This document shows, in pieces, positions 1-32,615 of a DNA stretch of 32,615 nt. Positions within the stretch are counted from its first letter, which is position 1, and the number at the start of each line of letters is the position of its first letter. The notes beneath the pieces are model-generated. The model ran no database searches and was not told the origin of the DNA. It saw nothing but the letters and a program-made list of their open reading frames with translations. The DNA lies in the IMG/VR virus record IMGVR_UViG_3300028025_002700, positions 1 to 32,615 of that record. One strand, given 5' to 3'. The stretch comes from a virus. The translations under genes were made by a program, and so were the position numbers.

Positions 1-9
1 ACCCCACTA

Positions 10-18
10 TGCTATACT
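10..18 (+). promoter_or_regulatory. Extended -10 promoter candidate
   Basis: The sequence TGCTATACT is an extended -10 element (TGn followed by TATACT). It lies about 45 bases upstream of the first + strand ORF and could start the transcript for the 63-5751 gene block. A -35 element would fall outside the window, so it cannot be checked. Confidence 0.4.
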
Positions 19-62
19 ACAGAGCCTAAATCAGCTCTCAAATCAACCCTTAAACTTATTTC

Positions 63-314
63 ATGGAGCCAGAAGAGTTCACGATACCGACCAGTTCGGA
101 TCCGTTAGAGCGTCTATTAGAACGTCTCCAACTCTGCACAGAGGTCATCCAAGAAGTCCACTACCTCCTCGAACAACCTAAAGAAGCAGACGATAAAGCA
201 GACCTACTAATAGCAGTAGAAGCCCTTACTTTTGAGACCATCGACCTACTTCAGACTACCAAAACTTATGTCTGGGGCGAGGAATCAGATGACGAGGACC
301 CTGATAAAATATAA
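63..314 (+). CDS. Small acidic hypothetical protein (83 aa)
   Basis: This is an 83-residue, strongly acidic protein with an ATG start and no clear Shine-Dalgarno site. The middle is likely helical, with repeated Leu and Glu (residues about 15-65), and the tail is very acidic (EESDDEDPDKI). No family is recognised. It is the first gene of a + strand block that continues with the large exported coiled-coil protein and ends with the endolysin, so a structural or lysis-related accessory role is possible but unproven. Leu and acidic codon use resembles that of the following genes. Confidence 0.6.
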   Translation: MEPEEFTIPTSSDPLERLLERLQLCTEVIQEVHYLLEQPKEADDKADLLIAVEALTFETIDLLQTTKTYVWGEESDDEDPDKI

Positions 315-348
315 GTAAGGGAGAGGCTTTCCAGCAGGAGTCTCTAAA

Positions 349-3300
349 TTGCTTAAGAAAATAGCAAAAGGACCGTTATTTTTAACAACGGCCCTCTTTT
401 TAGCTACGCCAATATGTATGGCAGAAGTTGCTAGCGCTTCTTCGGGTTCTTCTTTCGGACTAGACCGACCACAATACCAACAACAAATAGCACCAGATAA
501 GCTGAAACAAAGCCTACCCAAAACGAATCAAGGTTTACGGTTACTACCATTTTCTTCTATTCCTTCCTTAGGGGATATCAATACTCTAGAGTCTAGTCTA
601 TCTACTGCCAAAAGTCAATTAGCAACACTGAAGTCTTTAACTCCTAAGGACCCAGCAAATGCCCAGACAATCAACTCCCAAATTGAAGCAGCCCAGGCTA
701 AGGTGGACTCTTACACTTCCAAACTAGCAGCAGCCAAGACAGCCTACTCTCAATACCAAGAAGCCTCTAAAACCCTCGCTGACGCCCTATCTAAGTACAA
801 CACTGCCCTAGAGTCCGAAACTGCCTTAACCACCAAGAAGACCCTAACTCAGGCAGAATACGACGACCTGCAACTTATCCTTACAAATAAGACTGCCACC
901 CTAGCTGCAGCCAACTCCAACCTAGCAACAGCCCAGCAGTCAAAAGATGATGCTCAAGCTGCTTTAACTGCTGCAACAACTAACTTAACAACTGCCGCCA
1001 ATAACCACAGCACAGCTATCCAACTTCTTAACAATGCTCAGGATAATTATGATGCAGCCGTTGATGCCTACAATACTGCCGTTAGTTTAAAAGCAAATCT
1101 CAGCCAGGAGCTAGAAGAAGCTCAGCTAGCTCTCTCAACTTCTAACCAAAGTAAAGAAGTTAAATATAATAATTTAGTTACAGCCGAAACCAATCTCGCT
1201 GAAGCAACAACCAACTTAGACTTAGCACTTGCTGCCAAGAACTCTGCACAGCTAACTTTCAATCAAGCAACTTCTAACTACGACTCAAGCGTTGATGACC
1301 TAGCTCTAACAAGTTCTCAACTCGAGTCTGCTCAAACTTCTTACGAAGCTGTACTCGCTCCACTAGACGCTGCCTGGTCTAACTTCTGGCAAGCAAACTC
1401 CGACCTAGGTTCGAGTACTTCTAATCTTTATATCAAGCAAGCAGCCCTAGCTAATGCTCAAGCTAACTACACTCAAGCAGTTGCCAATTACAACCAGTAT
1501 CTAGCTGAGTACGATATTGCCTACACAAACTACCTAAACAAGCAATCTGCCTTCAATGAAGCACAGACTACTTTAGACGAAGCACAAGACAGTCTAAGTA
1601 CAGCTCAGAGCAACTACGACAACAACCTCATCCCCGACCCTAACTGGACAGCTCCTACCCGACAGGTAGAGAACATCCGAACAATCACAAACACTAGACA
1701 AGTAGAAGTTAGGACTCTTGTTCCGCGTACCGAGACAGTTCTACAAGAGCAGGTAATCCCAAACCTATTACCTAACCCAACACTAACCACCACAGAGGGT
1801 TGGAGCGGAGTTTACCCAGGGTGGCAAGGCTCACAGCCCGGTATGTATGATGGAGAGATTACCTTCTCTTATATGGACCAAACAGTCAGCCAAGGACTCT
1901 TCTCTGGTCCCTTCGAGAACGCAACACTTACTTTATCTGCCGACTGGTTCAGCGACTGGACCGCCGACAGCTACTCGATGACTGTCACAGCAGAAGACAT
2001 CAACCGAAACCCAGTCGGAACTGCCACATACACCAACACAAGAACATCACATGACTGGACAAATAGAAGTGTAACCCTCACAGCCACGGGACCTGTTTCT
2101 TACATAACTGTTTCATTCTCTGGAATAGATCACGGTTTTTGGTATGGCATGTATGGACCTCGTATGAAAAATCCAGCACTAGAAGTTTCTTACGGGCAGC
2201 TAGTAACTCAGACTGTTTACGACGAAGTAATCACTTACGAGGAAGAAACCTACTACACCTATGAGACTTACTACACAACAGAAGTTATTCAGCCTCAGCA
2301 AGGTCTAACAGTTAGGGTTTACAACAACCTACCTACATCGAACCCACAGCGTTCTGATACTGCATATAACTTATGTCTAACTACTACGCTCACCAGTATT
2401 GAGAATAACTGGGGAGGCGGAGACATTTTAGGTTGTGGTGGCGAACGAGTTCTTATTCACTACACGGGCTACATCACACCAACCCAAAACATTACTTCTC
2501 TAATGAATCAAGCGGATGATGGCTTCTACATGGACCTCAATGGGACAAACGTTATCAATAACTGGAGCCTCAAAGGTTGTGGTGGCAACTGGAACTCTGT
2601 AAATCTTCAGGCTGGTCAGTCCTACGCTATTGACGCTTGGTTCTTTGAGTGGGGTGGTGGAGCGTGTTCTACTCTTTACTACCAGTCAGCAACTGGTCAA
2701 GGTGTAGTTCCTGCAGAGTGGTATTCAAATGGTGCCTCTGCTCCTCTAATCAAAGACCCTACTCTGCTTCCAGCACTTCAGACTGCACAATCAAACTATG
2801 ATGCTGCCCTCGCTGCGTACAATACTGCAAACTCAGAATGGACAGCAGCCCAAACATCTCAGCAAGCAGCAGCCCAGCAGTCGAACGTAGGTTACGACAA
2901 TCTAATCAGCGCATCCAACACACTCAATGCTGCATCACCAGAAGTCCAGCAAGCACAGTCTGAGTACGACGTTGCATTATTAAACAGAGACTCAATCTGG
3001 GAAACAGTCGGAACTCTAAACAACCAGAAGACTCAAGCTTCCAACTCAATCGTTTCTCTAACTTCTCAACAAGAGCAGCAGATCCAAACAGTGGCAATTC
3101 TACTTGCAGCCAAGGAGACAGCAGCCAATAATCTAGAAGCAGCTACTAATGCATATGTCTTATCACTAACTACCCACAACTCATCCGTTGATGTAGTAGC
3201 CGTTGCACAGTCTAATTATGACGCAGCAGTCACTGACTACGAGACTGCATCTACAAATGTAGACACTGCTACAACAAACTACGAGACAGCAACCAATAAC

Positions 3301-4179
3301 CTAGCTATTGCCACAACCAATAAGTCAGACACATTAGCAGCCAAGACTTCAGCACAAACAGCTAAGGACTTAGCAACTTCTACTTTAGAAACTGCAACTT
3401 CAACTAAGACTTCTGCCGAAGCAACTTTACTTGCAGCCACCGACACTTTAACAACTTCTCAGCAATCAGTAGATGTTGCCTCATCAGAAGTAACAACTTC
3501 TCAAGCTAAAGTCACTACCAAGGAATCTGAACTAACTACATTAACCGCGTCGCTTACTTCTGCACAAAAAGTAACTTCAGAGAGACTTTCCACTAAGGAA
3601 GCAGCAGATACAACTGTTTCAGAATCAGTAGCTTCCTACGAAACATCTGTACAAGAAGTAAGAAATACCGACCTACCATCTAGAGCAGACTTCGAAAACA
3701 TCACAACTATTGCCAACCAAGAACCCCCAGTCGAAGAAGGGTCTAAGGAAATTCCTGCTGAACTATCTGCCGAGAACCTTATGGAAGTCAACCTAGAAGA
3801 AGTAGACCCTACCGAACTTACAGAGGCTCAAGCAGAGCAACTAGTTGAAGCAGCTCTCGAAACATTTGAAACTGCCGAGGCTGGCTCTGCCGAGTACGAG
3901 CAAGCTCTCGAAGCCCTCTACCTCGCAGCCGAGCAAGATGACATCGAACTACCAGAAGAACTTGCTGCCATTCCAGGTCTTGCTGGTGCTGTAGAGGTTC
4001 TTAACTTCCTTGGTAACGCAGGTGCTGACATGTCACCAAAGGTTCGTGAAGAGTCAGAGAAGGTAGTTGTTACAGCCGTTGTTGCCGCTGGAGCAGCGAT
4101 TCAAAGTGCAGCAGCCGCTGCCAGCACAGCTTCCGCTGGAGCAGCTAGTTCTGGTGGTTCAAGAAGAGTAGGAAAGTAA
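349..4179 (+). CDS. Giant exported coiled-coil protein with PA14-like domain (1276 aa)
   Basis: The start is TTG, with an AGGAG Shine-Dalgarno motif about 8 bases upstream. This start preserves a Sec-type signal peptide: KK, then a hydrophobic stretch, then Ala-rich residues to about residue 31. Residues about 60-440 are Ala/Thr/Ser/Gln-rich heptad-like coiled coil. Residues about 475-620 look like a beta-sandwich, carbohydrate-binding-like module. Residues about 650-800 resemble a PA14 domain: DDGFYMDLNGTNVINNW, then an AGQSYAIDAWFFEWGGGAC segment. A second long coiled coil runs from about 810 to 1120, followed by an acidic Glu-rich region and an Ala-rich, weakly hydrophobic C-terminus near 1235-1270. 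The architecture suggests a long rod displaying a sugar-binding head. It could be a virion-surface or host-envelope adhesin. The signal peptide is unusual for a phage virion protein, so an exported superinfection or cell-surface role is also possible. Confidence 0.75.
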   Translation: MLKKIAKGPLFLTTALFLATPICMAEVASASSGSSFGLDRPQYQQQIAPDKLKQSLPKTNQGLRLLPFSSIPSLGDINTLESSLSTAKSQLATLKSLTPKDPANAQTINSQIEAAQAKVDSYTSKLAAAKTAYSQYQEASKTLADALSKYNTALESETALTTKKTLTQAEYDDLQLILTNKTATLAAANSNLATAQQSKDDAQAALTAATTNLTTAANNHSTAIQLLNNAQDNYDAAVDAYNTAVSLKANLSQELEEAQLALSTSNQSKEVKYNNLVTAETNLAEATTNLDLALAAKNSAQLTFNQATSNYDSSVDDLALTSSQLESAQTSYEAVLAPLDAAWSNFWQANSDLGSSTSNLYIKQAALANAQANYTQAVANYNQYLAEYDIAYTNYLNKQSAFNEAQTTLDEAQDSLSTAQSNYDNNLIPDPNWTAPTRQVENIRTITNTRQVEVRTLVPRTETVLQEQVIPNLLPNPTLTTTEGWSGVYPGWQGSQPGMYDGEITFSYMDQTVSQGLFSGPFENATLTLSADWFSDWTADSYSMTVTAEDINRNPVGTATYTNTRTSHDWTNRSVTLTATGPVSYITVSFSGIDHGFWYGMYGPRMKNPALEVSYGQLVTQTVYDEVITYEEETYYTYETYYTTEVIQPQQGLTVRVYNNLPTSNPQRSDTAYNLCLTTTLTSIENNWGGGDILGCGGERVLIHYTGYITPTQNITSLMNQADDGFYMDLNGTNVINNWSLKGCGGNWNSVNLQAGQSYAIDAWFFEWGGGACSTLYYQSATGQGVVPAEWYSNGASAPLIKDPTLLPALQTAQSNYDAALAAYNTANSEWTAAQTSQQAAAQQSNVGYDNLISASNTLNAASPEVQQAQSEYDVALLNRDSIWETVGTLNNQKTQASNSIVSLTSQQEQQIQTVAILLAAKETAANNLEAATNAYVLSLTTHNSSVDVVAVAQSNYDAAVTDYETASTNVDTATTNYETATNNLAIATTNKSDTLAAKTSAQTAKDLATSTLETATSTKTSAEATLLAATDTLTTSQQSVDVASSEVTTSQAKVTTKESELTTLTASLTSAQKVTSERLSTKEAADTTVSESVASYETSVQEVRNTDLPSRADFENITTIANQEPPVEEGSKEIPAELSAENLMEVNLEEVDPTELTEAQAEQLVEAALETFETAEAGSAEYEQALEALYLAAEQDDIELPEELAAIPGLAGAVEVLNFLGNAGADMSPKVREESEKVVVTAVVAAGAAIQSAAAAASTASAGAASSGGSRRVGK

Positions 4180-4181
4180 TC

Positions 4182-4598
4182 ATGTACGAATACAGAGTAA
4201 AGACAGTTATAGCAGTAGTTGACGGAGACACCATCGACGTTGAAATTGACCTAGGCTTTGACATCTCAATAACTAAGCGAGTTCGTCTTGCTGGCATCGA
4301 TACCCCAGAGTCTCGCACAACAAACAAAGAAGAGAAAGTTCTAGGACTCGAAGTCAAAGAACTTCTTAAGAAGAAGCTGAAGGCTGCCAGCAACATCGTA
4401 ATAAGAACCGAGAAGCCAGACTCATCAGAGAAGTACGGTCGAGTCCTTGGTTGGTTGTACCTAGATGGCGATGGCGAATCAGTAAACCACGCACTCATCG
4501 CAGGTGGCTATGCGTGGGGATATATGGGCGACACCAAAATAAAGAACTTTGAAGAACTTAAAGCTAAACGAGCACTTGCTCAGAAAGAAGAAAACTAA
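4182..4598 (+). CDS. Staphylococcal nuclease-like (SNase) endonuclease
   Basis: This 138-residue protein has the single SNase/thermonuclease fold (OB-fold nuclease, calcium-dependent phosphodiesterase in known members). The expected active-site pattern is present: VVDGDTIDV with metal-ligand Asp residues (14-16), RLAGIDTPE carrying Arg35, Asp40 and Glu43, and EKYGRVLG carrying Arg87. It also has the conserved late ALIAGGYAWGY segment. The length is typical of a lone domain, but it has no signal peptide and so probably acts inside the cell. It starts with ATG just 2 bases after the large coiled-coil gene and overlaps the next gene by one base (TAATG). Possible roles are host DNA degradation or recombination. 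Confidence 0.88.
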   Translation: MYEYRVKTVIAVVDGDTIDVEIDLGFDISITKRVRLAGIDTPESRTTNKEEKVLGLEVKELLKKKLKAASNIVIRTEKPDSSEKYGRVLGWLYLDGDGESVNHALIAGGYAWGYMGDTKIKNFEELKAKRALAQKEEN

Positions 4599-4828
4599 TG
4601 AAGAACTTCCTAAAAGGTCTGTTCAAAGACATCATCGACCAGGCTTGGACCCTACTAGGTATGGCTGTAGCTTGGCTAGTTCTAGAAGGCTCAGCTAAAG
4701 ACCTAACAGGCAAGCTAATTGCCCTAACACTAGGTATCTGGATTCTTACCTTCCCTCTACGCTACGAGAAGCCAGAGGAAGAAAAGCCTAAGAAACCAGC
4801 TCCTCGCAAGAAGGCAGTTAAGAAGTAG
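4598..4828 (+). CDS. Small membrane protein, holin candidate
   Basis: This 76-residue protein has two likely membrane segments (about 15-31 and 38-53) and a Lys/Pro-rich cytoplasmic-type tail ending KKPAPRKKAVKK. Its ATG overlaps the stop of the nuclease gene, so translation is probably coupled. It sits directly before the endolysin gene. Small size, two membrane helices, a charged tail and this position fit a class II holin, but no holin family was recognised. A second small membrane protein at 15494-15760 also looks holin-like, so the assignment is tentative. Confidence 0.6.
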   Translation: MKNFLKGLFKDIIDQAWTLLGMAVAWLVLEGSAKDLTGKLIALTLGIWILTFPLRYEKPEEEKPKKPAPRKKAVKK

Positions 4829-4854
4829 CTCGAATCAAAACCTCCCTGAAGTTG

Positions 4855-4860
4855 TAAAAT
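4855..4860 (+). promoter_or_regulatory. Putative -10 element (TAAAAT) before endolysin
   Basis: TAAAAT lies 33 bases upstream of the endolysin ATG, in a 65-base gap. The same hexamer lies 35 bases upstream of the tail-gene start at 21151, and both leaders contain a TTAAGGA ribosome-binding site. No -35 match is visible. This may be a shared late-type promoter arrangement, but the evidence is weak. Confidence 0.3.
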
Positions 4861-4893
4861 AGTACTATATAACTTCTTATTAAGGATTAGATT

Positions 4894-5751
4894 ATGGCAA
4901 AGTCACAGTGGCCAGTAGATGGCATCCCAGGCAAGTCTTGGAAGGTAACCAGCCCTTTCGGCTACCGAATTCACCCAATCAAGAAAACAAAGAAGCACCA
5001 CAATGGTGTTGACATCTGGCAGGGCGGGGACACCACCTACCTAGAAGCTTGGGCAGATGGCAAGGTTATCAAGGTAATCCCTAACGACAGCCCAACCTCA
5101 GGCGGTCACTCAGTAATCGTCCAGTCGACCGTTATGGGCAAGAAGGTCACTTGGACCTACTTCCACATGGTCAAGGGCTCAATCAAGGTCAAGGCTGGTC
5201 AGAAGATTGAAGCTGGTACAGTCATCGGCAAGATGGGTATGACTGGCTTTGCAACTGGCAAGCACCTCCACTGGGAAATCTGGGCAGGTCACATCAAGTC
5301 TCAGCCACTAGCTGGTTTCGCAACAGGCAAGGGTTATTACGACCCAATGGATTTCTGCAAGGCTGTAATGGCTTTTGAAAAAGCAAACGTCAATGCACAC
5401 AAAGAGACTCCAGAAAAAGCACCAGTAACTGTTGCACCTTCACACTCAGTAGCAGAGATTCCAACCGTTGCTGTACCTAGCGAAGCAAAGGTTGTAAAAG
5501 AAGCTCCAGTAAAAGCTACACCAGCTCCAGCTGCCGCTAAACCTAAAATTGCAAACCCAGGCTACCCGGGCGCATACGTGAAGCTTGGTTCAAAGGGAGA
5601 GGCAGTTAAGTTCATCCAACAGCAACTAAAGATTGTTGTAACTGGAAACTTTGAAGCAAATACCGACAAGGCTGTAAAGGTTCTTCAGAAGAAGCACGGT
5701 CTACTTGTAGATGGTATTGTAGGTCCAAAAACTTGGGCCCTCTTAGACTAG
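4894..5751 (+). CDS. Endolysin: M23 peptidase plus peptidoglycan-binding domain
   Basis: This 285-residue cell-wall hydrolase has an N-terminal M23/LytM zinc endopeptidase (about 1-150). The metal site is His36-x3-Asp40 (in KKHHNGVD) and His126 of the HLHWE motif (124-128). His91 (in YFHM) is probably catalytic. A Pro/Ala/Val/Lys linker (about 165-222) joins a peptidoglycan_binding_1-type helical domain (about 225-285; LGSKGEAVKFIQQQL and VDGIVGPKTWALL). There is no signal peptide, consistent with holin-dependent release. An AAGGA ribosome-binding site precedes the ATG. The role is cleavage of peptide cross-links in the host wall at lysis. It could alternatively be virion-associated, but its position after a small membrane protein favours lysis. 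Confidence 0.92.
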   Translation: MAKSQWPVDGIPGKSWKVTSPFGYRIHPIKKTKKHHNGVDIWQGGDTTYLEAWADGKVIKVIPNDSPTSGGHSVIVQSTVMGKKVTWTYFHMVKGSIKVKAGQKIEAGTVIGKMGMTGFATGKHLHWEIWAGHIKSQPLAGFATGKGYYDPMDFCKAVMAFEKANVNAHKETPEKAPVTVAPSHSVAEIPTVAVPSEAKVVKEAPVKATPAPAAAKPKIANPGYPGAYVKLGSKGEAVKFIQQQLKIVVTGNFEANTDKAVKVLQKKHGLLVDGIVGPKTWALLD

Positions 5752-5799
5752 ACAAGGCATAAAAGCGCTTTCTCCGTTCAGACTGTATAACGCATAATA

Positions 5800-5901
5800 A
5801 AAGCCCCTAGAAAGAAATCCCCTGGAAATGATCACCAGGGGATTATCTTTTGGATACAGAAAACCCCCCGGGAGAAACACTTAACTCAACCGAGGGGCTT
5901 T
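5800..5901. terminator. Compound terminator between convergent genes
   Basis: A perfect 10-bp hairpin (AATCCCCTGG at 5816-5825 pairs with CCAGGGGATT at 5835-5844, 9-base loop) is followed on + by ATCTTTT and on - by TTTCTTTC, so it may work both ways. It is enclosed by a longer 9-bp match (AAAGCCCCT at 5800-5808 with AGGGGCTTT at 5893-5901). A second GC hairpin is possible within 5864-5897, followed by CTTTCTT. It separates the + endolysin from the - gene at 5982. The rest of this gap (5752-5981) holds no credible gene. Confidence 0.8.
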
Positions 5902-5981
5902 CTTACCAACAGAAAGGAATTACCACGAACTTAAAGAGAACCAAAAAAACTTTAAGTCCGCATATTTATTATACACAATTT

Positions 5982-6266
5982 TTAGCGTTCGTCGTCGCGA
6001 AACGGGTCCTTGTCGTCATCTTCGTCAGTAAAGTCTGGGCTATTCATAATAGCGTTCATAATATCCTGGAATGACTCATTTACGCGAACAATACGCTTAT
6101 CACGGGCATGAATCTCAATCATTTCAGCTTTGTAGATAAGCTTTATCATCTGACGTATCTCACGCTCAGATAGGTTTTTAAATAGCGTATTATTCATAAG
6201 CATGATGCGAATTTCGCTAAAGTGTCGTTGTTTCTGTATTTTGAGTAATTGACGTTCGTTAATCAC
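5982..6266 (-). CDS. Hypothetical charged helical protein (94 aa)
   Basis: This 94-residue protein starts with GTG, preceded by an AGAAAGAGC ribosome-binding site. It is mostly helical and charged, with a basic first half (ERQLLKIQKQRHF, LSEREIRQMIKLIYKAEM) and an acidic tail (DFTDEDDDKDPFRDDER). No family is recognised. It is the last gene of the long - strand run and ends just before the compound terminator. Confidence 0.6.
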   Translation of the reverse strand: MINERQLLKIQKQRHFSEIRIMLMNNTLFKNLSEREIRQMIKLIYKAEMIEIHARDKRIVRVNESFQDIMNAIMNSPDFTDEDDDKDPFRDDER

Positions 6267-6300
6267 AATATGCTCTTTCTATTTGGTCTAGATACTTTAA

Positions 6301-6513
6301 TCATACATCTATTTCATCACTGACAATTACCAAATATCCGTCGACCATCTTAAAGTAAATTCCGTCATAACTGCTATAGTTCAAAATTTCTAGCCTTACA
6401 AGGTCATCTAGAAGAAGTTTTTTAGCTTTTAGAACTTCTCGATTGACAATTCCCTGAATTTCTTCAGAAAACCCCTCTTGACCTTCAGTAATTTTTATGC
6501 TACTTTCCGAAAT
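6301..6513 (-). CDS. 70-codon ORF without a standard start, in frame after the dNMP kinase stop
   Basis: Directly after the TAA of the 6514-7404 gene, the same frame stays open for 70 codons and ends at TGA (6301-6303). The product looks like real protein, for example EIQGIVNREVLKAKKLLLDD and YDGIYFKMVDGYLVIV. There is no ATG, GTG or TTG until codon 44. Possible explanations are an AUU start (a GGAAAG motif lies about 10 bases before codon 8), readthrough of the TAA, or an ORF damaged by mutation. It would otherwise be an unexplained gap between two genes. Confidence 0.4.
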   Translation of the reverse strand: MSESSIKITEGQEGFSEEIQGIVNREVLKAKKLLLDDLVRLEILNYSSYDGIYFKMVDGYLVIVSDEIDV

Positions 6514-7404
6514 TTAGTAGGATTTTACAGCCAGTTTCGAGTCAACAGAGTCATATAACGACTGCACACCAGAATTATTCTCCAATACATAGTCAAAATT
6601 GTAGTCATTTAGGGCATGTTCTGAAGCGTGGTCGTTAGCAGCACCATATCCAGGTCTCACAACTCTCCAAACTTCACCACCAAGCTTCTTAACTGCATCT
6701 GCTTCGTTTGGATATCTGACATCAGAAACAACTATTCTGCTGCCATCTTTAATGCTATCAATAGCTGCGTTTACCCAAAAGTCATCGCCAAACATTTCGC
6801 GTCCAACTTCAGTCCCAAAGCGTTGCAATAGCTCACGAATCTCTGGACCATGAGCTTTTAGGTCATCCCAACCATAAAGGTCTACACCAAGTTTTACTGA
6901 AAGACTAGGGATACCATTGATTGTGATTTTAGGGTTAAGTCTGTAAAGTGCCTCTTTCATAGGGGCAGCAAACGATACTCGCTCATATCCATAGTTCTCA
7001 ATTAGGTGATCTGCAACAGTATCTTTACCGTTTCTAGCCCATCCGCTTAACCCTAGAATCTCAACCCGCGGCACTAACTCTTCATCACGAAGAATGTATA
7101 GAGGCATGTCTAAACCCCTAGCAACCTGAACTTCTAGCGATGCACCCTTAGAGTTTCTCCACTCAGGAAGAAGACAAACTGCATCGCAGGTAATAAGGTT
7201 AGTCAAGTCACGACGCATGTACCAATCCCACGAATGCTTTCCAGCATTAGCAGAGGCTAGTGCTTCTTCGTAAGTTGATCCGTCATTGTGTGCAGGGTTT
7301 ACAACTTCGTGTCCCAACTCCAACAGCTGACGCTCAGCTTCAAAGAATGCAGGGAAGTTCCAGTCTTCTACTCCAGACATAGGTCCGGCGATGTATATTT
7401 TCAT
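6514..7404 (-). CDS. DUF4406-deoxynucleoside monophosphate kinase fusion
   Basis: This 296-residue protein seems to be a fusion. Residues 1-110 match the DUF4406/nucleoside 2-deoxyribosyltransferase-like fold (MKIYIAGPMSG start, MRRDLTNLITCDAVCLLPEW, SKGASLEVQVARGL). Residues about 115-280 are a P-loop dNMP kinase: a Walker-A-like GLSGWARNGKDT (118-129), then VVSDVRYPNEAD and ASEHAL, which resemble the nucleotide- and lid-binding parts of phage dNMP kinases. The kinase half should phosphorylate dNMPs. The first half may bind or hydrolyse a nucleoside, but its activity is unknown. It fits the dNTP-synthesis genes upstream (thyX, dCMP deaminase, RNR). The frame continues open after the stop. 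Confidence 0.85.
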   Translation of the reverse strand: MKIYIAGPMSGVEDWNFPAFFEAERQLLELGHEVVNPAHNDGSTYEEALASANAGKHSWDWYMRRDLTNLITCDAVCLLPEWRNSKGASLEVQVARGLDMPLYILRDEELVPRVEILGLSGWARNGKDTVADHLIENYGYERVSFAAPMKEALYRLNPKITINGIPSLSVKLGVDLYGWDDLKAHGPEIRELLQRFGTEVGREMFGDDFWVNAAIDSIKDGSRIVVSDVRYPNEADAVKKLGGEVWRVVRPGYGAANDHASEHALNDYNFDYVLENNSGVQSLYDSVDSKLAVKSY

Positions 7405-7413
7405 TTCGTCTTC

Positions 7414-7761
7414 TTACTTTGATTGCCCTCTTAGATAGTCAACCAACTCAGGGTTGTCTCTAAGGATAAGCAGTAGCGGCTCTTCATACATTCCAATAAA
7501 GTAGTGCTCCCAAACTTCGAAGTCATCTTTCTTAGTCGGCTTTACAGTGTTATCAAACACGTCATGTATGGCATGAAGTATTTCATGTATAAGAGTAGTT
7601 CTTTGTTTCGAGTACTTAAGACTGCTGTCTATGACAATAAGATTCTCAGTGCCCAAGGTGTAGCCCATGGTCGAGTCATTAAGCATACCGTCATCCTTGC
7701 GGTCGCGTAGAACAATCTCAAATACCTGAGTACCAATCTGTACTGACTTAGGAATCTTCAT
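7414..7761 (-). CDS. Small HExxH zinc metallopeptidase-like protein
   Basis: This 115-residue protein has a zincin motif HEILHAIHD (His59, Glu60, His63). A later Glu in EVWEHYFIG could be the third ligand. Its size and motif resemble the small phage metallopeptidases related to ImmA or SprT-like proteins. The substrate is unknown; regulator cleavage or protein processing are possibilities. The ATG overlaps the stop of the 57-residue membrane protein upstream (ATGA), so the two are probably translated together. Confidence 0.75.
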   Translation of the reverse strand: MKIPKSVQIGTQVFEIVLRDRKDDGMLNDSTMGYTLGTENLIVIDSSLKYSKQRTTLIHEILHAIHDVFDNTVKPTKKDDFEVWEHYFIGMYEEPLLLILRDNPELVDYLRGQSK

Positions 7762-7931
7762 TTATTTCTACCTCCCATAGTTAGTCCAACGATAAGCATA
7801 CTTGCGGCTACGATAACAGGTTGACCTAGCAACCAAATCTGCCAAGGAAGCTCCATAGAGATAATCGTCCAAACAATCTCACCCGAGATGAAGTAGATAA
7901 TTAGTGCCGTCCAAATATCACGCTTTGACAT
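7758..7931 (-). CDS. Small two-helix membrane protein (57 aa)
   Basis: This is a short ORF that overlaps both neighbours (14 bases with the upstream gene, an ATGA overlap downstream). It encodes MSKRDIWTALIIYFISGEIV followed by a second hydrophobic segment (WLLGQPVIVAASMLIVGLTM) and GGRNK. Two membrane helices are likely. The overlaps on both sides and the lack of any other gene here support it. Function unknown. Confidence 0.7.
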   Translation of the reverse strand: MSKRDIWTALIIYFISGEIVWTIISMELPWQIWLLGQPVIVAASMLIVGLTMGGRNK

Positions 7932-8136
7932 AGAACCACATCCCTAGCTCAATTAGACCAAGAGTCCAAAAAACAATAGTCGCTACCGACAAGATAACAA
8001 ACTTAGTAAGGCGGAAATATCCGTCAGACAATCTCCAAAGTAGGAAAACAAATACAACAGACGAGAACAAATAAAAGAGTAGCCCAGGAATAGATAGTAA
8101 GTATCCATCCAGCTGAATTACTCCATATGCGTCCAT
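7918..8136 (-). CDS. Small membrane protein (72 aa)
   Basis: This protein has two strongly hydrophobic stretches (about 13-35 and 45-68), so it is probably an inner-membrane protein. The start ATG overlaps the thyX stop by one base. With the following 57-residue protein it forms a pair of small membrane proteins of unknown role. It resembles no family I can name. Confidence 0.65.
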   Translation of the reverse strand: MDAYGVIQLDGYLLSIPGLLFYLFSSVVFVFLLWRLSDGYFRLTKFVILSVATIVFWTLGLIELGMWFYVKA

Positions 8137-8834
8137 TACGGCGTTACTCTACCATTCTTGTTAAATGTCTCATAGGTTATAGGCATCTTTTCAGCCCAAA
8201 GGGATTCCATCATCTCTGCAACCATTTCAATCTCCCGTTGCGGAAATGATGGAAACTGTGTACCTTCTCGCATAGTTCTTAGCGAGAGGAAGTTCATTAG
8301 CGAACGTGCGTTCATAGTTACAAACATAGACGAGTAGATGTTTACAGGCAAAACTCCACGAGCGACCTCGCGAGCAACACCAGACCCAAGCATCTGCTTG
8401 TACGAGCTGTACGCTTCTAGATTAGCGTTATAGGTTGCACGATAGACAGTCGAGAACTGCCCAAGAGACCCTGCTTCAAAAGTATAGGCACCAGTCTTAC
8501 CAGTCTGAATCAACTTACGCTTTAAGTCTGGAACGTAGAATACAGGCTCTATCTCTTTGTAGCGAGCACTCTCTTCGTTGTACGAAGCGATGCGGTGACG
8601 CATGAACTCACGGAACACAAAGATAGGGGCTTCGATGTAGAAAGTGAAAGCGTTGTGCTCGAACGGAGAACCGTGACGGTCACGCATTAGGTAGTTAATT
8701 AGACCAGCATCTTTTTCTGGTGTAGAAGCTCCAGTACCAGTACTTACACGAGCGGACATAGCAACCATCTCGTCACTGCCCATGCTCTGCACAAGCTCGA
8801 CCGTCATGTCGCTACGGTATTTAATATCAGTCAT
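8136..8834 (-). CDS. thyX: Flavin-dependent thymidylate synthase ThyX
   Basis: This 232-residue enzyme makes dTMP from dUMP using methylene-tetrahydrofolate and FAD/NADPH. The ThyX signature RHRxxSxNExSxRY is exact (RHRIASYNEESARY, residues 79-92). The N-terminal MSARVST and C-terminal NARSLMNFLSLR segments also fit the family, and the length is typical. The start overlaps the 85-residue upstream gene by 8 bases. It works with dCMP deaminase (12939-13448), which supplies dUMP, and the dNMP kinase downstream. ThyX is common in actinobacteria and their phages. Confidence 0.96.
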   Translation of the reverse strand: MTDIKYRSDMTVELVQSMGSDEMVAMSARVSTGTGASTPEKDAGLINYLMRDRHGSPFEHNAFTFYIEAPIFVFREFMRHRIASYNEESARYKEIEPVFYVPDLKRKLIQTGKTGAYTFEAGSLGQFSTVYRATYNANLEAYSSYKQMLGSGVAREVARGVLPVNIYSSMFVTMNARSLMNFLSLRTMREGTQFPSFPQREIEMVAEMMESLWAEKMPITYETFNKNGRVTP

Positions 8835-9084
8835 CAGACTCCTCCAAGAACTTAGCAGCTTCTTCTAGACCAGAATTCTTAAGCAATTCAATTACAGCTA
8901 GACGCTCGTCCTTCATACCCATTAGATACCCAAAGTCATATGAAGAGTTGAGGGATTCCGAAATAGATGCGTCTAAAGCAACCTTACTAGCTAGATAGTT
9001 ATTGACAATATTGCCTTGCTTGCTAGTAATTTCCCCCTCCTCGATGTCTAAAGGGTTAGGTACATATTCAAAGTCGTTGATCAT
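8827..9084 (-). CDS. Hypothetical acidic protein (85 aa)
   Basis: This 85-residue, acidic, partly helical protein has the segment SSYDFGYLMGMKDERLAVIELLKNSGLEEAAKFLEE. The FGYxxGxxxER...V..LL pattern is common in small phage proteins, and the 79-residue protein at 10232-10471 has a similar DYGKKDGSAEERERIIKLL. The two may be distant relatives. It overlaps thyX by 8 bases. Function unknown. Confidence 0.65.
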   Translation of the reverse strand: MINDFEYVPNPLDIEEGEITSKQGNIVNNYLASKVALDASISESLNSSYDFGYLMGMKDERLAVIELLKNSGLEEAAKFLEESDD

Positions 9085-9088
9085 GTAT

Positions 9089-9295
9089 CTATCCTAGTCC
9101 CTTTTTACTGTCCTCCGCGCGAGACTCGAACTCGCACTGTACCGATTTTAAGTCGGCTCTCTCTGCCATTGGAGTACCGGAGGATTTTGCATTAGCCCGT
9201 TTTACCTGCTCATATAGACGCTTTCTTTTCATCTGTCTATCTAAGCGAATTGCCTTAATAATACGTTCGTATTCTTCGTTCTCTGCCGGGCTCAT
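9089..9295 (-). CDS. Hypothetical protein whose 3' half overlaps a tRNA gene
   Basis: The ATG overlaps the stop of the cupin gene (TAATG), which supports translation. The first 37 residues are basic and helical (YERIIKAIRLDRQMKRKRLY). From about codon 38 the frame runs through the tRNA-Leu gene on the same strand, giving the typical tRNA read-through peptide (ending CEFESRAEDS). The protein may be real with a tRNA-encoded tail, or the ORF may be only a short leader. No family recognised. Confidence 0.45.
   Translation of the reverse strand: MSPAENEEYERIIKAIRLDRQMKRKRLYEQVKRANAKSSGTPMAERADLKSVQCEFESRAEDSKKGLG
9110..9184 (-). tRNA. tRNA-Leu (anticodon UAA), class I shape
   Basis: A cloverleaf can be drawn: acceptor stem near TCCTCCG/CGGAGGA, anticodon stem GCCGA/TCGGT with loop CTTAAAA (anticodon TAA), and a 5-bp T stem GCGAG/CTCGC with loop TTCGAGT. 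The variable loop is only about 5 bases. Bacterial tRNA-Leu normally has a long variable arm, so this is a short-armed, phage-type version. The D-arm is weak, and the exact ends may shift by one base. CCA is not encoded. Confidence 0.8.
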
Positions 9296-9696
9296 TATCT
9301 TCCATAATCGTCTTCAATGCGAGTGATATCTTCCTCGTGATAATAACCATACATCAATTCGACGATTCGTGCAAGTCTATTTGAAATGTTCTCTATGCGA
9401 TGTTTTTCCATAAAAGGCACGTACACAGTCTCCCCAACCTCCGTTTCCCAGGTCTTGTCTCCGACGGTTACAACAATACCGGCGTCTAAGATATACCACC
9501 TCTCAGAACGCTTTTCATGCGTCTGCAGGGATAGTCTGCTCTTAGGACTTATTGATAAGACTTTCACGCATACAGGCGGATCGATATCCTCTAAAACACT
9601 GTAGCCACCCCAAGGGCGTTCCCAGTCTACGGGAGCTGCTTTTGTACAGCAAACACATTCAGGTCCAGTGTAGTAGGGGTCTTTAAAATCTCTCAC
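9295..9696 (-). CDS. Cupin mannose-6-phosphate isomerase-like protein
   Basis: This 133-residue single cupin matches the type II mannose-6-phosphate isomerase domain also found at the C-terminus of GDP-mannose pyrophosphorylases. Its motifs are RPWGGY, the metal-site-like SLQTHEKRSERW (normally SLQ.HHHR.EHW), YVPFMEKHRIEN and the terminal DITRIEDDYGR. It would interconvert fructose-6-P and mannose-6-P, though the altered His pattern could also mean a sugar-binding or different isomerase role. It starts with GTG, with an AGAGAGGAAATC ribosome-binding site that begins right after the tRNA-Met 3' end. The phosphomannomutase-like enzyme at 14246 could use the product. Confidence 0.85.
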   Translation of the reverse strand: MRDFKDPYYTGPECVCCTKAAPVDWERPWGGYSVLEDIDPPVCVKVLSISPKSRLSLQTHEKRSERWYILDAGIVVTVGDKTWETEVGETVYVPFMEKHRIENISNRLARIVELMYGYYHEEDITRIEDDYGR

Positions 9697-9709
9697 GATT
9701 TCCTCTCTG

Positions 9710-9783
9710 TCGGGACTGTGGGACTTGAACCCACGACGACCGAATTATGAGTTCGGGGCTCTAACCAGCTGAGCTAAGTCCCG
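9710..9783 (-). tRNA. tRNA with CAU anticodon (Met or Ile2)
   Basis: This is a canonical cloverleaf: acceptor CGGGACT/AGTCCCG, anticodon stem CCGAA/TTCGG with loop CTCATAA, T-loop GTTCAAGTC, discriminator A and no encoded CCA. C1-G72 is paired, so it is not a typical initiator. Elongator Met and lysidine-modified Ile2 cannot be told apart by eye. Confidence 0.95.
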
Positions 9784-9787
9784 TAAG

Positions 9788-9889
9788 TGGCCCGTTTTGC
9801 TACACAGGTGGGCCAGACCTATCGCAAGAGCAGTATGAAGCCACAAACCCAGCGGGAGAAAGTTAGACCGCTAAATAACAACATACTGC
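9788..9889. other. Hairpin-forming spacer between two tRNAs
   Basis: This gap between tRNA-Met and tRNA-Thr has no gene but has three inverted repeats: TGGCCC (9788) with GGGCCA (9810), an 8-bp GCAGTATG (9830) with CATACTGC (9882), and inside it AGCGG (9851) with CCGCT (9868). The 8-bp stem encloses the third pair in a tRNA-sized unit of 60 bases. It could be a folded RNA, a processing signal or a decayed tRNA. Confidence 0.45.
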
Positions 9890-9898
9890 ATAGCAGCG

Positions 9899-9971
9899 AG
9901 CCCCCAACAGGACTTGAACCCGTCACCTACGCATTACAAGTGCGTCGCTCTACCAGATGAGCTATAGGGGC
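9899..9971 (-). tRNA. tRNA-Thr (anticodon UGU)
   Basis: This is a canonical cloverleaf: 5' GCCCCTA with 3' TGGGGGC, D-arm AGCTCATCTGGTAGAGC, anticodon loop CTTGTAA (anticodon TGT), T-arm with GGTTCAAGTCC, discriminator T and no encoded CCA. It lies on the same strand as the flanking genes, so it is probably cut from a long transcript. Confidence 0.95.
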
Positions 9972-9977
9972 GTAAAA

Positions 9978-10094
9978 CTATTTTATATTCTTTTCCGCAT
10001 CTCTGCGTTCTTTATAACATTTAGGACAATAGCTTCCCTTAAATCTTATACGATGTCTGTAGCAAGGGTAGCCTCTATAGACCTTCTTCTGCAA
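9978..10094 (-). CDS. Tiny zinc-finger-like protein (38 aa)
   Basis: The ORF starts with TTG six bases after a perfect GGAGG ribosome-binding site and overlaps the end of the 54-residue gene upstream. The 38-residue basic product has a CxxH-CxxC arrangement (CYRH ... CPKC), suggesting a single zinc knuckle that could bind nucleic acid. It ends just before the tRNA-Thr gene. No named family recognised. Confidence 0.55.
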   Translation of the reverse strand: MQKKVYRGYPCYRHRIRFKGSYCPKCYKERRDAEKNIK

Positions 10095-10239
10095 AGTCAA
10101 CCTCCATCTGAAGAATAGTCAATCTATCACCAATAGATTCAATCTTTTCACGCATAACCGACAACCCAATACCAGCCAGCTCGATTCGTTCTGCTAAGGC
10201 ATCAATACGTGCGTCTATGTTTTCGTGCTCGTTATTCAC
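10075..10239 (-). CDS. Small helical protein (54 aa)
   Basis: A GTG start overlaps the stop of the 79-residue gene upstream. The product is 54 residues and predicted as a long helix with heptad-like spacing (IDALAERIELAGI, MREKIESIGDRLTILQMEV), so it may form a coiled coil. The overlaps with both neighbours support it. Function unknown. Confidence 0.6.
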   Translation of the reverse strand: MNNEHENIDARIDALAERIELAGIGLSVMREKIESIGDRLTILQMEVDFAEEGL

Positions 10240-10471
10240 GTGGCTCTAATCCAGGCAGGTAGATTACCTCTGTACCTTCGGTATTGAATGCACATAGCAA
10301 TCCAAGTGCGTCTCGGCGAATCGCACCAAGCTCTGTTAGTAGTTTGATAATGCGCTCACGTTCTTCCGCACTACCATCTTTTTTGCCATAATCATATGCT
10401 TCAATGCTCACTTGTTTCTCCTCGGCTTGCATGGGGTTGTATTTTCTATATAACTCTTCTGAAGTGCTCAT
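10232..10471 (-). CDS. Hypothetical protein (79 aa)
   Basis: This 79-residue acidic protein has the segment EAYDYGKKDGSAEERERIIKLLTELGAI, similar in style to the protein at 8827-9084. The ATG follows the nucleotidyltransferase stop with no gap, and its own stop overlaps the next GTG. No known domain is visible. Confidence 0.65.
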   Translation of the reverse strand: MSTSEELYRKYNPMQAEEKQVSIEAYDYGKKDGSAEERERIIKLLTELGAIRRDALGLLCAFNTEGTEVIYLPGLEPRE

Positions 10472-10900
10472 TTATTCTTTCCATTCCTGCAGTATCCAGC
10501 TTGAGCTATTCTTCTTGTCTTCTCCTCCGACTCCGAAGACGAACTCAAGTCTCTCTGACTGTACCACCATTTCTGGTATGTTGTCAAGTGTTCTATCTCC
10601 ACCGTTGGCAAAAATCACTTTATCGAATGGATGTTCGGCTAAAGTCCACTTAATTGCGTCAATTGCGGTCCCATCCTCGTCATCAAACTCCAAAACACCG
10701 TCTACGCTCTTCAGCTCCTCCAGGACGGCTCGACGCTCGTCTGCGGGCATAAAGGGCTTACCTTTTTTGCGCTTTAGCCATTCGTCGGAGTTTATTCCAA
10801 CAATAAGGGCGTCTCCTAATTCGCGTGCAGCTTTGAAGTACGCAATATGCCCTGAGTGCAATGGATCGAATCCACCAGTTACAAGTACTATTGTTCGCAA
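10472..10900 (-). CDS. Cytidylyltransferase-like nucleotidyltransferase
   Basis: This 142-residue enzyme is of the HxGH nucleotidyltransferase superfamily (RfaE/HldE-C, TagD, CoaD-like). The nucleotide-binding GGFDPLHSGH lies at residues 9-18, followed by LGDALIVGINSDEWLKRKKG, ADERRAVLEEL and NGGDR. The pattern is closest to the heptose-1-phosphate adenylyltransferase or glycerol-3-phosphate cytidylyltransferase branches, so it probably joins a sugar- or polyol-phosphate to a nucleotide. The start is TTG, overlapping the end of the upstream gene. With the cupin isomerase and phosphomannomutase-like genes it may supply an activated sugar. The exact substrate is unknown. Confidence 0.85.
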   Translation of the reverse strand: MRTIVLVTGGFDPLHSGHIAYFKAARELGDALIVGINSDEWLKRKKGKPFMPADERRAVLEELKSVDGVLEFDDEDGTAIDAIKWTLAEHPFDKVIFANGGDRTLDNIPEMVVQSERLEFVFGVGGEDKKNSSSWILQEWKE

Positions 10901-11055
10901 TTTAAGATCGCCTCACGTTCCGTCGTGTAGTTGTCCCAGCAGTTGTCGACTTTCCCAACCCCAGCAAAAAAGAATCCATAAACCAGAGACGCAATCATTG
11001 CAACAATAATCCCAGCAAAGACAATAATCTCTTTCTTAGTTACGTTCTCACTCAC
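10888..11055 (-). CDS. Small single-pass membrane protein (55 aa)
   Basis: The GTG start at 11055 is chosen because a GGAAGG motif precedes it and the longer ORF would run into the HNH gene. The product has one membrane helix (IIVFAGIIVAMIASLVYGFF) and an acidic tail with two Cys (NCWDNYTTEREAILNCEQ) that would lie outside if the N-terminus is inside. It overlaps the nucleotidyltransferase start by 13 bases. Function unknown. Confidence 0.6.
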   Translation of the reverse strand: MSENVTKKEIIVFAGIIVAMIASLVYGFFFAGVGKVDNCWDNYTTEREAILNCEQ

Positions 11056-11059
11056 TCCA

Positions 11060-11437
11060 TTATTCCTTCCCTCTAGCAATTCTTGAACGCTTAGCATTAG
11101 CTGCACGACACTCTGTGCATCTGCAACCTTCTTTGTATTTTGCATAAATCCCGTGGGGATTATCTACGTGGCGTTCTTTTATAGTTTTTTCCTTGTGACA
11201 ACCATAGCACAATACCTGGCAATTAGACAACTCTTTTGCCTGTATCTCAGGAGTGCGTGACCATATTCTAGTTGGATTCATAGTTTTTAGTTGGCTGTCT
11301 ATGTGGTCTACTTCAAGTCTGTCAAAAGATCCACAGCTTTCGCAGCACCCGCCACGAGAAGTTATAAATGCATCTCGGTTGGCTCTACGCCACTCAACCT
11401 GAAACTTGCGTTGTTTGTCTTTATCTTTATACGGCAT
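11060..11437 (-). CDS. HNH endonuclease
   Basis: This 125-residue HNH protein is read from the ATG at 11437, which has a GAGGAG ribosome-binding site. It has zinc-binding CESCG (32-36), the catalytic LEVDHID (41-47), a central Asn (NCQVLCYGC, 72-80), and HKEKT (81-85). A further CRCTEC cluster (105-110) is followed by a basic tail (AKRSRIARGKE). Such proteins are common in actinophages as free-standing nickases, homing endonucleases or packaging-associated nucleases. No intron or intein was seen nearby, and no terminase large subunit is in the window. Confidence 0.88.
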   Translation of the reverse strand: MPYKDKDKQRKFQVEWRRANRDAFITSRGGCCESCGSFDRLEVDHIDSQLKTMNPTRIWSRTPEIQAKELSNCQVLCYGCHKEKTIKERHVDNPHGIYAKYKEGCRCTECRAANAKRSRIARGKE

Positions 11438-11768
11438 CATTCTCCTCTTTGAGAGCCTTCTTTTTAATTTTGTAGTCAATGGCTAGGTTCTGATAAGTCT
11501 GATTCTTGTAGTGCACACGCTTAATCATTTCTAAGCTGCAGCTTCTAAAAGCATTAGAGCCTTTAGGCCCACCGATAACATCCACCCACTCGTGACCTTT
11601 TTCAGTCTTCACGTACTTAACAAAACGATAACGGCCAGTCCACCCTGCAATCTTCAGCTCAGTTCCAGGCTTTACGTGGCGTCCATTAATTAGCATCTCG
11701 GTCTGTATTTCCCACAAATCATTTGGCTTTGGTTCATCAGGAACATTACTCTTCTTTCGGCGTCCCAT
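11427..11768 (-). CDS. Conserved actinophage-type hypothetical protein (113 aa)
   Basis: The likely start is the ATG at 11768 (MGRRKKSN), inside the end of the recombinase gene; a longer ORF starts at 11789. The central region (MLINGRHVKPGTELKI, GRYRFVKYVKTEKGHEWVDV, IGGPKGSNAFRSC, IKRVHYK) recalls a small beta-rich family seen repeatedly in actinophage genomes, as far as I can recall, with no known function. The C-terminus is Lys-rich. It overlaps the HNH gene by 11 bases. Confidence 0.7.
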   Translation of the reverse strand: MGRRKKSNVPDEPKPNDLWEIQTEMLINGRHVKPGTELKIAGWTGRYRFVKYVKTEKGHEWVDVIGGPKGSNAFRSCSLEMIKRVHYKNQTYQNLAIDYKIKKKALKEENDAV

Positions 11769-12450
11769 CGTCTGTCTCCTTTTCAACAATAATGGCGTCT
11801 ACTATGTTCTTTACGGTCGAAGCATACCACTTACCACCGTTTTGTGTAGGAACCTCGTCTCGGTTCAAACCTTCGGCAATCTTAGCGTAGCTGCGTCCAC
11901 TACTTCTTTCTACCATAATACGCTCTTTAATGTCAAGTGGTGTTTTATTTTTAGGTCCCATATCGACACCCCAGACAACTCCACGGTCTCGGCGGTCTTT
12001 ATGCACATCTTTTTGACGGGCAGCAATAATGCCTCGCTCCATTTCCGCGAGCGCTGACATCACAGTAACAACGAACCTACCTTGATAAGAAGATGTATCC
12101 AGGTTCAGATCCAACATGATTAGTCGCCAACCCTGCTTGTTAGCCATGTCCACGATATCTAGGAAGTCGGTGGTCGACCTAGCAAGTCGGTCGATTCTAG
12201 TAACAATAAGGGCGTTTGCTTCTTTGCGTTCCAGGGCACTCAAAGCACCCAGCAAAACAGGGCGTCCCTTAACGCTTTTTCCGGAACGGCCTTCCTCTCG
12301 GATAACTTCATACGAAGTAAACCCATGGAACTCGGCAGCCGTTATAAGCTGTCTCTCCTGAACGTCCAGAGATACGCCATCATTCACCTGCATCTGCGTA
12401 GAGACGCGGGCATAGAGTAGGGCTTTTCCAGGGTCGTTAGGGGCGTCCAT
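11746..12450 (-). CDS. Serine recombinase (resolvase/invertase type)
   Basis: This 234-residue protein has the catalytic YARVST motif with Ser17 as nucleophile, Arg residues in GRSGKSVKGRP and the RIDRLARS segment (85-92). The long helix (ALAEMERGIIAARQKDVHKDRR) and a C-terminal helix-turn-helix-like part (SGRSYAKIAEGLNRDEVPT, GGKWYASTVKNIV) follow. It is longer than simple resolvases (about 180-200) but lacks the zinc-ribbon and coiled-coil of large serine integrases. It may resolve multimers, invert a segment or be a reduced integrase. No att sites were identified. Confidence 0.9.
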   Translation of the reverse strand: MDAPNDPGKALLYARVSTQMQVNDGVSLDVQERQLITAAEFHGFTSYEVIREEGRSGKSVKGRPVLLGALSALERKEANALIVTRIDRLARSTTDFLDIVDMANKQGWRLIMLDLNLDTSSYQGRFVVTVMSALAEMERGIIAARQKDVHKDRRDRGVVWGVDMGPKNKTPLDIKERIMVERSSGRSYAKIAEGLNRDEVPTQNGGKWYASTVKNIVDAIIVEKETDDGTPKEE

Positions 12451-12454
12451 TACT

Positions 12455-12949
12455 TTAGACTTTGTCTAGACAGCTCTTACAGATAGAACCCATGAACTGG
12501 ATGTTTACGATAGGCATGACAAACTCGTAGAATTCGCCGCCTTCGTTAGTTGTGTGACAACGGTCACAAAGCTCTTGACCAGTGCTGACATCCTTGTTTG
12601 CCTGTTCTATAGCACATTCCATACAATAAAGCTTATTCGGTTGAGCCAACATCCCAATCCAGACGGTTGGGTTTAGGGGGTCGACGTGAGCACAGTGGTC
12701 TGGCGCAGGGACATCTTCTTCGGCATTGACTTTATCTTCAAGGGTTGTCAGCCAGGTCCACTCCTCTAGGAGGTAGCCCTTTACTATTTGAGCTCGGCTA
12801 CGGTCCTTCTGTACTTTTTCGTAGTCAAAATGGTCTTCAAGTGCATTCATTAGATTGTGGTGCACTTCTGCTGCATGAGCTCCAGCAGCTTCTATCTGCT
12901 CGTTTGCTCTAGCTTCTTTGATTGCGTAGATTTGGTCGTCATTTTCCAT
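12455..12949 (-). CDS. Cys-rich putative metal-binding protein (164 aa)
   Basis: The start at ATG 12949 (MENDDQ) is preferred because AAGGA lies 7 bases upstream. It overlaps the dCMP deaminase stop by 11 bases. The N-terminal half is helical and charged. The C-terminal half has Cys/His pairs (CAH, CMEC, CDRCH, CKSC) consistent with one or two zinc sites. It resembles uncharacterised zinc proteins of actinophages but no named domain was recognised. Confidence 0.6.
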   Translation of the reverse strand: MENDDQIYAIKEARANEQIEAAGAHAAEVHHNLMNALEDHFDYEKVQKDRSRAQIVKGYLLEEWTWLTTLEDKVNAEEDVPAPDHCAHVDPLNPTVWIGMLAQPNKLYCMECAIEQANKDVSTGQELCDRCHTTNEGGEFYEFVMPIVNIQFMGSICKSCLDKV

Positions 12950-13448
12950 AATAGGTTCCTTCGATTTCGTTGGTAATTCGGTTATAAGCATACACGTCTA
13001 TTCCACATTTTTCAAGGTATTCCATAACAGTTTCTGGATTTCTGTGGTAATCCTCTTCGCCTATCAAGCAGTGGACGGTTTTGATGCCAGAATTGGATAT
13101 CAGCTTGGCACAACCCATGCAGGGTGGAGCAGTTACATAGATACTGCCACCTTCAACAGACCAGCGGTCTACATAAAGAAGGGCGTTTGCTTCAGCGTGA
13201 ATGGACGGACATCCGTCATAGGCTGCACCTAATCCAGTCTTACCCTGAGCACGCTCGCACCAGTCAATACAAGTTCCCTCTACTTCTAATCCAGCAGCAG
13301 GTCCGTTGTAGCCTTCGGCAATGATTCGTTCGCGTCTATCGACAATAACTGCGCCTATTTGAGCACGGCTACAGCGTGAGCGTTTGGCAATGCTCTTGGC
13401 ATTTTCGAATCTAATCTCTGTCCAAGAGGGTCTTTTGAAAGCTTCCAT
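12939..13448 (-). CDS. dCMP/cytidine deaminase-family enzyme
   Basis: This 169-residue zinc deaminase should convert dCMP to dUMP, the substrate of ThyX. HAEANAL provides the His84 zinc ligand and the Glu86 proton shuttle; PPCMGCAK provides Cys110 and Cys113. An extra Cys/His-rich insertion (TCIDWCERAQGKTG) is typical of dCMP deaminases of the ComEB/T4 type. Just upstream are a TATACT box and an 18-bp palindrome, so this gene may have its own regulated promoter. Confidence 0.92.
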   Translation of the reverse strand: MEAFKRPSWTEIRFENAKSIAKRSRCSRAQIGAVIVDRRERIIAEGYNGPAAGLEVEGTCIDWCERAQGKTGLGAAYDGCPSIHAEANALLYVDRWSVEGGSIYVTAPPCMGCAKLISNSGIKTVHCLIGEEDYHRNPETVMEYLEKCGIDVYAYNRITNEIEGTYYGK

Positions 13449-13455
13449 ACCCTCT

Positions 13456-13480
13456 AGTATACAAACTTAATCCTAAGTTT
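13456..13480 (-). promoter_or_regulatory. Promoter (TATACT) with palindromic operator
   Basis: On the - strand a TATACT -10 box (13456-13461) ends 7 bases before the deaminase ATG, which predicts a leaderless or nearly leaderless transcript. Immediately upstream is a palindrome AAACTTA-N4-TAAGTTT (13463-13480), placed where an operator would cover the -10/-35 spacer. No -35 match is visible. Confidence 0.5.
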
Positions 13481-13521
13481 ATACGACGATTATACAAAAT
13501 AGTTTTGTACATTAACTTTGC

Positions 13522-13604
13522 GAGCTACGCAGGTCTTGAACCTGCCCTGTCAGAGAACCCGAAGGTACTTCTTGCGAAGCCTGACAAGCATCCCCATTTA
13601 GCTC
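13522..13604 (-). ncRNA. tRNA-like folded RNA with GNRA and UUCG hairpins
   Basis: Read on the - strand, a GAGCTA/TAGCTC closing stem surrounds a TTGTCAG/CTGACAG stem. Inside that are two hairpins capped by very stable tetraloops, CTTC-GCAA-GAAG (13568-13579) and ACC-TTCG-GGT (13557-13566). A T-arm-like hairpin GCAGG-TTCAAGA-CCTGC (13529-13545) lies next to the 3' closing strand. The tetraloops are GNRA/UUCG only on this strand, which fixes the orientation. It is 83 bases, tRNA-sized, but no proper D-arm or anticodon arm can be drawn. Identity unknown. Confidence 0.6.
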
Positions 13605-13658
13605 CACTGGAACCATACGACCCATCATCCAGCGATATGCGACTTACCAAATAGTTCG

Positions 13659-13766
13659 TTTGCAACCGAGGTCTATTCAGTAGATCAATGGCACCCTAGC
13701 ATTTCTGCTAGCTCCATGGTCTCTCATAGTTGAGAGGGTGCCCCACATGCAAATGGAACCTAGACC
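13659..13766 (-). ncRNA. Multi-stem folded RNA element
   Basis: A three-way junction is visible: an 8-bp stem GGCACCCT/AGGGTGCC (13690 and 13735) enclosing hairpins CTCTCA-TAGT-TGAGAG (13721-13736) and CTAGC/GCTAG (13696-13711). It is enclosed by GGTCTA/TAGACC (13670 and 13761). A further TTTGCA/TGCAAA pair (13659 and 13748) crosses that stem, which would form a pseudoknot or alternate pairing. It lies between tRNA-Asn and the tRNA-like element, probably on the same transcript. Family unknown. Confidence 0.55.
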
Positions 13767-13791
13767 GCTTTACGCCTCTCTGTCTAGAGCG

Positions 13792-13863
13792 CTGACCACC
13801 CTGGATTCGAACCAGGAACCGTCCGATTAACAGTCGGATGCTCTGCCGTTGAGCTAGTGATCA
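13792..13863 (-). tRNA. tRNA-Asn (anticodon GUU)
   Basis: This is a canonical cloverleaf: acceptor TGATCAC/GTGGTCA with discriminator G, D-arm AGCTCAACGGCAGAGC, anticodon loop CTGTTAA (anticodon GTT), T-arm CTGGTTCGAATCCAG. CCA is not encoded. It begins one base after the tmRNA 3' end, so both are probably processed from one transcript. Confidence 0.96.
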
Positions 13864-13864
13864 T

Positions 13865-14205
13865 TGGTGGAGATGCGGGGAATCGAACCCCGGTCCAGTT
13901 ACGGATTCATTGTTCTTCTACAAGCTTAGGCAGTTTGAATATAAATAGTGTTTGACCTGCCAGACCACTATATTTTCGCTTTTCCAGGCAAGCGATTTAG
14001 CCCTGTTGCTTTGGTGTCCTATTTATTTAAAACCTAGCTGCCCACTTAGGACTAGTGCTTTGCTAGGGGCGTCTAACAACTATCAGGCTGCTAGAGCGAA
14101 TGCAGAACGTGATTCAGCATTTATTTTGTTTAGCGGTTTTACGAGACTCCGCCATCTCGGCTTGCTTCACCAACTTCAGAATAACTGTCGAAACCAGTCA
14201 TCCCC
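13865..14205 (-). ncRNA. ssrA: Transfer-messenger RNA (tmRNA), tag AESRSAFALAA
   Basis: A complete 341-base one-piece tmRNA is present. The 5' end GGGGATGACTGGTTTCGACA and the 3' end GGGTTCGATTCCCCGCATCTCC plus encoded ACCA form the alanine-tRNA-like domain (acceptor GGGGATG/CATCTCC). By alignment with known tmRNAs (AAAATA, one triplet, then resume codon) translation resumes at GCT (14118) and the tag reads AESRSAFALAA, ending at tandem stops TGA TAG (14080-14085). The AFALAA ending matches the ALAA degron that directs ClpXP-type proteolysis. It is transcribed from an extended -10 promoter just upstream and followed at once by tRNA-Asn. Phage tmRNAs are known in some actinophages. It would rescue stalled ribosomes and tag the unfinished proteins. 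Confidence 0.97.
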
Positions 14206-14233
14206 TTGTTTGTCGATATTTAGTTGTAAGTAC

Positions 14234-14242
14234 ATTATATCA
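14234..14242 (-). promoter_or_regulatory. Extended -10 promoter of the tmRNA
   Basis: On the - strand TGATATAAT is a perfect extended -10 box. Transcription would start near 14227, giving a leader of about 20 bases before the mature tmRNA 5' end for RNase P to remove. A weak -35 (TTGCTA) lies 18 bases upstream, inside the end of the phosphomannomutase-like gene. Confidence 0.7.
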
Positions 14243-14245
14243 GAC

Positions 14246-14992
14246 TTATAAGCTTTTTAGCAAATCAGATATTACTCCCAGGGTTTGCCAGGGGGTTTTT
14301 ACTTCTATACATCTAACTCCAGTTTGCAGTACCGGAAAGTCATTGCCGTCTTTATCTAATCTATCGCCAACAAAAACTACTTCTTCAGTATTAAGAGAGT
14401 TTAGTCTGATAAGTTCTAGAACTGCAAATCCTTTGTCAACACCCTTTTTTGTTATGTCTATGCTAGTAGACCCACCAGATCTAACTTCAAACTCAGGCAA
14501 GTACCCAGAAATCTTGGATTTAAGTTTTTTCTTCTTATCGCCATTTTTATCCCAGGAATCCTTAAGATACCCAGGGGCTTTCTGACCTAACCCAGAGAAG
14601 GTAATCTGAGCACCTCTATTGTCAATGGTTTTGCCATAGCTTTCTGTGGGCCAGTAACCAAGTAAGATAGCCGAAGCTTTTACAACTCGATTAATTCTTC
14701 TAATCTCACGTCTCTTTAGTTTTAGTGAGTAGACGGGCTTCCAACCAAATAGACCAGGTTTTAGATAAGATGCTCCGCTAGTTGGCATTATAGATAAGTT
14801 TTTTAGATTAGCTCCCTTAGGTAGCTTTTTTACAACCTGAGAAAGAATCTGCTTTTTGGTGCCACCAGTGATTATGCACACCTGAGTGCTAGATAGAAGC
14901 ATACTCAATGAGTACGCCATCTCCAAAGAGATAAAACCCTTGCTAGGTGCAAGGGTTCCATCTAAATCAAAAGCTACAAGCTTTACAGACAT
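14246..14992 (-). CDS. HAD-IIB phosphatase / phosphomannomutase-like enzyme
   Basis: This 248-residue protein of the HAD superfamily has a DxD nucleophile motif (AFDLDGTLAPSKGFISLEMA, Asp near residues 8-10), motif II in IITGG, and the C-terminal acidic metal site VVFVGDRLDKDGND. The length, the RGAQITFSGLGQKAP cap segment and overall order are those of eukaryotic-type phosphomannomutases (alpha-D-mannose 6-P to 1-P). Together with the cupin isomerase at 9295 it would make mannose-1-P from fructose-6-P. A plain sugar phosphatase cannot be excluded. The ATG overlaps the stop of the small basic gene upstream (TAATG), and its 3' end contains the tmRNA promoter. Confidence 0.85.
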   Translation of the reverse strand: MSVKLVAFDLDGTLAPSKGFISLEMAYSLSMLLSSTQVCIITGGTKKQILSQVVKKLPKGANLKNLSIMPTSGASYLKPGLFGWKPVYSLKLKRREIRRINRVVKASAILLGYWPTESYGKTIDNRGAQITFSGLGQKAPGYLKDSWDKNGDKKKKLKSKISGYLPEFEVRSGGSTSIDITKKGVDKGFAVLELIRLNSLNTEEVVFVGDRLDKDGNDFPVLQTGVRCIEVKTPWQTLGVISDLLKSL

Positions 14993-15135
14993 TAGTCCTT
15001 CTTTGTAACCAAACGACGCTTAATTGCATCAAAAATCTTTGGACGCTTCTTGTAAGCTTTTTTCTTCATGCTTACTCGATCGTCGTTAGCATCTTTAGCT
15101 GTAGGCTTACTGCCTCCACCTTTACCTTTTGCCAT
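14992..15135 (-). CDS. Small very basic protein (47 aa)
   Basis: A strong AAGGAG ribosome-binding site precedes the ATG at 15135, and the stop overlaps the next start. The 47-residue product is Lys/Arg/Gly-rich (MAKGKGGGSKPTAKDAND..., MKKKAYKKRPKIFDAIKRR), suggesting nucleic-acid binding. The family is not recognised. Confidence 0.7.
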   Translation of the reverse strand: MAKGKGGGSKPTAKDANDDRVSMKKKAYKKRPKIFDAIKRRLVTKKD

Positions 15136-15163
15136 GATTCTCCTTTTTATATGAACGTATTTA

Positions 15164-15397
15164 TTATACGTCTAGTCCACGATTAGTTGCACGCCAAACT
15201 GATGGCGAGTGATTTTCTTGTACAGCACGCTTGTGGTCGAAGTCTTCGTAAAGTCGAAGAATGTGGATACAAGGATCGCCCTCTTCAAATTCCAGATCTT
15301 CTGCTTCACTTGTAGGAAGACCATCGTGCGTGTAGCACACAGATGGACCAATCCAACCGTTGTTGATTCCTAGCTCTAGCCATTCTTCAAAAGTCAT
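15164..15397 (-). CDS. Conserved hypothetical protein, actinophage type (77 aa)
   Basis: The start is ATG 15397, 5 bases after an AGAAAGAG ribosome-binding site; the longer frame to 15433 lacks a ribosome-binding site. The acidic protein contains GWIGPSVCYTHDGLPTSEAED, DPCIHILRLYED and ENHSPSVWRATNRG, which I recall as a widespread actinobacterial/actinophage pattern with unknown function. It lies between a terminator and the basic-protein/HAD pair. Confidence 0.75.
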   Translation of the reverse strand: MTFEEWLELGINNGWIGPSVCYTHDGLPTSEAEDLEFEEGDPCIHILRLYEDFDHKRAVQENHSPSVWRATNRGLDV

Positions 15398-15449
15398 TTT
15401 ATCTCTTTCTATGTTGTATAGAGATAGTATCAAACTTTACCCGTAAATG

Positions 15450-15478
15450 CAACAAATCCCCCCGATTTCTCGGAGGGA
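15450..15478 (-). terminator. Rho-independent terminator with GAAA loop
   Basis: On the - strand the stem TCCCTCCGA/TCGGGGGGA (one mismatch) is closed by a GAAA tetraloop and followed by TTTGTT. It lies downstream of the small membrane protein gene (15494-15760) and upstream of the 77-residue gene. Confidence 0.75.
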
Positions 15479-15493
15479 CCTGTTTCTCTAATT

Positions 15494-15760
15494 TTAGAGT
15501 TCTGATTCTTTCTTGCCACGAGCAACTTCTGCTTCAGCAGAGGAAGCAAAAGCAGTGTTAATTTCCTGCTCGTCAAGAACACCGTCAACGACGTAAGCAC
15601 GAGCTAGCGATTCTGCAACTTCCATAATACCAACGAAAGCCGCGATTAGGGCTGACTGCCAAAGCTCAACGCCACCGATAGAACCAGCAGCTAGAACAGC
15701 ACTGACTTTTAGGATTACAAGAGCAACGGTTCTCTTGAGAATCATTTTTACTACATTCAT
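15494..15760 (-). CDS. Small membrane protein, holin-like (88 aa)
   Basis: The ATG at 15760 with a GGGAG ribosome-binding site is preferred over the longer ORF to 15805. The protein has two hydrophobic helices (about 8-25 and 30-50), then an amphipathic/soluble part with VDGVLDEQEINTAFASSAEAEVA and a charged end. Size and layout resemble small actinophage holin-like proteins, as far as I can recall. A different small membrane protein sits beside the endolysin, so one of the two may be an antiholin or unrelated. It ends at a clear terminator and is probably a single-gene unit. Confidence 0.65.
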   Translation of the reverse strand: MNVVKMILKRTVALVILKVSAVLAAGSIGGVELWQSALIAAFVGIMEVAESLARAYVVDGVLDEQEINTAFASSAEAEVARGKKESEL

Positions 15761-15764
15761 AATT

Positions 15765-15803
15765 TCTCCCGGGAGATAGTAGGGTATAAGACATCTCTCT
15801 CCC
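15765..15803 (-). promoter_or_regulatory. Possible RBS-masking switch before the holin-like gene
   Basis: The ribosome-binding site GGGAG lies inside a perfect palindrome TCTCCCGGGAGA (15765-15776). A second GGGAGA copy (complement of 15798-15803) lies upstream in the leader, so the anti-RBS segment TCTCCC can pair with either copy. This could hide or free the ribosome-binding site. Confidence 0.35.
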
Positions 15804-15830
15804 AAGAGCTCAATACTATTTTATCGTACT

Positions 15831-16145
15831 TTAACGATTGCGTCTTGGAGGTAGCCCAACGCTGATGGGGATACCTCTACGTAAAGCTTTTCTTTGATTT
15901 TCTGTAGTACCGCCCCAGATACCCACTAATTCAGGGTTTTTTAGGGCATATTCTAGGCAACGAGCAGTGTACGGACACTCCATACATGTCATTTTAGCCT
16001 CGCGCTCCATTGAATATACACCGCGCTTAGGGAAGTTCCCTTCAGGAGCCTCGTCAGTGAAAAAAGCGTCAGGATAGCTAGAAGCACACGGTGGTTCTCC
16101 ATGTTCCATAAAATCGGGGTAATCAGATGGGAAGAACTCAACCAT
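15831..16145 (-). CDS. WhiB-like iron-sulfur transcription regulator
   Basis: This 104-residue protein has the four Cys residues of the [4Fe-4S] cluster (Cys20, then CMECPYTARC with Cys54, Cys57 and Cys63) and the GIWGG turn (75-79) followed by TTENQRKALRRG, which contacts sigma factor or DNA in WhiB proteins. WhiB is confined to actinobacteria and their phages, which is good evidence for the host. Phage WhiB proteins can repress host genes or control phage genes. The ATG has an AGAGAGAAAT ribosome-binding site and follows the FmdB-like gene. Confidence 0.95.
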   Translation of the reverse strand: MVEFFPSDYPDFMEHGEPPCASSYPDAFFTDEAPEGNFPKRGVYSMEREAKMTCMECPYTARCLEYALKNPELVGIWGGTTENQRKALRRGIPISVGLPPRRNR

Positions 16146-16160
16146 ATTTATTTCTCTCTA

Positions 16161-16355
16161 TTAACGCCAACTTTGACTAGTGCTAAAGCCCTGACCCTTG
16201 AAATTAATAGGAGGTGCAGTGAACACTCTAACTAGTTTACCTTCGCAACCCTCTTCTACGCAAGTTTGGGTTTCTGGCTCTTCTTCGGTAATAGAGCGAG
16301 TCATCTGATGCTCGTGCTCAGGATTTTCGGAACATTTGTATGGGTATGTAGGCAT
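16161..16355 (-). CDS. FmdB-like zinc-ribbon protein
   Basis: This 64-residue protein begins MPTYPYKC, the hallmark start of FmdB-type regulatory zinc ribbons, with Cys residues in KCSENPEHEH, TCVEEGCEGKLVRVF. The second Cys of the first pair is replaced (CSENPEHEH), so His may complete the zinc site. Role unknown; DNA- or protein-binding is likely. It sits between nrdH and whiB in the same - strand unit. Confidence 0.82.
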   Translation of the reverse strand: MPTYPYKCSENPEHEHQMTRSITEEEPETQTCVEEGCEGKLVRVFTAPPINFKGQGFSTSQSWR

Positions 16356-16357
16356 GA

Positions 16358-16588
16358 TTAGTCCTGGTGTACTAGGGTGTTCAGTTTATCTAGGCGGAAT
16401 CCAGCCCAGCTTTCAGTGCCAGCTACAACCACAGGAGCAGATGCGTAGCCCTTCTCCTCGATAAGAGCAAACACCTCTGGGCTATCTTGAATCATCTTAG
16501 ATTCAAACTCGATACCCTTGACGGTCAAGAAACGCTTGGTCTGCTCACAGGCAGTGCAGTTCGGATTGCTATAAACGATTACGCTCAT
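16358..16588 (-). CDS. nrdH: NrdH-like glutaredoxin
   Basis: This 76-residue thioredoxin-fold redoxin has a CTAC active site (Cys11 and Cys14) and the cis-Pro segment ASAPVVVAG. The C-terminal AGFRLDKL matches the NrdH/glutaredoxin pattern (normally GFRPDKI). It should reduce the oxidised Cys of ribonucleotide reductase, whose gene lies three genes upstream. A ribosome-binding site (AAGAAAGAAG) precedes the ATG. Confidence 0.9.
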   Translation of the reverse strand: MSVIVYSNPNCTACEQTKRFLTVKGIEFESKMIQDSPEVFALIEEKGYASAPVVVAGTESWAGFRLDKLNTLVHQD

Positions 16589-16600
16589 TTTTCTTCTTTC

Positions 16601-16756
16601 TTAGCAGCAATAAAGTAGACGCCAAACATAGACGCCCACTGGATAGAGAGCATATATAGCAAGTAGCTGCATGGCAGTGATAGCCGCAATATTTGCTAAA
16701 TATGTCAATGAAGTCAGGTTAATTGATTTAACTCCGGTCAATACGATTGTACTCAT
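16601..16756 (-). CDS. Small membrane protein (51 aa) between B12-related genes
   Basis: The ATG overlaps the stop of the DUF4430 gene (TAATG), with AGGTGG 8 bases upstream. The 51-residue product is largely hydrophobic (SLTYLANIAAITAMQLLAIY, ALYPVGVYVWRLLYCC) and ends in two Cys. One or two membrane segments are likely. It may act with the membrane-anchored DUF4430 protein upstream. No family recognised. Confidence 0.55.
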   Translation of the reverse strand: MSTIVLTGVKSINLTSLTYLANIAAITAMQLLAIYALYPVGVYVWRLLYCC

Positions 16757-17226
16757 TACTGAGGCCACCTAACTTCATTGTTAACTGTAAATGTTAGGGC
16801 AAGAGAGTCTCCAGCCTTTACTTCTAAATCGGAGATACCTTTATCGGCCCAGCCCCACTCAGAAATAACACCGGGACGACGTACGAGAATAGCCCAGTAC
16901 GCGTCCTGAGGCGGCATATCCGAGCAATCAGCTTTATCTGGTAGCCCATTTACTAGGCACACAATCTGATCGCCATACTTGTCTGTACCATCGATCTTGA
17001 TTCCAATGGACTTTACTAAGTCCAATGCGTTACCATTTCCAACTGAAATACAACTGTTAATAGGAGTTTCTTCTGTAGGCAGATCTCCATAGTCAACAAT
17101 GAGATTTACACAGCCAACTTCAGATAGCTCAGAGCTCGAATTTGGAGTAGATACCTCTTTATTTACCCACAGACCAGCAAGCACAGCTGCGGTAATACCG
17201 GTAGCAATTAATAGTTTATTTTTCAC
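16756..17226 (-). CDS. Membrane-anchored DUF4430 (transcobalamin-like) protein
   Basis: The start is GTG 17226 (VKNKLLIATG), overlapping the adenosyltransferase stop by 11 bases; the longer ORF to 17289 would overlap far more. An N-terminal membrane segment (LLIATGITAAVLAGLWV) is followed by an extracellular domain. Its pattern is that of DUF4430, which resembles the C-terminal domain of transcobalamin: ALDLVKSIGIKI, YGDQIVCLVNGL, DAYWAILVRR, SEWGWADKGISDLEVKAGDSLAL. Four Cys may form disulfides. Its placement beside cobalamin adenosyltransferase and B12-dependent RNR suggests surface binding or uptake of a cobalamin-like ligand. The domain also occurs in proteins with other ligands, so this is inference. 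Confidence 0.75.
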   Translation of the reverse strand: MKNKLLIATGITAAVLAGLWVNKEVSTPNSSSELSEVGCVNLIVDYGDLPTEETPINSCISVGNGNALDLVKSIGIKIDGTDKYGDQIVCLVNGLPDKADCSDMPPQDAYWAILVRRPGVISEWGWADKGISDLEVKAGDSLALTFTVNNEVRWPQ

Positions 17227-17791
17227 GGTTAGCACCTGGAACCCATAGGACATCGCCGATCTCTCGATTAGCATGTCTAGATAATACAAATAGTAAGTCA
17301 GAAAGACGGTTGAGATACTTGGCAGTGGTAATGTTTACTCCCTCACCAAATGCGTGAATAGCATTCCAAGTCTGACGTTCCGCTCTGCGAACTACCGTTC
17401 TAGCTACATGAAGCTGAGCGGCTAGCGGAGTCCCACTAGGAAGCACAAAAGTTCTAAGAGTGCTCAGGGGTTCGTTGTAGTGGTCGATTAGATTCTCTAG
17501 GCGAGTAACCTGTTCTTCCGTAACTCTTAGCGGTGGATATTTAGGGTCATCAATAACTGGCGTGCAGAGGTCTGCCCCAACATCAAACATGTCGTTTTGA
17601 ATGCGGAGCAGGACCTCCTTCACATCAGCATCAATGTCCATAGACAAGGCAACTCCAATGCTGGAGTTGGCCTCATCTACGGTTGAGAACGCTTCAAGTC
17701 TGGCATCGTTCTTAGAAGTACGACTCCCGTCTCCGAGAGAAGTAGTTCCTTGGTCGCCAGTCTTTGTGTAGACGCTACTGATTACTACCAA
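17216..17791 (-). CDS. PduO-type cob(I)alamin adenosyltransferase
   Basis: This 191-residue enzyme transfers adenosyl from ATP to cob(I)alamin, making adenosylcobalamin. The family signature is clear: VYTKTGDQGTTSLGDGSR (ATP-binding N-terminus), ASTVDEANSSIG-like segment (AFSTVDEANSSIGVAL), FVLPSGTPLAAQLHVART, VRRAERQTW and YLNRLSDLLFVLSRHAN. The length is typical. It starts with TTG immediately after the RNR stop, so translation is coupled to RNR. It should provide the cofactor needed by that RNR. The gene is usually part of host metabolism, so its presence in a phage is notable. Confidence 0.94.
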   Translation of the reverse strand: MVVISSVYTKTGDQGTTSLGDGSRTSKNDARLEAFSTVDEANSSIGVALSMDIDADVKEVLLRIQNDMFDVGADLCTPVIDDPKYPPLRVTEEQVTRLENLIDHYNEPLSTLRTFVLPSGTPLAAQLHVARTVVRRAERQTWNAIHAFGEGVNITTAKYLNRLSDLLFVLSRHANREIGDVLWVPGANREK

Positions 17792-19825
17792 TTATTTCTG
17801 GTTCTCCACAATCAATTTGATTTCACAGGCGTCTGTGGTGCAATATGCCTCACCGATAGCCTCGACACCAAGACCCTGGTAGACACCGTCGAATGAGATA
17901 GGGAACAACTTACCAGCTGCGTCCTCGAACTCTTCCTTAGTAATCTGGGTGTACGGCATCTGAGGATAAGTAAAGTTACCAGATGGCAAGAACGATACAG
18001 TTTTTAGCTGACCGTCATACATGTGAAGTACAGACTCAACGTGCTTAGCTTCTGTCTCAGGGTCGAACGAGATAGTCACCGACACAGAGTTGTCTGACCA
18101 GTAACGCTGAGCAGTTGCCGCGAGCGCCATCTTCTCAAAGATAGTGACGTCGCGCTCTGCACGCTTAGCCCCTGACTTGATTGGGAAGAACACTACTGAA
18201 GTAGTTTCTGGTGATTCAGAGGCTGGCTCAATTGTGTAGTTAGCCATCTTGAATAGTGGCAACATTGGGTCGTTGTTTCCGAAGCGGATTGCACGCATGA
18301 AATATTCGCCACCTGGAGTCCAGTGAACACCTGGAGACTCACCAGCAAGAATAGACACAGTACCTGACGGCTTGACGGTCGTGGTCTTGATTGACTCACG
18401 AATACCCAACCACTCCGAGTAGACAGTGTCGTAACGCTTTACAACTGCGTAGCCTTCGTCCATCCATGTACGAAGAGCAGGGATGCCCTTGTTGTCAGCG
18501 AAGTTAGCAATACCAGACATTGAAGTTCCGATACGACGGTTACGCTGCATGATGGCGTTGGTCTCTTCCCAGTGAGTAGGAAGTAGGGTCACGGTCTTGG
18601 CATAGAGGTAAGCGAACTTCAAAGTACGCTTGTAGTCTTCCAACGAGTCGTGACGGTTTAGGTAAGTCTCAACAAGAGTACACATTTCGTAGCTCTCAAG
18701 CGACTGCTCTGCACAAGGGTTGTAGCCCATGATGCGGTGGTCCTTGTTGTTGATTGGGTCACCTAGACGGCCATAAGCCTTAGAGATGTCTTCCCAGATA
18801 ACGCCAGGCTCACCATTGCGGATGATTCCGTCGATAATCTTCGAGAAGTCAGTTCCAACGTTGACCATGACCGAGTTGTTCGACATCCAACCCCAACCAG
18901 GGCTCTCCGCATCGTATGAGTTACGGTCCGGGAACTTGTCAGCATTCTTAAGGTTCAAGAAGTTGTCATCATCGATGCGACCGATAAGGAGCTCGGCAGA
19001 ACGACGAACGTTACCTGATACAACACAACGACCAATTAGGTTACCAATGTCTGCAATGTCAACAGTGGTAAGTAGCTCACCCTTGCGACCCTCGAAGATA
19101 CTAGTGATTTTGTTGTGAAGTGCAATTAGCGGATCTGGACCCGAAGCAGTTCCACCGAAGGTAGCGATAGGCGAACCGTATGGGCGAATCTGGTCATAGT
19201 TGAAATCCCAGCGCGGCTGGTCTGGCTTTAGGAACGAGTTGATAAGTGCAACTGTTGACTCCTGCCAACCTTCACGGGTGTCCGGAATATCATAATCCTG
19301 AGGAGTTCCAGGGCTATAAATTTCAAAGCCCTTGTCTGCACCCTTGTCATCGAAGCCAACACCCACACCGAGCATTGATGCCTCCATGAGGAACGCGAAT
19401 GGCTTACCTGGGTTCTGCTTGGTCATTTCCAAAGTAGATACAAAAGCACAGTTCTGCAGAGCAGCTGAGTTCTTCTGAACGTTTACGATGTTGGTTCCCA
19501 TAACCCAAAGTCCACGACCCGGAGGAGACCACTTTAAATTAAATAGAGAGTCAAAAAACTCTTTTGCCGAGGCAGCAGCTTTAGCATCAGACCAAGGCAA
19601 GCGATTCTGCTTTGCGTGATCTTTTTGGATTGAGTAAGTGCCGTTAGTTACACGCTCACAAACTTCTGCCCAGGTTTCTTTTGAGCCATCTTCTTTTTTG
19701 CGAGAGTACGTACGCAAGAATGTAATTTCGCCTACAGAGTTGCCAGCGGCATCTTTGTAACCAAAAGGTGATTCTTTTTGTTTGTACTCCGCTACGAACT
19801 CTTCATTTAATTTAAATGAGAACAT
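17792..19825 (-). CDS. nrdJ: Adenosylcobalamin-dependent class II ribonucleotide reductase
   Basis: This 677-residue reductase resembles the monomeric ribonucleoside-triphosphate reductase of Lactobacillus leichmannii (739 residues). All five key cysteines are in the right spacing: Cys126 (NCAFVST), Cys371 in NPCAEQ (thiyl radical; Glu373 near it), Cys382 (11 residues later, in YEMC), and C-terminal Cys662 and Cys667 (CTTDAC). Nucleotide-site segments such as SNNSVMVNVGTDF and PSGTVSILAGESPGVHW are present. It makes dNTPs from NTPs and needs adenosylcobalamin, fitting the adenosyltransferase directly after it. NrdH is its likely reductant. Confidence 0.95.
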   Translation of the reverse strand: MFSFKLNEEFVAEYKQKESPFGYKDAAGNSVGEITFLRTYSRKKEDGSKETWAEVCERVTNGTYSIQKDHAKQNRLPWSDAKAAASAKEFFDSLFNLKWSPPGRGLWVMGTNIVNVQKNSAALQNCAFVSTLEMTKQNPGKPFAFLMEASMLGVGVGFDDKGADKGFEIYSPGTPQDYDIPDTREGWQESTVALINSFLKPDQPRWDFNYDQIRPYGSPIATFGGTASGPDPLIALHNKITSIFEGRKGELLTTVDIADIGNLIGRCVVSGNVRRSAELLIGRIDDDNFLNLKNADKFPDRNSYDAESPGWGWMSNNSVMVNVGTDFSKIIDGIIRNGEPGVIWEDISKAYGRLGDPINNKDHRIMGYNPCAEQSLESYEMCTLVETYLNRHDSLEDYKRTLKFAYLYAKTVTLLPTHWEETNAIMQRNRRIGTSMSGIANFADNKGIPALRTWMDEGYAVVKRYDTVYSEWLGIRESIKTTTVKPSGTVSILAGESPGVHWTPGGEYFMRAIRFGNNDPMLPLFKMANYTIEPASESPETTSVVFFPIKSGAKRAERDVTIFEKMALAATAQRYWSDNSVSVTISFDPETEAKHVESVLHMYDGQLKTVSFLPSGNFTYPQMPYTQITKEEFEDAAGKLFPISFDGVYQGLGVEAIGEAYCTTDACEIKLIVENQK

Positions 19826-19907
19826 ATGTAGTTATACCGTTTCTAGTAGGGAGTATTTGATGAAATACCAGTATACATCGATTTTTAAAGCTCGAGTATT
19901 TCTGGTA

Positions 19908-20132
19908 TTACAAGAATAGTGCTTCTACTATTTCTTTGCAAATCGAACAAACCCTTAGTTTTTCAGGGTTTCTAAAGGGAACAAAAACTTTTCCACACAG
20001 GGCTATTACGGGAGTTCCCATAATATACCCCTCTGTTACAGAGGCGGATTCGGCATAATGAGCAAATTGTTCTTCATCATTGTCGTCATTTTTGGTGTCG
20101 GTATTCACATCTTCTAAAACATCAGTAGACAC
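19908..20132 (-). CDS. DUF3039 protein
   Basis: This 74-residue protein matches the actinobacterial DUF3039 pattern: HYAESASVTEGYIMGTPVIALCGKVFVPFRNPEKLRVCSICKE, with Cys residues placed as for a zinc site. The N-terminus is acidic. Function unknown. The family is essentially restricted to actinobacteria and their phages, supporting host assignment. It follows the GH130-like gene with a 1-base gap. Confidence 0.85.
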   Translation of the reverse strand: MSTDVLEDVNTDTKNDDNDEEQFAHYAESASVTEGYIMGTPVIALCGKVFVPFRNPEKLRVCSICKEIVEALFL

Positions 20133-20133
20133 G

Positions 20134-21072
20134 TCATACCTCCTTCAGCATTTTCATAACTGCGTCTAACTTAATTCTACCAAGATACGCAGCAACATCT
20201 TTGTACCCGTAGGAGACAATAACATCATCCCCTGACACAACTAAACCAGCGGCAAATTCAATGTCCGCATCCGATAGCTTGAATTTTTCAGACAAATGAG
20301 TAAGAGTTCCATCAGCCGTGTACTTAGCAAATCTATGAAAATAGTTTCTTTCGGTCCGTGTAACCATTCCAAATTTTCTATTGGAGTACTTAGTTTCTTC
20401 GCGAGTATCAACTTCGTGAACAATCGCAAGATTAAAATTTTCTAAAGGCCAGAGAGCACTTCCACCACGAATACGCTCAGAAGCCAGCTCGCTTTTTTTT
20501 CTTTTATAGATTTTTCCAATTCCGGACTTGTAGACTGATATAGCACTATAGATATAGTCACAGTCGGCGGGCTTGTTGTAAAAAGGCATCCAGTTTTTTT
20601 CTACACTTTGTAGCTCCCCCTCAACGTGTAGTTTTACTAACTCAGCCGTGCTTCCGTTAAGTTTGTATTTTGCAATTCTAGGAACATCATCACTAATGTG
20701 AGGCTCTCGCATTACAGATAAAATATGCCAAGCCCCGTCTTGCCAATATAGCCGCCCATCCTCGGGACCTCGTAGGAATATACCACATTCTGAAAAATTT
20801 ATTTCCTTTAAACTAGAATCAACTATTTGCCAATTTTCATCTAATTTGGCCATAAACATACGGTTTTTTACTCTAGTTCCAATGGTGGCAACAGTGTCCC
20901 CTGTTTTAGGGTCAAAAAAGTAATTACTAGATCTAAAAAGTACTACATAGCCATCTACAGGAGAGTATCCGATTGACGGATTAAATGCAGACCAACGCTT
21001 ATCTTCTTCTAGTGGAAATCGACGAATACGCCATGTTTCCCCACCAAAATCGCTAAATAAAATATTAGTCAT
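20134..21072 (-). CDS. GH130-like beta-propeller protein (paralog 1)
   Basis: This 312-residue protein looks like the five-bladed propeller of GH130 beta-mannoside phosphorylases/hydrolases or related GH32/43/68 enzymes. Shared elements are AFNPSI (about 29-34), VVLFRSSN, GPEDGRLYW with the EDxR motif at 104-107, EKNWMPFY (158-165), RGGSALWPL, IVHEVD and EFAAGLVVSGDDVIVSYG. The gene at 30353-31369 has the same order of motifs, so the two are paralogs. A carbohydrate-active role on mannose-type glycans is plausible. A leaderless-type promoter lies directly upstream. Confidence 0.75.
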   Translation of the reverse strand: MTNILFSDFGGETWRIRRFPLEEDKRWSAFNPSIGYSPVDGYVVLFRSSNYFFDPKTGDTVATIGTRVKNRMFMAKLDENWQIVDSSLKEINFSECGIFLRGPEDGRLYWQDGAWHILSVMREPHISDDVPRIAKYKLNGSTAELVKLHVEGELQSVEKNWMPFYNKPADCDYIYSAISVYKSGIGKIYKRKKSELASERIRGGSALWPLENFNLAIVHEVDTREETKYSNRKFGMVTRTERNYFHRFAKYTADGTLTHLSEKFKLSDADIEFAAGLVVSGDDVIVSYGYKDVAAYLGRIKLDAVMKMLKEV

Positions 21073-21078
21073 AAACCA

Positions 21079-21087
21079 AGTATACCA
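21079..21087 (-). promoter_or_regulatory. Extended -10 of leaderless-type promoter
   Basis: On the - strand TGGTATACT ends 6 bases before the ATG of the GH130-like gene, so transcription should begin at or next to the start codon. Leaderless messages with a -10 at this distance are common in actinobacteria. A TATACT at 7 bases also precedes the dCMP deaminase gene. Confidence 0.5.
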
Positions 21088-21109
21088 ACTGGGTTCCGCG
21101 TAAATAAGG

Positions 21110-21115
21110 TAAAAT
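21110..21115 (+). promoter_or_regulatory. Putative -10 (TAAAAT) before the tail-fibre genes
   Basis: TAAAAT lies 35 bases upstream of the ATG at 21151, followed by a TTAAGGA ribosome-binding site. The same arrangement precedes the endolysin. No -35 is seen. It is divergent from the promoter at 21079. Confidence 0.3.
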
Positions 21116-21150
21116 TAGAGGTAAAGATATATCTCTCTTAAGGACCCGCC

Positions 21151-21516
21151 ATGAGCTGCGTTGCTGGAACCTACAATATTACTTGTAATCAAGGTGCTAC
21201 ATTCCACCGTACCATTACTTGGACTGATTCTGCCCGCGACCCCTATGACATCGGCAACTACAGTGCTCGAATGCATGTTCGCGAAACAGTCAACGCAGCA
21301 TCAACAATAGTCGAGCTAACAACAGTCAATGGAAGAATAACTTTAGGAAACACTACTGCCACAAAAGGGCAGGTAAACTTATTAATAGCAGCCAACACTA
21401 CAGCTAACTTAGTTCCGGGACTTTATGTATATGATTTAGAGCTTGTTTCTAGCACAGGCGTGGTAGACAGAATTCTTGAAGGAAACTTTAAAGTTAGTGC
21501 CGAGGTAACTCGTTAA
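21151..21516 (+). CDS. Small beta-sandwich tail-type protein (121 aa)
   Basis: This 121-residue beta-rich protein is rich in Thr and Val. Its layout ([33 protein letters not shown], then [32 protein letters not shown]) resembles the Ig-like N-terminal domain of BppU-like baseplate/tail proteins. An AAGGA ribosome-binding site precedes the ATG. Its stop overlaps the ATG of the fibre gene (TAATG), so it is probably a structural partner, such as a connector, of the fibre. Confidence 0.75.
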
Positions 21517-24500
21517 TGGCCACTCACTTCGAGGACGAGCAAAATAAAGTTATCGTCAATCCGAGGGACGTTAACAAGGTTATCGTCCAGGAGCAGCCTA
21601 ACTATGTTGAAGTAGGTACGGGCGGTCCTCAGGGTGCTCAGGGTACGCAGGGTGTTCAAGGACTTCAAGGTATCCAGGGTTTAACAGGTATCCAGGGTTT
21701 AACAGGTATCCAAGGCACCCAAGGTGTTCAAGGTACGCAAGGTGCTACAGGTACGCAAGGTGTAATAGGTAATCAAGGCGCAACTGGCACACAGGGTATT
21801 GTTGGTATTCAAGGCACCGTTGGTATCCAAGGAGTACAAGGAACTCAGGGCGTACAGGGGTTACTAGGTTTTCAGGGCGTACAAGGTTTACAAGGTGTAC
21901 AAGGTACACAGGGTATTCAGGGTCTCCACGGTTTTCAGGGCGTACAAGGTTTACAAGGAACCCAAGGTACTACAGGACTTCAGGGTACTCAAGGCATACA
22001 GGGGGCAACCGGAGCCCAAGGTACAATAGGCTCTCAAGGTACAACCGGAACTCAAGGTACCCTGGGAATTGACGGTATTCAGGGTGTTCAAGGTTTAATA
22101 GGTATACAAGGGCTACAAGGAATTCAAGGGCTACAAGGGCTACTTGGCTTACAAGGTATTCAAGGTTTACAGGGTACAACTGGTACACAAGGTTTAACTG
22201 GCACACAAGGAACTACAGGAACTCAAGGTTTTAATGGAACCCAAGGTACGCAAGGCACTCAGGGAGTTCAAGGTTTACAGGGGCTACAAGGAGTTCAAGG
22301 TCCGCAGGGTACTCAAGGTATTCAGGGTAATCAGGGAACCACAGGTATTCAAGGTACAGAAGGTGTTCAAGGCACAACTGGTGCAACTGGTGCTACAGGA
22401 GCTCAAGGTACACAAGGGGTTCAAGGTAACGAGGGCACAACCGGACTTCAGGGAACCACAGGAACCCAAGGTCTAACCGGATCCCAAGGTACTCAAGGCA
22501 CACAGGGTATTACAGGTATTCAAGGTGCACAAGGTGTACAAGGTATTACGGGTGCTCAAGGCACCACTGGTTTACAAGGTACAACTGGAACTCAGGGTAC
22601 TCAAGGTATTCAAGGCAACCAAGGCACTCAGGGCTTACAGGGCCCACAAGGAACACAAGGTACTCAGGGGACACAAGGAGTTCAAGGCACCCAAGGCGTA
22701 CAAGGGGCAACAGGTCTACAGGGCGAAACCGGTACTCAAGGATTTAACGGAACACAGGGTCTGACAGGTATCCAAGGACTAACTGGTATTCAGGGGGCTC
22801 AGGGAGTTCAGGGGGCTCAGGGCGTACAAGGTTTACAAGGTGTGCAAGGCACTACTGGAACTCAGGGTACCGAAGGTGTTCAAGGATTTAACGGTACTCA
22901 AGGTCTAACCGGTGTTCAGGGTGTAGTGGGAGCTCAAGGTACTACTGGTATTCAGGGCTTCAATGGTATCCAAGGTATTCAGGGTATTCAGGGCCTATCT
23001 ATTCAAGGTGTTCAAGGTATAACAGGTAATACTGGAGCAGGTGGAGCACTCGGACACTACGGTTCTTTCTTCGATACAACTACTCAGCCAATAGCAAATG
23101 CGAGTACTCAACAGGTAGTTAGCTTCAACTCGCAGTACCCAGACGGTACCGGTGGAGTCACCATAGTCGACGGCAGCAAGATAACACTGCCCGAGACCGG
23201 AACTTACTCTATGGTGTTCGTTGGTCAGGTATTCAACTCAACCAATGCGGTTCAAGAAGCAACCTTCTGGCTAAAGCTAAATGGCTCAGACTATCCAAAC
23301 TCATCTATAACAGTAGACCTTCTTCCTAGAAAAGCAGTAGACGAGCCTAGCTCACTCTCGATTACTTTGCCTTTTGTCGGCACATCTACTGGGATTAATG
23401 ACTACGTTGAAGTTTATTGGCACGCAACATCAACAAGTGTTTCTCTGCAGGCATCCGCAGCCGGAACATCTCCAGTTCACCCAGCCACACCATCCGCTAT
23501 TGTCGGTATCACTCAGGTCATGTACACCCAGCTCGGCCCTCAGGGTGTGCAGGGCATTACAGGTATTCAAGGTCTTACAGGACCTCAAGGACTTCAGGGA
23601 CTTCAAGGTTTTACCGGAACTCAAGGCACAACAGGCACCCAAGGCACAACAGGCTCTCAAGGAACCACGGGTACCCAAGGTCTAACAGGACTACAAGGCA
23701 CGACTGGCTCTCAAGGCGTGACTGGCTCACAGGGAACACAGGGTACCCAAGGTGTCCAAGGTCTAACTGGACTACAGGGAGTTCAAGGAACTCAAGGAGT
23801 GCAGGGAGTTCAAGGAAACCAAGGAACAACTGGAGTGCAAGGAACTCAAGGGGTTCAGGGTACCCAAGGTATTCAAGGAACACAGGGAACACAGGGGGTT
23901 CAGGGCACCCAAGGTGTGCAGGGTGTACAAGGCACTACAGGTACCCAAGGGCAAACCGGTACTCAAGGTCTAACTGGTTCATTCGGTGGTGCAACATTTG
24001 AGTTTGAGTTTGACAACGGGACCACAGATCCGGTAAACCTAGACACTGGAACATTCAGACTAAACAATGCTGACCCAACGTCGGCAAACGTTATGTACAT
24101 CTCATTCAACGATGATCTTGGTGCTAACGTATTCAGCTTCCTACAAACTATTGACGACTCAACTTCCCAAATCAAGGGAACATTCAAGGCTACTAAAAAA
24201 ACCGATGGTAATGAGTTTGCTTTCTTTAGCATTACTGGAAGTCACACCCACGATGCAGACCACTTCAATGTTCCAGTTTCGTTTGTTAGCGGAAATACAT
24301 TTACTCCAGCTGACACAGAAGTTTTTTATCTAACATTCCAAAGAACTGGTGACATTGGTGACACAGGTGCTCAAGGTACTCAGGGTATAACTGGCTCTCA
24401 GGGGACCCAAGGCACAACAGGACTGCAAGGAACTTCTGGAACTAACGGTACTCAAGGAACACAGGGTGTTCAAGGGGTTCAAGGATTACAGGGCATCCAA

Positions 24501-27500
24501 GGAACCCAAGGCACAACTGGGCTTCAAGGTCTAACAGGGCTTCAAGGTGCCACAGGTACAACTGGTGCCACAGGTACAACTGGTGCTCAGGGAACAACAG
24601 GTACCCAAGGAACTACAGGACTTCAAGGTCTAACTGGCATTCAAGGTCTAACTGGCATTCAAGGTCTAACTGGCACCCAAGGCACAACTGGTTCTCAAGG
24701 TACAACAGGGGCACAAGGTACTCAAGGAACTCAAGGAACTACAGGAGCCACTGGTGCCACTGGTGCGACTGGTTTACAAGGCACCACTGGCTCACAAGGT
24801 ACACAGGGTATTCAAGGAAACCAAGGAACAACTGGAACTCAAGGTACAACCGGCGCACAAGGCCAAACTGGAACACAGGGTCTAACAGGATTACAAGGAA
24901 CTACCGGTCTACAAGGAACCACAGGTGCTACAGGAGCACAAGGTACCCAAGGCGTACAGGGTCTTCAGGGGACTACAGGAGCAACTGGTTTCCAAGGTTT
25001 GACAGGTATTCAGGGTGCAATTGGGACACAAGGCACAACTGGACTACAAGGACTTACAGGGTCTCAGGGTACAACAGGTGCGACTGGTTTACAGGGTGTA
25101 CAAGGTATCCAAGGAAACCAAGGAACAATTGGTCTACAAGGTCTAACCGGTAACACTGGTGCAACAGGTTCTCAAGGAACTACCGGAACTACAGGTAACA
25201 CAGGTGCAACCGGAGCTCAAGGAACTACGGGACTTCAAGGAACGACTGGTACCCAAGGAACAACTGGTACTCAAGGAACTTCTGGAACTAATGGAACAAA
25301 TGGTACTCAGGGGACCACAGGTACTCAGGGAACCACAGGTACGCAGGGTACAACCGGTACACAAGGTTTAACTGGCACACAAGGAACTACTGGACTACAA
25401 GGAACTACTGGCTCGCAAGGTGACAAAGGTGGAGTTCGTTATAACTTCAGCACAACTACAACTGCTGCAGATCCTGGTCAAGGAAATATAAGATTTAACA
25501 ACGCAACATTTGGTTCTATTACTCAAATTTATATTGATGCACTTACTGTCGAGGGTGCAGATGTGTCAAACTACATCGCTCAGTGGAGTGCATCAACTCA
25601 ATCCAACAGAGGTTGGATTACAATCCAATCTAACGCTAATGGCGATGCTACCTATGCCCTGTTTACTGTAAGCGGCGCACTTACAAATAACACGGGCTGG
25701 CTTACAATCCCCGTTATCCCGTGGGCTGGATCAATTCCATCAGCTTCGGAAGCACTTACAATTTCGTTTGCTAGAAGCGGTGACGTAGGTACACAAGGTA
25801 CCCAAGGTATCCAAGGAAATCAAGGCACTACAGGACTTCAAGGTATAACAGGTCTGCAAGGTACGACTGGAACAACAGGTAACACAGGCTCACAGGGAAC
25901 AACCGGTACTCAGGGTGCTACAGGAACTCAGGGTCTAACCGGTCTTCAAGGAACAACTGGTCTACAAGGTTTAACTGGTATTCAGGGTACACAGGGCACT
26001 ACCGGTAATACTGGTGCAACTGGTGCACAGGGCACAACTGGTACTCAGGGTGCTACAGGAACTCAGGGTACAACTGGTACAACCGGTGGAACCGGAACTC
26101 AAGGAACTACAGGTCTACAAGGTTTCACTGGGTTACAAGGAACCACTGGCACTCAGGGTACTCAAGGTATTCAAGGCAACCAAGGTACTACAGGTAGCCA
26201 AGGAGATAAGGGCGGGCTCCGCTACAACTTCAGTACCACCACCACAATGGCTGACCCTGGTCAAGGAATTGTTAGATTTAATAATGCTGTTATTTCATCA
26301 ACAACTGCAATTGTCATTGATGACATTACCGTCGAAGGTACCGACGTAAGTGCTTACTTACTAACATTTGACGATTCCACCAACACACCAACTGAAGGTC
26401 ATTTGATTATTCAATCAAATACCAACACCGACAACACATATGCAGTATTTAGTGTTACTGGACTCACAGATAACCTCGGTTGGGTTGAGTACGCAGTCAC
26501 TTATGTTTCTGGAAGTCTTCCGTCCAATGCCGAACAGCTAGTAGTCAGCTTCGCTCGTGCTGGTGATAGAGGCACGCAAGGAACTACAGGAACTCAGGGT
26601 ACAACAGGACTTCAAGGTTTAACTGGTACTCAAGGAACTACTGGAACTCAGGGCACCACTGGTACACAGGGTACAACTGGTACTCAAGGTGCTACGGGAA
26701 CACAGGGAACAACCGGTCTGCAAGGTTTCACTGGGCTACAGGGACTTACAGGTACGCAAGGCATCCAAGGAATTACAGGACCAGTTGCAGGTTCAGCAAA
26801 CCAAATTGTCTACAAAAACGGAAGCAACGTTGCTGCAGGTAGTGCATCGCTTACTTATGATGGAACTGACCTTGCACTAGGCTCTGGAAAATTTGCAGTA
26901 AATACTAGAGCTGGCGACGAGGGTGGAGAAATATTCCTTGTTAATGCTGTAACAAACACTACAATCACTGGTGGAGTTACCATTGACGTCTGGCAAAATA
27001 GACTTCGATTCTTTGAGCAAGGCGGGTCAGCTCGTGGGTACTACATCGACATCACAGCAGGTGGTGCAGGTGTATCTACTAACCTAGTTAGCGGCGGCTC
27101 GGCTTCAAACTCTTTTGCCACTATCTCAACTCCATCTGGAACATCTCCAGTTGCTGATTCATCTACCGACACGCTCACGTTTACTGCAGCTGGCGGGCTA
27201 ACAATCACTGGTGATTCTACAACAGACACTATTGCATTTTCAACAAATGCAGCTTCGGCTAATGGTGCATCTACACTTGTCATCCGTGATGCATCTGGAA
27301 ACTTTGCTGGTGGAGTAATTACTGCAACTACATTCTCTGGTTCTGGTGCATCTCTTACAAACATCCCAGCTGCAAACGTAACTGGAACCCTAACATCAAC
27401 AGTACTTGGTAACTCATCTCTATTTATTGGTACAACTTCTGTTGCACTAAACAGAACTACAGGTAACTTAGCTTTAACAGGTATTACATCTGTAACGGGT

Positions 27501-28982
27501 GGAACTGGTACAACAGACCTAGACTTCTTTACAGCAAATACAACATCAGCCAACTCTGGTGCTATCGACATTTTAACTGGAACAACCACTACTTCTGGTA
27601 CAACAGGTACGGTTCTTATTCGATCAGGTGACTCGGCGGCTGCCTCTGGTGCGGTAACTTTGTCAACCGGTACTGCTACAGCTTCAAACGGTACTTCAGG
27701 TGCGCTTACTTTATCTACTGGAGCCGTTGGAAACCTTGGCGGTACAAATACTTCAGGTGCTATTACACTTACTACTGGTTCAGCCAGTGCGGGAGGGTCT
27801 GGCAGCTCTGGAAGTCTAACAATTTCAACGGGCTCTGGAGGTTCAAGCACTGGTGCATCCGGAAATATCACCATAGATGTTGGTGCCAAGCCAGGTACCG
27901 GATCCTTTGGAACGATCACTATTGGCGGAACTAACGCTTCCGCTGTTGCAATTGGAAATGCTACAAATACAGCTACTGCAAACCTTATATCTTCAACGTC
28001 AATAAACTTAAACTCCCCAGCAATAAACTCAAACGCTGCAACTCTTGCCTTATTTGCAACGCCAACAACAGTAACCCAGTTTGCTGCTGCTACAACTCTT
28101 ACTATTGGCTCTACAGGCACTGGATCAAGCACAACAAACATCTCTACAGGTGTAGTAAACCTTGCCACAAAAACTATAAATCTTGGAACCGGTGGCTCAG
28201 GCACTTCTACTACAAATATAAATATTGGTTCTGCAGTTTCTGGAGCATCAGGAACTATAACGTTAAGCAACCAAATTACCGCATCTGGAGCACTGACTCT
28301 TCGTTCTGGAACTAACGCCGCCGGAACCGCTCCATTATACTTTGGAAACTCAACCCCAGCCGTATTAACAACACCGGTACAGGGTGCAATAGAGTATGAC
28401 GGAAATGTTTTCTATAAGACGTCCAGCACTACCCCGGGCAGGGCACTGGATGTGCAAAGCTACTACTATGTGTCTAGTGCTCAATACTCTATAGACGCAA
28501 CAAGCGCGGCTTTACCACTTAGCCTTTTAGGTGCAAGCGGAACAGGTATTACAGTTGCCGCCGGAACTACTTATGAATATGAAGGTTTGTTTGTAATATC
28601 AGCAGCGTTCATTGTCACTAGCCAAACCCCAACTATAAATCTCATTAGCACAACAGTAACTGGTAGCCCGGTACTTGCACATCAAACTGTTGTTGAATCT
28701 GGAAACAACGCTACGGGACTTGGTTCGGCTTCAGCCCTGAGTGCATATAGATTTACAACAACTGGTATAGCTCTAACCGCTTTGACCACAGGTAACAGAT
28801 ATTACACAGTAAAAATGCGTGGAAGAATTGCTGTTACTGGCACAGGAACTATAGAAGTTTACCCATCAATTAGATTCTCTGCCGGTTCGGCAGACAATGG
28901 TTGGATAGTTGAGCCAGGGGCAATTTTTAGAATGACACCTATTGGTAATGGAACAGTGACTAGCGTAGGAACTTGGGCATAA
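21516..28982 (+). CDS. Collagen-like phage tail fibre (2488 aa)
   Basis: A short N-terminus (1-36, probably the attachment to the tail) is followed by five collagen-like Gly-X-Y blocks at about nt 21624-23045, 23535-23980, 24350-25430, 25780-26215 and 26565-26780. Four globular domains separate them (roughly residues 511-673, 822-945, 1306-1421 and 1567-1683). The first resembles a C1q/TNF-like beta jelly roll ([30 protein letters not shown]). The other three are related to each other. The last 730 or so residues are Ser/Thr/Gly/Ala-rich beta repeats ending in a receptor-type tip ([20 protein letters not shown]). X and Y are mainly Thr, Gln, Ile, Val, Leu and Ala, with almost no Pro. It is probably a trimeric tail or receptor-binding fibre. 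Thr-rich triplets could be glycosylated. Confidence 0.88.
21624..26780 (+). repeat. 9-base coding repeats of the collagen-like fibre
   Basis: Within the fibre gene, thousands of bases consist of 9-base units of the form GGN NNN CAA/ACA/ACT encoding Gly-X-Gln or Gly-X-Thr triplets. Several longer blocks recur, for example [10 protein letters not shown] in four of the five collagen blocks. The synonymous codons differ between copies, so the repeats are old or under selection against identity. Such repeats can change length by recombination or slippage. Confidence 0.85.
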
Positions 28983-29128
28983 TGGATGAAATAAAAGAAC
29001 TTCTAGAGCAGTGGAAAGAAGACGGATTTCCAAATCCGGGAGCTTTAGAGAACGCTTATAATGCTGTAATTTTACTAGTAGCTAAAGTAGAAGAACTAGA
29101 AAATCAAATTAAAGATTTATCTAGCTAA
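28982..29128 (+). CDS. Small helical protein after the fibre (48 aa)
   Basis: The ATG overlaps the fibre stop (TAATG). The 48-residue acidic product ([36 protein letters not shown]) ends in a short coiled-coil-like helix. The last 8 bases overlap the convergent FkbM gene. It could be a fibre chaperone or tail accessory protein, judged only from its position. Confidence 0.65.
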   Translation: MDEIKELLEQWKEDGFPNPGALENAYNAVILLVAKVEELENQIKDLSS

Positions 29129-29792
29129 CCCAGAGCATTCCAACGTCAGCAGTTGGTCTTAGGTTAGAACGTTTCCATCCTTTGGAAACCCACCACATTT
29201 GCTTATCCTGACGAATTTTTTCAAGATCAGTGGTCTTGCTAATTTTTTGCCATTCGTCATCAGGTTCTACTAAATGATGCTCTATAAACTGCAATCTAAA
29301 CTTTGTATAACCAATAGACTTAAGATATTGAAGTTGCTCATTATGTTTATCCATAGTCTCTCTTGTCCACTCAAGAGCAATCTTTCCAGAGTGTTTAGTC
29401 ATTCCACGTAGGACCGACCACTCCGCCCCCTCGACATCTATTTTGATTAAGTCAGGCTTACCGTATTGCTCAACCAACCAATCCATCGTGCAGGTGTTTA
29501 CGTAAATAGTTCTAAACTCTTTACCGTTGTAGGGCATATCGGGATCAGTTAGCCATGATTTTTCTGTTGTAGATAAGCCATCTTCCACACACTCGTAAAA
29601 CTCTATTCTGTCACCAGTAGTTTCAGACACCGCTAGTCTAAGTGGAATAACGTTCGGGTCATAAATAAAATTACGTACAAGTTTGGCAAAAACTTTAGGA
29701 GCCGGCTCTAGAGCAATAACTTTATACCCAAGGGCAGTACCAGCAATAGTTGCGTCTCCTTTGTTAGCTCCAATATCAAATAGCAACATCAT
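29121..29792 (-). CDS. FkbM-family methyltransferase
   Basis: This protein of about 223 residues (start ATG 29792 or 29789, overlapping the TPR gene) is an S-adenosylmethionine-dependent methyltransferase. It has the SAM-binding FDIGANKGDATIAGTALG near its start, then VIALEPAP, and the FkbM acidic motif LIKIDVEGAEWSVLRGM. FkbM enzymes methylate sugar or other hydroxyl groups. The neighbours (glycosyltransferase, GH130-like, TPR) suggest it caps or modifies a glycan made by this cassette, perhaps on the fibre or the host surface. Confidence 0.88.
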   Translation of the reverse strand: MMLLFDIGANKGDATIAGTALGYKVIALEPAPKVFAKLVRNFIYDPNVIPLRLAVSETTGDRIEFYECVEDGLSTTEKSWLTDPDMPYNGKEFRTIYVNTCTMDWLVEQYGKPDLIKIDVEGAEWSVLRGMTKHSGKIALEWTRETMDKHNEQLQYLKSIGYTKFRLQFIEHHLVEPDDEWQKISKTTDLEKIRQDKQMWWVSKGWKRSNLRPTADVGMLWVS

Positions 29793-30363
29793 TAGGTACC
29801 AATCTAGATAAATTGCTTGCAACAGCCGAAGCATATTCTTTATTTACAAATCTATTTTTAGAAAGGTCTTGCAACATTTCTAAACTCTCGTCTTTACGAC
29901 CAATCCACCAAGCTGCAATTGCCCGCTGAAATTCTAAAGCATATGCTCCCGGGTACCCGACGTCTACCGGAAGTTCCCAGATTGTTCGGTAATACATGAG
30001 ACCCATTGCAGCAAAGGTATAGCTTTCTTGCCAAGCACCAGACTTCTCGTAGAACTTAGACATTAGTAGGTAAGCCTCCGGTCTATCAGGGGCATAAGCA
30101 ATTGCTTGTAAAAGAACGTTGCTGACAGTTAGCCCACGATCTTTTTGACCTTCAATACAGATAGATACGCGAAGTAGTGCCGCGTAAGTAACCATGCCAT
30201 TGTTGTCATACCCATATTCAGCTGCACGCAAGTAGAATCCGACGGCAGATGCCGTCTGACCTAACTTTTCATACTCTACAGCAATAGCTAAGTTTTTCTC
30301 TGGGTTGAGTGGGTCAGTAGACGCATCTACAATCAAACGTTCAATAATATCGTTAGAACTCAT
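29776..30363 (-). CDS. TPR-repeat protein (195 aa)
   Basis: This 195-residue helical protein has repeats of TPR type: NLAIAVEYEKLGQTASAVGFYLRAAEYG, then LLQAIAYAPDRPEAYLLMSKFYEKSGAWQESYTFAAMGL, and DESLEMLQDLSK. It is likely a protein-binding scaffold. TPR proteins often occur fused or next to glycosyltransferases in phage glycan cassettes. The start overlaps the GH130-like gene and its end overlaps the FkbM gene. Confidence 0.8.
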   Translation of the reverse strand: MSSNDIIERLIVDASTDPLNPEKNLAIAVEYEKLGQTASAVGFYLRAAEYGYDNNGMVTYAALLRVSICIEGQKDRGLTVSNVLLQAIAYAPDRPEAYLLMSKFYEKSGAWQESYTFAAMGLMYYRTIWELPVDVGYPGAYALEFQRAIAAWWIGRKDESLEMLQDLSKNRFVNKEYASAVASNLSRLVPNDVAI

Positions 30364-31369
30364 AAGTAAGAGCCTCCAAGATCAGATCTTCAACTACAAC
30401 CTTTGGCGTGCGGAGTACAAAAGCGGCATTGTCTTGTAGTCCAAAGCTAATCAAAAGATCTTCGCCATACTTAGCAGCTCCGGCTACAAACTCAACGCGA
30501 GCTTCTAAAAAGGTAAACGGTTCTGGAGAAAGGCCAATTAAATTAAACTGCTCGTCCCACACAACAAGGCGGTGGCGGTAGATCCCATCTTTCTGGTCTA
30601 GATAGTTTTTAAAAAGATCCACTTCATGCGTAATTGCAATGTAGACGTTCCCCCATCTAACAACCTGGGAGCCCCCTCTTTGGTCTTTAGGAGGAACAAG
30701 CCCCTGGTTTACAGTAACCTGATCACAGCGGGGCGGGAGCTCGGGGTATGTTCTAACAACTTCAGTTGGGGAAGTCCACTTTACAAAGTGAAAAGGTTTG
30801 TCAAGAATCGGCATCCAGTTTTTTTCACAGTAAGAATTATTTGCCCCGGGAGCAGGAATACGCATTCTAGAAATTTCTTTTATTTCCCAAGTACTCTCGT
30901 CGATATTAATTTCACTGAGCTCCATGCGACCCTCACCATGCGGAGTAGTGTCGCGTCTTACGCCAATTATGTAGTATTTATCATCCCACTCAACTAAACG
31001 GCAATCTTCTTCTCCAGTAAATTCCCAGAGCGGAGTAACGTCAAACTCTGACGTGTCTACTACCCCGCTACCAACCATAGATAGATTCTCATCCAGCTTA
31101 CAGATGTAATTAGTCGTGCGAAGTGCCTGATCCTGCTCCGGGTGCAGGTAGGACAGAGGTCCCCAGCGGCTAGGAAACTGCTGGTCGTTCTCGGAATGAT
31201 ACAGCGTGTAGTTGACGTGGCGTAAATTTACAAAAATCTCATTTTTAGAATTAACAAAAACGGATGGATTCATTAGTCCGGTCCCGGAAGTTAATCCATT
31301 AGATATAACCAAAGGAGCAAGTTTACCCCCATGAGCCACGGCTTTTTGAACCAAGTTATTTGATGCCAT
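30353..31369 (-). CDS. GH130-like beta-propeller protein (paralog 2)
   Basis: This 338-residue protein shares motifs with the 20134-21072 protein: MNPSVF (33-38), VNLRHVNY, GEEDCRLVEW with EDxR at 121-124, CEKNWMPI, RGGSQVVRW, ITHEVD and EFVAGAAKYGEDLLISFG. This suggests the five-bladed propeller of GH130-like mannoside phosphorylases/hydrolases. The EDxR acidic residue fits the catalytic site of that family. In this cassette it may process a mannose-containing glycan. It is 2 bases from the glycosyltransferase gene upstream. Confidence 0.75.
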   Translation of the reverse strand: MASNNLVQKAVAHGGKLAPLVISNGLTSGTGLMNPSVFVNSKNEIFVNLRHVNYTLYHSENDQQFPSRWGPLSYLHPEQDQALRTTNYICKLDENLSMVGSGVVDTSEFDVTPLWEFTGEEDCRLVEWDDKYYIIGVRRDTTPHGEGRMELSEINIDESTWEIKEISRMRIPAPGANNSYCEKNWMPILDKPFHFVKWTSPTEVVRTYPELPPRCDQVTVNQGLVPPKDQRGGSQVVRWGNVYIAITHEVDLFKNYLDQKDGIYRHRLVVWDEQFNLIGLSPEPFTFLEARVEFVAGAAKYGEDLLISFGLQDNAAFVLRTPKVVVEDLILEALTYEF

Positions 31370-31371
31370 AA

Positions 31372-32112
31372 TTACTCACTCTTAGTGGCATTTAACATTA
31401 GGTGCGAAGCAAATCGACCGCTAAAGATATACTCTCCAGCATGGTCTACAGCAATCCAAGGAGCTGCATAAACCTGACCACCCAGTTCCCGCCACTTACG
31501 GCAGAAGTGGTAGTCTTCCGACAGCAAAATACCTTCTGGAGTAATACTGGTTGCAAAAAATTCTGTAACCATTTTGTCAAACTCAAAATTGGCAGTGCTA
31601 TTGTTTAATGCGTATTTCGGGCAATGCTCTTCCATTTTTTCAAAAACAGAACGTTTAATAGCCATTAAACCGGTAGCTACTTCAGTAACTTCTACTGGTT
31701 CAGTTAGTCTTATATGAGTCTCACCCGGAAGCATATTTAGTGCAAAAAATCCAGCGTACTCTGCCAAATTTTCTTTTCCAGCAAGTACAGCTTTTCTTAC
31801 ACTATCCCAGTTAATATTTTTCATTGGATAGATGCCACCAATAATGTCCTTATCGCATTCCAACATTTTAACTACGTCCGCTGCGTTAAATCCTTCGTCT
31901 GCATCTACAAATAGCAAGACATCAGCAGTACTGTTTAGGAACTCATAAACAAGATTATTTCTTGCTCTAGTAATCAGGCTCTCATTGTAAACCTTAGAAA
32001 AAGACACCTCGTGTCCAGCTTTGGTTAGCTCAAACGTTAGGCCCAAAATACTGTCTACATATATTCCTTTACAGTTTCCACCGTACATAGGAGTAGCAAT
32101 TCTTACGTGCAT
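31372..32112 (-). CDS. GT-A glycosyltransferase, family 2-like
   Basis: This 246-residue protein has the GT-A fold pattern: MHVRIATPMYGGNCKGIYVD, LITRARNNLVYEFL, the metal-binding DxD (LLFVDADEGF), IIGGIYPMKNINW, and the acidic LLSEDYHFCRKWRELGG. It is typical of phage glycosyltransferases that resemble the anp1/family 2 type. It probably adds a sugar from a nucleotide donor to a protein or glycan. AAGGAAAACC is its ribosome-binding site. It starts the unit of GH130-like, TPR and FkbM genes. Confidence 0.85.
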   Translation of the reverse strand: MHVRIATPMYGGNCKGIYVDSILGLTFELTKAGHEVSFSKVYNESLITRARNNLVYEFLNSTADVLLFVDADEGFNAADVVKMLECDKDIIGGIYPMKNINWDSVRKAVLAGKENLAEYAGFFALNMLPGETHIRLTEPVEVTEVATGLMAIKRSVFEKMEEHCPKYALNNSTANFEFDKMVTEFFATSITPEGILLSEDYHFCRKWRELGGQVYAAPWIAVDHAGEYIFSGRFASHLMLNATKSE

Positions 32113-32140
32113 GGTTTTCCTTAATTTGTAAGATTTAGTT

Positions 32141-32169
32141 CAAGGGGCCTGCTTTACGCAGACCCCTTG
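32141..32169. terminator. Strong hairpin in the primase-GT gap
   Basis: CAAGGGG pairs with CCCCTTG (32141-32147, 32163-32169), continued after a mismatch by CTGC/GCAG with a TTTAC loop. No clear T-run follows on either strand, so it may be a terminator helped by other factors or an RNA-processing site. The rest of 32113-32218 holds no gene. Confidence 0.45.
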
Positions 32170-32218
32170 GTGTCGCAACCTCTCCCGAGAAACACACTGA
32201 TATCCTACCACATAAAAA

Positions 32219-32615
32219 CTAAATATTACGTGCGAAACGTGTAGCCATAGACCAATCAACTTCAGCGGATTCCACCACTCTTGGCAGCTGAGTACGGTTT
32301 CTAACTTCGGCTCTAGACCCCTGACCAAAGATAGGTAATCCTCGGTCGGTTAGCTTGCGCTGGAATGCAATCTGAGTCATTGGACGCTCACCGCGCTCAT
32401 CTGACCACATTCGGTAAATTGAGTACAGCTGCTTAACTAAGACAGACGCACCCTCAGTTTCACGGGTTTCTTCATCTAAGAATAGGCCGATACGGTCTTC
32501 GTTCTTGCGATAGATGTCGGCTGCTTCGCGAACAGCAGAGCACCAACCAAGCGGATCACGAGCAGACGAACCTAAGTATTTAATTGCACCCTCGACAGCC
32601 CAGGCAAGTACAGCA
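32219..32615 (-). CDS. P4/D5-like DNA primase-helicase, C-terminal part (5' end beyond window)
   Basis: The last 132 codons of a gene are present; the start lies past the right edge. The frame reads AVLAWAVEGAIKYLG, then AVREAADIYRKNEDRIGLFL, LVKQLYSIYRMWSDERGERPM, FQRKLTDRGLPIFG. This is the characteristic C-terminal region of phage/plasmid primases (D5 N-terminal and winged-helix end). The Walker motifs of the helicase must lie upstream. It would unwind or prime DNA for phage replication. Confidence 0.88.
   Translation of the reverse strand, partial: AVLAWAVEGAIKYLGSSARDPLGWCSAVREAADIYRKNEDRIGLFLDEETRETEGASVLVKQLYSIYRMWSDERGERPMTQIAFQRKLTDRGLPIFGQGSRAEVRNRTQLPRVVESAEVDWSMATRFARNI

Follow-up and report, generated by a model that had tools for sequence, protein, structure and literature searches.

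A pseudoknot element and an anticodon-less tRNA-like RNA downstream of the tmRNA and tRNA-Asn genes of an actinophage-like virus

What kind of RNA lies in the 342 bases between the tRNA-Asn gene and the dCMP deaminase ORF (12939-13448, minus strand) of the viral record IMGVR_UViG_3300028025_002700? The first-pass annotation of the window (the whole stretch of 32,615 nucleotides that was analysed) had placed here a strongly folded cluster beside tRNA and tmRNA. The RNA operon runs on the minus strand. Its first gene is a tmRNA (13865-14205; ARAGORN, and Rfam RF00023 with 149.5 bits) with the tag AESRSAFALAA, and the gene directly upstream of the region is tRNA-Asn(gtt) (13791-13863; ARAGORN, and Rfam RF00005 with 64.7 bits). 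A promoter-like TTGCTA-18-TATAAT before the tmRNA (14263-14234, minus strand) is a pattern only, with about 1.4 such matches expected by chance. On the minus strand, which is the strand of tmRNA, tRNA-Asn and deaminase, the gap folds with -98.5 kcal/mol (z -2.0; 6 of 200 shuffles were as good), and its right unit alone (13521-13604) reaches z -2.9 (1 of 200 shuffles). The plus strand (z -1.0) does not stand out from shuffles. Folding energy alone is weak evidence, and we accept the RNA as real because of covariation. The annotation had proposed to look for covarying pairs in related phages and to give up the claim if they were absent; such pairs are present, so its own refutation test fails. 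A genuine folded RNA is present, and it is encoded on the minus strand.

We found that the region holds two evolutionarily separate RNA elements on this strand, a pseudoknot element of about 60 nt (F1, 13732-13792) and an RNA of about 170 nt (F3, 13519-13686). That the cluster consists of two independent modules lay beyond the view of the first-pass annotation, and the span that it had given cut through the left unit. Rfam 15 covariance models gave no family match in 13440-13800 even at E ≤ 10. At the gathering level, the window region and its relatives returned only tRNA, tmRNA and, elsewhere, manA, none of which explains the element. The annotation had been unable to match the segment to the large phage RNAs GOLLD and ROOL, and Rfam likewise returned neither at the gathering level or at E ≤ 10. 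In addition, blastn searches against 50,697 annotated phage records, with the element, its copies in contigs L053 and L040, and F1 with the neighbouring tRNA-like RNA as queries, found no related match. As far as Rfam 15 and the open-access literature are concerned, F1 and F3 are previously uncatalogued; an earlier description elsewhere is possible. The deaminase and ribonucleotide reductase of the window are nearest to those of Actinomycetia phage DSL-LC01 and other actinophages, and a search of DSL-LC01 for both elements found neither F1 nor F3. The window also encodes a phage cobalamin adenosyltransferase (17216-17791; PF01923, E 1e-60, without PHROG match), which adjoins the B12-dependent ribonucleotide reductase.

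F1 starts at the 3′ end of tRNA-Asn and is matched by the covariance model R1 with 52.3 bits in the window. A gapped pattern taken from the left hairpin led to about twenty further phage contigs, where F1 continues in a conserved way beyond the pattern. Among the fetched phage contigs, R1 has 24 members at 52-88 bits and everything else stays below 22 bits. In nearly all of the 24 copies, F1 follows a tmRNA, tRNA or tRNA-like RNA and starts right at its 3′ end. The same pattern had four matches in 84,980 bacterial and archaeal genomes; none of these exceeds 21 bits with R1, and they seem to be chance matches. The hairpin P1 (13760-13787, minus strand) is nearly invariant because it was fixed by the search pattern, and P3 (13743-13756, minus strand) is formed in 81% of the cells as aligned and is weak for some members. 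A model made without the window clade still matches the P1 hairpin of the window (E 8.7e-4) and leaves the P3/P2 part unmatched; since the pattern fixed most of the hairpin, this match is support for resemblance and not proof of descent.

The pseudoknot helix P2 joins the loop of P1 to a strand downstream of a small second hairpin. Its pairings are GGAG/CUCC, GGGAG/CUCCC, GGAAG/CUUCC and GAGAG/CUCUC, and in the window GAGAGG (13775-13780) pairs with CCUCUC (13732-13737), both on the minus strand. In an anchored Watson-Crick test of hand-aligned strands, the five distinct strand types match their own partners, and the true assignment alone of 120 permutations reaches the observed pairing. When all eight strand types were used (including L024, which has one mismatch in P2, and the G-U member), 120 of 40,320 permutations were as good. 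The anchored test was adopted because an unanchored permutation of the longest helix anywhere did not tell the true partners from permuted ones, 792 of 5040 permutations being as good. Judged from these alignments, the predicted P2 pseudoknot is supported across the family, and the pseudoknot suspected in the first-pass annotation exists, with a covarying helix. The 8-bp three-way junction of the same annotation fared less well: its stem is present in the fold, but the left junction (13690-13742, minus strand), which comes from the minimum free energy fold only, overlaps the 3′ strand of P2 and loses pairs in L002 and L024. Since it uses the same CUCUC strand and loses these pairs, the pseudoknot is the better family fold, and the junction is probably not the native fold, or an alternative fold at best.

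Directly after F1, many contigs carry another anticodon-less tRNA-like RNA (GGACUG...CAGUCCAC, T-loop UGCRAAU; L032 5283, L040 3757-3829, L053 5250-5316, L068 and others). Its D-like and anticodon-like stems differ between contigs, and the changes look compensatory. A manA RNA (RF01745) lies close behind tmRNA and F1 in L045 (7233-7410) and L060 (1645-1822).

F3, delimited by the covariance model R3, its homologues and covariation, begins with hairpins A and D and ends with a tRNA-like domain (13520-13604); all its parts are read on the minus strand. Hairpin A (13641-13686) bears an invariant, T-loop-like loop GUUGCAAA on a stem that covaries (UCG/CGA, CCG/CGG, UUG/CAA); the window and L053 have a longer stem here than L040. 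Hairpin D (13605-13634) has 7 pairs, 100% paired in six sequences and two of them with two-sided change, and joins the acceptor-like stem without a linker. This 6-bp stem (13599-13604 with 13522-13527) occurs as GAGCUA/UAGCUC, GAACUA/UAGUUC and AGGCUG/CAGUCU, with two-sided change in three of the six pairs and none broken. The T-arm (13529-13545) has a 5-bp T-stem in which two pairs show two-sided change and, again, none is broken; both stems covary and are 100% paired, as in the T-arm and acceptor of a tRNA. A D-loop-like strand AAUGGGGAUG lies at 13589-13598, with the stem-less, invariant AAUGGGGAUGC in the place of the D-arm. In the place of the anticodon arm there is a branched arm of two hairpins (13546-13588); an anticodon arm with a 7-nt loop is absent. 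Besides AAUGGGGAUGC, the T-loop UUCRAGA and a linker G are invariant, and at position 7-66 an invariant A stands opposite G, which is not a pair. GC follows the acceptor-like stem, and CCA is not encoded.

In 13440-13800, F3 receives no ARAGORN call and no RF00005 match at E ≤ 10. It has neither an RF00023 match, which only 13865-14205 gives, nor a tag reading frame. By its modelled structure, the domain has the layout of a tRNA elbow without the decoding end. The first-pass annotation had described much of this on the minus strand, and its GCAA and UUCG tetraloop hairpins, its T-arm-like hairpin and its acceptor-like stem in the strongly folded right unit are all present; the tRNA-sized unit for which it could draw no anticodon arm is the tRNA-like domain.

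The near relatives were reached through the proteins flanking the element and are L002 (98.6% over the element) and L024 (92.7%); L003 has a different structured stretch in the same place. A divergent copy was found in L053/L054 through the motif GGARCTAAATGGGGATGC. Beyond the window clade and L053/L054, this pattern matched sequences that on inspection seem to code for protein, and we discounted them as chance matches. Five helices with 25 pairs were compared in the window, L024 and L053: every pair is formed (100%), and there are 8 two-sided changes (0 of 500 shuffles; slid partners at most 37% paired). Both lineages had been used in drawing these helices, which biases the result in their favour. 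The model R3 was built from these three sequences. Searches of whole records with R3 brought up the distant homologues L040, L066 and L094, which score 75-80 bits (E about 1e-16 to 1e-17) and each lie close behind a phage tmRNA on its strand; 15 of the 21 records searched had no F3.

Over the six F3 sequences, the four helices that align throughout have 126 of 126 cells paired, all standard, and two-sided change in 9 of 21 pairs (0 of 500 shuffles; slid partners at most 40% paired). Because a model of this structure produced the alignment of L040, L066 and L094, the counts lean towards it. The structure was, however, drawn without these three, and their acceptor-like stems bring further types of compensatory change. 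The branched arm, which does not align between lineages, was left out of the counts. The sample comprises six distinct sequences on metagenome contigs from one freshwater phage assemblage.

For the function of the two modules, we propose that tmRNA, tRNA-Asn and the region would be made as one transcript with the region as its distal part. F1, which begins where the mature upstream tRNA or tmRNA ends, would most likely be a structured trailer or spacer, and it may define or protect RNA ends during processing. F3 would be a separate stable non-coding RNA, most likely trimmed or released by host tRNA-processing enzymes. As a tRNA mimic, it would most likely engage a protein whose recognition of tRNA depends on the elbow or acceptor and not on the anticodon. 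The lack of an encoded CCA, the A.G at 7/66 and the abutting hairpin D could hinder RNase P, CCA addition or charging. We hold the structural part of this explanation with high confidence. The whole, in which F1 is a trailer or spacer and F3 an excised and stable tRNA mimic, seems to us somewhat better than an even bet.

A purely processing role is the main rival. Here both modules would only separate, fold and mature the neighbouring tRNAs and tmRNA, offering RNase P, RNase Z or exonucleases a substrate-like handle, and would have no function of their own once cut. It is favoured by the exact start of F1 at mature 3′ ends and by the tRNA-like 3′ part of F3, which would recruit tRNA-processing enzymes. 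However, the size of F3 and its conserved upstream hairpins exceed the needs of a processing handle, and F3 in L040, L066 and L094 is not between tRNA genes. It follows tRNA-Asn in L024 and tRNA-Trp in L053, and it stands between ORFs in L040 (about 0.9 kb past the tmRNA) and in L094 (past the tmRNA). Given these positions, F3 is neither the leader of one gene nor a spacer of tRNAs only, and we consider the purely processing role rather unlikely.

In relatives, further structured stretches that show no visible resemblance to the element fill the spaces around tmRNA and tRNA-Asn (L003 4456-4552 and 4626-4935; L024 5105-5174), and this site looks like a hotspot of RNA elements. Downstream of the tmRNA, L040 (4050-4180), L060, L062 and L094 share a conserved, apparently non-coding stretch of about 120 nt (GGCTCTTTACTGCTGAGTCCACAAGACCAACC...GTACTAGGTC). 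Also downstream of the tmRNA, L025, L026 and L027 share the unit TACCAGACCGTTAGGCGGTCGAACGGGTAATGG with a hairpin that shows paired changes, and a terminator follows; L026 has in addition a tRNA-like GGGTAGT...ACTACCC.

The region could also be what decay has left of a tRNA, with the F3 domain a tRNA minus its anticodon arm and F1 and the rest mere spacer. In favour of this, F3 has tRNA genes as neighbours and retains both a T-arm and an acceptor-like stem. Nevertheless, decay gives neither nine compensatory pairs without a broken pair in six sequences nor invariant loops outside the tRNA consensus, and F1 recurs in 24 places with its own covarying pseudoknot. Covariation has thus largely refuted this reading already, and we think it very improbable.

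Slightly less credible still is a cis-acting leader or riboswitch of the dCMP deaminase gene, although in both the window and L002 the deaminase follows the region on the same strand. A separate conserved promoter/operator-like block of the next gene (13458-13510, minus strand) stands between F3 and the deaminase, outside the RNA elements. The same block is found in L003 and L024, where it sits downstream of other sequences and, in L024, away from the element. It contains a palindrome TACAAAACTATTTTGTA and AAACTTAGGATTAAGTTT, and it recurs upstream of genes in relatives. Moreover, other genes follow F3 in L024, L053 and L040, in L024 behind a terminator that comes at once after the element; since the contexts differ in this way, F3 is not tied to one downstream gene. 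Bacterial YrlA RNAs carry a tRNA-like module as F3 does, but a Y RNA-like role, in which a stem tethers the Ro60 protein and the other part copies a tRNA, has hardly any credit with us, as the YrlA model (RF02553) finds no match at E ≤ 10 in the region and no TROVE/Ro60 gene was found in 11 contigs, several of them partial.

The closest known RNA is RNA C (rnaC, species 1 RNA) of phage T4. T4 RNA C and RNA D are long known and still without function (PMC3014915, PMC9697503), and RNA C was detected by Northern blot (PMC9697503). Like F3, both are small RNAs encoded within a phage tRNA cluster that belong neither to the tRNAs nor to any known Rfam family (RNA C and RNA D have no Rfam match), and RNA C shares the acceptor-like stem and the 3′ T-arm without an anticodon. 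By inspection of four sequences, RNA C and three divergent relatives, we found that the acceptor-like stem and T-arm are kept with no anticodon, and that compensatory changes occur in the acceptor (A-U to G-C) and in the T-stem (G-C to U-A). In L104 (T4 rnaC, 1109-1247) and L105-L107, the loops UUGACG and CGUCAA are complementary, and they are kept in the diverged Citrobacter phage NM4.3; judging by this complementarity, a kissing interaction is possible.

In contrast to F3, RNA C has no hairpins A and D and no AAUGGGGAUGC strand, and it occurs in Straboviridae, whereas F3 occurs in freshwater actinophage-like contigs. The models R1 and R3 gave no meaningful match on the T4 tRNA region, and homology to RNA C was not detected. 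F3 is encoded among phage tRNAs, has a tRNA-like 3′ domain and lacks an anticodon, so it is of the kind of RNA C, which denotes a kind and not a homologous family. As far as structure tells, F3 appears to be built on the same plan as RNA C.

Two other known RNAs invite comparison. The tRNA-like domain of tmRNA, a gene of the same operon, resembles F3 in its acceptor stem, its T-arm and its D-loop without a D-stem, but F3 has no mRNA-like part, no tag frame, no Rfam tmRNA match and no encoded CCA. GOLLD and ROOL are phage RNAs near tRNA islands with no function assigned (PMC12286853). The elements of the window share this setting, but GOLLD and ROOL are far larger (GOLLD often exceeds 800 nt) and have no Rfam match here.

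A tentative and rather doubtful further step would place F3 clearly in a class of phage RNAs that imitate a tRNA in elbow and acceptor and omit the anticodon. Such RNAs would tie up or misdirect the host's tRNA-handling or tRNA-attacking proteins and, at the same time, would not offer anticodon nucleases their cleavage site; T4 RNA C would belong to this functional class by independent evolution. A second phage lineage, apparently unrelated, keeps an anticodon-less tRNA-like RNA under strong structural selection, which points to a general role of such RNAs. A new pseudoknot motif in its own right, F1 marks the 3′ ends of tRNA and tmRNA in phage operons. The structures supported by covariation provide concrete probes for asking which enzyme cuts, charges, modifies or is blocked by such RNAs.
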